Shown here piece after piece: positions 1 to 64,000 of a stretch of 64,000 bases of DNA (the stretch's first letter is position 1; every line of letters starts with the position of its first letter). Source of the stretch: Legionella donaldsonii (GTDB lineage Bacteria > Pseudomonadota > Gammaproteobacteria > Legionellales > Legionellaceae); the NCBI RefSeq assembly GCF_900452385.1, contig NZ_UGOA01000001.1:419501-483500 (forward strand). The letters run 5' to 3'. The position numbers and the translations under genes were made by a program. The notes under the pieces are model-generated. The model saw nothing but the letters and a program-made list of their open reading frames with translations. It had not been told where the DNA came from and made no database searches.

Positions 1-1659
1 GGAAATACGGTTTAAAACATCCACGTTGATGGCCGGTGTCCCAGTAATTTCCATAGTCAGTCCAGAAGACACTTGGGTGTTTCTTAGAGTCTTAACCAGT
101 TGTATGGTTTGAGCGTCATTGCTCTGATAATTGCTACTCACATTTAATACAGCAAAAGAATAGCCTGTCGTTGTTGCTAATAATTTTTTTATATTAGCAG
201 CCAAAAACTTCTTAGGCGTGGAATAGAGGTTGATATATTGTTTCTTGGTTAATTTCCCATCAGAGGAGACGACGCCGCTAATCTCGTCAATAGAGGGATG
301 GTCTTTTAGTTTTTGTACTAAAGTATAGATTTTGGAAAGACTATCTTGCGACAAAATATAATGATGGGGAGATTGAACTAATAACAAAATTGGGGTTAAT
401 GATTTGACATCAAATTCTTCTTCGTAGGTATTAAAAAACTGTCGGCTCTCGGACTCTTTGGGAGTAATGCGATAATCTGATACGCCAAATTTGGCCGACA
501 AGAATGGATAACCAAGCAGGAGCAATAAAATAAGAATCGGGAAAAAAAAGTATAAAGGATGAGCAACAACTTTTTCTGCCAGCCAACGCCAGGCAGGTGA
601 GCTATGCTCCTTCTTTCTTCCGGGCAGATGGATCGAAAAAAGATTAATTTTGTTTTTGAGAACAGCAAGAAAAGCTGGGAGTACGATGACCGCAGTAATT
701 ACTGCAACCACCACGGCAACGATCCCGCCAACAGCCATAGAAAATAAAATATTAATAGGGAAAAGAAATAAAGCACTGATACTGATAAGAACGGCTAGGC
801 CACTGAAAAAAATAGCTTTTCCCGCTGTTTCTGCAGTAATGGCAATGGCTTCGCTTACATCGATGCCATTATGTAATTCTTCGCGAAAGCGACTGATGAT
901 AAATAGAGAATAATCCAGACTCAGGCAGAGACCTAACAATAAAGCAATATTCAAGGTATACACCGAGAGAGTCCAGGATTCTCCTAAAATATAAAGGGCG
1001 GTAAGGATTATGAGCGCGCATCCGCCTCCCAAAAGAATAGGCAGCAAAGCGGCAGTCAGGGAGCCAAAAACGACTAACAAGGTAATAATTGCCACCGGTG
1101 TTGCGATAAAATCGGCCTTATAGAGATCATGCTGAGTCTCTTTATTGATCTCTCTAACAAAAATAGCCTGCCCGCCCATTTCAATAGTCATATTGGATGG
1201 TTTTTTTATTGCAGCTGTAAATTTGGCTAGCGTGTTCGCATTAAGAGGTTCCTGGCTTTTAACAATGACGACGACATAGGCAGAATGCTTATCCTTGGAA
1301 ATTTGATGTTTGTTGTCTGAGGGGAGGAAAATGTCATGTTTAATAGGGAAATTTTCCAAACCCGAAAGAGATTGATTGATTTTCTTATTAAATAGGGATT
1401 GGTCAGCCCGAAGAGTTTTACTCTGATAGATAATCAGAAATTTATTAGCGCTATCGTAACCCAGCTTCTTATCGATATATTCCTGGGTCTTGGCACTTTG
1501 TGAATTCTCATCTTTAAAACCGGTTGTTTTAAAAGGAGCAACAATGTGGATGAGCAGAGGAACACAGGCCAGGATTATAATCACCCATAGGATGATGAGA
1601 TACCAGCGCAGCGGGTAGATTTTACTCCCTAACTTGTAAAATAAGTGTTTTTTCATCAT
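1..1659 (-). CDS. MMPL/RND-family exporter (C-terminus beyond window)
   Basis: The reading frame is open for 553 codons from ATG at 1659 to the first base of the window, so the C-terminal part is missing. It opens with a basic stretch and a membrane helix (about residues 16-38), then a soluble periplasmic loop. A block of closely spaced helices follows (about 195-370), containing the MMPL-type segment LDYSLFIISRFREEL. A further helix lies near residue 400, before a second soluble loop. This is the layout of the MMPL/RND superfamily of proton-driven lipid or drug exporters; the substrate cannot be read from the sequence. AAAGG lies directly before the paired ATG codons at 1659 and 1656, and an in-frame TAA at 1665-1663 fixes the upstream limit. 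Confident in family, not in substrate. Confidence 0.88.
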   Translation of the reverse strand, partial: MMKKHLFYKLGSKIYPLRWYLIILWVIIILACVPLLIHIVAPFKTTGFKDENSQSAKTQEYIDKKLGYDSANKFLIIYQSKTLRADQSLFNKKINQSLSGLENFPIKHDIFLPSDNKHQISKDKHSAYVVVIVKSQEPLNANTLAKFTAAIKKPSNMTIEMGGQAIFVREINKETQHDLYKADFIATPVAIITLLVVFGSLTAALLPILLGGGCALIILTALYILGESWTLSVYTLNIALLLGLCLSLDYSLFIISRFREELHNGIDVSEAIAITAETAGKAIFFSGLAVLISISALFLFPINILFSMAVGGIVAVVVAVITAVIVLPAFLAVLKNKINLFSIHLPGRKKEHSSPAWRWLAEKVVAHPLYFFFPILILLLLLGYPFLSAKFGVSDYRITPKESESRQFFNTYEEEFDVKSLTPILLLVQSPHHYILSQDSLSKIYTLVQKLKDHPSIDEISGVVSSDGKLTKKQYINLYSTPKKFLAANIKKLLATTTGYSFAVLNVSSNYQSNDAQTIQLVKTLRNTQVSSGLTMEITGTPAINVDVLNRIS

Positions 1660-1662
1660 CCT

Positions 1663-1815
1663 TTAAGCGCCCCACTCAGCACTTGGTTTAAAATGGTCTA
1701 ATTCAACTGTAGCCATAGACTTTTTTGTAATAAATTGCGTTGGGTTATCCAGAAATCTCTCTTTATAGCGAGGGGTTTGGGGATGTTGTGTTTGACAGTT
1801 TTTCCCTAACTCCAT
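1663..1815 (-). CDS. possible 50-residue small ORF upstream of the exporter
   Basis: ATG at 1815 opens a 50-codon frame ending in TAA at 1665-1663, three bases before the exporter's ATG, so translation could be coupled. The peptide ends in HFKPSAEWGA. I do not recognise it and its own ribosome site is weak. Just upstream, in another frame, an open stretch of about 60 codons on the same strand ends at 1820, so the two could be remnants of one frameshifted gene. Alternatively this is chance. Confidence 0.25.
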   Translation of the reverse strand: MELGKNCQTQHPQTPRYKERFLDNPTQFITKKSMATVELDHFKPSAEWGA

Positions 1816-1978
1816 GTTTTTATTCCATTAGTGTAGAGACATATAAATTTAGTGTAGTTAAATGGTGCGGTTTGTCAAAATTAAACTCATTTTTAGCGAT
1901 AGGCTTAAGCGGTTGAATGAAGTTGCTTGCCAAATTTTCTTTGCTGATTAAAATTTGCCTTTTTTGAATCACGAATAA

Positions 1979-2641
1979 ATGGCTATGGAAAAGACAGAAG
2001 AAAAGCACTGGTCCAAAATAGAATATTTACATCAGCATGTTAAAAATCCCAATATCCATATCAAAGGAACGCATAGCTACTACAGTGATGCATGGACGGG
2101 GAGTTTTGAGGAAACCGTAGTCCGATATCTTTATGGAGATGAATACAGTCTAAAAAATTGGCAGCCGCAATGGCCAATTGATCAACTTTATGTTGGTAAT
2201 TATGTTTGTATTGCTGCCGAGGTCATTATTATGTTGGGCGGAAATCATAATCACCGTACAGATTGGTTTTGTCTTTATCCTTTTGCAGACAGGTATGTTG
2301 ATGCCTATGAAGGGAAGGGAGATACAGTGATTAAGGATGGTGTTTGGCTCGGAATGCGTTCAATAATTATGCCGGGTGTCACTATTGGAGAAGGGGCGAT
2401 AATAGCTGCAAATACCATTGTGACCAGGGATATTGAGCCTTATAGCATCGTGGCCGGAAGTCCTGGCAAAATAATAAAAAAGCGCTTCGCGCAAGACATC
2501 ATTGAACGAATCCTAAAGTTGGACATTTATTCTTGGCACGAGGATAAATTTAATGTCTTAAAAAACCATATTTGTAGCAATGACATAGCAGCATTGGAGC
2601 AAGCGAGCAGGGAGTATGATGCTACTCAAGTCGCTATTTAA
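1979..2641 (+). CDS. CatB-like xenobiotic O-acetyltransferase (hexapeptide repeat)
   Basis: This 220-residue protein has the left-handed beta-helix signature of type B chloramphenicol/streptogramin acetyltransferases. The loop GGNHNHRTDWF carries the catalytic histidine region of CatB/Vat enzymes. The later coils GDTVIKDGVWLG, GVTIGEGAIIAANTIVTRDI and YSIVAGSPGKIIKKRF are typical of the family, as is the length. Such enzymes transfer acetyl from acetyl-CoA to a hydroxyl, but many chromosomal members have unknown natural substrates, so drug resistance should not be assumed. ATG at 1979 is used; a second ATG lies at 1985 and neither has a strong ribosome site. It is divergent from the exporter. 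Confidence 0.88.
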   Translation: MAMEKTEEKHWSKIEYLHQHVKNPNIHIKGTHSYYSDAWTGSFEETVVRYLYGDEYSLKNWQPQWPIDQLYVGNYVCIAAEVIIMLGGNHNHRTDWFCLYPFADRYVDAYEGKGDTVIKDGVWLGMRSIIMPGVTIGEGAIIAANTIVTRDIEPYSIVAGSPGKIIKKRFAQDIIERILKLDIYSWHEDKFNVLKNHICSNDIAALEQASREYDATQVAI

Positions 2642-2817
2642 TTAAAAACGATTAGAGCAGCAACCAGGATTAGTATAGAGGCTTCTACTCTGCTGTCTGA
2701 TTGGAATCGAGAATTTATACAATTGCAAATTAGCCTTATTAGCGGGGGCGCATGGGCTCTTTTGGGCAAATTTTGCTCTCTACGCATATAATTAAATTAT
2801 TCATGACGTGAGATATT

Positions 2818-3969
2818 ATGATGCCTGGAGAAGAGCCTGCAATTATAGATGATGATCCCTTCGCCTATTCCTATGCAAAATATGAGCCCGTATTATCACC
2901 ACAAAATGTTGTGAATATTGGTCCTGAAGATGGAAATGGTGTTTTTACTTCTGGCATGACGGACTGCGTCGCTTTGTGCTTTCGGATCAAAGATCAGGCT
3001 GGGGATATCGTTCGCCTCTCAATGATTCATTTGCCAGGAGGAATTAATGCCGCTCAATTAGAGAGTGATGAAGGAAAAGAAGTCATCCAACAAATGTTAA
3101 AACATGCCCCCGAAGGCGCGCAAGTGGAAGTAGTGATTGCCTGGAATAAACAACACTATGATGAGCAACGTGACTATGCGTGGGAATCACGAGGCGGTAC
3201 CCTGCTTGATAGGCCTTTATTTGATGCCCTGCAAAGCCAGATAGATGATGATGAAAAAAATATTATGCTTACAGACATGACCACTTTTTCTGGTGCACGG
3301 CATAATTTAGATGAAAGTGCTTTTAGTTTTTCCCTTAATTTCAATGGAGAGGAAGGGGAATTTAAAAATTGCCATGGCACAAGAGCGTTAGCACCGGATG
3401 TTCATGTAAAGTATGATGCGCCGCCTACAAATGGAAGCCGAGCAGTTTACCTGCTTAATTGGGCAATGGGGTTAGGAGACAAAAAAAGATGGGACGAAAT
3501 TCAAAGCGATATACGAGATTCTACCGATCCAACTTTTGATAAAGCAAAGAAAATGGAATTTGAATTTCCTTTGCAAGATCATGTTCGTCTAAAAGAAATG
3601 ATGCTCAAGGCTCGAGCAACCAATAACGCCACTCTATGGAGGCAGATAAAAGATGCACTCGTTGATGATATAAAAAATAGCGCCAATAAAGAAGATACAG
3701 TTGCTGCACACAAGGAACTATTACAACTGCATTTTAAAAAAGATGATAAAGGTCAATACAATGGCAGTATCTTTTGTCGACTGTTTCAAAATGGTGAATC
3801 GACTCACTGGCGTCAAGTCAAACAGTGGGATAGGCCTAATACTCAGCAAATTTCAAGCTCAACAGCAACAACAAAAAACTACAAACAGGATTTAAGGGAG
3901 ACTCAACAACTACTTGCTGCTGATGACGAGGTTGATAAAACAGAACAACACGTCTCAAAAAAATCTTAG
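2818..3969 (+). CDS. hypothetical effector-like protein with CheD-like Cys/His pattern
   Basis: I do not recognise this 383-residue protein as a named family. Residues 42-75 run through Cys50 (GMTDCVALCF) to His71 (MIHLPGG). A predicted helix follows and then the strand VEVVIAW. This resembles the Cys...His arrangement of CheD and CNF-type glutamine deamidases, where Cys sits before a short strand and His lies 12-20 residues on. The rest is charged and probably helical. The C-terminus (about 355-383) is Gln/Asp/Glu-rich and ends in Lys-Ser, compatible with a Dot/Icm secretion tail. ATG at 2818 has GTGAG upstream. No signal peptide or membrane segment is seen. The deamidase idea is inference. 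Confidence 0.7.
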   Translation: MMPGEEPAIIDDDPFAYSYAKYEPVLSPQNVVNIGPEDGNGVFTSGMTDCVALCFRIKDQAGDIVRLSMIHLPGGINAAQLESDEGKEVIQQMLKHAPEGAQVEVVIAWNKQHYDEQRDYAWESRGGTLLDRPLFDALQSQIDDDEKNIMLTDMTTFSGARHNLDESAFSFSLNFNGEEGEFKNCHGTRALAPDVHVKYDAPPTNGSRAVYLLNWAMGLGDKKRWDEIQSDIRDSTDPTFDKAKKMEFEFPLQDHVRLKEMMLKARATNNATLWRQIKDALVDDIKNSANKEDTVAAHKELLQLHFKKDDKGQYNGSIFCRLFQNGESTHWRQVKQWDRPNTQQISSSTATTKNYKQDLRETQQLLAADDEVDKTEQHVSKKS

Positions 3970-4044
3970 CATTTCATTTTTATTACCTCATTATTATGAT
4001 CATACTTGGTTTGCCCCCTATTATTAAATCAATTGCTATCATTT

Positions 4045-4308
4045 TTAATGAGTAGTATCAGTATTCGTACTGGGTGGGTTATATGGGTTAGTCTTACTGC
4101 CAGGGGTTAACTGAGGATTCGGAATTGTAGTGCCGGGCAGTGGGTTAACGATGCCCGGCGTAGTGGGCATGTTCCCTCTTTGATGGCTTATTCCGGTTTT
4201 GGGGGCATTATTCTTTGTAGCATTCGATCCTGAATTATTGGTGGTATTTGCGTAGGTTGCACTCCCTAAAGAAAACGAGGTCAACAAGATTAGAAGAGTC
4301 CGTTTCAT
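4045..4308 (-). CDS. small secreted Asn/Pro/Thr-rich protein
   Basis: This is an 87-residue protein with a Sec signal peptide (MKRTLLILLTSFSLGSATYA, cleavage expected after about residue 20). The mature part is low-complexity, rich in Asn, Thr, Pro and Gly, with no predicted fold. GAGGAGAAAGTA precedes ATG at 4308, a clear ribosome site. Its N-terminus and leader region match those of the next upstream gene, which begins MKRTLGLLFTLLSL and shares the same TATAAT-containing block, so the two are diverged tandem paralogues. Function unknown; periplasmic or surface location is inferred. Confidence 0.72.
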   Translation of the reverse strand: MKRTLLILLTSFSLGSATYANTTNNSGSNATKNNAPKTGISHQRGNMPTTPGIVNPLPGTTIPNPQLTPGSKTNPYNPPSTNTDTTH

Positions 4309-4336
4309 TACTTTCTCCTCAAGGTGGTGTAACTAA

Positions 4337-4342
4337 ATTATA
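4337..4342 (-). promoter_or_regulatory. TATAAT -10 element
   Basis: On the minus strand the sequence AGTACTATAATT lies about 30 bases upstream of the ATG at 4308. The same AGTACTATAATT block precedes the neighbouring paralogue. No convincing -35 hexamer is visible 17 bases upstream. Confidence 0.5.
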
Positions 4343-4378
4343 GTACTTTGCTATGAAAGCTTTAATCGCATTGCCTCA

Positions 4379-4804
4379 TTAAAAACGAGAGTTAAAAGTT
4401 CTTGGTGTAAGATTGTTAAATCCAGGATTATTATGAGGCCCAAAATTACTCTGCGGCCCGAAGTTATTTAATCCAGGATTATTATGAGGCCCAAAATTAC
4501 TCTGCGGCCCGAAGTTATTTAATCCAGGATTATTATGAGGCCCAAAATTACTCTGCGGCCCGAAGTTATTTAATCCAGGATTATTATGAGGCCCAAAATT
4601 ACTCTGCGGCCCGAAGTTATTCAGTCCAGGATTATTATGAGGTCCAAAATTACTCTGCGGCCCGAAGTTATTTAATCCAGGATTATTATGAGGTCCAAAA
4701 TTACTCTGCGGCCCGAACTTATTTAATCCAGGGTTAATAGTCGCGTTAGCATAGGTTGTAATTAAAGAAAGCAAGGTAAAAAGCAGTCCCAGAGTCCTTT
4801 TCAT
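4379..4804 (-). CDS. secreted protein with 17-residue Gly/Asn/Pro repeats
   Basis: This encodes 141 residues from ATG at 4804. That start follows AAGGAG with six bases of spacing and begins with a normal signal peptide (MKRTLGLLFTLLSLITTYA). An upstream ATG at 4828 lacks a ribosome site. The mature protein is almost entirely six perfect or near-perfect copies of a 17-residue unit (FGPQSNFGPHNNPGLNN) and ends in RTFNSRF. Such Asn/Gly/Pro-rich repeats are expected to be disordered, or possibly aggregating, outside the cytoplasm. It is a paralogue of the smaller secreted protein downstream on the same strand. No known family is recognised. Confidence 0.75.
   Translation of the reverse strand: MKRTLGLLFTLLSLITTYANATINPGLNKFGPQSNFGPHNNPGLNNFGPQSNFGPHNNPGLNNFGPQSNFGPHNNPGLNNFGPQSNFGPHNNPGLNNFGPQSNFGPHNNPGLNNFGPQSNFGPHNNPGFNNLTPRTFNSRF
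4421..4726 (-). repeat. 51-bp coding minisatellite, six units
   Basis: Six consecutive 51-bp units start at 4421, 4472, 4523, 4574, 4625 and 4676, with a partial seventh from 4727. Units differ by only a few bases (for example ggcccaaaa/ggtccaaaa), and 51 is a multiple of three, so unit gain or loss keeps the frame. Confidence 0.95.
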
Positions 4805-4830
4805 AAATTTCTCCTTAACGTATTGCACTA

Positions 4831-4836
4831 ATTATA
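4831..4836 (-). promoter_or_regulatory. TATAAT -10 element
   Basis: The minus-strand block AGTACTATAATTAG lies about 30 bases upstream of the ATG at 4804. It matches the block before the paralogue at 4308. The -35 region is poor. Confidence 0.5.
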
Positions 4837-4975
4837 GTACTCGTTCGCATAGAGCTATTAAAAATGCCTCCTGTAAAAGTACTTGAAGGAGGGCTAATTC
4901 GCTGAGAGGTAGGCTTGCTTCTGAGACTTAAAAGCCCTAGATTAAAGACTATGAAACCACTGTTGGAAGAAATCA

Positions 4976-6106
4976 TTGGTACATCTTGTTCTCTCCAATA
5001 ACAATATTCGTTCCAAATGTCGTAGCATTATTTTTAATACCGATACCAGCCTATTCCTGCTTGAAGATAATCAGCAACTTAAAAAACAGGCGTTAATCAA
5101 TATTGGGTTTGAACATCCATTGCTTGTTCAGCCTGAAATCCTGCCATTGAATGGTATTTATCATTATCAGTATGAAGATATAGAGGGCTTATTTGAATCA
5201 ACTAGGTATGTTTATTCCGTTCTATTACAAGCGAGTGAGCCATCGAATTGCCGATTTAATATTCATCCCTCAGCAAAGTTCATTGACTCAAATACGAAAG
5301 GACAAATTTATTGTTCCATGAAGGGTAATCAACCCGCCAACGAAGCAATCAATATGGAAGAATTTGAAGGTTTGATTAGTGAACTAAGTGGTTATAATTT
5401 CAAATTTATAAATCATATTTTGATAAAGGATAGTTTTAATACAAAGGATCTCCCGAATTCGATTGATGGGGATTTACTTTTTGAAACAAAAACAGAGCTT
5501 GTTAATTTATTAAAGCAGCCCTGTGATTTGGACAGATTTGAATTACGTTACATTGATCCGGTTGTGAGGTTTGGTCTCTTCACTAGAGCTTTCATCCGCA
5601 AGGATGAAATTCTATTTCCTTATAGTGGTGAAAAAAGAATTTTTGATTCCAAACGTAAAGGTTATGCATTTGAATGTCATGCCGATTGCTTGAACATGCA
5701 TATGGATGCTTCCAGGTATGGAAATATTTCGCGCTTTGTAAATCATGCGCCAGAATCAAAGAATGGCTCTGATTCCCGGTTACTTGATGCGAATTTAAAA
5801 ACAATTAGTCACCATTTGAACGGAATAGAGGTTATATTTTTTAAAGCAAGCAGAGATATTTTAATAGGGGAGCAACTACTTGCTAATTATGGAGAAAATT
5901 CATTTAAAAGCAGCCCGATGGCTCGCTTCACAAGCAAGGGAAAGGTTATCTATAAAAATAGGCTTGGATTTTGGAAAAAATCACAAAATAAAATTGCTCA
6001 TATAAAAATAATGGCTAATCATGGCTTGAAAAAGGCACAACGCTATCTCTTGCTAAGACTATTTTTAATAAGCATTGTATTATTGATTATGGTGAGCAGC
6101 GTGTAA
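4976..6106 (+). CDS. SET-domain protein with C-terminal membrane anchor
   Basis: This is a 376-residue protein. Residues 186-307 carry SET lysine-methyltransferase motifs: the N-terminal GLFTRAFIRKDEILFPYSGE, the pseudoknot motif YGNISRFVNHAP (248-259) and the closing ILIGEQLLANYGE. The first 185 residues match nothing I recognise. Residues 357-374 form one hydrophobic helix near the C-terminus, like a tail anchor. SET proteins methylate protein lysines with S-adenosylmethionine. In Legionella, RomA/LegAS4 is a translocated SET enzyme acting on host histones, but it carries ankyrin repeats and this one does not. The frame has an in-frame TGA at 4952 and no ATG before the domain, so TTG at 4976, after GGAAGA, is the likely start. 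An effector role is inferred. Confidence 0.8.
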   Translation: MVHLVLSNNNIRSKCRSIIFNTDTSLFLLEDNQQLKKQALINIGFEHPLLVQPEILPLNGIYHYQYEDIEGLFESTRYVYSVLLQASEPSNCRFNIHPSAKFIDSNTKGQIYCSMKGNQPANEAINMEEFEGLISELSGYNFKFINHILIKDSFNTKDLPNSIDGDLLFETKTELVNLLKQPCDLDRFELRYIDPVVRFGLFTRAFIRKDEILFPYSGEKRIFDSKRKGYAFECHADCLNMHMDASRYGNISRFVNHAPESKNGSDSRLLDANLKTISHHLNGIEVIFFKASRDILIGEQLLANYGENSFKSSPMARFTSKGKVIYKNRLGFWKKSQNKIAHIKIMANHGLKKAQRYLLLRLFLISIVLLIMVSSV

Positions 6107-6258
6107 GAATCCATACGGCGTGTGTTTATTTGCTTGCAGTCATTCCAAATAGGCATCTCACCTTCCCAAAAATTCCTTTTTAAAGCGTCTATTTTCTATG
6201 TTCGAATAATAGCCATTAGGTTGATTATCAATTCAGATAAGAATTAATTGGGGTATTT

Positions 6259-7641
6259 ATGAGAGAAAAGCAAGAAAGCAAACTAGCCTTGGCGGAAAGG
6301 AAAATAATCATTGCTGGAAGGATGGGTGAAAATGATGCCCGTAGAGGCAAGCCTAGAAAAGATTTCTCTGTGACGAATAAATCTCAGGAGTATGTTAGCA
6401 GCTACAATGTGGGCTATGACAAGATTGCCTTACAACGGATACAGACAAAGAAAAGGCAAATGCCTTCCAGCTCCCTACCAGTTAATCCGAAGCGAACTAA
6501 AATCGATGCGGTTTCAGTCAGTACTCGTGCTACGAGAAGAGGGGGCACGCAGGGAGATGAAGAAGAGGTTAGGCATAACTTCCCATCATCCTCCAACCAT
6601 ACTGGTGACCTGGGCCAGAGTATTAGAAACATGTCATCACATCAGAGAATTACTATTACAGGGCGTACCATTACTGTGGATGCTTTTCTTAAGCGTCATT
6701 ACATTTTTCAGGATACAAAAGAAAAAGTGAGTCGCCGTGCATTATATCATGCGGTATTGTTTGAAGATGGAACAATCACTGTCAAAGGAAGGCTAATTAA
6801 ATGGAATACCCGGATAAAATCTGCGGATATCTCTCAATTAATAAAAATAGGAGAAGAAAGTCCTATTACAAGAGGCGGTTTTCTGAAGCGAACTTATGTG
6901 TTTAAAGACACCGGAGAAGTGGTAGGTAAAAAAGCCAAGAAAGCAGCGAAAATTCATAAAGATGGGACAGTTACTGTCAATGGGAAGCTAATTGAGTGGA
7001 GGAAAAAGTCCAGCATTAGGGACATGAGTATTGGCGAAGAAGTGACAGATGAAATTCAGGGCGATGTAAGAAGCGATGGCAGTGAGAAAGAAATTGGAAT
7101 TAAGGAAGAAAATTTTTCTTTCTCCTCAGGGGATTATGAAATCCCAGCGGGTCTTAAATTTGATGAGCTGTGGACAATGCTGATACCGGGCGATATAGAG
7201 CAGGGGGTTAACCCAGGAACACAAGGAAATGATAATGGAAAAAACGCCGCTTTATCTTCAGCGTTGAGTGATGTGGCTGGTAGTCCAGGATTTGAAGAAT
7301 TTAAGAAACAGTTTGTGGCTGATACTCCAAGTGTAAATCCCGAATGTAGAGGGCAGTCACTGGGAGCAACCCCTTTCGAGCGTGGAGAAGCTGGGGCTGA
7401 GGGACTAAGCGAATTAAGCCCCCAGGCTCGACAATCTTATTCTCCCCAATTTTTCTCGGGTCGAGGGAAATCGGAGCGAGTTGCTACGCCTCGACAAGTT
7501 TCCGAGACTAGCATGAGAGTCGAGGGGGGGAAAGAACCCGATCGAGACAGAGCTGGGCCTCATTGGCAGCCTGCTTATTTTACACAACAGTTCGTCAAAG
7601 AGGAAAAGGAAGACGAAGTGAATAAGTGCATTTTATGTTAG
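6259..7641 (+). CDS. effector-like protein with tandem repeat domain and CaaX-like C-terminus
   Basis: This 460-residue protein has a basic N-terminal third with the segment MGENDARRGKPRKDF, and two copies of a 50-odd-residue module (about 141-183 and 205-248). The two copies share FLKR-Y-F-DT and DGT-TV-G-LI-W. A long low-complexity region (250-440) follows. The last residues are KEEKEDEVNKCILC, an acidic run followed by Cys-Ile-Leu-Cys. A C-terminal C-aliphatic-aliphatic-X box is the signal for eukaryotic prenylation and is used by some Legionella effectors, for example AnkB, for host membrane targeting. The acidic run before it fits a Dot/Icm E-block. ATG at 6259 lacks a strong ribosome site. 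Family unknown. Confidence 0.75.
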   Translation: MREKQESKLALAERKIIIAGRMGENDARRGKPRKDFSVTNKSQEYVSSYNVGYDKIALQRIQTKKRQMPSSSLPVNPKRTKIDAVSVSTRATRRGGTQGDEEEVRHNFPSSSNHTGDLGQSIRNMSSHQRITITGRTITVDAFLKRHYIFQDTKEKVSRRALYHAVLFEDGTITVKGRLIKWNTRIKSADISQLIKIGEESPITRGGFLKRTYVFKDTGEVVGKKAKKAAKIHKDGTVTVNGKLIEWRKKSSIRDMSIGEEVTDEIQGDVRSDGSEKEIGIKEENFSFSSGDYEIPAGLKFDELWTMLIPGDIEQGVNPGTQGNDNGKNAALSSALSDVAGSPGFEEFKKQFVADTPSVNPECRGQSLGATPFERGEAGAEGLSELSPQARQSYSPQFFSGRGKSERVATPRQVSETSMRVEGGKEPDRDRAGPHWQPAYFTQQFVKEEKEDEVNKCILC

Positions 7642-7687
7642 ATTTCTGCAACAAGAACTGGGCGACGATCGCGCGCAAGGAGGCGTG

Positions 7688-7725
7688 CCCGTAAGTATCC
7701 GCGCTAAGCGGAAGCTGCGGGTTTT
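7688..7725 (+). terminator. possible rho-independent terminator
   Basis: An outer CCCG/CGGG pair encloses an inner CCGC-GCTAA-GCGG hairpin and is followed by TTTTAT. It lies about 50 bases after the preceding gene's stop. The outer stem is short, so this is tentative. Confidence 0.4.
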
Positions 7726-7830
7726 ATTCAGTACAATAATTATCGATGGTTGGAGCATGTACCTGGATGTTGAACTTCTGGCATACTGTATTACATACTT
7801 CAGTCCTAAATCGATTAACTGCTAATTGCT

Positions 7831-8040
7831 ATGAATAACCTAAAGAAAATCGCCTGCCCTACCTGCGGTAAAAAAAATACCTGGTGCCCTGAAAACACCT
7901 TCAAACCTTTTTGTTCCGAGCGCTGTAAACTGATTGATTTAGGCGAGTGGGCTCGTGAAACCAGAAAAATACCTGGCGACTCTGTTGACCCAACTAGTTC
8001 AGACATCAATGGCTCTCACGATGCAAATGAAGATTTTTAA
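7831..8040 (+). CDS. yacG: DNA gyrase inhibitor YacG (zinc-binding)
   Basis: This 69-residue protein carries the YacG treble-clef zinc motif: Cys9, Cys12, Cys28 and Cys32 in [10 protein letters not shown]...[14 protein letters not shown]. YacG binds GyrB and blocks DNA binding by gyrase. Length and the conserved segment [11 protein letters not shown] are standard; the acidic tail is usual for the family. It usually sits near coaE and zapD, but here it stands alone between two effector-like genes. The start at 7831 follows a weak ribosome site. Confidence 0.95.
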
Positions 8041-8183
8041 AAAAATCTGAGAGATTAGAAACAGCAATATCAAATGGCTTCCTACCAATTTAAACGTGGG
8101 TCATTTCCCTAATATTTTCTTAATCCGCTCAGGATAAAATGCTCGTCGATAACCAGTAATTGTTACTGAGAGCTAATGGGAGC

Positions 8184-9833
8184 ATGATGAATCTAAGTCA
8201 GAAACATCTTAATGAGCAAGTCAATAAGTGGCTCACACAAAAAAAGCGTACCCTCCAGATTGATTCTAATGGGGATTGTCTACGAAGAGCACTTATCTGG
8301 TTATTGCACGCGCAGCAGCGCGATTTAACCAATTTATATGCAAATTATGAGCATATTTCAGGGTGGGATGGGATTAGTACGACAACTGTATTCGATGATG
8401 AAGCCTTTGAATTGTTTTTGGCGTTTAACGATACCATGCAGAGACCAGGCAATCTTGCCTACCACATCCAACCCGATAAGCTTAACCGCCATAAGAAAAA
8501 AGAGTTAACTATCCCCAATCTTAAAAGCAAGCGCGTGAAATCGTTAATTTGGGAGTTGGCTGAATTAATAAATTTTTTAGAAAAAGAGGCTCAGCAAGGG
8601 GAGATGTTGCTACTCAACTCTGACAGCCATGCCTTTGGACTCATCTATTTGTCAGGTACTTATTTTTTCTACGATCCCAATAATCCTGAAGGCCATGTCC
8701 TTTGCAAAGATATTTATGACGTTGTTCAAGAATTAATGTCAAAATTAGATTGTGATACGAAACATATTCCACTTTCTGTCCATACAATCTGTTTCGAACA
8801 GCATTTCACCGCCCAGGAAAATACGCCATTCCCTGCTGACTCGAGCACTTTGTCTGCTCGAGTCAGCAAGGAGGGTATGAGTGCTACAATGCTAGCTGCA
8901 CAAAATAATGATTTGCAAACCCTTCATTTTTTAGCCACGAAAGAAAGACTAGAACAAACTGATTGTGAAGGGATGAATGCATTTTATCTTGCGGCTCAAA
9001 ATGGACATGAGGAGTGCTTCCGTTATTTATTAAGTTTAGGAGCCAATATTGATTTTGAAGGCCCCGAAAAGAAAACACCACTTTATGTTGCGGCTAAAAA
9101 TAATCATCTCAATCTATGTGTGCAGCTCATTGCACTTGGGGCTGACATTGATAAACCGGCAGAGGATGGTACATCCCCCTTATATGTTGCTGCGGAAAAG
9201 GGCAATGAAAATATTGTTTTTAATTTGATACGAGCTGGTGCAAATGTAAATAACCAGGCTGAGGAAGATGGCAGCTCACCTCTCTATGTAGCGGTACTAA
9301 ACAGTCACGAAGGCTGTGTGAAAATTCTCTTAGGCAATCCTGATATTAAAGTAAACATTCAATTGTTTGATGATTGCACAACTCCCTTGCACCTCGCGTG
9401 TGAGCAGGGGGATATAGCCATCGCTTCTCGCTTACTTGCCCATCCTGATATCGATGTGAACGTTCAAGCTGAGGATCTCTCTACCCCGTTGCATAATGCC
9501 TGCGAATCAGGCTCTTTAGAGATAATAATTCAATTAATTGCCAAGGGTGCTGAAATAAATGTTAAAAATCAGGCGGGAATGACACCACTGGCGATTGTTT
9601 GTAACCATCGACATGTCGCAGCAGCCCAAGAACTCCTAAAAAGAGGGGCTAACCCTGCGCAAGTTAGTGATAATGATAATGAGTGGTTGCAAATGATTAT
9701 TAGTGAGTCCAACGAAACCCAAAAAACAGTTTTTTCAGAAGGAGAACGATCGAAATTCTTTTTTCATACTACGCAACCCCCTACTGTGGAAAAGGGGCAC
9801 AAACGGTTAAAATTAGGTAGCACCCATGAGTAA
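8184..9833 (+). CDS. ankyrin-repeat protein with papain-like N-terminal domain
   Basis: This is a 549-residue protein from ATG at 8184 (an ATG also at 8187), placed after GGGAG; the frame continues upstream to a TTG at 8160. The N-terminal 210 residues hold a probable cysteine-protease-type triad. Cys32 lies in DSNGDCLRRAL, His149 in SDSHAFGLIYL, and Asp164 on the following strand YFFYDPNN, which is the order and spacing of YopT/C58 and other papain-fold enzymes. Residues about 225-500 are eight or so ankyrin repeats (TPLYVAAKNNHLNLCVQLIA type). The C-terminus is basic (KGHKRLKLG). The architecture suits a translocated effector that binds a host protein and cleaves or modifies it. Catalysis is inferred from the motif only. 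Confidence 0.82.
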   Translation: MMNLSQKHLNEQVNKWLTQKKRTLQIDSNGDCLRRALIWLLHAQQRDLTNLYANYEHISGWDGISTTTVFDDEAFELFLAFNDTMQRPGNLAYHIQPDKLNRHKKKELTIPNLKSKRVKSLIWELAELINFLEKEAQQGEMLLLNSDSHAFGLIYLSGTYFFYDPNNPEGHVLCKDIYDVVQELMSKLDCDTKHIPLSVHTICFEQHFTAQENTPFPADSSTLSARVSKEGMSATMLAAQNNDLQTLHFLATKERLEQTDCEGMNAFYLAAQNGHEECFRYLLSLGANIDFEGPEKKTPLYVAAKNNHLNLCVQLIALGADIDKPAEDGTSPLYVAAEKGNENIVFNLIRAGANVNNQAEEDGSSPLYVAVLNSHEGCVKILLGNPDIKVNIQLFDDCTTPLHLACEQGDIAIASRLLAHPDIDVNVQAEDLSTPLHNACESGSLEIIIQLIAKGAEINVKNQAGMTPLAIVCNHRHVAAAQELLKRGANPAQVSDNDNEWLQMIISESNETQKTVFSEGERSKFFFHTTQPPTVEKGHKRLKLGSTHE

Positions 9834-9871
9834 TCAGTCAATTTCGAGTATAACGATACTAACTCATTACC

Positions 9872-10849
9872 CTAGGCTTTCGGTGGTTCCGCTGGGGGCG
9901 TGAACGTTTGTTGAAGGCGCTCAACTTCTTCTTTCACAGGACTCGGATTAGCAAAAAAGCTAAATCGGCTCTTGCTAGCTTCTGTTTTGGGCAGCTCTGC
10001 TTCTTGAGGAGAGGCTTCCCTCTTCGAAAATAAGTCTTTTGTAGCAGACTTGAAAAAATCAATGATTCGATTGGCACAATCATCAACGATTTTCCGCCAT
10101 CCTGTTTGTTGCTCCAATACTGAGTTTGCTCCATCAATGGCAGAATTAAAGGAACTTATAAATTTTTCACGAGCAGACTCTAATTTCTCAGGATAAAACT
10201 CAAACTCTGCACACTCTTTCCCACAGGTAACCATGGCTTTTTCTATTGAAGTAATCATCGTTGTCATAGCAGGAATAAGGTCGGGATTTTTCTCGTTCCT
10301 TAATTTTTCTTTTAAAGGCAAAAGTAAATTGAGGACAGGAAAGGCGCCAAACTGAGCTAATTCGACAAGGTATTCGTCTTTCTGGAGGTCTTCGGAAGCA
10401 AACGGGAGTGCGTCTCCCTGCTGGGCTACAGCGGTAGTCACAACGTATTTATTGTCTTGAAACTCTGGCACATACTGAAGGGCATAGCCATTCTGGCTCA
10501 CGGCAGCAAGAACTATTTCTATCTTGCTTCTTAGCGGTTCTAAAACGAATTTGAGAGCCATTCCATTCTGTGCTAGAGCGGCAAGGACGACGCGTTCATT
10601 TTTTCTTAAATCTTCTGATGCATATTGAAGTGCTAGTCCTTGTTGCTTAACAGCAGCAAGCACGATCTCTTCGTCATTTTTGAGGTCTTCGGGAAGACTG
10701 TGAAGGATATAGCCATTTTGCGCTAAAGCAGTAAATAGTATTTCTCTATCTGCTTGTATTTCAGGATGTGCATTAAATAGTTCAAAGGCATTTTCAGTTA
10801 CGGCGGCTAGGACTTCATCTCTGGTAGAATCGATATCGATCATTTTCAT
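9872..10849 (-). CDS. DUF4116-repeat protein
   Basis: This is a 325-residue protein. Residues 8-170 consist of about six repeats of the form DEIVLAAVKQQGLALQYASE, the DUF4116 unit common in Legionella and other amoeba-associated bacteria. The rest is helical (about 175-265), followed by a Pro/Glu/Lys-rich tail (EAELPKTEASKS...VKEEVERLQQ) that fits an E-block secretion signal. There is no signal peptide or membrane helix. The biochemical role of DUF4116 is not known. The start at 10849 is followed by a second ATG two codons on; neither has a clear ribosome site. Confidence 0.82.
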   Translation of the reverse strand: MKMIDIDSTRDEVLAAVTENAFELFNAHPEIQADREILFTALAQNGYILHSLPEDLKNDEEIVLAAVKQQGLALQYASEDLRKNERVVLAALAQNGMALKFVLEPLRSKIEIVLAAVSQNGYALQYVPEFQDNKYVVTTAVAQQGDALPFASEDLQKDEYLVELAQFGAFPVLNLLLPLKEKLRNEKNPDLIPAMTTMITSIEKAMVTCGKECAEFEFYPEKLESAREKFISSFNSAIDGANSVLEQQTGWRKIVDDCANRIIDFFKSATKDLFSKREASPQEAELPKTEASKSRFSFFANPSPVKEEVERLQQTFTPPAEPPKA

Positions 10850-11091
10850 AAGCCATATTTGGACTACTTGTATTAATTATATGCTTCGAATATTAATGGA
10901 AACTTAAGGCATTTATTGTTAAGGCCTAATGAAAGTGTAATAATTCATTTTGACTAGAGTAAGAGCGGAGTGATCAGGATTTGTTTGTTCTAATATCCAT
11001 TCAATTGCCTGTTTTTCAGACTTTTTCAAGTAGGCCTCACTAGAGGCACATAACATCGCATCCTTTTATAACATTAAGAGAATTTATTTTT

Positions 11092-11799
11092 ATGCCATCA
11101 ACAATTGTTCCTATGGGTACTTATACCGTTAAAAAAAAGCGCACAGCTGGGCCTACTGATGAGATTGTGTCACCAGGAGCACAAACCTGTGTGGTCGTTG
11201 TTTTGGAGTCTCCGCACGGAGTTGCTGTCGCTCATATTGATACGCCGGTTGTTGCGGCCAAGATAACTTCAGCAATGATAACTGAATTGCAAACAATGGG
11301 AGAAGGTGCTATCACAGCGCGTTTATATGGTGGAGATTATGGTAACCCTGTGAGTAGTTCTGCCAGTATATCCAATCCTATTTATGAAGAATTAAACAAG
11401 CGACATATTTCCTACTCACATAAAGACTATCATCTTACAAGTGGTTTGTTTTTGGCTGCAGCAACCACGCTATGGGCTTTAAGCTCTCTTGGCCCTGAAT
11501 CCCCACTAGTGGCTTTGGCATGCATAGGATTGGCCTATAAAGCGACAAGTATATTAAGTGCAGTGTTACCGGAAAATTGGCAGCCAAGGTGTTTAGGCAA
11601 TAATATTGATGTTTGCGTCAATGTTGCAATAGGAAGAGTGCGGCTTGTAAAAGATAACGAAGAACATAGCCGTGTATTTTTGAGTGAAGCCAGGAACAGA
11701 CTGATTGGCGGTGATCAATGGAGGCGTATTACAGCAAGAGCAAACCTTAATCCTACTGATCCAGGCAACGAAAAAGGGCTTGCAATGGTGAGAGTATAA
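11092..11799 (+). CDS. NTAN1/CheD-like putative amidohydrolase with hydrophobic hairpin
   Basis: This 235-residue protein is not a named family to me. Residues 27-85 follow the pattern of N-terminal asparagine amidohydrolase (NTAN1) and CheD/CNF deamidases. Cys33 (GAQTCVVVVLE) is followed 15 residues later by His48 (GVAVAHID), then a helix, then a strand with Gly-Gly (ITARLYGGDYG). Cys and His are the catalytic pair in those enzymes and the 15-residue gap equals that of CNF1. Residues about 116-160 form two hydrophobic segments, possibly a membrane hairpin; the C-terminal 70 residues are basic. This may be an effector that deamidates a host protein at a membrane. Function is inference; coding status is good. 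Confidence 0.72.
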   Translation: MPSTIVPMGTYTVKKKRTAGPTDEIVSPGAQTCVVVVLESPHGVAVAHIDTPVVAAKITSAMITELQTMGEGAITARLYGGDYGNPVSSSASISNPIYEELNKRHISYSHKDYHLTSGLFLAAATTLWALSSLGPESPLVALACIGLAYKATSILSAVLPENWQPRCLGNNIDVCVNVAIGRVRLVKDNEEHSRVFLSEARNRLIGGDQWRRITARANLNPTDPGNEKGLAMVRV

Positions 11800-11876
11800 G
11801 CTTTCGTGTTGAGTCTGCGAAAATTCAAACTTATTTAGTTGGTTAAACTATCGTTTTTGCGTAACATGAGCAGTAA

Positions 11877-14084
<2,208 letters not shown>

Positions 14085-14134
14085 TTCTCTTTTTGTAACC
14101 AGGTACCTGCATTTAGGTATCAATGCCTATGGCT

Positions 14135-14171
14135 ACATGTTCCCGGGTCTGATAGGAGGCTGGGAACATGT
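14135..14171. repeat. 10-bp perfect inverted repeat after katG
   Basis: ACATGTTCCC (14135-14144) and GGGAACATGT (14162-14171) form a strong hairpin with a 17-base loop, 50 bases after the katG stop. No T-run follows, so it is not a classical terminator. It could still stabilise the katG 3' end or bind a regulator. Confidence 0.6.
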
Positions 14172-14345
14172 CAAGGTCAGGTTGTGTCCGTATTACTATC
14201 CTGGAGTTTAAAAAAGATATTTTTAAAAAGATCGACGTGAGGCACCGCAGGGTGCATTTCTACGTCCTTGGCTTTTAACACATGTTCCATCTGTTTTCCC
14301 TGCGCTCATAATAGTAGGTCTAATCACAGCGGAAGGAGCTTTAAC

Positions 14346-16199
14346 GTGCATTATGCGATAAGAAATCTTGGTAGTAAAACCATTGCTGAAATAGTTAAAG
14401 AGTTCGCAGAAATCCCTTATGGCGTATCTTCCCTTAATTTGAGCGACAATTTTCTTGGCCTCAAACCTGGTACTAAATTGACTCGTCTTTTGGCAAAGCT
14501 TCCTCGGAGCTTAAGTTCTCTTAATTTGAGAAATAATCGTCTTCATCACCTGGCTAGTGCTAAATTGGCTTGCCTATTGGCATCAATCCCCCAGAGCGTG
14601 ACCTTCCTTAATTTGAGCAAAAATTTCCTTTACCACTACAGTGTTGATGAGTTGGTGCAAATCCTGGCAGCCATCCCGGTCAGCGTAACTCGTCTTGATT
14701 TGAGTGATAATGGCTTTCATCTGAAATCCGGGACTGAGTTGGCCAAGATCTTTGCAGCGATTCCTGCGAGTGTGACTTTTCTTGATTTAAGCGAAAATGA
14801 GCTTGGCAAAAAATCTGATGTTGAATTGGCGGAGGCCTTTGCAGCGATTCCTCGCCATGTAACCTCCCTTAGCTTGGGCAAAAATTCACTTAATCTCAAA
14901 TCCGGTGCTGAATTAGCCAAGGTCTTGGCTGCGATTCCTGCAAATGTTACTGCTCTTGATTTGAGTCGTAACCGCCTTAATCTTAAATCTGGCGCTGAAT
15001 TGGCTGAGTGTCTGGCAGCAATTCCTGCAAGCGTAACTTGTCTTAATTTAAGCTGGAATAATTTTCACTTCAAATCCGGTGCTGAATTAGCTGAAGGTTT
15101 GGCGGCTATCTCTAAGGGCGTCACTTCCCTTAATTTGACGGGGAATGCCCTTCATTTCAAATCCGGTGTTGAATTAAGCCAAGCCTTGGCAGCAATTCCC
15201 GCGAATGTGACTTTTCTTAATTTAAGTGAGAATGGCCTTCACTATAAATCCGTGCCAGAATTGGTCCAAGCCTTGGCAGCAGTTCCTGCGAGTGTGGTTT
15301 CTCTTGATTTAAGTGGAAATGGTCTTTACTTAAAATCTGCTGCGGAGTTGGTTCAAGTGTTGGCTGCAATTCCCCCACAGGTGATTTCCCTCAAGTTAGG
15401 TGGGAATGGCCTTAACCAGAAATCCGGTACGGAATTGGCGCAAATCCTGGCAGCAATTCCTCCGGGTGTGACTTCCCTTGATTTACGTGGCAATGGATTT
15501 AATCTCAAATCCAGTGGTGAATTAAGCCAGGCCTTGGCTGCGATTCCTAAAGGCGTAATCGCCCTTAATCTGAGCCAGAGTAATTTGGGTGAGAAATCTG
15601 TTGATGAATTAATCCAGATTTTGGGAGCGATTCCTGGAACAATAACTTCACTGGATTTGAGTGATAATGGGTTAGACAAATTCACTCCAGCCGAATTGGT
15701 ACTCCTTTTAAAAGCAATTCCTGCAACAGTAACTTCTATCAATGTCGGTAAGAATAATTTATTTACCAACAAAACCATTATTGAACGCGATTGTTTGCTG
15801 AAAAGTTTGCAACCTTTTGAGCAAAACGGTCGACTTCAATTGTCACATAATGGTGAATCCGCTTTTGCAAGAGCCTTATTGCCAATGTTGTCTTTAGTAA
15901 AACAAAACAAACTGCCTTTCGATATAGTCAGCCATATTTTAGGGCAGCTCTTATCAAATCCAGCGAACAAATCTGAAATAGCTTTACTTAACAACAAAAT
16001 AGCCCAATCAGTGATGTCCAAAAATGGCTTACTTATTCAACATGGTTATTCGCGAAATGGCGCCTCCTTTTTTCAAAGACTCTCCCTGTATTTTGGTGAT
16101 AGCACATCAAAAATGAATACGTTAAAAAATAGAGCTAAAAATAATCCTGAAAGTGCTGAAGCAAAAACATTAGAACATTTTTGCTTACGGGTTCATTAA
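14346..16199 (+). CDS. leucine-rich-repeat protein, 29-residue repeats
   Basis: This is a 617-residue protein from GTG at 14346, which has GGAAGGAG seven bases upstream; the open frame extends back to a TTG at 14268 without a ribosome site. Residues about 5-480 are some fifteen ribonuclease-inhibitor-like LRRs of 29 residues (LAKVLAAIPANVTALDLSRN type), very uniform and still recognisable at DNA level with an 87-bp period. The C-terminal 110 residues are non-repetitive and include LPFDIVSHILGQL, which resembles the first helix of an F-box. No signal peptide or membrane helix is present. It is probably a Dot/Icm effector using LRRs to bind a host protein. Confidence 0.88.
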   Translation: MHYAIRNLGSKTIAEIVKEFAEIPYGVSSLNLSDNFLGLKPGTKLTRLLAKLPRSLSSLNLRNNRLHHLASAKLACLLASIPQSVTFLNLSKNFLYHYSVDELVQILAAIPVSVTRLDLSDNGFHLKSGTELAKIFAAIPASVTFLDLSENELGKKSDVELAEAFAAIPRHVTSLSLGKNSLNLKSGAELAKVLAAIPANVTALDLSRNRLNLKSGAELAECLAAIPASVTCLNLSWNNFHFKSGAELAEGLAAISKGVTSLNLTGNALHFKSGVELSQALAAIPANVTFLNLSENGLHYKSVPELVQALAAVPASVVSLDLSGNGLYLKSAAELVQVLAAIPPQVISLKLGGNGLNQKSGTELAQILAAIPPGVTSLDLRGNGFNLKSSGELSQALAAIPKGVIALNLSQSNLGEKSVDELIQILGAIPGTITSLDLSDNGLDKFTPAELVLLLKAIPATVTSINVGKNNLFTNKTIIERDCLLKSLQPFEQNGRLQLSHNGESAFARALLPMLSLVKQNKLPFDIVSHILGQLLSNPANKSEIALLNNKIAQSVMSKNGLLIQHGYSRNGASFFQRLSLYFGDSTSKMNTLKNRAKNNPESAEAKTLEHFCLRVH

Positions 16200-16227
16200 A
16201 CAAGACAGAACTTGATGTTCTTACTTT

Positions 16228-16686
16228 TTAAGTGGATTGCCCTCTAATGAGTAGCACGGGCATTGTTGCAGTTCGAATGATCTGTTCAGCTACGCTGCCT
16301 AAAAATAAATGACTCAAACCTCGTCGACCATGAGTGCCTATGACCAGTAAATCAGCAGGCCATTCTTTTGCTTTCTCAACAATGACCTCACTAACACGGC
16401 CCTGAAATGGATTTAATTCAATAAGGGTAGTGTCGAATTTGATGGAGGATTGTTTGGAAACAAGGGCAGCAGTCTTATCTAAAATCTTTTGTCCCTCATC
16501 CTTAAATGCTTTAAGAATCAGAGAATAATCAAAGCCTGGTCCTCCATGGTAGACAAATCCTTCATCAACCACATAGGCGATCCGTAAATGTGCTTTTTGG
16601 TCTGTTGCCAATTGAATTGCTTCTTGCAGTACATGATTTGATAGGTCACTGCCATCAGTAGCTACCATAATTTTTTTATATAACAT
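16228..16686 (-). CDS. universal stress protein, UspA family
   Basis: This is a 152-residue single-domain UspA protein. The N-terminal strand KKIMVATDGSDLS and the ATP-binding loop GTHGRRGLSHLFLGSV (G-2X-G-9X-GS) are both intact, so this is the nucleotide-binding class. Such proteins aid survival in stationary phase or stress in the cytoplasm. AAGGAAATG lies about 11 bases before the ATG at 16686. It is a single gene convergent with the LRR gene, with stops 28 bases apart. Confidence 0.95.
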   Translation of the reverse strand: MLYKKIMVATDGSDLSNHVLQEAIQLATDQKAHLRIAYVVDEGFVYHGGPGFDYSLILKAFKDEGQKILDKTAALVSKQSSIKFDTTLIELNPFQGRVSEVIVEKAKEWPADLLVIGTHGRRGLSHLFLGSVAEQIIRTATMPVLLIRGQST

Positions 16687-16740
16687 AATGCTTCATTTCC
16701 TTAGAATGTTAAATTTTGTATAAGAAATGTCATAATGTGG

Positions 16741-16937
16741 GGCCTCAATTTAAAGCCATTCATTGAACAGGGTTCTCGATTGGTAAATCCTTTTTGTTCC
16801 TCATTAAAGCACCCCCTCATTTCAATTTCAAATTACCGAATGGTGCTAGTTCCAGACATGCCAGGGCGTGGCCTCCATTTAAAGCGATTAACGGAACAGG
16901 TTTGTCGATTTGTAAATTCTTTTGGTTCCTTATAAAA
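16741..16937. repeat. imperfect 68-bp direct repeat in a 450-bp intergenic region
   Basis: The segments starting GGCCTCAATTTAAAGCC (16741-16808) and GGCCTCCATTTAAAGCG (16870-16937) align over about 68 bp with scattered mismatches and are 129 bp apart. An open frame of 66 codons (16735-16935) reads both copies in the same phase, but has no ribosome site and no recognisable product. The rest of 16687-17138 shows no gene. It could be a decayed mobile or intergenic repeat. Confidence 0.6.
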
Positions 16938-17138
16938 ACCTCTCTTGCGATCTTAAAACAGTTGAACAGCGATTCATGAAAATAGAAACTTTCAAATGAA
17001 CGAGAGAACGTTGCTGATCATCACTCACCCAATGAAAACAAGGTTGTTTAGATATTCAGCTCGGGTGTTCATCATTTAATTGATGTGGTCAATAAATTGT
17101 CATATAATCTATGAACATTCCTCTTCTTAGCGATCGAT

Positions 17139-18008
17139 ATGTCTTATTATATGTATTTTCCTTTTAAGGAAAGCGAGCTGTCTGAAGAAGAGAGAGCAGC
17201 TAAAGATCGTTGGCTTCATAATGAAAGAATAAATCACAAAGACGTGATCGTTCTTTATCATGGTGATAAATTAAGCAATATTCCTTCAAATGCAAAGATC
17301 TACATTTCTTTGCATGGAACATCGCAGGCCAATTATAACGTTACAGATGGAAAAAACACGATTAGTGTCCAAGAGATTGCCAGGCGCATGATTGCTGATG
17401 GATTGCTTGATGAGGCAAAAGTTTTAAGATTGAAATTATTTTTTTGTGATTACATCAACAAAGCCCTACCAGTCGCTCAAGCTTTTCTGCAGACGTTACG
17501 GGCTGAGCCCAAATCTGAGCAAAGCCGCCTGCGTGTGGATTATTATCCTGATCATTTATTGGCCTCACCAGGAATATCATCATCAGGAAAAGAAATTCAT
17601 AAACATGGCCTGAAATCCTCTGTTCGGAGCGTGGCTGATCCACGAGCTCGAGATATACGGGAGTCTTTATACACGAATCAAGACTGTATGCCTAAACTCA
17701 CCAGAGACGATATTCAACAGGTAATTGATCAATATGAGGGCTATAAATCATCCAGGCTTTACGGATTTTCTGGTCGTTTCAATCTAAATGGTTTTTTTTC
17801 CACGAGAGAGAGTGCTGATATCAGGAAAAGCTTGTTATCAGCAACTTCGGAGACAGATCGATTTTATATCGCCGCCAATTATGTCAAATATTTCCCTGAA
17901 ACGCATTTTGCAAAATTTCTTGTGCCTGCGATTAATAATGCAGTTGAAGAAAATAAAAAATTCTGGGAAGGAGGACTGTTGCCTTATTTCTCAGACATGG
18001 AACCATGA
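17139..18008 (+). CDS. putative caspase-fold (clan CD) cysteine protease-like protein
   Basis: This 289-residue protein has a region that looks like clan CD peptidases (C80 toxin self-processing domains, clostripain, caspases). The strand IYISLHGTSQ carries His59-Gly60. It is followed by a helix containing ISVQEIARRMIADGLL and then a strand ending in Cys103 (LRLKLFFCDY). In those enzymes a hydrophobic strand ends in His-Gly and the next but one strand ends in the catalytic Cys. The C-terminal half is charged and unrecognised. There is no signal peptide. ATG at 17139 has no clear ribosome site. It is an effector or toxin candidate; no catalytic activity can be claimed from sequence alone. Confidence 0.72.
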   Translation: MSYYMYFPFKESELSEEERAAKDRWLHNERINHKDVIVLYHGDKLSNIPSNAKIYISLHGTSQANYNVTDGKNTISVQEIARRMIADGLLDEAKVLRLKLFFCDYINKALPVAQAFLQTLRAEPKSEQSRLRVDYYPDHLLASPGISSSGKEIHKHGLKSSVRSVADPRARDIRESLYTNQDCMPKLTRDDIQQVIDQYEGYKSSRLYGFSGRFNLNGFFSTRESADIRKSLLSATSETDRFYIAANYVKYFPETHFAKFLVPAINNAVEENKKFWEGGLLPYFSDMEP

Positions 18009-18100
18009 GATTGATGACATTTTGCCGCGATTAGGTATTGCGAGGGGTATTGTCTCATGCCTTTTTGCTTTTTAGAGGTGAACAATGCCGTTCTCTATTC

Positions 18101-18541
18101 TTATACTTTTCCCTTTATCATCGACACAGTTTGAATTAAATAAGGATCCGCCAGACTCACAATCACGGAAAATTCAATGACTGCATTTAATTCTGGAACG
18201 CTAATCACCTGATTAATCCGCCAAAAGATAATCCCGGAATTGACACCGGAGGTAACGATCATGGGTGGCCCGACAGGCACAGGATGCAAACTTAGTTTCT
18301 GTTGACGTACTATATTAATTTTGTCACCAAGAAAGGCTTGTAAGCCTTCCCAGGCATTAGGCGAGTAATTTTTTCGTACCTCGGCCATGTCATCAGGTAG
18401 TTTTATGTTGTAATCGATAGTTAATGTGGCAAGAAGGACTTTCTGAGTCCAGGTTGATACATCGATATTAGCCGCGTAATTGAGAGGAGGAAAAACCAGA
18501 AACCCTATCAAGAGCATGCGTGCTAGTCGATTGCCTTTCAT
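18101..18541 (-). CDS. IcmL/DotI-like exported protein
   Basis: This is a 146-residue protein from ATG at 18541, preceded by AAGGA with five bases of spacing; the open frame extends further upstream without a ribosome site. The N-terminal hydrophobic segment (about 8-24) reads as a signal peptide or anchor. The body matches the periplasmic domain of IcmL/DotI (WTQKVLLATLTIDY, NAWEGLQAFL, IFWRINQVISVP), the Dot/Icm inner-membrane component. Legionella genomes carry several stand-alone IcmL-like genes outside the dot/icm loci, and this appears to be one. Whether it joins the secretion machine is unknown. It is divergent from uvrA. Confidence 0.75.
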   Translation of the reverse strand: MKGNRLARMLLIGFLVFPPLNYAANIDVSTWTQKVLLATLTIDYNIKLPDDMAEVRKNYSPNAWEGLQAFLGDKINIVRQQKLSLHPVPVGPPMIVTSGVNSGIIFWRINQVISVPELNAVIEFSVIVSLADPYLIQTVSMIKGKV

Positions 18542-18671
18542 GATCATCCTTATACTGTGCTTAGCAAATAATACATAAAACAATCATTAGACTTCTTCAC
18601 AAACGTCTATTTGTTTAATGAGTATAGCAGAGTATAATTTGCTTCTTTTTGTGGTTAAAACCAAGAGTCCA

Positions 18672-21521
18672 ATGCAATCCAACTCCATTATTATTCGCGG
18701 TGCTAAAACACATAATCTAAAAAATATTGATGTGGATTTACCGCGTAATCAATTAACTGTCATTACCGGCCTTTCTGGGTCTGGCAAATCGTCATTGGCT
18801 TTTGATACCTTGTATGCGGAAGGTCAGCGTCGTTATGTCGAATCACTTTCGGCTTATGCGCGGCAATTTTTATCAATGATGGAAAAACCGGAGGTTGACT
18901 CCATCGAAGGTTTATCACCAGCTATTTCAATCGAGCAGAAAGCAACGTCTCATAATCCTCGCTCAACAGTGGGAACCATTACGGAAATTTATGATTATTT
19001 GCGCTTACTTTATGCGCGCGTAGGTGAGCCGCGTTGCCCGACTCATCATGTTAGTTTGCACGCGCAGACAATCAGTCAGATGGTGGATCAGGTTTTAACC
19101 ATGCCAGAAGACTCTAAGGTGATGATTCTTGCGCCAGTGGTAAGAGAGCGCAAAGGCGAGCATGTGCAGTTATTGCAGCAATTGCAGGCTCAAGGCTATG
19201 TTCGTGCCCGTATCGATGGTGAGCTGTGTGAGCTCGATGATCCGCCCAAATTGGCTTTGAGGCAAAAACACAGTATTGACGTGGTGGTGGATCGCTTCAA
19301 GGTGAGGAATGATTTGGCGCAGCGCTTGAGTGAGTCGTTTGAGAATGCACTTAATCTGGCTGATGGCTTGGTGATCGTGGCATCGATGGAGGGTGAGTTT
19401 GATGAGATCGTTTTTTCATCAAAATTTGCCTGTCCGGAATGTGGCTATAGTTTGAGTGAATTAGAGCCGCGACTTTTTTCCTTTAACAATCCGATGGGAG
19501 CCTGTCCTTCCTGTGATGGCCTGGGTGTTGATCAATTCTTTGATCCGGAGCGGGTAGTACATGATCAGACTGCCAGCCTGGCAGATGGGGCTATCCGTGG
19601 TTGGGATAAGAAAACCACTTATTATTACCCAATGTTGGAGTCACTGGCTAAGCACTACAAATTTGATATAGAACGCCCCTTTTGTGATTTACCAGAGAAG
19701 ATACGGCAAACGGTGCTCTATGGCAGCGGGCAAGATGAAATTGAGTTTCGTTATCAGCGTCCTCATGGCGGCTATATGGTCAAAAAGCATGTTTTTGAAG
19801 GAATTATTCCTAATATGCAGCGTCGTTATCGGGAATCAGATTCAGCGATGATTCGGGAAGAATTAGCCAAATACCTCTCTTCGCGTCCTTGTATGACCTG
19901 TCATGGAACCCGATTAAGAGAAGAGGCGCGCCATGTATTTGTTGCTGATAAAAATTTACCTGAAATCACTGCTTATTCGATCGAAAAAGCGCATGAATTT
20001 TTTAAAAATTTGCAATTAACGGGCTATCGAGGTGAGATTGCAGCCAAAATTAATAAGGAAATTGTCGAACGTCTGGGTTTCCTCGTTAACGTAGGTCTGG
20101 ATTATTTATCCCTTACTCGCAGTGCGGAAACGTTGTCCGGCGGTGAAGCGCAACGAATTCGTCTCGCCAGCCAGATTGGTTCTGGCCTGGTAGGCGTTAT
20201 GTATATCCTTGATGAACCCTCTATTGGTTTGCATCAACGTGATAATGAGCGGTTGCTGCAGACTCTCTTTCACTTGCGTAATCTCGGTAATACCGTCATC
20301 GTGGTAGAACATGATGAAGATGCGATTCGGTCCGCCGATTATGTTCTGGATATTGGTCCTGGAGCGGGCGTGCATGGCGGGAAAATAGTTGCCAGCGGTA
20401 CTCCGGAAGAAGTCATGGCCAAGCCGTCCTCCTTGACTGGACAATACCTGTCCGGCAAACAAGAAATTGTTGTTCCCAAGGAGCGGGTTGCTGTTGATGA
20501 AAAAAAGATGATTCATTTAACCGGAGTGACTTGCAATAATTTAAGTGATATTAGCGTTAGTATTCCTTTGGGATTGATTACTTGTGTAACAGGGGTTTCT
20601 GGTTCCGGTAAATCCAGTTTAATTAATGACACACTCTATCCCATCGCTGCGAATCGATTAAATCGGGCAAGCCTTTTAACGCCGGGGGCGCTTCGCGATA
20701 TTAAGGGTTTGGAGCTTTGTGACAAAGTGATTGATATTGATCAAAGCCCCATTGGCCGCACACCACGTTCTAATCCAGCGACTTACACCGGCCTGTTTAC
20801 ACCGATTCGTGAGTTATTTTCAGGGACACCAGAGGCAAGAGCGCGCGGTTATCAGCCCGGCCGCTTTAGTTTTAACGTCCGTGGCGGGCGTTGCGAAGCG
20901 TGTCAGGGTGATGGGTTGATCAAAGTAGAGATGCATTTTCTGCCTGATATTTACGTAGCTTGCGATGTGTGCAAGGGCAAACGTTATAATCGGGAAACGT
21001 TAGAAATTCAGTATAAAGGTAAAAATATTCACGAAATTCTGGATATGACCGTAGAGGATGCGCGTGTCTTTTTTGATGCGGTACCGGTGCTAGCCAGAAA
21101 ATGCCAAACGTTAATTGATGTCGGTTTGTCTTATATCCGCTTGGGACAAAGTGCTACTACCCTGTCAGGAGGGGAGGCGCAGCGTATCAAACTGGCTCGC
21201 GAATTATCAAAACGGGATACCGGCAGTACACTCTATATTCTCGATGAGCCCACGACAGGGTTACATTTTCACGATATCAAACAACTGCTTGCTGTTTTAT
21301 TCCGTTTGCGTGAGCAGGGCAATACCATTGTCATCATTGAGCACAATCTTGATGTGATAAAGACAGCCGACTGGTTGATTGATCTTGGCCCTGAAGGGGG
21401 GCATAAAGGCGGGCAAATCATCGCAACCGGTACACCGGAAATGGTTGCGAAGTGTAAGCATTCTTATACCGGCCAATTCTTAAAGCCTTTGTTGGATAAA
21501 GCGAAGAAGAAATCTAAATAG
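18672..21521 (+). CDS. uvrA: excinuclease ABC subunit A
   Basis: This is a 949-residue UvrA, the ATPase that finds bulky DNA lesions with UvrB in nucleotide excision repair. Two ABC modules are complete: Walker [14 protein letters not shown] and [13 protein letters not shown], signatures [12 protein letters not shown] and [12 protein letters not shown], and Walker [11 protein letters not shown] and [10 protein letters not shown]. Zinc motifs CPECG...CPSC and CEACQ...CDVC are also present. ATG at 18672 ([16 protein letters not shown]) is the conventional start; the frame extends back 54 bases. No LexA-type box is visible upstream, so SOS control is not evident. Confidence 0.98.
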
Positions 21522-21614
21522 AATATCGTCATTGAAGCGAAAAGGGCAAAAATTTCTTGATCCTAACAATCGCCTATCCTAAGATGCAAATTTTATACAG
21601 TTTAAGAGATAATT

Positions 21615-23591
21615 ATGCCATCCGAGCAAGGCAGCATCGAACGAATCAAGAAATCATTAGAGGAAGCAAAAGGACCTGGCCTTTGCCTTTCTTTTTTTAG
21701 TGATGGGCTTGACTCTTTTGGCGCGGATCTCATTGGCAAATTCCTGAAATCGAATACGACCGTAACTGATCTGGAGCTTTATGGTAATAAATTCACTAGC
21801 GTAGGGACCTTCCTGCTAGTCAAGAGCTTAAAAAGGAATACCGGTCTGGTCAAGCTTGCCCTCGGAGGTAACAATTTTAATGATGGTTTTGTGTTAGCCA
21901 CGTTGGCTGAGGCGGTAAATAGCCATCCTAATTTGGTTTTTCTTGAGTTGGGGGATAGCGAAATGGGTGGAAATGCAACCTTTTTGTTATCGAAGCTGGC
22001 GACAAGGCGATTTCCAAAACCACTTATTCTTATTCTTAATAATAACGACATTACAGATGATGTAATTGCCGCTTCAGCCCAGGCCTTGGAGAATAATGCT
22101 TCTCTGACGGAGATTAATCTTTCCGAAAATGAAATAACCAGTGCCGGGGCTTCCGTTTTGGCAAAGGTATTAAAAAAGAATAATACGCTGAAAGTACTTA
22201 ACCTTTTTGCAAATGCAATCGATTATCAAGGGGTTTTAGCTCTGTTTGAGGCGCTAAAAATTAATCGTACTTTGACTACAATCGACCTGTCTTCGAATGA
22301 AATTTATACTAGCCAGGATAATCAGGGGGAGCTTGGTGCCAGGATAGCCGAAGTACTCATGGAAAATGGCTCATTAACCGCCGTATTACTGAGTGACTTG
22401 CTACTGGGGAATGAAAATATATTACCATTTGTCACCGTAATCAGGGCTAACACGAGTCTAACTGCACTGGGTCTTGAGGGTAACTCTATTAGCGACCAGA
22501 CCGAGGAAGCCTTGGTTGAAGCATTAGAAGATAATATCTATTTGACCAAATTCGAGCTTGATACAAAACTGCGGCCTCAGATAGATCGTTTGTTAGCTCG
22601 TAATCAATTGTTGCAACAGAGGTATGTACAGCCTTTACTGGCTGCCTCTCAGCAAGAGGATACCGCTGAGATTATCAGGTTGTTAATGCAGATGAAAACC
22701 GCATACCCAGAGATAGATAGTGCTAATTCCAAATTACCAAAACAATTAGTCCATTTCTATTGGAGTGTTGCTGATGAACTCGTTGATTCTTTATTTGTGA
22801 GTGAAGGGTTGAATGATAAAGCCCGTTATTCCTTGATTCTTGAGCTGTTAAAAAATAAGCTTAACGAGGAGAAATATCAAAAAATAGTAAGGGCCTGTTT
22901 GAAAGGACTTGGACGATTAAGTGGAGCGCAAGAGAGTGATTCGGATTTTGAACCCCATCAATCGAATCAGTTTGTGACCTACTGTCAATTGCGATCGGCT
23001 GCGCAGCGAGTACTGAGTGAAACGATCGATACGAATGGCCAAATAAAAGAAACACATCACCACCGACATCAATTGCTAAGAGCACTCTGTCATCAGGAAA
23101 GTTATACACCACTGGCAACACAGTACTTGCTTGCTTCGCCAGAAGTAAGAGCGCAACTTAACCTGAATGACAGCGACAAACCTGTTGTCATTGATGCAGT
23201 TATAGTAACAAGTACAGATAATTCAAGTAATAGGCATGATAAAGACGCTGCGATTTTAGTAATGGGGGATAACATTGAACCCGATCACCGGGCGCAATTA
23301 ATGTTATACGGCTATACAGAGGCCGTAAAAAAATTCTCTAAAGATACGCTACCCAAGCCTGAACAACTTCTGAGGCATGCTGTCGATAGGCTTACAACCG
23401 AACTCGATGATGAGAAAGAACATCGGTTCACGTCTTCCTCCGGCAAGGAAGAAGTAGACACTGAAGTTACTCCAGGCTACCCAAATTCATTAGCCCTAAA
23501 GGGTGTTTTCGGGAAAAGTTATGTCAGAAAGGAATCTTCATCAGAAGATGAAGAGGACCCGTGCCCACAGAAAAAAACAAAATTTTTCTAA
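21615..23591 (+). CDS. ribonuclease-inhibitor-type LRR protein
   Basis: This is a 658-residue protein. Residues about 45-330 contain RI-type LRRs with longer units than the other LRR genes here (LKRNTGLVKLALGGNNFND, LTEINLSENEITSAGASVLA). The C-terminal half (330-600) is helical and unrecognised. The tail is strongly acidic, then basic: SSSEDEEDPCPQKKTKFF. The acidic run fits an E-block, and the final QKKTK could be a nuclear-localisation or membrane-binding patch. The start at 21615 has AAGAGAT upstream. A cytoplasmic or translocated protein is likely; partner unknown. Confidence 0.87.
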   Translation: MPSEQGSIERIKKSLEEAKGPGLCLSFFSDGLDSFGADLIGKFLKSNTTVTDLELYGNKFTSVGTFLLVKSLKRNTGLVKLALGGNNFNDGFVLATLAEAVNSHPNLVFLELGDSEMGGNATFLLSKLATRRFPKPLILILNNNDITDDVIAASAQALENNASLTEINLSENEITSAGASVLAKVLKKNNTLKVLNLFANAIDYQGVLALFEALKINRTLTTIDLSSNEIYTSQDNQGELGARIAEVLMENGSLTAVLLSDLLLGNENILPFVTVIRANTSLTALGLEGNSISDQTEEALVEALEDNIYLTKFELDTKLRPQIDRLLARNQLLQQRYVQPLLAASQQEDTAEIIRLLMQMKTAYPEIDSANSKLPKQLVHFYWSVADELVDSLFVSEGLNDKARYSLILELLKNKLNEEKYQKIVRACLKGLGRLSGAQESDSDFEPHQSNQFVTYCQLRSAAQRVLSETIDTNGQIKETHHHRHQLLRALCHQESYTPLATQYLLASPEVRAQLNLNDSDKPVVIDAVIVTSTDNSSNRHDKDAAILVMGDNIEPDHRAQLMLYGYTEAVKKFSKDTLPKPEQLLRHAVDRLTTELDDEKEHRFTSSSGKEEVDTEVTPGYPNSLALKGVFGKSYVRKESSSEDEEDPCPQKKTKFF

Positions 23592-23823
23592 ACCATGTTG
23601 GGCAGTCTTCCTAACCCGGCTATTTATATTGGGCAGTCCATTATTGAAGGGCTAAAATAACCGGCCGCGTTTCCCCAAGGGCACCTGTTTTCTATAGTAA
23701 AGAATAGGTGGTAAGTGCTTGGGTAGTTGTATTTTTTCATGAGAAGTTCTCTGTTATTCTGGCTGATACCATGCTTTTAATTTATTCCTTTTCAATAAAT
23801 ATTGTATTTAAAGCAACATATTT

Positions 23824-23840
23824 ATATTGTTAAACAATAT
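23824..23840. promoter_or_regulatory. 17-bp perfect palindrome, possible operator
   Basis: ATATTGTT-A-AACAATAT lies about 30 bases upstream of a TATAAT element. The position, around -40 to -55, would suit an activator or repressor site. The regulator is unknown. Confidence 0.4.
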
Positions 23841-23868
23841 TTTTGCTATCGTCGCTTTTAACCTGGTC

Positions 23869-23874
23869 TATAAT
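23869..23874 (+). promoter_or_regulatory. TATAAT -10 element
   Basis: CTATAATTAACC lies about 55 bases before the ATG at 23929. The best -35-like sequence (TTGCTA, 23844-23849) is 19 bases upstream. Confidence 0.45.
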
Positions 23875-23928
23875 TAACCCGTGGGATTCTGCATCATAAT
23901 GATGCAGCGTAGTATAAGGAGATTTATT

Positions 23929-24168
23929 ATGAAGATTAAATCCACAATAGCTGGGTTAGTATTCGCTACATCGATGATTGCAGTAGCGGGCACAAGCCAA
24001 GCTGCATGTGCATCTTGTACCGTGCAAGAAGGATTTTCAGGAACTGGATGGCACATGGTTCGATGTAATATTTGTCTTCAACCTGCCGAAACCTGGCAGC
24101 AATATGTTAGCGGAGGATACGCTCCACCAGTAACTGGAAATAATAACCTATGGCTCATAGGACGATAA
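23929..24168 (+). CDS. small exported protein with Cys pairs
   Basis: This encodes 79 residues. AAGGAGATTTATT precedes ATG at 23929, and the first 25 residues are a clear Sec signal peptide ending SQA. The mature 54-residue part has four cysteines (CASC, then CNIC) plus several Trp and Gly. The Cys pairs could bind metal or form disulfides in the periplasm. No family is recognised. The strong ribosome site and promoter-like elements support a real, well-expressed gene. Confidence 0.75.
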   Translation: MKIKSTIAGLVFATSMIAVAGTSQAACASCTVQEGFSGTGWHMVRCNICLQPAETWQQYVSGGYAPPVTGNNNLWLIGR

Positions 24169-24298
24169 TTTCCAGTACAGAGGGGGAGATTGACTCAGTA
24201 GTTCTGGCTGGTCTCACCCTCGCTTCTTTAATTGAAATATAAACGCTTCAAATAGATGCACACCCGATGTTTTTGCAGATGATCAAATGCATTTGAGT

Positions 24299-24676
24299 TC
24301 AGAAACCCTGTTCAAGTCTATTCATTAATTCTGTCGCTTCTCTGCGGGTAAATGGTTTAGAGATGAAACCGGAGATGTTGGCTTTTTGAATTTGTCTGGC
24401 AAATTGCGCTTCACTATGCACACTCAAAGCGACAACGGGAGTCTTTTTATTAAGCAGGCTGGTGGTTTTAATTAGCTCTGTAACCTCAAATCCATTATGT
24501 CTGGGCAAGCTTAAGTCCATCACGATAAGATCAAAATGCATCAGGTTGCATTCTTCCAGGGCTTCTTCACCTGACTCAGCTACAATGACGTCACAGTGAA
24601 AGTCTTCTAAAATGGCCTTAAACGCTTCCTGGGCTGGCTTGGAATCGTCTACTAATAGGAGTTGATATCTTTTCAT
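24299..24676 (-). CDS. single-domain response regulator (CheY-like)
   Basis: This is a 125-residue receiver domain with nothing attached. The acidic pocket is Asp10-Asp11 (LLLVDDSKP), the phospho-acceptor Asp54 (LIVMDLSLP), a Ser in VVALSVHS and the conserved Lys in ISKPF. It is probably phosphorylated by an unlinked histidine kinase and acts by protein-protein contact. ATG at 24676 is chosen because the receiver starts there; the frame extends 36 bases upstream. No kinase gene is adjacent, so the pathway is unknown. Confidence 0.92.
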   Translation of the reverse strand: MKRYQLLLVDDSKPAQEAFKAILEDFHCDVIVAESGEEALEECNLMHFDLIVMDLSLPRHNGFEVTELIKTTSLLNKKTPVVALSVHSEAQFARQIQKANISGFISKPFTRREATELMNRLEQGF

Positions 24677-24862
24677 GATCCACTTAATCCCTGTGAAAAA
24701 TTGATAAACCAATTTTAAGTGCGTTAATCAGCATTATTGAAAACCAGATTACTTTAGCAATAAAAAACAGATCAGAACAGTCACCGGCATGTGATCGCTA
24801 ATTTTATACCAAGCCTCAGTCTCTGAGGGCTCGACCGATTTATTTTGAACAGCACTTTTAGA

Positions 24863-24883
24863 TGCCGTGCCTATAGCACGGCA
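24863..24883 (-). terminator. hairpin downstream of the di-haem cytochrome gene
   Basis: TGCCGTGC-CTATA-GCACGGCA is a perfect 8-bp stem located 10 bases past the cytochrome gene's stop. The T-run after it on the minus strand is weak (ATCT), so it may terminate or only protect the 3' end. Confidence 0.5.
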
Positions 24884-24892
24884 GGTAGGTCA

Positions 24893-26317
24893 TTAAAGGG
24901 CTTTCATAAACTCAGTCAGATCCGCTTTTTCCTGAGTATTTAATTGTAATTGCAGAACCAAATTAAAGAATTCGACCGTATCAGCCAAAGTCAACAGACG
25001 ACCATCATGCAGGTAAGGTGGAGAATCCTTTATACCGCGTAAAGGAAAGGTTTTAATCGGTCCATCACCTACTGCTCTGAGCCCATTGATGGTTTGTGGA
25101 TTAAAGAAACGTTCCGTATGCAGGTTATGCATGGTGTTGTCGGTGTAATAAGGAGGGGTGTGGCAAGTGGCACATCTTGCTTTACCAAAGAAAAGTTCCT
25201 GGCCGCGCAATTCTGCTGGCGTTGCTTTAGCTGGATCCAGTTTCCCATCCCAACTCAGTTTGGGAGCAGGCGGAAAATCCAATATTTCCTGAAACTCAGC
25301 CATGAAGTGGACCTGGCTGCCACGCTCAAGAATATTGATTCCCTTTTTGGTCGCAATGACCGGGTCGCCATCAAAATAAGCAGCACGTTGTTCGAATTCA
25401 GTAAAGTCTTCGATTGTTTTTAAGGCGCGCTGTGAGCCAAAGAGCCGCTGAATATTTACACCACGCAAAGTCGGGGTATTAATACGATGACGAAACTCTT
25501 GTGGGCGAATGTCTCCAACCAGGTGAGTTGCCTTGTTGGTATGGCCATTGGCATGGCAATCAAGACAAGCAACACCACGGCTGGGTTCTATGGTGCGCCG
25601 ATCATCGGTTTGGTTAAATTGTTGTTGTGGGAAAGGGGTTACCAACAACCGTAGACCTTCCAATTGTTTAGGGTTAAGGATGCCGTTAAATAATTCAAAA
25701 TAATTATTGATAGTTACCAGCTTTCCTTGTGATACATCGCCAAGATCCGGACGTGTTGTCAAAAAGATTGGGGCAGGAAAGGGTGGTAAAAAATGGTCGG
25801 GAATATCAAAATCCAGATCAAAGCGAGTCAGATCGCGGTGTTCCTGCTTGTTGATTTCATCGATAGCAAATTTTGGAAAAAGCATACCCCCTTCAGGATG
25901 GTTGGGGTGCGGCAGAGGCAAGAAACCTTGAGGATATAACCCTTCTTCCTTAATTTGCTCGGGCGTCATTTTAGCGAGTTGATCCCAGGTTGTTCCTTGA
26001 GGTAGCTTAACGCGTACACCTTCCTGAATGGGTTTCCCATTTGACATTTTCGCATTTTGCGACGGGTTGTTGGTTAAATCATAACGCTGGTTAAGCAAAT
26101 CCTGCTGTTTTTTATTAATCGCGTCTTTTGCAGCAGACATGCGCTTCATAACTGTCTGAAAAGGTTCTTGCATGATAACGGGCATGTAGCTGGTAGGCGG
26201 TGCACCAGAGGCTTGGGAATTAGAAGGTGCCGTAGCTGGAGTAGACGCCGGCTCAGCATAGGCTGACGTTATAACTGAGCAAGAAAAGGCGGTCAATCCA
26301 ATGATTTTTTTTAACAT
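24893..26317 (-). CDS. periplasmic di-haem cytochrome c peroxidase-like protein
   Basis: This is a 474-residue protein from ATG at 26317, with a signal peptide (LKKIIGLTAFSCSVITSAYA) and a Pro/Ala/Ser linker. It has two CXXCH haem c sites, CLDCH near residue 255 and CATCH near residue 385. The second lies in GKARCATCHTPPYYTDNTMHN, typical of the bacterial di-haem cytochrome c peroxidase/MauG family. The long N-terminal part is larger than in classical CcpA enzymes. The location is the periplasm. It could reduce peroxide or carry out another di-haem oxidation. It is a single gene with a hairpin after its stop. Confidence 0.88.
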   Translation of the reverse strand: MLKKIIGLTAFSCSVITSAYAEPASTPATAPSNSQASGAPPTSYMPVIMQEPFQTVMKRMSAAKDAINKKQQDLLNQRYDLTNNPSQNAKMSNGKPIQEGVRVKLPQGTTWDQLAKMTPEQIKEEGLYPQGFLPLPHPNHPEGGMLFPKFAIDEINKQEHRDLTRFDLDFDIPDHFLPPFPAPIFLTTRPDLGDVSQGKLVTINNYFELFNGILNPKQLEGLRLLVTPFPQQQFNQTDDRRTIEPSRGVACLDCHANGHTNKATHLVGDIRPQEFRHRINTPTLRGVNIQRLFGSQRALKTIEDFTEFEQRAAYFDGDPVIATKKGINILERGSQVHFMAEFQEILDFPPAPKLSWDGKLDPAKATPAELRGQELFFGKARCATCHTPPYYTDNTMHNLHTERFFNPQTINGLRAVGDGPIKTFPLRGIKDSPPYLHDGRLLTLADTVEFFNLVLQLQLNTQEKADLTEFMKAL

Positions 26318-26493
26318 AGAAGATCCATTTCTTATGAATATAGTCTTCCTAATCATAAAAGAGTTGTAATTTCATTACAATAAGAGAACTTTGATGCTTA
26401 GTTCCCCAAGACAAATAACTACTAATTCTGCACAAAATTGCACGCAGGTTGACAAGTTTTTTCGCTTCAACTAAATTAAGGGTCGTTTTTATC

Positions 26494-26577
26494 ACCGGGG
26501 GTGCTTTGCAGCGATTCGTGTTGCAAGGCTGAGAAAAACCCTTAAAACCTGCTCTGGTTAATACCTGCGGAGGGAGT
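26494..26577 (+). promoter_or_regulatory. TPP riboswitch (thi box)
   Basis: The conserved TPP aptamer pieces are in order: ACCGGGGGTGCT, then GGCTGAGAAAAACCCTT, then AACCTGCTCTGG and TAATACCTGCGGAGGGAG. It lies about 90 bases upstream of thiE, and the three thi genes downstream make the assignment secure. It should lower thi expression when thiamine pyrophosphate is plentiful. Whether it acts on termination or on translation is not clear from the expression platform. Confidence 0.95.
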
Positions 26578-26669
26578 GTGATGGTTAGAGATATTTTTCT
26601 TATTTAATGGCCTTTTAAGCAGGCTTATCTTTGACGTCACATCCTCTGTTGTATGAATAGAAGGATGTT

Positions 26670-27305
26670 ATGGCTGCTCCATTTTACAAACTTATGTTGG
26701 TCACCCATCGCGGGTCTTGTCCTTTAGCGGAGTATTTGCTCTTTATTGAACAATGTGTCAGTGCAGGCGTTAGTTCTGTACAACTTCGCGAAAAAAATGC
26801 TTCCCCAGCTTTTCTATTAGCATTCGCTTCTGAACTTAAGAGTCTTTTAGATCACCACCATATTCCGCTGATCATCAATGATGATCTTGAACTGGCTTTA
26901 GCCGTCGATGCACAGGGTCTGCATTTGGGACAGACGGATGGTTCACCACAACTTGCCAGACAGCGTTTGGGGCCGGATAAATTGCTCGGTTTATCAATAG
27001 AAACGGAGGATGATTTGCAGCGAGCCAATCAGTCTGTTGTGGATTATGTGGCCGCCAGTGCAGTTTTCCCTACTCAGCATAAAAAGAATATTCGTACAAC
27101 CTGGGGCTTGGATGGGCTGCACCGTTTAAGTTTGCGCTCGACTCATCCAATGATCGGTATTGGCGGTATTGATCAACACAATGTCAAGGAAGTCATGGCA
27201 GCGGGAGCGAAGGGGATTGCGGTAATTGGTGCTCTGCATAAGGCGGAAAACCCTGCGCTTATGGCAGCAACGCTACGTCAATTAATGGAGGGAAGTGAAA
27301 CATGA
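26670..27305 (+). CDS. thiE: thiamine-phosphate synthase
   Basis: This is a 211-residue TIM-barrel enzyme joining hydroxymethylpyrimidine diphosphate and thiazole phosphate to give thiamine phosphate. Family motifs are VSSVQLREK, PLIINDDLELALAVDAQGLHLGQ and MIGIGGIDQHNVKEVMAAGAKGIAVI (in parts). AAGGATGTT precedes the ATG. It is the first gene behind the TPP riboswitch, and its stop overlaps the thiM start by four bases. Confidence 0.97.
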   Translation: MAAPFYKLMLVTHRGSCPLAEYLLFIEQCVSAGVSSVQLREKNASPAFLLAFASELKSLLDHHHIPLIINDDLELALAVDAQGLHLGQTDGSPQLARQRLGPDKLLGLSIETEDDLQRANQSVVDYVAASAVFPTQHKKNIRTTWGLDGLHRLSLRSTHPMIGIGGIDQHNVKEVMAAGAKGIAVIGALHKAENPALMAATLRQLMEGSET

Positions 27306-28126
27306 TGAATCTGTTGAAGGATTTGGAAGAGGCGTTAGTTAGCCTCCGTCAAACGAAGCCTTTGGTTTTATGTTTAACCAATTTTGTTACTATGGAATTT
27401 ATGGCTAACAGCTTATTGGCCTCGGGGGCGGCACCCTTGATGAGTCAGGCGATGGATGAAATAGAAGAGCTGATTACGATCAGTCAAGTCGTTAACATCA
27501 ACTTAGGTACCCTCGATCACGCTTTTTATGAACGCGCTTTAGAGGCGGCAAAAATAGCCAAGTCACAAAGCAAGCCTGTTGTGCTGGATCCCGTTGGTGC
27601 TGGCGCAAGTCGTTTACGCACCACTGCGGCAAAATCGCTTCTCCCTCATGTCGATATCATTCGCGGCAATGCCAGCGAGATTCTGGCTTTAAGCGATGAA
27701 GCAGGTGATACGAAAGGCGTTGAATCGGCCCGTAGTGTGAATCAGGCAATGAATGCTGCGCAACAACTGGCTGTTTCACCATCAAAAATTGTTGTAGTGA
27801 GTGGCCCGGTTGATTTTATAACCGATGGCAGACAGGCAATCAATTTACCCTTTGGTTCACCACTGATGCCTTTGGTGACGGGTATGGGTTGCACGCTGAC
27901 TGCTGTAATCGCTGCCTTTGCGGCAATTGGCTTAAGCATGTACCAGGCTGCTCTACTGGCGACTGCTTATTTTGGTTTATGTGGACAACTAACCCAGCAT
28001 AAAACACAAGGACCAGGCGCTTTTCGACAAGTATTTATTGATAAATTATATAAACCCGATTGGGAATTATTCGGTGAGTGGATTGCAGGTTCTGAGATAG
28101 TTGACTCGTTCAATTCGATTAACTGA
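27302..28126 (+). CDS. thiM: hydroxyethylthiazole kinase
   Basis: This is a 274-residue ribokinase-fold enzyme that phosphorylates hydroxyethylthiazole for salvage. Recognisable parts are LCLTNFVTMEFMANSLLASG, VVLDPVGAGASRLR, IIRGNASEI and the ATP/catalytic region VTGMGCTLTA with the family cysteine. ATG at 27302 overlaps the end of thiE; a second ATG follows directly. Its presence with thiD and thiE and the absence of thiC and thiG here point to thiamine salvage at this locus. Confidence 0.97.
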   Translation: MMNLLKDLEEALVSLRQTKPLVLCLTNFVTMEFMANSLLASGAAPLMSQAMDEIEELITISQVVNINLGTLDHAFYERALEAAKIAKSQSKPVVLDPVGAGASRLRTTAAKSLLPHVDIIRGNASEILALSDEAGDTKGVESARSVNQAMNAAQQLAVSPSKIVVVSGPVDFITDGRQAINLPFGSPLMPLVTGMGCTLTAVIAAFAAIGLSMYQAALLATAYFGLCGQLTQHKTQGPGAFRQVFIDKLYKPDWELFGEWIAGSEIVDSFNSIN

Positions 28127-28135
28127 GATAGAAAA

Positions 28136-28966
28136 ATGACAATGCGCTATAAAACCCTGTCTATAGCAGGTTTCGATGGTTCCGGTGGGGCGGGTATTCA
28201 AGCCGATTTGAAAACTTTTTCTGCTTTTGGCTGTTATGGTATGACAGTGCTAACCGCGTTGCCGGTACAAAATACCCGTGGGGTTAAAGCTTGTTATGAG
28301 CTGCCTTTACAGGCTATTGATGATCAATTGCATACTATTTTTGAAGATATCCGCCCAGACAGTATTAAAATCGGTATGCTTTTTAAACGAGATATTATTG
28401 AGTTAGTAGCCCATTTCCTCAGGCGCTACGCAGCAGGAATCCCGATTGTCCTTGATCCCGTACTTGTCGCTAAAAGCGGCGATCGGCTGCTATTACCTGA
28501 TGCCCTGGATACCATGAGATCAGTGCTTATTCCGCTTGCAACAATCATTACACCGAATTTACCCGAGGCTTGGGCATTAACTGGTGAGACGAATGCTGCG
28601 AGTGACACCATGCTGGAGCTAGCGCGAAAGCTGATTAAACTGGCCCCGCAAAATGTCTTATTAAAGGGCGGGCATTTATCCGCATCCCACTCGAATGATC
28701 TGCTTCTTAACCAAAATGGGGAGTTTTGCTGGCTAGAGGGAACCAGAATTAATTCAAACAATACACATGGAACGGGATGTACCTTATCTGCTGCTATCAG
28801 TGCGTGCCTGGCTTTAGGTATTGAGTTAAAGGAAGCGTGTAAAATAGCTAAAGACTATGTGTTTAAGGCAATAGACGCCGCGAAAAATGAGCAAATTGGC
28901 TTGGGACATGGGCCGGTACATCATTTTTATAATCTCTGGCACAAGCTGGACTTTTATAAACCTTGA
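28136..28966 (+). CDS. thiD: hydroxymethylpyrimidine/phosphomethylpyrimidine kinase
   Basis: This is a 276-residue ribokinase-family enzyme that phosphorylates HMP and HMP-P. Motifs are AGFDGSGGAGIQADLKTFSA, TALPVQNTRGV, DSIKIGML, PIVLDPVLVAKSG and NNTHGTGCTLSAAISACLA. Length is normal. It lies nine bases after thiM, is the last gene of the unit, and is followed by a terminator hairpin. An alternative start two codons downstream makes little difference. Confidence 0.97.
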   Translation: MTMRYKTLSIAGFDGSGGAGIQADLKTFSAFGCYGMTVLTALPVQNTRGVKACYELPLQAIDDQLHTIFEDIRPDSIKIGMLFKRDIIELVAHFLRRYAAGIPIVLDPVLVAKSGDRLLLPDALDTMRSVLIPLATIITPNLPEAWALTGETNAASDTMLELARKLIKLAPQNVLLKGGHLSASHSNDLLLNQNGEFCWLEGTRINSNNTHGTGCTLSAAISACLALGIELKEACKIAKDYVFKAIDAAKNEQIGLGHGPVHHFYNLWHKLDFYKP

Positions 28967-28967
28967 G

Positions 28968-28995
28968 CGACTCTTGTTTAAGAGTTTGCTTTTTC
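28968..28995 (+). terminator. thi operon terminator
   Basis: The imperfect stem GCGACTCTT/AAGAGTTTGC, with a GTTT-type loop, is followed by TTTTT a few bases after the thiD stop. Confidence 0.6.
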
Positions 28996-29045
28996 CCTTA
29001 CTTTAGAGCTATAACTTATTGGAGATAAACCAAAAGGATAGAGCA

Positions 29046-29627
29046 ATGAGTACCTTTCTCATAGCGATTTTAGTCATCATTGTGTTACTCGTCTTCTGGG
29101 CGATAGGCATTTTTAATAGCTTAATTGGCTTAATTGAGGCGATTAATAACAATAAACGCCAAATTGATATTCAATTAGATAGGCGCTTCAAGGTATTTGA
29201 ATCCTTAATTGAATCAGTAAAAAAATACATGGATTACGAGAAAACCACTTTGAAGGATGTCGTGGCGTTACGTAATCAAGCGCAGGCAGCCAAGGCTGCT
29301 GGCGATGAAAAAGCCCGGATGGCGGCAGAAAACGGGATTTCGCAAATTGCATCTGGCTTGAATGTGGTGTTTGAGCAATATCCTGACCTGAAGGCAAGTT
29401 CGAACGTTTTGCAATTGCAAGAAGAAATCGTCAATACTGAAAATAAACTGGCCTATTCCAAGCAAGCTTATAACGATAGTATTGAACGTTATTACGCGAA
29501 GAAAAAATCCTTTTTTGAATCCATGGTAGTTAGTTTTTTCCGTGATAAATTGGATAAAGTATTTGACTATTGGTCATTGCCTGATGATCAAATTAAGGCA
29601 CGCGAAGACTATACCGTGAAATTTTGA
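29046..29627 (+). CDS. lemA: LemA family membrane protein
   Basis: This is a 193-residue LemA protein: one N-terminal membrane helix (about 3-22, LIAILVIIVLLVFWAIGIFN), then a long helical domain with family motifs NNKRQIDIQLDRRF and AYNDSIERYYAKKKSF. ATG at 29046 has AAAGGA seven bases upstream; an upstream in-frame start lacks one. LemA's molecular role is unsettled. It is commonly paired with an M48 metalloprotease, as here, seven bases away, which suggests joint envelope quality control. Confidence 0.93.
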   Translation: MSTFLIAILVIIVLLVFWAIGIFNSLIGLIEAINNNKRQIDIQLDRRFKVFESLIESVKKYMDYEKTTLKDVVALRNQAQAAKAAGDEKARMAAENGISQIASGLNVVFEQYPDLKASSNVLQLQEEIVNTENKLAYSKQAYNDSIERYYAKKKSFFESMVVSFFRDKLDKVFDYWSLPDDQIKAREDYTVKF

Positions 29628-29634
29628 GTAATTT

Positions 29635-30687
29635 ATGGCTCTTTCTGATTATCATGCATCCGTAGGCAATTGGCGCGAGCAATTGCGCCGTAATGAACGC
29701 AGGACTTTCTGGGTAATTATGATTTTCCTTGCTGTTTATGCGGGCGTCGGTATGTTTGCGGATGTGGTTATTGTGCAGTCGCTCTATCCCCAGGCAACTT
29801 TGCAGCAGTGTATCTATGCTCTGGTCACCTGGCGTGTCATGCCTTATGCAACGATATTAATGATAGCTTTTGCAGCTATCTCCTTATTGGTTACCTATAC
29901 GCTCTATGATCGCATTATGTTACTCGGTACTGATTCACGCGAGATTAACGAGAACCTTGCCCAAACGTTACAGGAAAAACAACTTTATAACGTGGTTGAG
30001 GAAATGAAGGTTGCAGCAGGCCTGCGGTATATGCCCAAGGTTTATCTCATTGAAGCAGACTACATGAATGCCTTTGCCAGTGGTTACAGTGAAAAATCAG
30101 CCATGGTCGCTATTACTCGCGGTTTAATGGAAAAATTGGATCGTGCGGAATTACAGGCCGTTATGGCACATGAATTAAGTCATATTCGCCATCATGACAT
30201 CAAGTTGACACTGATGGTTGCAGTGCTAAGTAATATTCTGTTGATTGTAATTGATATTTTATTTTACAGCGTGATTTATCGGCGTGATCGACGTGAAGAT
30301 AACCGCCTGGTATTGGTTATCACTTTACTACGGTATATCCTGCCTATCATTACAGTGGTTTTAGCGCTCTTTGTAAGCCGTACACGTGAATATATGGCAG
30401 ATGCCGGATCCGTTGAATTAATGCGTGATAATGAACCCATGGCGCGTGCACTGCTGAAAATAACCCAAGATCATCAACAGCACGCTGAGCAATATAGCGG
30501 TCAATATGGGCAAACACCGCATGAACAGGTGCGGCATGCTTCTTACCTGTTTGATCCTTCCAGTATTGATCCGGTGAAATCATTTAGTAATGCTTTCTCT
30601 ACTCATCCTTCGATTGATGAGCGTCTACGTGCTTTGGGTTTTAAACGCAAGAGTCCTAAAGAAACGAAGGAAGAGCCTCAGGAATAA
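29635..30687 (+). CDS. M48 family membrane zinc metalloprotease
   Basis: This is a 350-residue HtpX-like protease. Membrane helices lie near 26-46, 70-90 and 193-245 in pairs. The zinc site HELSH is at 179-183, with the downstream glutamate region REYMADAGS. The C-terminal domain carries STHPSIDERLRAL, typical of M48B. It degrades or trims membrane proteins at the inner membrane. It is directly downstream of lemA and probably co-transcribed. The charged C-terminus (KETKEEPQE) is not a known motif. Confidence 0.93.
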   Translation: MALSDYHASVGNWREQLRRNERRTFWVIMIFLAVYAGVGMFADVVIVQSLYPQATLQQCIYALVTWRVMPYATILMIAFAAISLLVTYTLYDRIMLLGTDSREINENLAQTLQEKQLYNVVEEMKVAAGLRYMPKVYLIEADYMNAFASGYSEKSAMVAITRGLMEKLDRAELQAVMAHELSHIRHHDIKLTLMVAVLSNILLIVIDILFYSVIYRRDRREDNRLVLVITLLRYILPIITVVLALFVSRTREYMADAGSVELMRDNEPMARALLKITQDHQQHAEQYSGQYGQTPHEQVRHASYLFDPSSIDPVKSFSNAFSTHPSIDERLRALGFKRKSPKETKEEPQE

Positions 30688-30718
30688 ATGGTATCAGCCT
30701 TTTGCTTCTTCGGGTTAC

Positions 30719-31672
30719 TCAGCGTTGATGGCAGGCTACGCAACCATAGCCAGAGTTAAACAGGATTGCTTTGTCTGGATCAGAATGGTCTTTCTGAAAA
30801 TTGGCAACATTAGCCTTCGCGTTCAAAATTCTTTTTTCCAGCATTTGGCGATAGGGCCAGGATGAATAATTTTTGGCAAGTTTGGCGTTTTGATAGATTT
30901 TGATACCGGTTTGCCAATCGCCGGCTTTCACTAACATATCGCCCATATTCATAAAAAATCCTTCAAAATTATGAGGGGCAACCCATGAATTCCAGCAAGC
31001 GCGCGCTTTACCTTGCTGCGTTTCACGAGCCATATAGGATTTGTAATCAGGATTTTTGCGGTCGACTTTCTTTTCTGCACACAAATCGAGAGTACGCCAT
31101 TGCCATTCCAAGCCCTCTTTAAAAGAATCGGATTGCGGCGCTAAAGTACTCATTGGATAGCCTGCGGTAAAATAATTAAATTCCGGCCAATTAGCTATCG
31201 CGCGCTGCAAGGTAAAATAACCGCGCACTTCTTCGCGCTTATCATGAAAAATTTTGCCTTCAATTAATTGAGCATCCCCCAGGAAACCTTCGAAGACAGC
31301 ATTGTGCGGATCAAGAATAAAGGCATCAGAAAAATATTTTTTTGCCAAGACAATTTCATTGGCAATTTTAGGTGATTCCTGGGGTAGGCGTTGCCGTTCC
31401 GTGATCTTCCAGATATGGGTAAAGCCTATATGGGCAGCAAGCTTGGGATCATTCGGATTTTGAAGATAAGCGGCCATCAATAAGTAATCTGCTTTGTTTA
31501 GATCGTCATAGCGTCCTTGATGCAAGGTATCCCAAAAAAAAAGTTCTGCTTTCTTAGCCAGTTCGCTATGCGATGGAGTAGCGTGCTTTTGTGGAGTAGT
31601 CATTAAGGCAATTCGTTCACAGCCTGTAAGACTTAACACAATGAGATTTAAGAGAATAAAAGAGAATCTCAT
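30719..31672 (-). CDS. lipoprotein with TPR-like body and C-terminal CXXCH
   Basis: This is a 317-residue protein from ATG at 31672, set by AAGGAG eight bases upstream. The signal ends in the lipobox LSLTGC, with Cys18 to be lipidated. The body is helical with TPR-like spacing (KAEYFF/DPHNAVFEGFLGDA type) but no clean repeat. The last residues are NSGYGCVACHQR, a haem c-binding CXXCH at 311-315, only two residues from the end. That could be a covalent haem site at a very unusual position, or a metal/disulfide motif. It is convergent with the M48 gene. Function unknown. Confidence 0.8.
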   Translation of the reverse strand: MRFSFILLNLIVLSLTGCERIALMTTPQKHATPSHSELAKKAELFFWDTLHQGRYDDLNKADYLLMAAYLQNPNDPKLAAHIGFTHIWKITERQRLPQESPKIANEIVLAKKYFSDAFILDPHNAVFEGFLGDAQLIEGKIFHDKREEVRGYFTLQRAIANWPEFNYFTAGYPMSTLAPQSDSFKEGLEWQWRTLDLCAEKKVDRKNPDYKSYMARETQQGKARACWNSWVAPHNFEGFFMNMGDMLVKAGDWQTGIKIYQNAKLAKNYSSWPYRQMLEKRILNAKANVANFQKDHSDPDKAILFNSGYGCVACHQR

Positions 31673-31752
31673 CTGGGCTCTCCTTGGCAATTGACTCGTC
31701 TTTATAGCATCTAAACTTAATTATTGACAAGCCAAGGAAAGAATATGGGGGG

Positions 31753-32583
31753 CTATACAAATAATTTTTCATTAGCATCATAACCAGGAAATTCGGGATC
31801 TTTTAGATGTTTTTTGTCCTCTTCGTACTCTAATGGATCAAGAAGAAAAAAACGATCAGGCAGGTAATGTGAAGTGGCTACGGCTTTATTCGGTTTACTG
31901 GGCTTCGAGGCAGAGGTAGAAACAGAGACAGACGGCACTGGCACTGGAGGGGGAGCTACGGTAACAGGCACTTGCGCAGCCTTTTTTAATGCCTTGTTAT
32001 AACGCGAGTCTTTAACAATAATAGCCAGAGGCAGTAAGTCATCAAAGGTTTGTCTCTCTACAATTGCTTTAACAGAGAACTCTTTAATACAGTTTTCAGT
32101 AAGAACGCTTGTATGATCTTCATAAACTAAATGTTCGTTTTTTGACAGGTTATAGTAATAGTGAAGATCCTCCAGCATTTCTTCCTTAGTGGGTCTATAA
32201 TGGCCGCTTTCATTGCTGACTAAACACAATTTCCCTTTTTCAAAGACCAAATAACCTGCTGAAGTGACTTTTTTGCCATTACTTAGATAGGAGTGATGTG
32301 CAGTATCCTTTTCTTTGGCAGCAAAGAGAGCGCCTGACAGGGTTCGTACATAAAGATATTTACCATCAGGCATTATTCCATCAGCGAATGCAAAAATCCC
32401 TGTCTTATTCGTGTGTAATTCTGCCGCAAGTTTTAATAATACCTCGGGAAGGTAACTGGATTCTTCATAGTTGGCTTGTAATGCTCTTTGGCGTTTTCTC
32501 TCCGGACGACAATTATCTTTTAATGCAATCCCGCGGAGTCGGATATTATTCGCATTTTCTGAATTAAAGCTATCTGTTGGCAT
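31753..32583 (-). CDS. hypothetical effector-like protein with SGHYRPT motif
   Basis: I do not recognise this 276-residue protein. Residues 60-140 form a probable alpha/beta domain with the strand-turn segments YLVFEKGKLCLVSNESGHYR and PTKEEMLEDL. The central SGHYRPT is conserved-looking and could be a catalytic or binding loop. Residues about 205-240 are a Pro/Val/Ser linker, and the tail is acidic (LEYEEDKKHLKDPEFPGYD), compatible with a Dot/Icm signal. There is no signal peptide or membrane helix. ATG at 32583 lacks a clear ribosome site. Confidence 0.65.
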   Translation of the reverse strand: MPTDSFNSENANNIRLRGIALKDNCRPERKRQRALQANYEESSYLPEVLLKLAAELHTNKTGIFAFADGIMPDGKYLYVRTLSGALFAAKEKDTAHHSYLSNGKKVTSAGYLVFEKGKLCLVSNESGHYRPTKEEMLEDLHYYYNLSKNEHLVYEDHTSVLTENCIKEFSVKAIVERQTFDDLLPLAIIVKDSRYNKALKKAAQVPVTVAPPPVPVPSVSVSTSASKPSKPNKAVATSHYLPDRFFLLDPLEYEEDKKHLKDPEFPGYDANEKLFV

Positions 32584-32684
32584 GACGTCTACTATGACTA
32601 ACTAGTTTGCGTCATTTTAAAAAAGAATTATTAAGACTGTATTAAATTAGGTGTTTTTGGTTTTAAATTTTACTTTTTGTATGC

Positions 32685-33659
32685 TTACAGCCATTTCTTG
32701 CGTTTAAAATACTTAAAAGGTATCAGAGCTGATAAAATCATGAGACCAAGCGCTACGAGATAACCCCATTTGAAGTTTAATTCCGGCATGAAATGGAAAT
32801 TCATACCATAAATACTGGCGATCAAGGTGGGTGGCAGGAAAATAACAGCCGCTACGGAAAATATTTTAATGATGGCGTTCTGTTCGATATTAATCATTCC
32901 CAGCGTTGCATCAAGAAGAAAATTGACTTTACTAGAAATAAAATTAGCGTGGTCGCTTAGTGCACCAACATCTTTGGCTAAAGTACCTAGCCTGATTTGC
33001 CCTTCACTATCGATTTGAGTACCGGCTGACTGGCCAAAGAAAGTAATCAAGCGATTAAAGGTAACCAGACATTCACGCGCTTTGGTGTTTAGATCCGCAT
33101 TGGCACCAATGAGTTGAATGAGTTGTTGATAATCCGGTTTTTCAGCAGTTGGGGTTTGCTGTTGGCGAAAAATGGTATTGGAGGCTTCTTCCAAACGGTG
33201 GCCAACAGTTTCCAGCATATCGGCCAGTCTATCGACTGCCGATTCAATTAGTTCGATGAGCAGGTTAGCTGGTTGATGGAAGTTAATATCAATTTTTTGT
33301 ACCTTTGCTATAAATAATTTAAAAGCCAGCGGTTCGATATATCGTATAGTAATCAGCTGTTGCTTGGTCAGCACAAAAGTTACCGCGTCATGTTTGGGAT
33401 CCGGAGAGGCTGAGCGTGCAATCATTAACGCGGTCATAAACAGGGCTTCTTTGGTTTTATAGAGTCGGCTGGATAGTTCAATTTCAAGCATTTCTTCACG
33501 AGTGGGAATATTTAAATTTAAGAATTTTTCAATGAGTAGTTCTTCTTCCTTTGAAGGATGAAGTAAATCAAGCCAAATGGCATCGTTCAGTAAAGGAAGA
33601 TTATTTTCAGTGATTTCATGAACTTGCAGGGCACCGTGATCCAGGTAGGCTGTAATCAT
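32685..33659 (-). CDS. corA: CorA-family magnesium/divalent cation channel
   Basis: This is a 324-residue protein with a long helical cytoplasmic domain and two C-terminal membrane helices. The first is followed by the CorA selectivity motif in IYGMNFHFMPEL, and the C-terminus is basic (FKYFKRKKWL). It mediates magnesium uptake at the inner membrane. ATG at 33659 (MITAYLDHG) is chosen because GAGA precedes it; an in-frame ATG at 33677 is possible. It is a single gene. Confidence 0.93.
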   Translation of the reverse strand: MITAYLDHGALQVHEITENNLPLLNDAIWLDLLHPSKEEELLIEKFLNLNIPTREEMLEIELSSRLYKTKEALFMTALMIARSASPDPKHDAVTFVLTKQQLITIRYIEPLAFKLFIAKVQKIDINFHQPANLLIELIESAVDRLADMLETVGHRLEEASNTIFRQQQTPTAEKPDYQQLIQLIGANADLNTKARECLVTFNRLITFFGQSAGTQIDSEGQIRLGTLAKDVGALSDHANFISSKVNFLLDATLGMINIEQNAIIKIFSVAAVIFLPPTLIASIYGMNFHFMPELNFKWGYLVALGLMILSALIPFKYFKRKKWL

Positions 33660-33826
33660 CCGATTCTCATTTCTCATGCTGATAAATTAAGTTAATCTAT
33701 TTAGCAGTGACAAGCTAGTCAACGGCTGAAATTTTTATTAATGAGGATAGGGCTTATTCATAGCCGATTTGTTTAGCTGCATGGGAAGGGTATAAACCGT
33801 ATCAATTCATTGAAAAGGACAATCGG

Positions 33827-34192
33827 ATGAACAAAATCTGCATCGGTATACTGTTATTTTTTAGCCCAATGATCGTGGCAAATGCGGCACAGAAATCAGT
33901 GCGTTGTGTGTTGCAGGGTTTAAAAGATCCCATCGCCTTTGTAGTACCGAGCAAAGCAGGAGATTTGCCTAAGATTGATTTTCCTTATGCGGTGAAGACG
34001 ATACTGTTTAGTCTGAGAGATAAGAATTTAATTCTGGTGGCAGTCGATCAGGATGATGCTTCGCGAATGAGGCTCTTTCTTTCTGCGCAAGCCCATACCA
34101 ACAAAAAACGCTATGAAGGCCAATTTATGACCGATTATGGTGGTAACCAACTGCAACTGGATAATGGGCCTGTTTCTTGTGAGATTAAATAG
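33827..34192 (+). CDS. small periplasmic hypothetical protein
   Basis: This is a 121-residue protein with a Sec signal peptide (NKICIGILLFFSPMIVANA). The compact mature domain has two cysteines near its ends (RCVLQGL and VSCEIK) that could form one disulfide. AAAGGACAATCGG precedes the ATG at a good distance. No family is recognised. It is divergent from corA and convergent with the next gene. Confidence 0.75.
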   Translation: MNKICIGILLFFSPMIVANAAQKSVRCVLQGLKDPIAFVVPSKAGDLPKIDFPYAVKTILFSLRDKNLILVAVDQDDASRMRLFLSAQAHTNKKRYEGQFMTDYGGNQLQLDNGPVSCEIK

Positions 34193-34286
34193 CGTGAGTT
34201 TCCGAAGAAGTCTAATAATACCTGGGGTCAATCGCTCAAGGACAGTTGGGTTGTGAAACCCAACTGGCTATTCCTCAATACTGGAA

Positions 34287-35561
34287 TTAGATGCTTACTG
34301 ATGGGCGTTCTATTGCAGGCGCGCCATGCTCTACGTTCTCAGCGGGGGGATCGGCTTCTGCTATTGTCTGAACTAACTCCGCTTTGTCAATTTGCTCGGC
34401 TATATGTTTTCTTAGTTCTGGAGGTAAACAGGGTTGTGCAAGATCCGCTATTTCAGACATAAAGAAACGAAGACGATTTTTCTGAAATAGAAGCTGTTTA
34501 ACATAATTTAAATTTAAATGTAGCCCCATGTGTTTTAAACGTGTAGAACTCTCGTCTGTAAAAATAATCTTCTTTTGGAAATCACTCTCAGCGTCGTAGT
34601 CTAACCTTAAAATCGCTGCCAACTCCCTCATATCGTGTTCAAAAAATCTCTCTTGCATTCTGCCCGGCGCATACCGTACCTGATAAATAGGATTATTACT
34701 GATTCCAAAGAGTCCTATCTTGCCATCCCCTCTTAAGAAAAAGGTTGCTTGCTCAGTGAAGAGACGTGCATCAGATTCCATAAAATCACGTCCTCTTATC
34801 ATTGCCCCTTCCCCAATTGCCATGAGATCCCCTTTGGTTATTTCATTGAGTATAGGAATAATTCTGGCCAACTCTATTTGGCGATCATTTTGAATAAGCT
34901 GTTTTATAAAGCCAAGAAGACAAAGGGTTTTACTTAGAGGTTCCCCTAATTCATCAGCCGGATTCCTAAGTAACATAGTTACTATTGACATAGTCTCTTG
35001 ATAATCTGCGATATTACGGAAGGTTAAGATCGCTTTAAGGATTGCTTGAAATACATCCCGCTTATTCGTGAACTGGCCATGAAAATAATCGTGGAGGGGG
35101 CTTGGTAGTCTAGTTTGCCCTGTCTCCTTGTCTACAACAAAGTTGTCTTCCAGCCTCTTATGATCGACAGCAAAATAGTCATAGTTGGTAAGATAGGTAA
35201 AATCATCTTTGGTAAACTTGGTAAAGGTATTTATAAAATCCAACAGGGCAAGAGCCAGGATTCGATCTTTGGGTAACTCACAACAACGAGTCTCCATAGA
35301 AAATTCATTATGAATACCACCCACACAGGCATGGAATTTATATTCTTGTCTATTGTCCCCAATAATCGTTTTGAGGGTATCGCTTAAGTCCTGGAAGTGT
35401 GGATGAAAGTTCAGAGCCATACCTATATAGTCATTGTTGAAAAAGTAGCTTTTAGCCCGTGGTGCCCCATTGGCAGGCAACGAATCTGCTGGTTGTATGG
35501 AGGTAAGTTTTATTTGGATAATGCCCTCAGTCTCATAGATGCTAAAACCAAGAAAAGTCAT
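34287..35561 (-). CDS. hypothetical effector-like protein, 424 residues
   Basis: I recognise no family. The N-terminal part (1-110) is probably mixed alpha/beta, with the Cys-rich segment FHACVGGIHNEFSMETRCCEL. The middle (150-300) is largely helical. Near the end, LPPELRKHIAEQI (about 386-398) resembles the start of an F-box helix, similar to the tails of the nearby LRR genes. The final 25 residues are rich in Glu, Pro and Ala. There is no signal peptide or transmembrane helix. ATG at 35561 has no strong ribosome site. An effector role is suggested only by context and tail composition. Confidence 0.68.
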   Translation of the reverse strand: MTFLGFSIYETEGIIQIKLTSIQPADSLPANGAPRAKSYFFNNDYIGMALNFHPHFQDLSDTLKTIIGDNRQEYKFHACVGGIHNEFSMETRCCELPKDRILALALLDFINTFTKFTKDDFTYLTNYDYFAVDHKRLEDNFVVDKETGQTRLPSPLHDYFHGQFTNKRDVFQAILKAILTFRNIADYQETMSIVTMLLRNPADELGEPLSKTLCLLGFIKQLIQNDRQIELARIIPILNEITKGDLMAIGEGAMIRGRDFMESDARLFTEQATFFLRGDGKIGLFGISNNPIYQVRYAPGRMQERFFEHDMRELAAILRLDYDAESDFQKKIIFTDESSTRLKHMGLHLNLNYVKQLLFQKNRLRFFMSEIADLAQPCLPPELRKHIAEQIDKAELVQTIAEADPPAENVEHGAPAIERPSVSI

Positions 35562-35727
35562 TTCTAGATCCTTGAATTAAAAGGGATCATTTGATAACAA
35601 TCAAAAAATTTAAAAAAACGAAAAATTATCTTCCCCTGATTCCTAAATGGAATGAAAGTCTTGTCGATGGTTAAAAATTTCTGGATAATCGAATTCCTCT
35701 CATAAAAAGCTAAATTGCTCTGCTCCT

Positions 35728-36405
35728 ATGAAGCTAAATTACCGTCTGTTTAACGCAATTATTTTTGATTTTGATGGTGTCATTTTGGATAGCGAGCCGA
35801 TTCACTACGAAGCTTGTAACTATGTACTAAAAGATATTGGCTTTAATCTTGATTACGAAGAATTTAAAAAAAGTTATTTAGGTTTAGCTGACAAAACATT
35901 ATTTCCGCAATTATTGGCTAGTAAAAGATTGAATCTGCCATTGGATAAAATCGATCAAATGATCGATAAAAAACAAAATTATTTTACGTCTATCATTCGT
36001 GATAAAAAGGCATTGCCGGTTATTAACGGTGTGGCTCAATACATCAAACAAGCTGTTAACGCAGCAAAAAAACTTGCCATTTGTAGTGGCGCAGCCCAAA
36101 AAGAAATTTTAACCGTACTGAAAAAACTAGAGCCTGACATTCAGGTGTCTCATTTCAATACCATCGTGACAGCTGATGAGGTCCGCTATGGAAAACCCTC
36201 GCCTGAGGGCTATTTACTCACCGCGCAAAAATTAGGACTACTTCCTAATCAATGTCTGGTGATTGAAGACTCACCGCACGGCATTATGGCCGCAAAAGAA
36301 GCTGGAATGTCTGTCGTTGCTCTACTCACTTCCTATCAGGAAGCAGAGTTACTGAAGGCAGATTATATTACCCGTGATTTTGAAACCTTGGGGCTTGTTC
36401 ATTAA
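35728..36405 (+). CDS. HAD-superfamily hydrolase (beta-phosphoglucomutase-like)
   Basis: This is a 225-residue HAD subfamily IA enzyme. Motif I is IIFDFDGVILDSEP (Asp14, Asp16); motif II is LAICSGAAQKE; motif III/IV is GKPSPEGYLLTAQKLG with VIEDSPHGIMAAKEAGM. The helical cap after motif I is of beta-phosphoglucomutase type. It acts on a small phosphorylated metabolite, and the exact substrate cannot be told. It is a single gene, followed by AT-rich intergenic DNA. Confidence 0.92.
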   Translation: MKLNYRLFNAIIFDFDGVILDSEPIHYEACNYVLKDIGFNLDYEEFKKSYLGLADKTLFPQLLASKRLNLPLDKIDQMIDKKQNYFTSIIRDKKALPVINGVAQYIKQAVNAAKKLAICSGAAQKEILTVLKKLEPDIQVSHFNTIVTADEVRYGKPSPEGYLLTAQKLGLLPNQCLVIEDSPHGIMAAKEAGMSVVALLTSYQEAELLKADYITRDFETLGLVH

Positions 36406-36601
36406 GCTTTTTGGGTATCAATTTTTATTTCTTCATCGCCTTTGATTACCGCATTAATGCTCGTTGTATTAATAATGAATTCCTTTTAGGAGTTCCATTC
36501 AGAAAATCTTTCTCTTTATATAAATTAAATAAAAAGTAATAATCTTAATCAATAAGATTAATAAATGATCTTTTGTGCTAATTATTAGAGGAAGTCCCCT
36601 G

Positions 36602-37408
36602 ATGAATAAACAACAGATATTGCTTGCAGAACAACCGGCAATTGATTTAATCGAACCAATCAGAAATCTTGGTGCGGGTATAACTGAGCTTGATTTGGCT
36701 GAAAACAAACTCGGATCCAAAAGCACAGAAGAAATTATTCAGGTTTTAGCGGCCATTCCTGATAGGATAACGTCACTCAATTTGTCTTGTAATGGTTTTG
36801 GTGAGAAGAGCATCGATGAAATCATTCAAATTTTATCGGCTATTCCCAAGACTGTAAGACATCTGGACTTTGGTGGAAATTTTTTTGACGAGCTAGAAAA
36901 AGGCGCTCTAGCGAGGATTCTTGCAGCGCTACCCCATACAGTCTCTTCGCTCTCATTAGTTGGGAATACTTTTCCCCAAGACGGTATGGAGTTAGCTCAA
37001 GCCTTTGCATGTCTCGGACCAAACCTCTTAACGCTGGATCTTTACTTCACAGCGCTGGCCAGGCTCTCAACAGAGCACTTAAAGCTATTAAAAAATTCGT
37101 TACCTTACGTGCAAATCATCTATTTAGAGTATGATGAGATGGTGACGATGGGGCCGGAAAAAGTGAGAATTTTAAATGAGGCTTTTCCCAACGCTGAAGA
37201 GATTATTGTGCTTGACGGTACTGCGGAAACAGCTGCTCTCGATGTGATCGGAAGAGCCAATTCGCTTAAAAAACTGGGGTTCAAAGTAAACGTACCGTCG
37301 CTTGTAAATCAGTGTGTGTTCTTTATAAATAGAGACGCTCCGAATCATGAGTTAGCTTCTCTTCCGGTAGAATTGCAGGAAAAGGTTAATATCCTCCCAA
37401 AATGCTGA
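36602..37408 (+). CDS. LRR protein, paralogue 1 of 3
   Basis: This is a 268-residue protein from ATG at 36602, with GAGGAAG upstream; an open extension to 36575 lacks a site. Four to five LRRs (ITELDLAENKLGSKSTEE, ITSLNLSCNGFGEKSIDE) occupy residues 28-150. A less regular alpha/beta part and a conserved tail follow: FFINRDAPNHELASLP then ELQEKVN. The tail's LP-x-EL-x-x-x-V resembles the first turn of an F-box. Two paralogues lie downstream on the other strand. It is a likely Dot/Icm effector or host-interaction protein. Confidence 0.85.
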   Translation: MNKQQILLAEQPAIDLIEPIRNLGAGITELDLAENKLGSKSTEEIIQVLAAIPDRITSLNLSCNGFGEKSIDEIIQILSAIPKTVRHLDFGGNFFDELEKGALARILAALPHTVSSLSLVGNTFPQDGMELAQAFACLGPNLLTLDLYFTALARLSTEHLKLLKNSLPYVQIIYLEYDEMVTMGPEKVRILNEAFPNAEEIIVLDGTAETAALDVIGRANSLKKLGFKVNVPSLVNQCVFFINRDAPNHELASLPVELQEKVNILPKC

Positions 37409-37409
37409 G

Positions 37410-37446
37410 AAGTACCTTGATTAATAAGTGAAGGTACTTTTATTTA
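37410..37446 (+). terminator. rho-independent terminator
   Basis: AAGTACCTT (37410-37418) pairs with AAGGTACTT (37431-37439), followed by TTATTT, directly after the stop of the plus-strand LRR gene. The remaining 37447-37646 stretch shows no gene. Confidence 0.8.
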
Positions 37447-37646
37447 GAATTGAGCCATTAACAGGGGTTAATAAGGGTAAGAAAAACCATTTAGTTAACA
37501 TTTAGATGGCGCCTTTAATTCAGGCCATATCCCTCCGGGTGCAAAATTTAGCTATATCTATACGAAGCCAGCTACTTATAACTATAAGTGCATTATTCCT
37601 ACCTTGTTAGGGTTTGGATGACAGGAGGGGTTATTGTCAAGTAATA

Positions 37647-37679
37647 GAAAACAGCCTGGCACTCATTCAGGCTGTTTTC
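37647..37679. terminator. bidirectional terminator hairpin
   Basis: GAAAACAGCCTG (37647-37658) and CAGGCTGTTTTC (37668-37679) form a perfect 12-bp stem with T-runs on both strands. It lies 31 bases past the stop of the minus-strand LRR gene. Confidence 0.8.
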
Positions 37680-37710
37680 ATGATTTTTAAAAGTTGCAAA
37701 ATAAGACGAA

Positions 37711-38523
37711 TTAAAATGAATTAACCTTTTCCTGTAATTCTGTCGGAAGAGAAGCTAACTCATGATTCGGAGTGTCTCTATTTATAAAGAACGCACACTG
37801 ATTCAGGAGTGAGGGTACCACTGATTTAATCTCTTGTTTGCGAAGGAAGTTAGCCAGGACCAAATTGAGATCGTTGCTGTCGTTTAATGCGACGCCCTCC
37901 TTAATAAAAATAATATTCTCACGGGCAACGTTCGGGAAAATATCAAACAAGGCCGCTAACTTTTGTTCTGAAATGCTTGATACTTCATCATAAGATAAAT
38001 AAATTTTGCGCAAATGAGGTAAGGAGTTTTTTAACTTAATTAAGCTTTTTAAAGATAAGCCACCTAACAGGGTTTCCGTTAAATCCATCGTTATTATGTT
38101 GGGAGAAAGGCCGGTGAAGGCTTCAGCCAGTTCGTCAGCTTCGCTTAGCCCAAAAGATTGTCGACTCAGGATGAGCTCACTTAGACCGTCTGGTATAGCC
38201 GCGAAAGCCCTTTTTAAAACGTTGCCTGGTAGTATATCCAGAAGATTGTAGCTTAAATCCAGGGTAGTTATCGTTTTGGGAATGGATGACAATATTTCGA
38301 TTAAATGGTCGCCATTGCGATAATTAAGATGGTTGCTCGCCAAGCTAAGTGTAGTTACCCATGGTGGAATGGTTTTTAATACCTGAGTTACTTTGTCAAT
38401 GTTTTTGAGCCCCAGGTAATTTTCGCTCAAATCAAGTCGCGTAGTGTCTGTGCTAAGGGTTTTTATTGATTTTGCCAAATTAACTTTTGAATCGTTTAGT
38501 TTTAAAGTTGGAAGACCGCTCAT
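37711..38523 (-). CDS. LRR protein, paralogue 2 of 3
   Basis: This is a 270-residue protein with the same plan as its neighbours: LRRs such as TTRLDLSENYLGLKNIDK and VTTLSLASNHLNYRNGDH, then an irregular part, then the tail FFINRDTPNHELASLP with ELQEKVNSF. GAGGAATTTATA precedes ATG at 38523. It is convergent with paralogue 1 and co-oriented with paralogue 3 upstream. It has diverged from both except for the C-terminal tail, whose DNA is nearly identical to that of paralogue 1. Function unknown. Confidence 0.85.
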   Translation of the reverse strand: MSGLPTLKLNDSKVNLAKSIKTLSTDTTRLDLSENYLGLKNIDKVTQVLKTIPPWVTTLSLASNHLNYRNGDHLIEILSSIPKTITTLDLSYNLLDILPGNVLKRAFAAIPDGLSELILSRQSFGLSEADELAEAFTGLSPNIITMDLTETLLGGLSLKSLIKLKNSLPHLRKIYLSYDEVSSISEQKLAALFDIFPNVARENIIFIKEGVALNDSNDLNLVLANFLRKQEIKSVVPSLLNQCAFFINRDTPNHELASLPTELQEKVNSF

Positions 38524-38687
38524 TATAAATTCCTCTGATTATATTCATGCAACAAAGATATTAACTGCTCTTTTTGGTTGCAATTGTTTCATTTAGAATT
38601 TAAATAATACAGAGAAAAATTGTCTTGGCTTGATTCCATTGAGGAATAGATAAAGGACGTTACCCATCCCTGGGTTGAAGCAACACG

Positions 38688-39485
38688 TTAACCACCAATG
38701 GCATTAACCCTTGTCTGTAACTCCTGGGGAAGGCAGTCGAGGTCAGCCATGCCAAAAGAACGTTTTACAAAAAAAGCGCTTAGATTAACGAGTGAAGGGG
38801 GTGGAATATTGAATCCTAATGTTCTAAGTAAATTGGTTTTTACAAACAAATTGGTGGTATCCGAAGGGCTGCCAATAATGTTGATACTTTCAATATTCGG
38901 AAAACTATCATGCAAGAGTCTCACCTTTTGGGGACCCATGGCCACCATCTCATCATAATCTAAAAAGACGGTTTTCAAGTAAGGTAGCGAGTTGTTTAAC
39001 TGCTTTAAGGTTTCTAATGATAATCCAGATAATTCGGTGAAATACAAATCGAGAGTCGAGAGATTAGGGCCTAAGGTTGCAAAAGCCTGGGCTAATTCTT
39101 CTCCGTCTTGAAGAAAGGGATTTCCAACCAATGAGAGGAAATCCAACGTTGGTGGCACTCCGGCAAAAACCTGTTGGAGACCGCCCTGTTCCAATTCACC
39201 CAGTGAGTTTGCATCTAAATAAAGCTGTCTCACCGTACCAGGAATTTTAGCTAAAATTTTTACCAAGTCCTCGACGCTTTTTTTAGAAAGTTGATTGGAA
39301 GATAAATTTAATGAAGTAATCCACTCCGGTATGGATGATAAAATTTGCTCAATTTCTTCTGTACTCTTGAGTCCGAGTTCATTATCACTCAAATCAAGTT
39401 CCGTTGTTTCTCTGGAAATGTTTTGAATTGGCTCGTTTAAGTGAATTGCCGGTTGTTGGTCAATCGATATACGCAAACTGCTCAT
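38688..39485 (-). CDS. LRR protein, paralogue 3 of 3
   Basis: This is a 265-residue protein. Its N-terminal region (IDQQPAIHLNEPIQNISRET, then TELDLSDNELGLKSTEE) is closest to paralogue 1, showing that these two are sister copies. Its tail (FFVKRSFGMADLDCLP with QELQTRVNAIGG) has diverged, unlike the tails of the other two. GAGGAAAAAAT precedes the ATG. The LRR part covers about residues 27-150. Function unknown; an effector-like role is inferred from family and context. Confidence 0.85.
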   Translation of the reverse strand: MSSLRISIDQQPAIHLNEPIQNISRETTELDLSDNELGLKSTEEIEQILSSIPEWITSLNLSSNQLSKKSVEDLVKILAKIPGTVRQLYLDANSLGELEQGGLQQVFAGVPPTLDFLSLVGNPFLQDGEELAQAFATLGPNLSTLDLYFTELSGLSLETLKQLNNSLPYLKTVFLDYDEMVAMGPQKVRLLHDSFPNIESINIIGSPSDTTNLFVKTNLLRTLGFNIPPPSLVNLSAFFVKRSFGMADLDCLPQELQTRVNAIGG

Positions 39486-39805
39486 ATTTTTTCCTCAATT
39501 AATCATTGATTTATGCATTTTGTAATTTAAATGGATTCCTTGATTTTTATTTTCGCATTTTAGATGAGAATAATACAGCGAAATATTGTCTGAAATCGAT
39601 ACCTGAAAGGAATGAGACTTAACGAGTCGGAGAGAATGGCCTGGGCGCGTTTTTAATGGTCTAACGGTGTCAGGTTATTAAAAACCGAATTACACGAGCC
39701 TTGCTTTTTCAAAGCCAGGCATTGTTATAATTAGATCAATAACATTGATGTTATCTTAGAACAAAGTGTCATTGGACTAGTGATAAATTTTAGAAGGTTA
39801 TCAAT
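39486..39805 (+). promoter_or_regulatory. 320-bp intergenic region with promoter and palindrome
   Basis: No gene is seen. A TATAAT element (39726-39731) is followed by a perfect palindrome ATAACAT-TG-ATGTTAT (39739-39754), about 50 bases before the 2OG-oxygenase start. A site overlapping the expected transcription start would suit repression. The regulator is unknown. Confidence 0.45.
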
Positions 39806-40597
39806 ATGAACACTGAATTACCGGAGCAGCTAACTGACTTGATCGTAAAAAGGTTAAGTGAGGCCAGGGACGATTTGAAAAAACAATTTTCCTTTGAGCA
39901 TCCTGTAAAAGTTGCACGCCATTTCGCTCTGGATAATCTTCTTCCTAAGGAAATCGCAGAGGAAATCTATGCTAACTTTCCTAAACCCAAGGACATGCAT
40001 GTATTAAGTCATCGTGGGGAATTAAAGCTACGGTATAGTCATCTAAAGGATACATCCAGTCTGATACAGGATATAAACAAGGCGATTCAAAACCCACGAG
40101 TGGTTGCTGAAATTGAAGCGATTACAGGGATCAAAAACCAAATACCCGATCCCTCGCGATTTGCGGGTGGTATCAGTATGTTACTCAAGGGATATTACAT
40201 CAATCCTCATTTAGATAATTCGCATGATATCGATAAAAAATTCTATCGCACTGTTAATTTACTTCTCTATGTTTCACCGAATTGGAAGGAAGAAAATGGC
40301 GGCAATTACGAATTATGGGATCAATCACTTAAAAATCGTATTGTTGTTCCCTGTTTTTTTAATCGTCTGGTTGTGATGGAAACCAATCGCATTTCTTGGC
40401 ACTCTGTTAATAAAGTCTTATGTGATGCCCCCCGCTGTTGTGTATTCAATTATTTTTTTTCCGAGCAATCACCGGCAGGCGAACCTTATTTAAATATTAA
40501 TTCTTTTCTGAATCCCCTCTATAGACCTCGCGCTGAACAAAAAATTCGGTGCGCAATTGCTAATGTAAAGCATGCAATTTTGAACAAGATACGATAA
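39806..40597 (+). CDS. 2OG-Fe(II) dioxygenase
   Basis: This is a 263-residue enzyme with the double-stranded beta-helix iron site His135-x-Asp137 (INPHLDNSHD) and His199 (ISWHSVNKV). A downstream Arg near 210 is positioned for 2-oxoglutarate. The fold resembles prolyl-hydroxylase-type oxygenases, and the segment CDAPRCCVFNYFFSEQSP is common in enzymes acting on sugars or secondary metabolites. AAGGTTATCAAT precedes the ATG. It is a lone gene with its own promoter-like region. The substrate is unknown. Confidence 0.85.
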   Translation: MNTELPEQLTDLIVKRLSEARDDLKKQFSFEHPVKVARHFALDNLLPKEIAEEIYANFPKPKDMHVLSHRGELKLRYSHLKDTSSLIQDINKAIQNPRVVAEIEAITGIKNQIPDPSRFAGGISMLLKGYYINPHLDNSHDIDKKFYRTVNLLLYVSPNWKEENGGNYELWDQSLKNRIVVPCFFNRLVVMETNRISWHSVNKVLCDAPRCCVFNYFFSEQSPAGEPYLNINSFLNPLYRPRAEQKIRCAIANVKHAILNKIR

Positions 40598-40659
40598 TAC
40601 ACTGGATAGGTGTAGCAACTGTCTTGAAATGGAAATTCAAAACAGTTGCTAAAGGGTAC

Positions 40660-40764
40660 TTATTTAGTGCTGGTATAGGCTGGGCATGATGGGCAAAAGA
40701 GACCACAACCTGAAACGAGGGCAGTAGAGCCAACGATTGCTACTAAAAATAGTATTGTTTTCAT
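40660..40764 (-). CDS. micro-lipoprotein, array copy 1
   Basis: This encodes 34 residues: a hydrophobic signal, the lipobox LVSGC with lipidation expected at the Cys, then the short mature part CGLFCPSCPAYTSTK with three cysteines. TAATAAGGAAATGTC precedes the ATG. It is the last gene of five head-to-tail copies with a 117-bp period. Function unknown. Position 5 is Leu, as in copy 3. Confidence 0.75.
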   Translation of the reverse strand: MKTILFLVAIVGSTALVSGCGLFCPSCPAYTSTK

Positions 40765-40776
40765 GACATTTCCTTA

Positions 40777-40881
40777 TTATTTAGTGCTCGTGTAGGCTGG
40801 GCATGATGGACAAAAGAGACCACAACCTGAAACCAGGGCAGTAGAGCCAACGATTGCTACTAAAAATACTATTGTTTTCAT
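40777..40881 (-). CDS. micro-lipoprotein, array copy 2
   Basis: This encodes a 34-residue lipoprotein identical in plan to its neighbours (MKTIVFLVAIVGSTAL, lipobox SGC, CPSCPAYTSTK). AAGGAAATGTC precedes the ATG. It differs from copy 1 at position 5 (Val for Leu), and the pattern of silent changes pairs it with copy 4. Confidence 0.75.
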   Translation of the reverse strand: MKTIVFLVAIVGSTALVSGCGLFCPSCPAYTSTK

Positions 40882-40893
40882 GACATTTCCTTA

Positions 40894-40998
40894 TTATTTG
40901 GTGCTCGTGTAGGCTGGGCATGCTGGGCAAAAGAGACCACAACCTGAAACGAGGGCAGTAGAGCCAACGATTGCTACTAAAAATAGTATTGTTTTCAT
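40894..40998 (-). CDS. micro-lipoprotein, array copy 3
   Basis: This encodes the same 34-residue lipoprotein, with Leu at position 5 and CPACPAY in place of CPSCPAY. It has the same AAGGAAATGTC ribosome site. It pairs with copy 1 in its silent differences. Confidence 0.75.
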   Translation of the reverse strand: MKTILFLVAIVGSTALVSGCGLFCPACPAYTSTK

Positions 40999-41010
40999 GA
41001 CATTTCCTTA

Positions 41011-41115
41011 TTATTTGGTGCTCGTGTAGGCTGGGCATGATGGGCAAAAGAGACCACAACCTGAAACCAGGGCAGTAGAGCCAACGATTGCTACTAAAAA
41101 TACTATTGTTTTCAT
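41011..41115 (-). CDS. micro-lipoprotein, array copy 4
   Basis: This encodes the same 34-residue lipoprotein, with Val at position 5 and an intact lipobox and Cys-rich tail. It has the same ribosome site and 117-bp spacing, and pairs with copy 2 in its silent differences. Confidence 0.75.
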   Translation of the reverse strand: MKTIVFLVAIVGSTALVSGCGLFCPSCPAYTSTK

Positions 41116-41127
41116 GACATTTCCTTA

Positions 41128-41232
41128 TTATTTAGTGCTCGTGTAGGCTGGGCATGATGGACAAAAGAGACCACAACCTGAAACCAGGGCAGTAGAACCG
41201 ACGATTGCTACTAAAAAGATGATTGTTTTCAT
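41128..41232 (-). CDS. micro-lipoprotein, array copy 5 (promoter-proximal)
   Basis: This encodes the same 34-residue lipoprotein, with Ile at positions 4-5 and several silent changes. Its leader differs (AAGGATGCTAATAA before the ATG), so it marks the upstream end of the array. The following 269 bases (41233-41501) are AT-rich near the array and should hold the promoter; no further gene is seen there. Confidence 0.75.
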   Translation of the reverse strand: MKTIIFLVAIVGSTALVSGCGLFCPSCPAYTSTK

Positions 41233-41501
41233 TTATTAGCATCCTTGCATAAGTGTTGACATACATAGTATATATACAGTTTTAAAAATTGACAAATTGC
41301 ATATTAAAAAGCACAAATGTTCTTTAAATGAAAAAGTTAATTGTGTATTGATACTCTTATTATAGTCTTTGTACGGATAAGTATTCTTCAGACTTGGATT
41401 GCAATAACAAGGGCGCTTAGAGTCAACGGTCTCTATAGAGTCTGTATTGAGGTATTGGCGTCCGGATCAGGTGAGCCCCTAACCCGGATTACCTTTAACT
41501 A

Positions 41502-41726
41502 TTAGTAACAAGTAGCATCGTAACAGGTTGGGCAACAACGTTTGGTAACAACAGGTCTGGCAACCACGACTGTTTTACAGCAAGTACTGTCAACAACAGC
41601 AGTTCTTACATTTCCGCAACAGGGGGTGGCTACAACGGGTGAAACAGTATAATCGCTTCCAGCCATATCCATACAACCACAACCAGTTAGACTGACTACT
41701 ATCGGTATCAATGCTATCCCTTTCAT
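41502..41726 (-). CDS. cysteine-rich lipoprotein
   Basis: This is a 74-residue protein with a short signal ending in the lipobox VSLTGC (Cys16). The mature 59 residues contain many cysteines, as Cys-Gly-Cys, three Cys-Cys pairs (TPCCG, STCCK, KRCCPTC) and a final ATCY. GAGGTTAACT precedes the ATG. The density of Cys suggests metal binding or a disulfide-knotted envelope protein. It lies beside the micro-lipoprotein array on the same strand and shares its small Cys-rich lipoprotein character, though without sequence similarity. Family unknown. Confidence 0.78.
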   Translation of the reverse strand: MKGIALIPIVVSLTGCGCMDMAGSDYTVSPVVATPCCGNVRTAVVDSTCCKTVVVARPVVTKRCCPTCYDATCY

Positions 41727-41843
41727 AGTTAACCTCTAGTTTAGGTAGGTAGCTTGAGTGTATATTATTTATTCTTTTTGCGCAAGTTTTGCCTATTTCG
41801 GGGTGAGGATACAAACGTGTCTATTGCCCTTTTTAAAGACATC

Positions 41844-41868
41844 CAACACCGAGTTAAGCCCGGTGTTG
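41844..41868 (-). terminator. arginine operon terminator candidate
   Basis: CAACACCG (41844-41851) and CGGTGTTG (41861-41868) form a perfect 8-bp stem about 40 bases past the carB-argF stop, with GATGTCTTT after it on the minus strand. A second small hairpin (TCTACAT/ATGTAGA, 41886-41902) lies between it and the stop. Confidence 0.55.
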
Positions 41869-41909
41869 TGGTTTGTACTTATTATTCTACATCCTATGTA
41901 GACAAGTCC

Positions 41910-44900
41910 TTATGCGCAATACACATGTAAAAAAAGCAGCAATGCTTTTTGCACATGCAAGCGATTTTCGCTTTGGGTAAACAAGGCGGCTGCAGGTTCG
42001 TCTGGCAGGGTTACAGAGACTTCTTTACCACGAGCCATCGGCATACAATGCATAAAAATAGCTTCTGGTTTGGCATGAGCCATGAGTTGTTCATTCACCT
42101 GAAAATCAGTAAATGAAGTCTCGTCGGTTTCTTGCTCAAATCCCATACTTGTCCACACATCGGTGTAAACGGCGTGAGCGTCACGAACTGCTGTTTCCGG
42201 TGTTGAATGACTGTGAATCATTCCAGGTGCTGCCTCCATGCTCTTGGCAAGAAGCACCTCATTAGGTTGATTGGCTGGAGGACAGCAATAGTTTATTGTT
42301 ATGCCGAGTTGGGGTGCCATTAATAACAGACTATGAAGAATATTATTACCATCACCAATATAGGCCAACGTTAAACCGGCCAGGGTATTGAAATATTCCT
42401 GTAGGGTCAGTAAATCAGCAAGGATCTGGCAAGGATGATACAAGGCGGATAATCCATTGATAAGGGGGACATTGGCGTAAGTCGCCATTTCTTCCAAACC
42501 TTGATCATCATGGGTTCGCACCATAATGAAATCGCAATAACCGTTTAATACTCGGACCAGGTCCCGTGGTTCTTCCGATTTTCGGGTCGTGCTGACACTT
42601 TCTACAGCTGTACCCCCCAGACTTTGCATGGCAAGAGAGAAACTTAAGCGGGTCCGGAAAGAGGGTTTTTCAAAAATCATCGCCAGATTCTTATGCAACA
42701 AGACATTAGAATAATTTTCTGGTTTCTCTTTCACTAGTTTGGCGAGTGTCAAGATGGCCAGGATATCCTGGTTGTTGAGTTCCATCCCTGTTAAAACATG
42801 CCTGGTTTTCGAAGGATGCCTGATTTGCTGATAGAGTTTTTGCAACGGTTTGACAAAAGGTTCTTCTGCACGGTTGTGGCAAAGGCTTTGTACCATCATT
42901 GCAGCGGCTTCATAAGTGGATGCGTAGGGAATATGGTGTTGCAGGGCAAACGATAAATAATCCAGATGAGCGTCAACCACCAGGATTAGATCAGGATTCT
43001 TGCCTGACTTGAGTTCGTCGATAAGCGTAAATCCTGCGTTTGCCAGGGTTATCAACAATGGATCATTTTTAGCAAAACCAGAAGTAAAAACAACCTTGAC
43101 GTTTTGCTCATCGCAGTGATTACCTGCAGCAATCTGTGCTTTTAAGTAAGCTTCATGAGGTGTCAAACCGATACCCATGACTTCGCCAGTACCCTTCATT
43201 TCCGGGCTAAGGAATGGGGTTGACGTTGAAAATTTGCGGAAAGGTAAGACGGCTTCTTTCACACAATAATAGGGTAAGGTGACGGGTGTTAAACAGCGTT
43301 GTTCTTTAAGTGAAATGCCCAGCATGCAATTGACTGCAATTTCTATTAAAGGAATACCTGTTGCTTTGCAGATAAAAGGAGTGGTTCTTGATGCTCTGGG
43401 ATTGACTTCAATCAAAAATACCTCAGACCCTTTTACTGCAAATTGCACATTCATAAGACCTTTCAGTTTTAAGGCACGCGCCAGAATTTTCGTTTGTTTA
43501 TGAAGAAGATTAGTGAGAGCCAAAGGAAGTTTATAAGGGGGCGTTATACATGCTGAATCACCCGAATGAACACCCACTGCTTCGATGTGTTCGAGGACTG
43601 TGGGAATAAAGATATCGTCGCCATCCGATACAGCGTCAATATCGACCTCAATCGCACCCGTAAGAAACTCCTCCAGTAAAACAGCGTGTGATGTCGTTTT
43701 AAAGAGCGTTTTAAGCTTGGCAACCAGGCTCTCTTTATTGGCCACAATTTCCATACCACGGCCACCCAAGACAAAAGAGGGTCGAATAATCAGGGGAAAA
43801 CCAAGCGTTTCTAAAGCCTGATCGAGTTCATCAAGATGGGTAATCGCCCGATTTTTAGGTTGTTTTAAGCCTAAATGGACGATTAAATCCCGGAATTTAT
43901 CCCTGTCTTCGGTGATGTTGACCAGTTCAGCAGTTAATCCTAGCAAAGGAACGCCATCCTGATGGAGCCTGTCTACCAGATTTAACGGCGTTTGTCCGCC
44001 AAATTGCAGAACGACGGCTGTCGGTTTTTCATGCTCAATCACATCGCGTACTTTTTCATAGGTTAGTGGCAGAAAATAAAGTTTGTCAGCAACATCATAA
44101 TCAGTAGACACGGTTTCCGGATTGCAATTAACCATGATGGTTTCAAAGCCTGCCTTGGCAAATGCCTGCATGGCTTTGACGCAGACATAATCAAATTCGA
44201 TGCCTTGTCCGATACGATTGGGACCACTGCCAATAAGCATAATCTTGGTTGTCGTCCCGGGCTTCGATTCGCAATACTGTTGGTAGGTGCTGTACAGATA
44301 GGCAGTGGCTGTTCGAAATTCACCGGCACAGCTATCGACACATTTATAGACTGGTTGTATCCCAAGTTCTTGCCGGTAAGATCGCACCTCTGCTTCTGTG
44401 CTATGGATAAGTTTGGCGAGCCGTTGATCAGAAAAACCATGTTTTTTCAGAGTTAACAAGGTGGTTTGATCGAGATCATACAACGATTGGCCGCCAAGGT
44501 TTTGTTCCAGGGTAACGATTGTTTTAATTTGGTGTAAAAACCAGGGATCAATAAACGAAGCAGCATGCACTTCTTCAACGCTAAAGCCGCGACGAAAACT
44601 TTCCGCAAGACACCAGAGATGCGTACTGGTATGTCGTTTGAGTAACACTTTTAACGCATCATCATCTAATTCATGTAACGAATCGAAACCCGACGCATTA
44701 ATTTCCAGACTTAAGATGGCCTGTTGCAAACTTTCCGCGAAAGTACTACCAATCGCCATCACTTCTCCCACAGAGCGCATTTGTGGGCCGCGAGCCAGGT
44801 CTTGCGCGTTAAATTTCTCATCATGAAAGCGAGGTATTTTGACTACGGTGTAGTCAATGCTTGGTTCAAAAGAAGCGGGTAAGATGCCGCCGGTAATTTC

Positions 44901-45911
44901 GTTTGGTAATTCGTCCAGGGTATAACCGACCGCAAGCTTGGCAGCAATTTTGGCAATGGGAAAACCAGTTGCTTTTGAAACCAGCGCGGAAGAGCGAGAG
45001 ACCCGCGGGTTCATTTCGATGACGACCATCCTGCCATTTTGGGGATTAAGAGCGAATTGAACATTTGAACCTCCGGTGTCAACACCAACCGCACGCAGTA
45101 CGGCAAAAGCTGCGTCACGCATGGCTTGATATTCATCATCGGTAAGCGTTTGGATGGGGGCGACGGTGATCGAGTCACCCGTGTGAATTCCCAAGGGGTC
45201 AAAATTTTCAACACCACAGACTACAATGCAATTATCCTTTTTATCGCGTACCACTTCTAATTCAAATTCTTTCCAACCGATAAGCGCTTCATCGATGGAA
45301 ATTTCCTGGCAACCTGGTTGGGAAAAAGCGTGTTTGAACGCCGCTATGGCTTCTTCTTCACTATGTACAACGGCTGCTCCGGCACCACCCAGGGTGAAGG
45401 AGGAGCGGACGATGAGAGGTAAGCCCAAATTCTGCATGATTTGTTTAGCACTATCCAGGCTAGTAGCGGAGTAACTTTTAGGAACATTTAAACCAATCTC
45501 TTTCATTTTCTCATGAAACAAGGTTCTGTCTTCGGCAATCGTGATTGCGTTAATGGATGCCCCAATTAATTCAACCTGATATTGGGCTAACATACCTTCT
45601 TTATGCAGCGCTAAAGCGCAATTAAGAGAGGTTTGCCCGCCGAGGGTAGCAATAAGGGCATCCGGGCGTTCTTTGGCAATAATTGCGCTCACTGAAGCAG
45701 TCGTAATGGGTTCAATATACGTCGCGTCGGCTAAATCAGGATCGGTCATAATAGTAGCTGGATTCGAATTAACGAGAATGACTCGATAACTTTCTTCACG
45801 CAGGGCTTTTAAGGCTTGGGTACCTGAATAATCAAATTCACAGGCTTGGCCAATATTGATTGGGCCGGAGCCGATCACCAAAATGCTTTTAATGTTAGTG
45901 TTTTTTGGCAT
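41910..45911 (-). CDS. carB-argF: fused carbamoyl-phosphate synthase large subunit / ornithine carbamoyltransferase
   Basis: This is one open frame of 1333 residues. Residues 1 to about 1033 are CarB: N-terminal VIGSGPINIGQACEFDYSG, two ATP-grasp halves (LGGAGAAVV; second half LIGSGPNRIGQGIEFDYVC, LGGRGMEIV) and a shortened C-terminal MGS-like domain. Residues about 1034-1333 are a complete ornithine carbamoyltransferase: FEKPSFRTR (carbamoyl phosphate), ALYHPCQ, the ornithine loop DVWTSMG and the catalytic Cys in HCMPMARG. CarB (with CarA) makes carbamoyl phosphate and ArgF uses it to form citrulline. There is no stop, frameshift or internal ribosome site at the junction (near 42812). The gene overlaps carA by 17 bases and is the last gene of the arginine unit. 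Confidence 0.95.
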   Translation of the reverse strand: MPKNTNIKSILVIGSGPINIGQACEFDYSGTQALKALREESYRVILVNSNPATIMTDPDLADATYIEPITTASVSAIIAKERPDALIATLGGQTSLNCALALHKEGMLAQYQVELIGASINAITIAEDRTLFHEKMKEIGLNVPKSYSATSLDSAKQIMQNLGLPLIVRSSFTLGGAGAAVVHSEEEAIAAFKHAFSQPGCQEISIDEALIGWKEFELEVVRDKKDNCIVVCGVENFDPLGIHTGDSITVAPIQTLTDDEYQAMRDAAFAVLRAVGVDTGGSNVQFALNPQNGRMVVIEMNPRVSRSSALVSKATGFPIAKIAAKLAVGYTLDELPNEITGGILPASFEPSIDYTVVKIPRFHDEKFNAQDLARGPQMRSVGEVMAIGSTFAESLQQAILSLEINASGFDSLHELDDDALKVLLKRHTSTHLWCLAESFRRGFSVEEVHAASFIDPWFLHQIKTIVTLEQNLGGQSLYDLDQTTLLTLKKHGFSDQRLAKLIHSTEAEVRSYRQELGIQPVYKCVDSCAGEFRTATAYLYSTYQQYCESKPGTTTKIMLIGSGPNRIGQGIEFDYVCVKAMQAFAKAGFETIMVNCNPETVSTDYDVADKLYFLPLTYEKVRDVIEHEKPTAVVLQFGGQTPLNLVDRLHQDGVPLLGLTAELVNITEDRDKFRDLIVHLGLKQPKNRAITHLDELDQALETLGFPLIIRPSFVLGGRGMEIVANKESLVAKLKTLFKTTSHAVLLEEFLTGAIEVDIDAVSDGDDIFIPTVLEHIEAVGVHSGDSACITPPYKLPLALTNLLHKQTKILARALKLKGLMNVQFAVKGSEVFLIEVNPRASRTTPFICKATGIPLIEIAVNCMLGISLKEQRCLTPVTLPYYCVKEAVLPFRKFSTSTPFLSPEMKGTGEVMGIGLTPHEAYLKAQIAAGNHCDEQNVKVVFTSGFAKNDPLLITLANAGFTLIDELKSGKNPDLILVVDAHLDYLSFALQHHIPYASTYEAAAMMVQSLCHNRAEEPFVKPLQKLYQQIRHPSKTRHVLTGMELNNQDILAILTLAKLVKEKPENYSNVLLHKNLAMIFEKPSFRTRLSFSLAMQSLGGTAVESVSTTRKSEEPRDLVRVLNGYCDFIMVRTHDDQGLEEMATYANVPLINGLSALYHPCQILADLLTLQEYFNTLAGLTLAYIGDGNNILHSLLLMAPQLGITINYCCPPANQPNEVLLAKSMEAAPGMIHSHSTPETAVRDAHAVYTDVWTSMGFEQETDETSFTDFQVNEQLMAHAKPEAIFMHCMPMARGKEVSVTLPDEPAAALFTQSENRLHVQKALLLFLHVYCA

Positions 45912-47067
45912 ACTGCACCTCGTGAAAAAACTGCTGGAACAGGATCATGAGTTCGTTTGGTCCTGGATTCGCTTCAGGATGTCCTTGAAAAGAAAAGGCG
46001 GGGGCATTGCGATGGGCAAGCCCGGCAATTGTTCCATCAAACAAGGAAATATGAGTAGTAATTAGATGCTCGGGTAATGAGTGCTCATCGACGACAAAAC
46101 CGTGGTTCTGACTGCTAATAAAGACAGTGCCGGTTTTACAGCATTTAATGGGGTGATTGGCACCATGATGGCCAAACTTCATTTTCCTTGTCTTTGCACC
46201 GGCTGCCAGCGCTAAAATCTGATGGCCTAGGCAAATACCAAAGATGGGGATTTGTTGCTCTAATAATTGAGAGGCCAGGTGAATGACTGACTCACAACTT
46301 TCCGGATCGCCTGGTCCATTAGAGAGTAATACACCGTCAGGAGAAAAGCGTGTTAATTCGCTAAAACTAATCGTATCGGGTACTACTGAAATTTTGATAG
46401 GGTAAGTTGCCAGGGTTTTTAAAATGGCTGTCTTCACGCCACAATCAATAACGACAATATGCGCTAACGCATCGATGGGATCAGCATAGAGATACGCTTT
46501 TTTGGTCGAAACCAGGGTTGCCAGATTACTCCCTTCCATATGCGCTAACGCATCGATGGGATCAGCATAGAGATACGCTTTTTTGGTCGAAACCAGGGTT
46601 GCCAGATTACTCCCTTCCATGGCTGGCGCACTTTGTAGCATCGATAGCGCCTGGTCAGGCGTGATGGAATCGACGGTCACTATACAACCATTTTGACTGC
46701 CTTGTTCGCGCAAATGCAGGGTGAGTGCGCGGGTATCTATCTCTGTCAAGGCAGCAATATGATGTTTCAGAAGAAAATTCTCCAGGCTATCTTGTGCGCG
46801 CCAGTTACTATAATGAGGTGAATAGTCTCTGAACACGGCTGCAGCGGCATGGATTTTTTCTGATTCATGATCGGCTTGATTAACACCGACATTGCCGAGG
46901 TGGGGTGTCGTAAAATTAATAATTTGGCCAAAATAGGACGGATCGGTCAAAATTTCCTGATAGCCTGTTTGTGAGGTATTAAAGACCATCTCTCCCAAGG
47001 CGTGGGTTTTTGCACCAATCGCTTTCCCTTGAAAGAGAGTGCCATCAGCCAAGATGAGGAAAGCCAT
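45895..47067 (-). CDS. carA: carbamoyl-phosphate synthase small subunit (with internal duplication)
   Basis: This is a 390-residue glutaminase subunit. ATG at 47067 has AAGGAG upstream and gives the standard [18 protein letters not shown] start. The C-terminal class I glutaminase domain has the catalytic Cys in [12 protein letters not shown] and the His in [11 protein letters not shown]. Between the N-terminal domain and the glutaminase domain, a 27-residue segment ([20 protein letters not shown] and PIDALAH) occurs twice in tandem. Without the extra copy the protein would be 363 residues, close to the usual CarA. The gene overlaps argH by 23 bases and carB-argF by 17, indicating tight coupling. 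Confidence 0.95.
46457..46618 (-). repeat. exact 81-bp tandem duplication inside carA
   Basis: 46457-46537 and 46538-46618 are identical, and the identity continues two bases further. The length is a multiple of three, so the frame is kept and 27 residues are added. Confidence 0.95.
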
Positions 47068-48301
47068 TTTCTGTCTCCTTAAGAAGCTCGGAAAGCGAGC
47101 AATTTTTTTCAACGGCTTCGCTTACCCAAAGACCGACTTGATGGTGTGCATCCCTAAATGGCATTCCTTGTAAAACCAGGGACTCCAGGATCGCTGTTGC
47201 ATCCAAATAACCACTGGTTGCTTTCTTATGCATTAACTCGGTATTGAAGGTGAGGCTTTGCAGAAAAGGGGAAATAATTTGCAGGCAAGCAGTCAGTGTA
47301 TTGACCGTATCAAATAAACTTTCTTTGTCTTCCTGCATGTCTTTGTTGTAAGCAAGCGGCAAGGCTTTCATCACCGTCAAGATACCGGTTAAATGACCAA
47401 AGACCCGCCCGCTTTTGCCGCGAATTAATTCTAGCACGTCAGGATTTTTCTTATTGGGCATTAGCGACGAGCCGGTCGAAAAGGCATCATCAAGGGTAAT
47501 AAAATTGAATTCCTGGGTTGCCCAAAGAATAAGATCTTCTGCCAAACGTGATAAATGCATCATGATAAGAGCAGCAATAGAGCAAAACTCAATGATAAAG
47601 TCGCGATCGCTGACTGCATCCAGTGTATTACTAATCACCCCCTTAAAGCCCAGTTTTTCGGCGACCCACTGTCTATCCAAAGGCAGATTACTCCCTGCGA
47701 GGGCACCAGCACCAAGGGGCGAAAAATTCATTCGTTCATGCCAATCATGCATGCGGCTCAGGTCACGGCTGAACATGGCATCAAAGGCCGCAAAATAGTG
47801 CCCTAAATAAATAGGCTGAGCCTGTTGCAGATGAGTGTATCCAGGCATCTTGGTATTAGCATGCCGGGTGGCCAAATCCTGCAAAACTTCCTTGAGTGTT
47901 TGCAAGAGGCTGCTTATCTGTGCACCGGCTTCCCTGGTATACAGTCTCAGATCGAGAGCGACCTGATCATTACGGCTGCGGCCAGTATGTAATTTCTTAC
48001 CAAGATCGCCTGTTTTTTGAATGAGCAACTGTTCAACAAACATGTGAATGTCTTCACAGTTTTCATCAAGAACATGTTGTCCTTTGGTTATTTCCAACTC
48101 AATTTCGGCAAGTGCTTTATTAATAGACTGTGCTTCATCATGGCTTAAAAGACCCTGACGTGCCAGCATGCTGGCATGCGCCTGACTGCCAGCAATGTCA
48201 TGACGGTAAAGGATCTGATCAAAAGCCAGTGACGCATTAAATTTCACCACACTTGGATCAAGCGGCTTTTTAAATCGGCCGCCCCAGGTTTTATTCGTCA
48301 T
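47045..48301 (-). CDS. argH: argininosuccinate lyase
   Basis: This is a 418-residue fumarase-superfamily enzyme that splits argininosuccinate to arginine and fumarate. The signature is [13 protein letters not shown]; other family blocks are [19 protein letters not shown] and [21 protein letters not shown] at 48301 overlaps the argG stop as ATGA, better than the in-frame ATG at 48310. It is about 40 residues shorter at the C-terminus than most ArgH proteins (about 460), because the frame ends inside the overlap with carA. The active-site regions are all present. Confidence 0.95.
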
Positions 48302-49509
48302 ACTTGCCACCCCTTATGAACCATGCCGTATACTTTTGCTGACAAAGAGAAAAGATTGATAAACCCTTCCGCATCTTTTTGATTGTAAACATTATCCTCC
48401 TCAAAGGTAGCGAGAGCAGGATTATGTAAACTGTATTCAGATTGCATACCGCAAGGAATGAGATTGCCTTTAAACAGTTTTAACTTGACTGTGCCGGTGA
48501 TATGTTTCTGCGTCACTGCAATCAAAGCGTCCAGGGCTTCTTTCGCTTGAGAAAACCATCGTCCCTCGTAAACAAGATTGGCATAGCTTTGTTGTAGAGA
48601 TTGCTTCAAATGGAGCGTGGCTCGATCAAGGCATAGGCTTTCCAACATCTTATGCGCTTTATAAAGCACTGCGGCAGCCGGTGCTTCATAGACTCCCCTG
48701 ATTTTCATCCCTACCAGCCGATTTTCAACGATATCAGCCACACCGATGCCATGGGCTCCTGCCCGCTGATTCAGTTCTGTTAATAAAGCGACTGGATCCA
48801 TGGCTTTATTATTCAAAGCCACAGGGACACCTTGTTCGAAATCGATAGTCATCAGTTCAGGCGTATCAGGTGTCTGTTCAAGTGTCGCGGTCATTAGCAA
48901 TAAATCGTCGGGTTGCCCCTGACTGGGATCTTCCAGAACACCGCCTTCATGGGAGATATACCAAATATTATGATCGCGAGAATAAGGCGCCTTTGGTGTT
49001 ACCGGGACATCAATACCATGTGCTTTGGCATAATCGATTGCTTCCTGGCGTGACTTAATTTCCCAGGATCGCCAGGGGGCAATAATTTGCAATTGAGGAG
49101 CCAGTGCTTTCACGGTGTACTCGAAACGAACTTGATCATTGCCTTTGCCAGTTGCGCCATGGGCAATCGCATCAGCGTTTTCTTGCAAAGCAATTTCAAC
49201 CAGTTTTTGTGCAATTAAAGGTCTTGAGATCGTTCCTAAAATATATTGCTCTTCATACAACGCGCCAGCCTTCACCAGTTGCCACAGGTAATTGGTGACA
49301 AACTCTTCCTGTACATTGACCACATAAGCGTTGGTTGCGCCACTTTTAATGGCTTTCTGCTTAATGGCTTGCAAATCTTCTTGTTGGCCAAGATCACAAA
49401 TGACTGCAATCACTTCAGCCTGGTAGTTTTCTTTCAGCCAGGGGATCATGACAGAGGTATCGAGGCCTCCTGAATAAGCTAAGGCAATTTTTTTAATGGT
49501 TGTGGTCAT
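48298..49509 (-). CDS. argG: argininosuccinate synthase
   Basis: This is a 403-residue enzyme joining citrulline and aspartate with ATP. The N-terminal PP-loop is [20 protein letters not shown]. Further family motifs are [14 protein letters not shown] and [28 protein letters not shown] precedes the ATG. It is the first biosynthetic gene of the unit, nine bases after the ABC ATPase gene, and takes the citrulline made by the CarB-ArgF protein. Confidence 0.98.
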
Positions 49510-49518
49510 TCGTGTCTC

Positions 49519-50175
49519 CTAATAGTATTTCTTTAAGTCGTGAACAGGGTTGGTTAATTCCTGGGGTTTAACATCAGCTACCAATTGACCGCCTTTGAGA
49601 ACGACCAGGCGATCACTCATTTTGGTGAGAAAATCCAAATCATGCGAGGCAATCACCATGGTAACCCCCATGGATTTAACGGAATGCAGTAAGCTAACAA
49701 CGTCTTCAATGGTTGCCAGATCCAGGCCGGAAGTTGGTTCATCACAAAGTAATAAGTTGGGTTGCATCATCAGACTGCGAGCCAGGGCTACGCGTTGTTT
49801 TTGTCCCCCGGAGAGTTGATGAGGGTAAGACGCTGTTTTGTCTGCTATGCCAAGTGTATTTAACAGGGCTAGTGCTTCCTTGTCGTGCTGACTTGCCTTA
49901 TTTTGCAGTTTGGGAGCGTAAGTTAAGTTTTCTAACACCGTCATATGAGGAAACAGCTGGAAGTCTTGAAACATAAATCCGCTTTTACCTGAGAAGTCGA
50001 TAGTTCCTGAATCAAGGACTTCCAATTTTTGTATACAACGCAGCAGCGTCGATTTTCCTCCACCCGAAGGACCAGCCAACCCAATAATCTGATGGGCAGC
50101 AATACTCAAATTCAGCTGATCTAATACAGGGGTAGAGCCAAAATTTTTGCAGGCATTATTGATGTACAGCATCAT
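49519..50175 (-). CDS. polar amino-acid ABC transporter, ATP-binding subunit
   Basis: This is a 218-residue ABC ATPase: Walker A GLAGPSGGGKSTLLRC, signature LSGGQKQRVALARSL, Walker B LLLCDEPTSGLD, and the switch His in IASHDLDF. It is of the GlnQ/ArtP/HisP class. It overlaps the permease gene by 20 bases. Location next to argG and opposite argR suggests uptake of arginine or a related amino acid, but substrate choice cannot be read from an ATPase. Confidence 0.95.
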   Translation of the reverse strand: MMLYINNACKNFGSTPVLDQLNLSIAAHQIIGLAGPSGGGKSTLLRCIQKLEVLDSGTIDFSGKSGFMFQDFQLFPHMTVLENLTYAPKLQNKASQHDKEALALLNTLGIADKTASYPHQLSGGQKQRVALARSLMMQPNLLLCDEPTSGLDLATIEDVVSLLHSVKSMGVTMVIASHDLDFLTKMSDRLVVLKGGQLVADVKPQELTNPVHDLKKYY

Positions 50176-50803
50176 GCCCTCCTTGTTCGATTTTTTTGCC
50201 TAAATATTCAATGAGTAAAACCAGACCGTAGTAGTAACAACCAGCAATACACAACGGTAAAAAATAGGTAAACTGTTCGGCAGCAATGGATTGTGCTTTG
50301 CGCATCAGATCCATACCACCAATAGTGGAGATCAAAGCGGTCTCTTTAAGAAGCGCGATCATTTCATTAATGAGGGCTGGCAAAATATTCTTGATGACTT
50401 GCGGTAAAATAATATCTTTCCATAAATAAAAGGTTGGAATTTGTAATGTTTTTGCTGCCTCGAATTGCCCCTTAGGCAAATTTTCTATTCCGGATCGCAG
50501 AATTTCAGCAATATAAGCAGAGCTATTAAGACCGAAGGTCAGTATTCCAGCAACCAGGATATCGAGTCGCAAACCGAGCAACCCAGGTACGGCAAAATAG
50601 ATGAAGCTTAATTGTAGAATTAATGGTGTTCCTCTTATTATTGAAACAAAACGATTAATCAGTAATTTCGCCATCCCGTTATAACGCAAAATGGCAAGAA
50701 TTGTCCCCAGCAGGATGCCTATGAGCATCCCGCCTGCCAGGAGTTCTAACGTAAGTACAGTGCCTTGACCGATAAAGAGGAGATTTTGTTTTAACTCGTC
50801 CAT
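50156..50803 (-). CDS. polar amino-acid ABC transporter, permease
   Basis: This is a 215-residue inner-membrane permease with about five helices. The family segments FVSIIRGTPLILQLSFIYFA and SAYIAEILRSGIENLPKGQF are typical of His/Gln/Arg-type permeases, and the second contains the coupling loop to the ATPase. It overlaps both flanking transporter genes. A single permease gene implies a homodimer, unlike the two-permease E. coli Art and His systems. Confidence 0.95.
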   Translation of the reverse strand: MDELKQNLLFIGQGTVLTLELLAGGMLIGILLGTILAILRYNGMAKLLINRFVSIIRGTPLILQLSFIYFAVPGLLGLRLDILVAGILTFGLNSSAYIAEILRSGIENLPKGQFEAAKTLQIPTFYLWKDIILPQVIKNILPALINEMIALLKETALISTIGGMDLMRKAQSIAAEQFTYFLPLCIAGCYYYGLVLLIEYLGKKIEQGGHDAVHQ

Positions 50804-51534
50804 TTGCCACCCTCCAACCAGATTTTTTGAAGTTTGGCGATTTCCCCTTTGGTTTTTAACGTATTGAGGGCTCGATTAACCTGTGCTTTCAATAAGGAAT
50901 TCTTTTTGAAGACCAACCCGTAACCATCGGTTGCTTTAGCAATAATGGTGTAGTTTAAGCCGGGATTTTTTTTGCTGAAGATGGCTCCCTGAGCACCATC
51001 GACAAGAACGACATCCACATGGCCGGCTTTTAGTGCTTCTATTGCCTGGTTGTTATTATCCATTGCCACAATATTTCCTTGGGGAAACTGTTTTTTCAAC
51101 CAAATTTCCATCGTGCTGCCTAGTTGGCAAGCTAATTTTTTTCCTGCCAGTTGTGAAGGGTTATTGATGGGGTCTGTTTGATTAAACACCGCTGCCATTC
51201 CCTCAAAATAGTAGGGTGTACTAAAATCAAAATTCTTTTTCCGATCTTCAGTGATGGTAATCGTTGAGATGGCAATGTCAGCTTGTCCTGCACTTAGCGC
51301 TGGTAAGATAGAGCTAAATTGCATATTGTCAAAAACGGCTTTTTTGCCTAATTCTTTAGCAACAAGCTTTGCCAGATCAATATCGAACCCCTTAATTTCA
51401 CCTTGCTCTTGATATTCAAAAGGTGGATATTCTGCGGAGGTGATAAAATGGATTTCATCGATCTCATTTTCGTTTCCACATCCAGAAAGAAAAAGAATTG
51501 ATGCACTTAACAGGCAAGGTATTAGTTTTCTCAT
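50791..51534 (-). CDS. amino-acid-binding lipoprotein of ABC transporter
   Basis: This is a 247-residue solute-binding protein of the ArtJ/HisJ/GlnH family, with a signal ending in the lipobox ILFLSGC. Conserved parts are SAEYPPFEYQEQGEIKGFDI, ALSAGQADIAISTITIT, and the domain-closing VVLVDGAQGAIF. It is lipid-anchored in the periplasm and delivers the ligand to the permease. It is the first gene of the arginine unit; its start is only 121 bases from the argR ATG. Arginine is the likely ligand from context. Confidence 0.93.
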   Translation of the reverse strand: MRKLIPCLLSASILFLSGCGNENEIDEIHFITSAEYPPFEYQEQGEIKGFDIDLAKLVAKELGKKAVFDNMQFSSILPALSAGQADIAISTITITEDRKKNFDFSTPYYFEGMAAVFNQTDPINNPSQLAGKKLACQLGSTMEIWLKKQFPQGNIVAMDNNNQAIEALKAGHVDVVLVDGAQGAIFSKKNPGLNYTIIAKATDGYGLVFKKNSLLKAQVNRALNTLKTKGEIAKLQKIWLEGGKWTS

Positions 51535-51541
51535 GATAGTT

Positions 51542-51621
51542 ATATATCCAAAATATATCCATTTTTTGACTATATTTGATTTTGCCTTGTGATGTCAACC
51601 ATTAATGAATATAATTTCTAT
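51542..51621. promoter_or_regulatory. divergent argR / arginine operon control region with ARG-box candidates
   Basis: Two direct ATATATCCA repeats, 11 bp apart, lie at 51542-51550 and 51553-51561, just before the transporter gene. AATGAATATAATTTCTAT (51604-51621) matches the ArgR consensus (TGAAT-4-ATTCA) with two mismatches in the second half. This placement would allow ArgR to control both directions. The sites are predicted only. Confidence 0.4.
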
Positions 51622-51655
51622 TTTTATGATTCTGCATTCATTTTGGGGGCGAGAA

Positions 51656-52114
51656 ATGTCACATGATAATCTGCTTGACGGCCACATATTGAGTATCGTG
51701 CAAATACAAGAGATTGCTGAGCAAAGTGATTTGCAGCAGGCGTTGAAAGAAAGGGGTTATGATATCCCGCAAGCGACCTTGTCCCGCCGACTTAAAAAAT
51801 TGAAAATTGCTAAAGTGGCAGGCATTTATCGGGTCGTTGATTTTAATCCGCCCAATCTACCTTTGGTTTTAAATGCACAGGTATCAGAGTATGGTTTGGT
51901 TGTTTTACATACCCAGCCAGGCCATGCGAATAGCCTTGCTTTGTTTATTGATAAAAAATATGTCGCTTTTTACCCGCAACAAGCCAATAGCTCAGGGATT
52001 CTAGGTACTATCGCGGGAGATGATACGGTGCTTCTTATTGTCAAAAGCAAAGTGGATTTGGAGCAGGTCATCCAAATCCTGCAGGCAGAGTTTCCCTATC
52101 TGAAAATTTCTTGA
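51656..52114 (+). CDS. argR: arginine repressor ArgR
   Basis: This is a 152-residue ArgR: an N-terminal winged helix (residues 10-65, IAEQSDLQQALKERGYDIPQ, ATLSRRLKKL) and a C-terminal arginine-binding/hexamer domain (QPGHANSLALFIDK, ILGTIAGDDTVLLIV). The GTIAGDDT motif contacts arginine. ATG at 51656 follows GGGGGCGAGAA; the frame extends back 51 bases across a predicted ARG box. It is divergent from the transporter-argGH-carA-carB/argF unit, its probable main target. In L. pneumophila, ArgR-controlled genes are known to respond inside the host vacuole. Confidence 0.96.
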   Translation: MSHDNLLDGHILSIVQIQEIAEQSDLQQALKERGYDIPQATLSRRLKKLKIAKVAGIYRVVDFNPPNLPLVLNAQVSEYGLVVLHTQPGHANSLALFIDKKYVAFYPQQANSSGILGTIAGDDTVLLIVKSKVDLEQVIQILQAEFPYLKIS

Positions 52115-52166
52115 AAGACGTTCTAATGGTTTCCTACCCCTCATGAACTATCTATGTCCTTCTGTT

Positions 52167-52640
52167 TCAGGTCAGGGCTGGAAAACTTGGTGTTGCTACG
52201 TCTTGATTGTCTTCCGTTGTGTGTTCAGTAGCGGGTATCTTTCCTGCCACTGCAGATTTTGCTATTGCTACTGGCGCTTTAGTTGTTACTACTTGTTTTT
52301 GTTTTACAGGGTAAAGACAATGTTGTCTTGATAGATCTTCGATCTCATCGGCCGCTTTTTCCAACCGATGTGCAAGATCAAAAATAGGGGCTTGCTCCGG
52401 GTCACGCTGATAATGCCGGATATTATGCATTCTTATCTCGCTGAGGGGCGTAGTAGCAGGGGCTCTAAATAAGGTTAGGCCTGGTGTATTGCGATAATAC
52501 CAAGGTTTAAACCCAGTTAGATCCGGTAGCGCCGGGTAGGAGTGCCATGGGTAAAAATCGGTGGTACCTGATGACCAGCTAATCATAACAGTGGGTTTTT
52601 CACCCCTAATCAGTTCGACCTTTTCAATAACAAATTTCAT
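52167..52640 (-). CDS. hypothetical protein, 157 residues
   Basis: I do not recognise this protein. The first 95 residues (VIEKVELIRGEKPTVMISWS...YPWHSYPALPDL) may form a beta-rich domain. A short helix with LAHRLEKAADEIEDL follows, and the C-terminus is Ala/Thr/Val-rich low complexity. There is no signal peptide. ATG at 52640 is preferred over a TTG 15 bases upstream. Its stop faces the argR stop. Composition is ordinary for the region; an effector role cannot be argued strongly. Confidence 0.6.
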   Translation of the reverse strand: MKFVIEKVELIRGEKPTVMISWSSGTTDFYPWHSYPALPDLTGFKPWYYRNTPGLTLFRAPATTPLSEIRMHNIRHYQRDPEQAPIFDLAHRLEKAADEIEDLSRQHCLYPVKQKQVVTTKAPVAIAKSAVAGKIPATEHTTEDNQDVATPSFPALT

Positions 52641-52693
52641 ATAATAAGACCACAAAAATTAACAAATCTCCAAATTGTACAATAATTGTTAAT

Positions 52694-53227
52694 CTAGGGC
52701 AATTTTTCTAGTACTATTTGGGCAAAATGCTCTATTCGAGAAGCAAGAGGGCGATCCATCGTTAAGTGTTTATTAAGAAAAAGCCAATGCAAATAACGAA
52801 TCGCCAGGGATTCATTTTTACTGCCAGTGGGTTTCTGTTGAGCGGCGAAACATTGATATAGACGATGTTGCTGATACGCTTCGGAGTCAAGTTCATCACG
52901 TAATATCTGTTGATAAAAGGTATTCACCCAATCGTCAGCACTACTTTCTTTCAATTGCTGACGGACTGAACGCAAGGTTTGGGTTATTTTTTCATGCCAG
53001 TCGTTGATGCAATGGCAGGCATTTACTAATTCCGATTGGGATATTTCTTCGACAGCATAAGCCAGCCAGCAACAAAGCAATAACAAGTTAACATTGAGGC
53101 CTTCCTGTTGCTGAAAAGCCAGGCAAGCCTCTTTAACTTGTTCGTCGCGATAAACCTGCAAGGAAAATTGCCAGAAGGGATTATCCAGCGACGTAAACAG
53201 CGATTGGGTTATATTGGATTGTGCCAT
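52694..53227 (-). CDS. TIGR02444/DUF2390 family protein
   Basis: This is a 177-residue helical protein with the family pattern DNPFWQFSLQVYRDEQVKEA, CLAFQQQEGLNVNLLLLCCW and later WHEKITQTLRSVRQQLK. This family is found widely in gammaproteobacteria with no known function; it is cytoplasmic. It shares orientation with the genes on both sides, with 18 bases to the upstream gene, so they may be co-transcribed. Confidence 0.85.
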   Translation of the reverse strand: MAQSNITQSLFTSLDNPFWQFSLQVYRDEQVKEACLAFQQQEGLNVNLLLLCCWLAYAVEEISQSELVNACHCINDWHEKITQTLRSVRQQLKESSADDWVNTFYQQILRDELDSEAYQQHRLYQCFAAQQKPTGSKNESLAIRYLHWLFLNKHLTMDRPLASRIEHFAQIVLEKLP

Positions 53228-53245
53228 AGATTTTTGTGGATCAGG

Positions 53246-53605
53246 TTAGCCTTGTCTTAATTCAATGACTGTAACATGTAATGCTTCCTGGCCAATATTT
53301 AAATCCTGATGCGCTTCTTTACCCTGAGTAACACTTAGATAAATGGGTTTTTTCGGATGCAATTTTATAAAGGTTTCTTTTCCTGACTGATAAATAACTT
53401 TAAGGATGCCGCTTTCTTCCGGGATGACGATTCGAGCAAATTGATGGGTATGGAAAGGTAACTGTTGTTTAGGGCAGATCGTGGTTTTCCAGACTTTGGT
53501 TAGCTTATTTTCTATTAACAATTCACGTTTTGTCTCGCAGGTTGAGGTGGCTGCAGACACAAATTGATTCGCCAAAAGCAAAAGTAAAGCGGTTAATCGC
53601 ACCAT
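53246..53605 (-). CDS. small periplasmic cupin-like protein
   Basis: This encodes 119 residues from ATG at 53605, preceded by CAGGAGTGGAGAA; the longer open frame upstream lacks a ribosome site. The first 20 residues are a signal peptide ending SAA. The mature part has two cysteines and a beta-rich stretch with LPFHTHQFARIVIPEESG and LNIGQEALHVTVIEL. That resembles a small cupin barrel, with His-Thr-His possibly binding metal. The role is unknown. Confidence 0.7.
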   Translation of the reverse strand: MVRLTALLLLLANQFVSAATSTCETKRELLIENKLTKVWKTTICPKQQLPFHTHQFARIVIPEESGILKVIYQSGKETFIKLHPKKPIYLSVTQGKEAHQDLNIGQEALHVTVIELRQG

Positions 53606-53748
53606 TTCTCCACTCCTGTGAGCTGTTCTGAATTTTAAACAAGCCAAAACATAGCATGAATAAATGCTCATTGAAATAGCAGTTAATATTTTATTAATAA
53701 AAAAAGATTATATTTGTTGCATACTGTTTTTTTTATGTGCGAATTATT

Positions 53749-55095
53749 ATGGGAAGAAAAGCATACACCACCGCTGTAAGATTTTTGCGTGATGTGACTC
53801 AACTTGATTTTTTTGGTTGGGCTGATGATGATTTGCAAGTTGATGCAGTCGCTTATGTCTCCTATAAAGAGTTTGAAAAATGCGCTTTAATCTTAAAAAT
53901 TCCTGCAAACATTCGCCAAAGGATGTGTCTTGAATTCACCCCTCATTTTTTAAGAATTACCGTTCCTAAAATCAATGTAAAACCGATGAGTACCGAGCTC
54001 GGTAAATTCATGCTTGCGACAATCCCTTCGATGACAAAGATAAAAGATCCTTTAACTGAGCAGCGGATTATGCGGGTAGCGACGGTAGCGACACCGACGG
54101 GAGGCTTCACTCAACTTGCACCAAGAACGGTTAAAGAACAAGTTGGTCTATTTGCAAGGCATGTGGGCTCAGCCTATAAACTCATGCTTAAGCAAGGAGC
54201 CTTGCTTCCTGACGAGGCTGCTATTTGCGTACTACCCGAATTTTATAGTCATTGCAGGAGTGGAGAGACTAGCCGATTGTTCATGCCTTATGATACGCAA
54301 CAGCAATTGCTTGCCGGGTATTGTGCTGTCAGTAAAGAATTTCCTGAATTGTTAATAATGGTCAATATCACGGCTACTACGAAAGATAATGTGGTGGATG
54401 AGTTGGGGAAGTCTCTTGAACACAGGGCCAGACTACAAAAAACAAATATATTGTTTGGCATTAAAAATGGAGAGGTCGTTTATATTAACTACAAAGTCAA
54501 TAAAGGGCCGGCTGACATTCCTGAGGATGAACGGTTATCGGTCGAATCAGAACGCAATTCTTATTACCATGCAACTGCAGATAGACGGGTTATGAAACTC
54601 GATTACCTCAAACAATTTAAGGGGATCACCTTTGCTGGTAGTGTATGCATCGATGCTGCTGAAGGAGTGATCGGAAAATACCTGAGTAAGCAATTCCCTT
54701 CGTTTAGTGAAGATGAGTTTGGCCCGGCAGTGCAAATCATTTCCTCCAGCTCAATGACTTTATCACAAGGGTTTAAGAAACGTAGTGATCTTGTTAATTC
54801 GGATAATGGCGCCCAACAGATTGTTACCCCTAAAACAGGGCAGGGTATACTCATTCAGGCCGATGGGCACAATACCTTAAAGCGTTCTGGTGTCTGGATA
54901 GTTGACGGTGAAAATTTAATTTCTCAAACGCCTGTTGCTACCGGGGTTTTGTCTGATAAAACAGAGATTAGTGCTTATTCAATAGGGGTTAACCTGGTTC
55001 ATAACAAATTGCATGATGTAGTAGGCATTGATATTGATATTGAGGAAGAAAGTTCAACAGCACTTACTCAGGGGATTGTTGCCCTTGGTGCATAG
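53749..55095 (+). CDS. nitrilase-like effector candidate
   Basis: This is a 448-residue protein from ATG at 53749. The middle carries the three catalytic positions of the nitrilase (C-N hydrolase) superfamily in the right order: Glu164 in VLPEFYSHC, Lys249 in VVYINYKVNKG, and Cys300 in GSVCIDAAEG. Each sits next to a hydrophobic strand as expected. The first 110 residues and the last 100 (a beta-rich part after QIISSSSMTLS) are not part of the standard domain. There is no signal peptide or membrane helix. Nitrilase-fold enzymes hydrolyse amides or nitriles or transfer acyl groups; the substrate is unknown. The assignment is by motif only. Confidence 0.72.
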   Translation: MGRKAYTTAVRFLRDVTQLDFFGWADDDLQVDAVAYVSYKEFEKCALILKIPANIRQRMCLEFTPHFLRITVPKINVKPMSTELGKFMLATIPSMTKIKDPLTEQRIMRVATVATPTGGFTQLAPRTVKEQVGLFARHVGSAYKLMLKQGALLPDEAAICVLPEFYSHCRSGETSRLFMPYDTQQQLLAGYCAVSKEFPELLIMVNITATTKDNVVDELGKSLEHRARLQKTNILFGIKNGEVVYINYKVNKGPADIPEDERLSVESERNSYYHATADRRVMKLDYLKQFKGITFAGSVCIDAAEGVIGKYLSKQFPSFSEDEFGPAVQIISSSSMTLSQGFKKRSDLVNSDNGAQQIVTPKTGQGILIQADGHNTLKRSGVWIVDGENLISQTPVATGVLSDKTEISAYSIGVNLVHNKLHDVVGIDIDIEEESSTALTQGIVALGA

Positions 55096-55192
55096 CTGAT
55101 CAAACAATTAATTGTCCGATTTATTTTAGGTCCTATGTTGTGATGTAGGTCTCGTTAATAATTCTGCAGAAAAACTAACCTATTTGCTGTGA

Positions 55193-57694
55193 TCATTGCT
55201 TCTTGGGTGTCATTGTAGCTTGTTGTTTTTCTGCTTGTTGCTCCTGTGTCAGGCTATCTTTATATTGAGTAATTGAATCAATAAGTTCAATCAAACTAAT
55301 CGTCTTCTTGTCGTAACTGTAGGCATTGGCAAATACCTTATCGAGTAATTTATCAGAGTTTTTCTTTTCTTCTTTCGGTGTCTGAAATAAATAGGTTTGT
55401 CTCGTGGAGTAGGCGTCAATTGATTTTTTCAATGTATCAAAAGAGATATCCTCGGTAGAAAGATTTGATGCCTGCAGAAGAATTGTTTGAATCATTCTGT
55501 CCAATATATTTTTAGCAGGATCTTTGAGATTGTTATCTTTAAGTAAACTTATCATTGTATTCATGACGGCATTACTTTCATCATACGCTTTCAAAAAATC
55601 ATCTTTGTGCCAATAGGCCCTTTCCTGACGATAAACTTTATACATTAATATTAAAGGATGCAGCGTGTTATGATTGAGAGACTCATTATATTCTAAATGT
55701 TTGCCAGCAAATTTTAGATGTATATTGATGCCTTCTTTTTCTATTTTTAAAAGCCCCTGTTTTTGCAATTCATCGACAAAGTTGCCAAACTCACTGATCT
55801 CTTTTGTGGATAGTTTATTGGGTTGGCTTAAATAAACCATGATTTCTAATAATTGCGCAGCGGGTGGTTTTGCTAAAATGGATTGATAGTGATTAACCAT
55901 TTCTTCAATACGCGTAAAATATTTTTTATAGTCTAAAGGCTTGTGTAACAGCATTGTAGATCGTCTTGTGAGCGGAGTACGCTTGTGATTTGCGTCAGGC
56001 AACAAGTCTGGATCGAGGCCTATCGCTTTCCAATCTTTTTTATTCTCAACCATATCCAGCATCACTAATAGGCCTACCGATGATGGCCCAATCCCTTTGA
56101 TAAGGATTTGTCCATAGGGTTTACCAGACTCAATGTCTGGTAGTTGAAGCGTATCAAGCATGGTACAAAAGTGGACAATCCCGGGCGCAGACAAAGGATC
56201 AACTTCATTCGATTTAAAATAACGAAAATCAGCATCAATCCAGATCCAAAGCTCATCAGACCAATCAATCCCTGTTTTGCCGCGAATAATATCTGCAAAT
56301 CGCAAAAGGCCATGTCGAGCATAATCAGGCATGGATGAAACAACATCACTATGGTATTTATCATGCGCAAATACACCAAGATAAGTATCTAAAGGGCTAT
56401 TATGTACCGCACCCGGATCGGGTGTATAAGGATAATATAAAAATGCCAAACGATGGTGACGCTCTCTATACGCTTCTTCAATGTCAGTCATGGATTTGAC
56501 ACCGAACTGCGGCTCTATTGGTATATAATTGTCTACACCATAGCGCAATAGACCAATTGCATTTCGTAAACCGCAAGTTGGGATCAGCAACGGTAACTCA
56601 TCGCTAATTTTTACGCCATTGAGTTTGTTAAAATGTTCAGCCAATTGATATGGAATTTCTGTCACCGCGGATTCGGCGAGAACATTCCGTGTCAATTTTG
56701 CAGTAGAGGATGTAATAACAGTATAAAAGATTTGTTCTGATGGCGGTAATTGCACTACTAAGCGTCGGAACTCTTCATAGGCATTATTTTCATTCACGGA
56801 TTTTAAACGACCTGGCTGATTTAACAAGGGTAGCAGAAATTTTTTTGCTTCTTCAGTAAACAGCCCATCCTCATCAAGTATTCGATTAATACTGGTAATA
56901 TAAGGTTGCGGCGATTGAAGCATTTCAACCTCTCCAGAGCGGTTTCTAAATGGCCGCAATCCAGGGCGCTGCCGTTGTGACTGATACAATTCGAGTAAGG
57001 TCAGTAATTGTTGGGCTTGCATACCATGACTATAATTTGAGTCATATAAACCAACAACAATTTCGGGAAACGTTGGATCTTTTAAAAATTCTTTTAATTC
57101 TGCAAATTGATCGTTATGTCCTGTATCATCAACATTTCTAAGTCCATTGTTAACTAATCGTGCTAATTCTTTGATTTTACTAATATTTACTGATTTATAA
57201 ATAACATGCTCTTCGTCCTTGATATACTTCTTATGTAATTCAGTGATGCGAAAGAATTGGTCCTTCGTTAATTTAGTCTCTTTATATAACTCATACGCGC
57301 ATTTGATTGCATTGGGTTGATGTAAAATGGTTTGTACAAGATTAGTATGCAATCGTTTTTTTCTTGCTGCCTCTTCCAGTATTTTTTTGACTTCCTTATC
57401 AGAGCGAATATTAGCCATCAATTTGGCTTGCGGTGGAAGATGAGCTGATCCTGCCTGTACTTTTACTTTAGTATCGGTTGACGTTTTTTTACGCCAGAAT
57501 TGCTGTATTTTTGCAACGGATATTGGAGCTTGTCCACTTCCAGTTGGTGCAACAGGTGCATTATTGTTATTAGTATCCGATGAGCTGCTTTGCTGAGTGA
57601 CAATGACCTGAAGGCGCGAGTTGATAGGGCCGAAATAAGGATTGCGCTTAAAAAATTCTTCCCAAGTCACTGGGGTGTTACTGCTGGTACCCAT
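55193..57694 (-). CDS. large effector-like protein with IQ-like motif, 833 residues
   Basis: I do not recognise a family. After a Ser/Asn/Pro-rich N-terminal linker, residues about 61-72 read AKIQQFWRKKTS, matching the core IQ-x-x-x-R of calmodulin-binding IQ motifs but not the final basic residue. The remainder (90-800) is mostly helical. A central part (about 415-560) has several His/Asp positions (FAHDKYHSDV, WIWIDADFRYF). The C-terminus is Glu/Gln/Lys-rich (DSLTQEQQAEKQQATMTPKK), like an E-block. There is no signal peptide or transmembrane helix. ATG at 57694 has no clear ribosome site. Size and tail suggest a translocated effector; activity unknown. Confidence 0.75.
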   Translation of the reverse strand: MGTSSNTPVTWEEFFKRNPYFGPINSRLQVIVTQQSSSSDTNNNNAPVAPTGSGQAPISVAKIQQFWRKKTSTDTKVKVQAGSAHLPPQAKLMANIRSDKEVKKILEEAARKKRLHTNLVQTILHQPNAIKCAYELYKETKLTKDQFFRITELHKKYIKDEEHVIYKSVNISKIKELARLVNNGLRNVDDTGHNDQFAELKEFLKDPTFPEIVVGLYDSNYSHGMQAQQLLTLLELYQSQRQRPGLRPFRNRSGEVEMLQSPQPYITSINRILDEDGLFTEEAKKFLLPLLNQPGRLKSVNENNAYEEFRRLVVQLPPSEQIFYTVITSSTAKLTRNVLAESAVTEIPYQLAEHFNKLNGVKISDELPLLIPTCGLRNAIGLLRYGVDNYIPIEPQFGVKSMTDIEEAYRERHHRLAFLYYPYTPDPGAVHNSPLDTYLGVFAHDKYHSDVVSSMPDYARHGLLRFADIIRGKTGIDWSDELWIWIDADFRYFKSNEVDPLSAPGIVHFCTMLDTLQLPDIESGKPYGQILIKGIGPSSVGLLVMLDMVENKKDWKAIGLDPDLLPDANHKRTPLTRRSTMLLHKPLDYKKYFTRIEEMVNHYQSILAKPPAAQLLEIMVYLSQPNKLSTKEISEFGNFVDELQKQGLLKIEKEGINIHLKFAGKHLEYNESLNHNTLHPLILMYKVYRQERAYWHKDDFLKAYDESNAVMNTMISLLKDNNLKDPAKNILDRMIQTILLQASNLSTEDISFDTLKKSIDAYSTRQTYLFQTPKEEKKNSDKLLDKVFANAYSYDKKTISLIELIDSITQYKDSLTQEQQAEKQQATMTPKKQ

Positions 57695-57826
57695 AAGACA
57701 ACCATTTTTTTAAGTCGTGGCTTACTATAGTTGTTAATTATTAAGCAAATCTTAACTATCTATTTTATTATAGCAAATGCCCCCCTCCCTGCAGGGGAGA
57801 GATGTAATCGAGTAATATTTACAAGC

Positions 57827-58378
57827 CTAAAATTGCGCGACCCACTTAGCGAAGCTTTCCATATAGTGACGTAAAAACGCTTCTGTTTTGTCCTGGGTCA
57901 GATTGCCCTCTTTATCGAAAAGCGTATTAACGCTGCCTATATAAGCTTCGGGTTGTTGCATGCAGAGGATATTTAAAAATACGAAGGTTTGACGCAGGTG
58001 TTGGTTGGCACCAAAGCCGCCGATTGCACCTGGAGAGGCGCTAATCACTGCGCCTGGTTTACCATCCCAAACACTTTTACCGTAGGGTCTTGAGCCTACA
58101 TCGATGGCATTTTTAAGGGGGGCAGGGATGGAGCGGTTATATTCCGGGGTAACAAATAAAAGACCCTCTACCTTGCTGATTTTTTCCCGAAAAGCGACCC
58201 ATTCAGCCAAGGGGCTATTTTGATCATCTGGATCCTGGTTATAAAGCGGTAGCTGTCCGATTTCAATGATTTGCAAAGCAAGGGAAGAAGGGGCAAGTTC
58301 GATTAAGGTTAAAGCGAGCTTGCGATTCCATGATTCCTTGCGCAGACTACCTACCAGTACGGCAATTTTTTTAACCAT
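57827..58378 (-). CDS. NADPH-dependent FMN reductase
   Basis: This is a 183-residue flavodoxin-fold reductase of the ChrR/YieF type. The FMN phosphate loop is VGSLRKESWNRKLA, and the family motif is LLFVTPEYNRSIPAPLKNAI, followed by GKPGAVISASPGAIGG. ATG at 58378 is preceded by AAGGATG; an upstream in-frame ATG at 58396 is less well placed. It reduces quinones or similar electron acceptors. It is a lone gene. Confidence 0.93.
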   Translation of the reverse strand: MVKKIAVLVGSLRKESWNRKLALTLIELAPSSLALQIIEIGQLPLYNQDPDDQNSPLAEWVAFREKISKVEGLLFVTPEYNRSIPAPLKNAIDVGSRPYGKSVWDGKPGAVISASPGAIGGFGANQHLRQTFVFLNILCMQQPEAYIGSVNTLFDKEGNLTQDKTEAFLRHYMESFAKWVAQF

Positions 58379-58492
58379 CACAACATCCTTATTCAATTAC
58401 CTTGACTGAATAAAATAATCGGTAAAAGATAGAAATTCAATGCGTTGCAACTATTAATGATTATCCGATATATTTTTTGCCTGAGTCACTGC

Positions 58493-60910
58493 TTATTCCG
58501 CTTCGCAACTTAACACCTTAATCGTCGGTTTCTGCGAAAGGTTTCCAGATAGTTGAAATCCTATTGACTGCGCTTTACCAGGAAGCAAACCGTTACTCGT
58601 GTCGGAAGGTTGCGCGCTTAAGGTAAAAATTCCTTCGGACTCTACCAGGGACGCATGATTACCAAGCCAGTGGTTAACAATCATTGGATTGGCAATTTCG
58701 TCAGGATTAAAACTCAATTTAAAACTAAAATTACGGATAGGTTCTTGACTGGTATTGGTGATCGTCCCTTGAAATACTGCGCCACCCTCCCAGCGATTTT
58801 GTAAAGCTAAATTGACAGTACAGTGTTGATCATTGGAAGTAGTTCCTGCCTGGTAAAAAGCATTAAGCACTATTTCCGAAGGCTTGGCTGGTAATACCAG
58901 CTTGTTATCCGTTTTCTCACTGACCAGTGTGTAGGTCTTCTCAAGATAATGAACTGTATTGGGAAGTTCAATGTGATAGGTTTCGATGCCAAAAGTCCCT
59001 GTTTTGCTATTGATAGTTTGATTGTAAATCAACGTGGTGCAATGGCCTTGCTCAACGACACAATTGATCGTCTCTTGACGATTGAATGCTGAATGAAATT
59101 GAATAGTGGCAGCGACAGTTTGATTATTCACTGGCTTGCCACTTTCATCGAGTAGATTCATTTGATAATCGATCGTTGATGCAGGTTGAGGCCCTGTTTG
59201 CTCGCCTTCCAGGGAAATAGTTAGCACATTGTTTTGACCTTCAGTAACCTGAAAAGCGATAGGAGAGGTACTCGATTTAACCCGGTAACTTTGATGAGCC
59301 TGATTATCCAATTGATAGCTGTCTGCCAGCAACAGGTGGTAGGTTCCGCCAGCCAGATTGAATGAACATCCTTCATAGCTGCAAGTATACGATTGCCCCG
59401 TTTCCTGCAACCTGAGTTCTGCCGCACCAGTTAAGTTGAAGCCAGGATCAGCAAAAGTGATAGACAACTTTCCTTGATCTATTTTCTGGTTAAATAACTG
59501 ATGTAACAGTTTTTGGGCTTGCAGATCAAGTTTGGCAGAATTGGGATCGATCATGCTGACCGTATCGCCCAAATAGCCTACTGCCCAAAAAAACAGATTA
59601 TTTTGCAGATTGTTTTTTTCCAGATAAGGAATCAATGCCTTTTGAAAAAAGGCTAATCCTTCGGTGCTTTTCCATGACGCTTCTCCCAAAACTACGGAAT
59701 AACCCGCTTTTTTTAAGAAGCCCCAACTCCAGTCAAATCGCAATTCACTTGGTTTGCCGGGGGCGGATTCCCAGGTAGCAACCTCGCGCGGGTAAACATG
59801 GGGTGAGAAAATCAGATGCGCATGGCTGGCATTTTCATCGCCCATTAACCAGGTTATCGCTGTCTCATTTAAACCCGTTGCCTTCAACTGTTGAATAAAT
59901 CCTGCTCTGTCAAAACGAGCGTTCCCTTGCCGGGCTGGATTCTTTGCCAATAGCGTTTTGAAATCTTCGCCCCAATTGCCCTTGAACTCCAGGCGCTTGG
60001 TATGAGCGATGCAATTCGCTGGATCATTGATAATTGCATAAGCTTCATCAGGGATAAGTTCCTCATTTTTCACACAGATAACGGGTTGATCAGGATCGCC
60101 TGAACCGGGCCCAGGGCCTTCAACAAACAAGAGTAAATCAGGATTATTTTGCTGAATGATTTTAGCTGCGGTAGCGATAACTTTTATCCAGGCAGGCTGA
60201 CTATTATTATTGCGATACCAATGGAGGGCATAGGGTTCATTAAAAATATCGATACCAATGACATTGCTGAGGTCACGGGCTTTAATCTCCGCCAGTATTG
60301 ATTTTAAATCGGCTTCATATTGATTCAGGTTATACACGGTACCGTCCCGATAGTTATCGCCATAACCATAGCCATGATGAATATCAATGAGGACTTTGAC
60401 ATTATTTTTTTTAAATTCGGCAAGGCTTATCCAAAAGGCCTCTTTGGGTGACACGGCGGCAGCACAGTTTGGGCCTGTACTTGCCCAGGTTTTACAAAAA
60501 ACACCATTCCCTTTGGTGGGCTGGGCTTTGTTGCTAATGGATTTATTTAAATCGACAGACGACGCCGTATCGTAGAGTACACCTGGTTGAATGGGGACAC
60601 GAACAGTTTTGAAATTAACGCCTGTGGAATGATCAACCCCACTATCAATAAAATCCCACGGATGTACCAGAGCATCCAGCATCCCATAGGTTTTATTATA
60701 AGAGGTTGGGATATCACCGACTGCATAAAAGGGATGGGAGGCTAATCCCTGGAAAATTTTAGAATCTTGAAACCCTGACCAGGAGATCCCATCAATGCTA
60801 ACCGGCTTGTTATTGTTATCGTAAATCACCGCGTTCTGGGTGTAAAAAGCGTAGCACTGAACCGAAACTAAGAGAGTGAATAAACTGCCTATCAGTTTTT
60901 TGACTACCAT
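58493..60910 (-). CDS. secreted GH5 cellulase with carbohydrate-binding C-terminus
   Basis: This is an 805-residue protein with a signal peptide (VVKKLIGSLFTLLVSVQCYA). Residues about 25-470 are a GH5 endoglucanase domain: the acid/base Glu225 is in DIFNEPYALHW and the nucleophile Glu410 in VVLGEASWKS. VLIDIHHGYGYG and FSPHVYP are further family motifs. Beta-rich linker modules follow, then a CBM2-like domain (about 700-800, RWEGGAVFQGTITNTSQEPI). This fits a type II-secreted enzyme that degrades cellulose or related glucans, as in amoeba cyst walls. It is a single gene; ATG at 60910 follows GAGGAAAAAGA. Confidence 0.92.
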   Translation of the reverse strand: MVVKKLIGSLFTLLVSVQCYAFYTQNAVIYDNNNKPVSIDGISWSGFQDSKIFQGLASHPFYAVGDIPTSYNKTYGMLDALVHPWDFIDSGVDHSTGVNFKTVRVPIQPGVLYDTASSVDLNKSISNKAQPTKGNGVFCKTWASTGPNCAAAVSPKEAFWISLAEFKKNNVKVLIDIHHGYGYGDNYRDGTVYNLNQYEADLKSILAEIKARDLSNVIGIDIFNEPYALHWYRNNNSQPAWIKVIATAAKIIQQNNPDLLLFVEGPGPGSGDPDQPVICVKNEELIPDEAYAIINDPANCIAHTKRLEFKGNWGEDFKTLLAKNPARQGNARFDRAGFIQQLKATGLNETAITWLMGDENASHAHLIFSPHVYPREVATWESAPGKPSELRFDWSWGFLKKAGYSVVLGEASWKSTEGLAFFQKALIPYLEKNNLQNNLFFWAVGYLGDTVSMIDPNSAKLDLQAQKLLHQLFNQKIDQGKLSITFADPGFNLTGAAELRLQETGQSYTCSYEGCSFNLAGGTYHLLLADSYQLDNQAHQSYRVKSSTSPIAFQVTEGQNNVLTISLEGEQTGPQPASTIDYQMNLLDESGKPVNNQTVAATIQFHSAFNRQETINCVVEQGHCTTLIYNQTINSKTGTFGIETYHIELPNTVHYLEKTYTLVSEKTDNKLVLPAKPSEIVLNAFYQAGTTSNDQHCTVNLALQNRWEGGAVFQGTITNTSQEPIRNFSFKLSFNPDEIANPMIVNHWLGNHASLVESEGIFTLSAQPSDTSNGLLPGKAQSIGFQLSGNLSQKPTIKVLSCEAE

Positions 60911-61192
60911 TCTTTTTCCTCAACGTTAACGGATAGGATTTAATCGGTCGATTGGGCTAATAACGCGCTGATAAGCAATTCATTGTGCCGAGAAGAACCT
61001 CTATCAATTGGACTTGTTTTATACATCAAAGGGCAAAATATAACATAAATTTGCCCCTTTAAGTGCATTTTTAGAGCAAATTAGCTTAAAGGAGAGGGCG
61101 TTCTAGGTGGGTTCAGACTTCGTTCTGTCGGGTATAGAGACTGCGTTTTCTTTTTAAAAGTCGTCTTTATTCATTTCTAGAACCTGCCATGG

Positions 61193-61966
61193 CTAATCTC
61201 GCAACCCTACCCCTTTCTTCAACAAGACCATATTGAGGGCACTTAAAAGGATTACCATGAAACCAATGATCAGGATTGCAAACCAAATATTGACTTCCTG
61301 CTGACCAATCATGGCATAACGTAAGGCGTTGACGATGTATAAGATCGGGTTCAGATGCGAGAGCTTTTCCCAAAAAGGCGGAAGCATACTGGTCGCGTAA
61401 AAAACACCCCCTAAATAAATCAATGGTGTCAGAACGAAAGTAGGGATGAGCATCACATCATCGAAATTGCGGGCGACCATCGCATTGGTAAATCCAGCCA
61501 GAGAGAACAGGGCCGATGCTAGAAGAACAATAAAAAGTGTCAGCGGTAAACTGTGGAAATCCAGATGGACAAAAAAACAGGACACAAGAAAAACCAGGAG
61601 CGCAACGATTAACCCTCGTAATACACCACCCAGTATATAGCCCAACAGGATAATACCATTGTGCATGGGGCTGACTAACATTTCTTCAATACTTTTTTGA
61701 AAGCGCACATTAAAGAGCGAGGTCGAAACGTTACTATACGCATTGGTAATGACCGACATCATAATCAAACCGGGTGCAATAAACTCAGAATAACTAGCCC
61801 CTTGAATGGGACCAATGCGTTGCCCCATTAAACTGCCGAAAATCATAAAATATAACGCGGTAGTGATGACCGGGGGTAAAAATACCTGCGAGGCGATACG
61901 GAACATCCTGACCAGTTCCCGCCTTACCAGCGTATAAAGAGCAATCGTTTGTTGTTTAATGGCCAT
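61193..61966 (-). CDS. yadH: ABC-2 type exporter permease (YadH-like)
   Basis: This is a 257-residue inner-membrane permease with six helices. It is closely similar in pattern to E. coli YadH: FRIASQVFLPPVITTALYFM, GLIMMSVITNAYSNV, FDDVMLIPTFVLTPLIYLGG and LSHLNPILYIVNALRYAMIG. It pairs with the ATPase gene upstream, overlapping it by 11 bases. The substrate of YadGH systems is not established. The 282 bases between it and the cellulase gene show no gene. Confidence 0.93.
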   Translation of the reverse strand: MAIKQQTIALYTLVRRELVRMFRIASQVFLPPVITTALYFMIFGSLMGQRIGPIQGASYSEFIAPGLIMMSVITNAYSNVSTSLFNVRFQKSIEEMLVSPMHNGIILLGYILGGVLRGLIVALLVFLVSCFFVHLDFHSLPLTLFIVLLASALFSLAGFTNAMVARNFDDVMLIPTFVLTPLIYLGGVFYATSMLPPFWEKLSHLNPILYIVNALRYAMIGQQEVNIWFAILIIGFMVILLSALNMVLLKKGVGLRD

Positions 61967-62870
61967 GTTTAATAAGATCCAGAAAAAGCTCTTCCAAGCG
62001 GTTGGTTTTATTACGCATACTATGAATGCGAAGACCGTGCTGCGTTAATACCGAAAAAACCTCATTCAGTGACCAATTATTATCGACGCGTAATTCAAAG
62101 GTATAGTTATCAACCAGGTTTGTCACGAAAGGTTCTATCACCGGCAACTCCTCGATGGGGCTTTCTGTATTGAATACAAAGGTTTGATGCCTTAACGTTT
62201 TTAAGAGAGCATTCATCGAGGTGTTTTCAACAATGCTGCCCTGGTCAATAATGGCGATATGTTTACAAAGCTGCTCGGCCTCTTCGAGATAATGGGTCGT
62301 GAGAATAATCGTTGTTCCCTGTTTATTCGTTTGAGTTAAAAATTCCCACATACTCCGACGAATTTCTATATCCACGCCTGCAGTAGGCTCATCAAGGATT
62401 AAAACCTTGGGTTGATGAATCAAGGCTCGGGCAATCATGAGCCGGCGTTTCATCCCACCGGATAAGTGGCGCACAATCGAGTTCCGTTTATCCCATAGGC
62501 CAAGTTGTTTCAATAAAGCTTGGGCATGGGGTTTCGCCTGGGCGCGTGTTATTCCATAATAGCCGGCTTGACTGATTAAGATCTGCTCGCAGGTTTCAAA
62601 AATATTAAGGTTAAATTCCTGAGGGACTAATCCCAGGCAGGATTTAGCCAACTCGGGTTTTTCATCCAGATCATGACCATAGATATGGATACTGCCCGAG
62701 GTTTTTGTCAGTAAGGTGGTTATTAAACCGATGGTGGTCGATTTTCCTGCCCCATTAGCACCCAGCAACGCAAAAAAATCACCGGCCTTGACTCTTAAAT
62801 CAATGCCTTTTAAGGCTTCGACACCATTCGCATACGTTTTACGCAGCTGGTTAATTTCTAGGGCGTACAT
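61956..62870 (-). CDS. yadG: ABC exporter ATP-binding subunit (YadG-like)
   Basis: This is a 304-residue ATPase with Walker A LLGANGAGKSTTIGL, signature LSGGMKRRLMIARAL and Walker B VLILDEPTAGVD, plus switch His in ILTTHYLEEAEQLC. The extended C-terminus is normal for YadG/CcmA-type exporters. ATG at 62870 (MYALEINQLRKTY) follows AAAGA; the frame extends 36 bases upstream without a better site. It is first of the yadG-yadH pair. Confidence 0.94.
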   Translation of the reverse strand: MYALEINQLRKTYANGVEALKGIDLRVKAGDFFALLGANGAGKSTTIGLITTLLTKTSGSIHIYGHDLDEKPELAKSCLGLVPQEFNLNIFETCEQILISQAGYYGITRAQAKPHAQALLKQLGLWDKRNSIVRHLSGGMKRRLMIARALIHQPKVLILDEPTAGVDIEIRRSMWEFLTQTNKQGTTIILTTHYLEEAEQLCKHIAIIDQGSIVENTSMNALLKTLRHQTFVFNTESPIEELPVIEPFVTNLVDNYTFELRVDNNWSLNEVFSVLTQHGLRIHSMRNKTNRLEELFLDLIKHGH

Positions 62871-63031
62871 AAGAATCTTTGGCAAGCAAATCTCTATTAT
62901 ACACAAGAAGTTGGTTATGAATAATTAGAGAGTAATTTCTTTAGGGATTTTGTTTGAAGATTGGTCCGGATTGCTTCGCTAACCCTTGCAAAGACGGTAT
63001 TTTCAATGTTGTCCGTACAGGCATTGAATCA

Positions 63032-63673
63032 TTACGTGACTAAGGACATCGACCGTGTCTTCATCCAACCAGTTATGCTATAGCGGGTTTGTCGGGTTGG
63101 GCAAACCTCGTGGGGTAGTTCACTGTTAAAACAGACAAACCGGTTCCCACAAGGAAGAATTGACGTGATGAGCTGATCGTTCAGCCCATAAAGGTTTAAT
63201 TCTCCAGCAAAGGACTCTTGCCAGTCAGCATTAAGATAATAAACACAAGAAATCCGCCGCTCTTTGGTTGTCGCGAATTGATCAACGTGTTTTTTATAGA
63301 AAGCCCCCGGTTGGTAAATAGCAAAATGGGTTTCAAAGTCGACCAGGCCTAGAAATAGCGTTTGATTCAGCCTGTCTGCCAGCAGGTTAATTTTATTGAA
63401 ATAGGCCTTGATGGATTGATTGGCAGACTCTTCATCTAACCAGCAGATTTGGTCGTTACGAATGGCGATGTGATGGCCAGCTCCGAATTGACGGCCTATT
63501 TTTGCACTTTTGAATTGGCCCTTCGCGTGCATCTCGTTAGCGATGGCACGCAGCGTTTGATAATCCTCGAGAGGAAGAAAATTATCAATAATATGGAAGC
63601 CCTGGGTACAGATCTCATTTTCCAGTTGGTCGGTAATAATCAACGGTTGTCTACAAGCGGTTGAGGGTAGCAA
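63032..63673 (-). CDS. 2OG-Fe(II) oxygenase, prolyl-4-hydroxylase-like
   Basis: This is a 213-residue P4Hc/SM-20-type dioxygenase. The iron ligands are His129-x-Asp131 (FYKKHVDQF) and His188 (ELPHEVCPT), and the 2-oxoglutarate Arg lies in RQTRYSITGWMKTR. Similar bacterial enzymes hydroxylate proteins, including translation factors, but the target here is unknown. No ATG occurs in frame before the domain, because a TAG blocks further upstream; TTG at 63673 is the likely start, without a strong ribosome site. It is divergent from the partial gene at the window's end. Confidence 0.88.
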   Translation of the reverse strand: MLPSTACRQPLIITDQLENEICTQGFHIIDNFLPLEDYQTLRAIANEMHAKGQFKSAKIGRQFGAGHHIAIRNDQICWLDEESANQSIKAYFNKINLLADRLNQTLFLGLVDFETHFAIYQPGAFYKKHVDQFATTKERRISCVYYLNADWQESFAGELNLYGLNDQLITSILPCGNRFVCFNSELPHEVCPTRQTRYSITGWMKTRSMSLVT

Positions 63674-63842
63674 ATTTTAATCGATGTTGGCTGAAAAATA
63701 CACGCCTACCTGTTGGGTGATAGAAATTGATACCTCGTTGATGTTTGTTTTTCTCCGTTTGCCATTTTTAAAAAGCGAACACTTTATGAGGGAATTATGA
63801 TAAAATTTTGCCCATTTCTATTTAACTCCAATAAGAATTCCC

Positions 63843-64000
63843 GTGAAAAAGACAATTTCCCTCAAAACAGTTTCGCAGATACACCAAGCCATTCTCAAAT
63901 CAAATCATATCTCAGAAGCTGAAAATAAACTTGGTGTTAGCGTGGTACTGGCGGCCTTCCTTAGAAAAGCAGCCGATTATAAGGGATTTACCTTGTCTTT
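63843..64000 (+). CDS. 5' part of an unidentified gene
   Basis: GTG at 63843 opens a frame that runs to the end of the window (52 full codons). The peptide begins VKKTISLKTVSQIHQAILKS and looks helical and coding-like. It is too short to identify. AATAAGAATTCCC precedes the GTG, without a good ribosome site, so the true start may be further in. Confidence 0.5.
   Translation, partial: MKKTISLKTVSQIHQAILKSNHISEAENKLGVSVVLAAFLRKAADYKGFTLS

What the first reader, a model, noticed from the sequence alone, without database searches (positions are those of the whole stretch)
41910..45911. CarB and ornithine carbamoyltransferase fused in one 1333-residue protein
A full CarB and a full OTC, both with catalytic motifs intact, share one uninterrupted frame. 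Carbamoyl phosphate is labile, and channelling from CPS to a transcarbamylase is known in other forms, for example the eukaryotic CAD protein, which joins CPS to aspartate transcarbamylase. Here CPS is joined to ornithine transcarbamylase and sits in an arginine operon, suggesting a dedicated citrulline-making machine. I know of no widely described CarB-ArgF fusion, but I could not search.
Basis: partly seen in the sequence, partly recalled or inferred. Interest (0 to 1): 0.78.

Follow-up and report, generated by a model that had tools for sequence, protein, structure and literature searches.

The report
Two arginine enzymes fused in Legionella
A Legionella-like bacterium makes one large protein that joins the enzyme producing unstable carbamoyl phosphate to the enzyme that uses it for arginine, and this joint protein is conserved in several relatives and has lost most of the region through which pyrimidines would normally switch it off.

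Summary
Window 41910-45911 (-) is one 1333-aa frame: CarB residues 1-930, a shrunken allosteric (MGS) domain 931-1029, then a complete ornithine transcarbamylase (OTC) from 1037. It ends an artIQP-argG-argH-carA operon, opposite argR. It is not an artefact: 13 of 143 Legionellaceae genomes, and one genome of another gammaproteobacterial order, join CarB to OTC in frame; the species pairs tested show purifying selection. The genome also has a separate canonical carA, carB and pyrB, but no other OTC.

Correction: the CarB is not full. About 40 of 138 MGS residues are gone, with most of the nucleotide (UMP/IMP) site; presumed ornithine contacts remain. Canonical Legionellaceae CarB shows the reverse (23 of 23 keep the UMP site and have Leu for Glu892). 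I read this as two dedicated enzymes: a UMP-regulated pyrimidine CPS, and a UMP-blind, perhaps ornithine-responsive CPS-OTC making citrulline.

The 11 fused CarBs treed form one clade; the fused OTCs do not (AU p 0.02), so separations or re-joinings occurred. Other Legionellaceae fuse ArgH to OTC. Channelling is plausible but untested. Nine searches of open-access papers showed no CPS-OTC fusion.

The parts
41910..45911 (-). CarB-OTC fusion gene, 1333 aa
43122..45911 (-). CPS large-subunit part, residues 1-930 (two ATP-grasp halves and oligomerisation domain)
42825..43121 (-). shrunken MGS/allosteric domain, residues 931-1029, ending in the CarB C-terminal helix KPLQKLYQQ
   Evidence: no PF02142 hit
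42804..42824 (-). junction, residues 1030-1036
41928..42803 (-). ornithine transcarbamylase part, residues 1037-1328
45895..47067 (-). carA, glutaminase subunit, 390 aa from the ATG used in relatives; holds a perfect 81-bp in-frame tandem duplication at 46457-46620
47045..48310 (-). argH
48298..49509 (-). argG
49519..50175 (-). ABC transporter ATPase (artP-like)
50156..50803 (-). ABC transporter permease (artQ-like)
50791..51534 (-). amino-acid binding protein (artI-like; best NCBIfam model lysine/arginine/ornithine, below its cut-off)
51605..52114 (+). argR, divergent (several orthologues start at residue 18, nt 51656)
51569..51598 (-). sigma-70-like promoter before artI (11 of 12)
   Evidence: consensus match only, such sites are not more frequent than in shuffles
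51606..51640 (+). two ARG-box-like sites 21 bp apart, 2 and 1 mismatches (consensus recalled)
   Evidence: pattern not enriched in the window (47 found, 66 expected)
41844..41868 (-). hairpin after the fusion stop, weak terminator
   Evidence: number of such sites not above shuffles

Best explanation
An arginine-dedicated carbamoyl-phosphate synthase whose large subunit carries its own ornithine transcarbamylase. With CarA (next gene upstream) it would use glutamine, bicarbonate and 2 ATP to make carbamoyl phosphate, and the OTC on the same chain would join it to ornithine to give citrulline; ArgG and ArgH from the same operon would finish arginine. In this strain ornithine is probably imported, perhaps by the operon's ABC transporter, because argC is missing. 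Loss of most of the nucleotide site should free the enzyme from UMP inhibition, while the kept ornithine-contact residues may still sense the co-substrate; the separate canonical CarA, CarB and PyrB would serve pyrimidines. Shown: gene structure, domain content, residue conservation, conservation across species, purifying selection in the pairs tested, operon, genome context. Inferred: both activities, UMP insensitivity, ornithine sensing, division of labour, ornithine import, and that being on one chain helps transfer of carbamoyl phosphate.
For: Single frame and over-cut-off CarB and OTC models. Catalytic positions kept. dN/dS 0.06-0.18 in all three segments for three species pairs. Same order artIQP-argG-argH-carA-fusion with argR divergent in six further loci (L035-L040). 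A second carB, a second carA and a pyrB in the genome, no other OTC. argC absent from the own genome at E<=1e-10; L. [quoted passage not shown] Lys993 missing and Thr974/Thr977 replaced in 6 of 6 fused CarBs tabulated, while Glu783, Asp791, Glu892, Tyr1040 and Thr/Ser1042 are kept in 6 of 6; Legionellaceae canonical CarBs have Leu892 and keep Lys954, Thr974, Thr977, Lys993 and Asn1015 in 23 of 23. Thr977/Lys993 for UMP and Thr1042 for ornithine are from PMC6245113 (section read). The 11 fused CarBs in the tree form one clade, 100/100.
Against: Most Legionellaceae with this OTC do not join it to CarB (44 of 57), so fusion is not required. The window's own CarA has a 27-residue tandem duplication that L. 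feeleii lacks, which might harm the small subunit in this strain. Against general ornithine import: G009, G010 and G016, all with the joined genes, carry argC over the cut-off (3 of 22 genus genomes); G010 has no artIQP between argR and argG, and the operons of G199 and G820 have no transporter genes. The roles of Glu783, Asp791, Glu892, Tyr1040, Lys954, Thr974, Asn1015 and Thr1017 are recalled, not taken from a call. Canonical CarBs have Leu892 also in Legionellaceae without a fusion, so that change does not track the fusion today, and several CarBs of other phyla also lack Glu892 (11 of 18).
Confidence: 0.72

Rival explanations
1. The fusion works only as two enzymes on one string: it fixes a 1:1 dose and co-expression, without preferential transfer of carbamoyl phosphate. 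Joining arose by loss of the stop between adjacent genes and is close to neutral.
For: OTC is also joined to ArgH in other Legionellaceae and to an ArgD-like aminotransferase in one Bacillota genome, pairs for which carbamoyl-phosphate channelling cannot be the reason. The fused state is patchy: on the OTC tree it needs at least 4 changes. In five Bacillota arg operons carB lies 24-30 nt before argF as separate genes, so the neighbours needed for such joining exist.
Against: Fused CarBs form one deep clade that keeps the joint frame across 3 Legionellaceae genera and another order, with strong purifying selection on both parts in the genus.
Confidence: 0.35
2. A polyprotein: one chain is made and cut into CarB and OTC.
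For: The junction is short, and the least conserved stretch (mini-MGS) lies just before it.
Against: I know of no cleavage site or protease; the C-terminal CarB helix runs almost directly into OTC in the forms aligned.
Confidence: 0.04
3. Sequencing or assembly error removed a stop codon.
For: None found. L. tunisiensis has a broken frame, but neighbouring genes of that assembly are broken too.
Against: Intact joint frames in feeleii, massiliensis, nautarum, drozanskii, maceachernii, G001, G845, G820 and G199.
Confidence: 0.005
4. History: CarA plus CarB-OTC spread as a module by horizontal transfer, rather than being ancestral to Legionellaceae and lost in most lines.
For: The only fusion found outside the family (G199) has the order argR|carA-carB.OTC-argG-argH, as does the Legionellaceae genome G820, and their CarBs are sisters (100/99).
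Against: The OTC part of the genus fusions sits among Legionella OTCs; the one unfused OTC of the genus (G005) has an N-terminus like the fusion's joint (1 of 2000 shuffles as high, best of 16 tested), which hints at separation; Leu892 in every Legionellaceae canonical CarB examined would fit an ancient second CPS.
Confidence: 0.4

Closest known systems
CAD (animals) and the fungal pyrimidine-specific CPS-ATCase proteins
   Same: Carbamoyl-phosphate synthase and a transcarbamylase on one chain (fusion of CPS II with ATCase and DHO: PMC6022934, passages).
   Different: Here the transcarbamylase is OTC, the pathway is arginine, the glutaminase CarA is a separate gene, and there is no dihydroorotase domain.
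E. coli CarAB (bacterial CPS II)
   Same: Same two-subunit plan; aligned over 1-928 with E. coli CarB (1136.9 bits).
   Different: About 40 MGS residues with most of the nucleotide site are missing, and OTC is attached.
Fungal arginine-specific CPS
   Same: A second CPS for arginine besides a pyrimidine one (PMC6022934, passages).
   Different: Described there as a heterodimer or as fused glutaminase-synthase; no OTC mentioned in the passages seen.
Carbamate-kinase-like CPS with OTC in Pyrococcus furiosus; CPS1 with OTC in mitochondria
   Same: Channelling or physical association between a carbamoyl-phosphate source and OTC (PMC6022934; PMC8517447; passages).
   Different: Separate proteins in non-covalent complexes; the Pyrococcus synthase has an amino-acid-kinase fold.
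ArgH(A) of marine gammaproteobacteria
   Same: Fusion of two arginine-pathway enzymes in gammaproteobacteria (PMC1382215, passages).
   Different: ArgH with N-acetylglutamate synthase, not CPS with OTC; comparable rather with the ArgH-OTC fusion seen here.

Membership tests
CPSase large subunit (CarB, TIGR01369) | Model score over curated cut-off | tested here: met
   1303.8 vs 1027 bits
CPSase large subunit (CarB, TIGR01369) | Both ATP-grasp halves with active-site residues | tested here: met
   19 of 20 recalled positions identical to E. coli
CPSase large subunit (CarB, TIGR01369) | C-terminal MGS allosteric domain | tested here: not met
   No PF02142 hit in the window protein (E<=1e-3) or in three other fusions (E<=1e-5); hit in the own canonical CarB. 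A shortened remnant is visible by alignment
Ornithine carbamoyltransferase (TIGR00658) | Model score over curated cut-off | tested here: met
   286.4 vs 280.85 bits, a narrow pass; N-acetylornithine, putrescine and aspartate models below cut-off
Ornithine carbamoyltransferase (TIGR00658) | Carbamoyl-phosphate and ornithine motifs | tested here: met
   13 of 15 recalled positions match E. coli ArgF; T to F in STRTR and L to M in HCL differ
Ornithine carbamoyltransferase (TIGR00658) | Trimer with active sites at subunit interfaces | not testable with these tools
   Structure prediction off
CAD-type multifunctional enzyme | CPS and transcarbamylase in one chain | tested here: met
CAD-type multifunctional enzyme | Aspartate transcarbamylase and dihydroorotase domains | tested here: not met
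CAD-type multifunctional enzyme | Preferential transfer of carbamoyl phosphate | not testable with these tools
   needs enzyme assays

The most novel reading that the evidence does not exclude
A bacterial arginine counterpart of CAD: an ancient single-chain CPS-OTC that channels carbamoyl phosphate to citrulline, has lost the UMP site and kept the ornithine site, paired with a canonical CPS that kept the UMP site and lost ornithine sensing; later, OTC was repeatedly separated from CarB and re-joined to other arginine enzymes such as ArgH.
Probability: 0.35. Interest if true: 0.75.

Novelty: new variant of a known kind. Interest (0 to 1): 0.62.

Why it matters
It would be a CPS-transcarbamylase fusion on the arginine side of metabolism and would give a natural test of whether covalent joining is selected for channelling of a labile intermediate. 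The apparently reciprocal loss of regulatory residues in the two CPS enzymes of one family suggests how the shared E. coli-type control could be split by evolution, and both halves can be tested with purified proteins.

Tried and rejected
Artefact: rejected by independent assemblies. Fusion as a recent duplicate of the housekeeping carB: rejected, the own canonical CarB groups with Legionella canonical CarBs, the fused one with the other fusions. CarB-OTC fusions in Bacillota: open-frame lengths of about 1400 aa looked like fusions in five genomes, but reading the DNA showed separate carB and argF with real stops between. Because that column can mislead, I read the DNA of the CarB-OTC loci counted (10 in the genus, G845, G820, G846); of the 7 ArgH-OTC-like frames I read only G904 and G860, besides four named loci that may be among the rest. 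G183, G166 and G295 (class search) also proved not to be fusions. The apparent linker match in L. quateirensis and relatives turned out to be the end of ArgH in an ArgH-OTC fusion. In one search four rows (L027, L032, L176, L179) had the wrong frame picked; redone. In one search the row meant as the own second CarA was a neighbouring gene and is not used. In one search most loci were read on the wrong strand; redone.

Rows dropped: one search took only matches covering enough of CarB or OTC (61 and 79 rows). The CarB trees left out 8 and 15 of 61 for being partial, long-branched or redundant; one search added 2. The OTC trees used 53 of 79 and 34 of 79 plus 6 new. The residue table holds 6 of the 11 fusions of the CarB tree. 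The search with A1 kept the best 80 of 344 relatives, of which I examined 35 for gene order. Class, phylum and Bacillota searches score at most 3 candidates a genome and list a capped number of rows, so distant fusions that align in two pieces could be missed.
Full report
What is there. The ORF at 41910-45911 (-) is a single frame of 1333 codons, 146.4 kDa. Pfam and NCBIfam split it into a CPS large subunit and an OTC, both above curated cut-offs, OTC narrowly. The OTC domain begins at residue 1037, nt 42803. Between the CarB core (ends about residue 930) and OTC lie about 100 residues. Aligned with E. coli CarB (from NC_000913.3) they are a reduced MGS domain: first strand and helix kept, about 29-31 central residues and smaller pieces missing, C-terminal part with the terminal LQxLY helix kept; OTC follows within a few residues. 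E. coli has 138 residues there (936-1073), the fusion about 99.

Operon and genome. On the minus strand the order is artI-artQ-artP-argG-argH-carA-[carB-OTC], with overlaps or short gaps throughout, and argR divergent. The own genome (3.6 Mb, 3 contigs) has one further CarB (canonical, with MGS), one further CarA and one further carbamoyltransferase, which scores as aspartate carbamoyltransferase (353.8 vs cut-off 263). There is no other OTC. ArgC was not found in it at E<=1e-10; of the 22 genus genomes only G009, G010 and G016 have ArgC over the cut-off, and in G009 argC lies apart, beside argJ- and argB-like frames (names of the last two from sequence look only). So in this strain ornithine probably comes from outside, as in L. 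pneumophila, which lacks many early arginine genes and grows on ornithine or citrulline in place of arginine (PMC3920079, passages). This cannot be general: G010 lacks artIQP at this place, and the G199 and G820 operons have no transporter.

Distribution. Named hosts from GTDB genomes (read): L. feeleii (97% identical in the CarB part, 96% in OTC; closest), L. tunisiensis (frame broken in an assembly with other broken genes), L. massiliensis, L. nautarum, L. drozanskii, L. maceachernii, two Tatlockia MAGs and one Legionellaceae MAG (nzgw584), the last three cut by contig ends. In the genus 10 of 22 held genomes have CarB joined to OTC (7 whole, 2 cut by contig ends, 1 with a broken frame upstream of an intact joint), one has OTC alone (G005) and 11 have none at E<=1e-30. 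In the family 57 of 143 genomes have this OTC (E<=1e-40): 13 with CarB joined (10 in the genus, 2 in g13, 1 in g480), 7 with open frames of 735-784 aa that fit ArgH-OTC, 37 with open frames of 301-399 aa, taken as alone. The contig of G846 (g13) is the nzgw584 record, reverse-complemented. ArgH-OTC was read as one ORF in L. quateirensis, L. bononiensis, L. maioricensis, an uncultured Legionella, G904 and G860; named and unnamed loci may overlap. Among the rows listed for 369 genomes of the class one more fusion appeared, G199, of another order (confirmed); the only other genome held of that order lacks it. Of 398 genomes drawn from the phylum only the own reached E<=1e-82. Among the rows listed for 398 Bacillota no CarB-OTC fusion was confirmed; five suspicious ones are separate genes. 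Plasmid records held only relatives under 60% identity (62 for CarB, 45 for OTC); I did not read them for fusion.

Selection. dN/dS for CarB / mini-MGS / OTC: window-feeleii 0.07/0.18/0.10; drozanskii-nautarum 0.06/0.07/0.10; G001-maceachernii 0.06/0.13/0.09. Two more distant pairs were near or at saturation of synonymous sites. The whole chain is kept by selection in the genus, the mini-MGS least strictly.

Regulatory sites. In six fused CarBs tabulated (window, massiliensis, drozanskii, maceachernii, nzgw584, G199), Lys993 is in the deletion in 6 of 6, Thr974 and Thr977 are replaced in 6 of 6 (in the alignments; gaps them in 5), Lys954 in 5 of 6; the placing of 1015 and 1017 depends on the alignment. 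Glu783, Asp791, Glu892, Tyr1040 and Thr/Ser1042 are kept in 6 of 6. In 23 of 23 Legionellaceae canonical CarBs the nucleotide-site residues are kept (one Ala at 1017) but residue 892 is Leu; the canonical CarBs of nzgw584's genome and of a Legionellales MAG have Leu as well. Of the 13 other gamma- and betaproteobacterial CarBs 12 have Glu892 and one Gln; of 18 from other groups 7 have Glu. The importance of Thr977 and Lys993 for UMP and Thr1042 for ornithine is taken from PMC6245113 (section 9 read); the roles of the other positions are recalled. I infer that the fused CPS escapes UMP control and may keep ornithine sensing, and that the canonical one may have lost it.

History. Eleven fused CarBs form one clade with full support, separate from canonical gammaproteobacterial CarBs; G199 and G820 are sisters inside it. 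These two also share the order argR|carA-carB.OTC-argG-argH. The OTCs of all Legionella types plus G199 and a few other gammaproteobacteria form a clade apart from other OTCs, but within it the 12 fused ones are not one clade: holding them together costs 40 log-likelihood units, p-AU 0.0195 (the group is defined by the trait, but I had seen the quick tree before testing). Either one old fusion was followed by several losses of the CarB part, or joining was repeated with local OTCs. For separation speaks the N-terminus of the lone OTC of G005, which resembles the fused joint (1 of 2000 shuffles as high; the other 15 sequences tested gave 41 to 1804): weak evidence, the more so as that OTC groups with the ArgH-fused ones (96/88). 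A short OTC remnant lies beside artI and argR in G017.

Literature. Nine searches of the open-access library (listings) and passages of seven papers (one section of PMC6245113) gave no CPS-OTC fusion. Subscription papers and domain databases were not searchable, so priority is not certain; automatic annotations of these public genomes may already name it.

Verdict. Real, conserved, not a chance joining; most likely an arginine-dedicated CPS-OTC enzyme. Channelling is reasonable but unproven. It is a new variant of the known kind of CPS-transcarbamylase fusion.

Noticed in passing
L074, L079, L084, L098 (named Legionella), L214 8118-10310, L215 4663-6879: A different fusion, argininosuccinate lyase joined to OTC in one frame of about 730-775 aa, in other Legionellaceae; both parts are recognised by Pfam in the two tested (L079, L214).
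   Followed up: partly
L227 6151-8379 (G932, Bacillota search): A 742-aa frame joining a class-III aminotransferase (ArgD-like, by its place after argC, argJ and argB-like frames) to OTC: a third partner for OTC.
   Followed up: partly
window 40660-41232 (-): Five head-to-tail copies (117-bp period) of a 34-aa lipoprotein-like ORF, four of them with the same possible ribosome site; L. feeleii has four copies in the same place.
   Followed up: partly
window 46457-46620: Perfect 81-bp tandem duplication inside carA adding 27 residues between its two domains; absent from L. feeleii.
   Followed up: partly
window 36575-39485: Three related proteins of 265-277 aa that look leucine-rich-repeat-like by eye (no family search run); two have close counterparts in L. 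feeleii.
   Followed up: no
L052 7804-9497: In G017 only a short OTC remnant remains beside artI and argR: a decayed copy of the operon.
   Followed up: partly
L075-L078, L080-L083, L085, L087, L088, L092, L094, L095: In 14 loci of the L. bozemanae/longbeachae group OTC sits with artI, and no argG, argH or argR was found in the stretch held. The four read (L075, L077, L092, L095) have an N-terminal extension of about 60 residues, as do some OTCs that follow argH.
   Followed up: no
L220-L224: In five Bacillota arg operons carB and argF are neighbours in the same frame, 24-30 nt apart, with stops between: a likely starting point for such fusions.
   Followed up: partly
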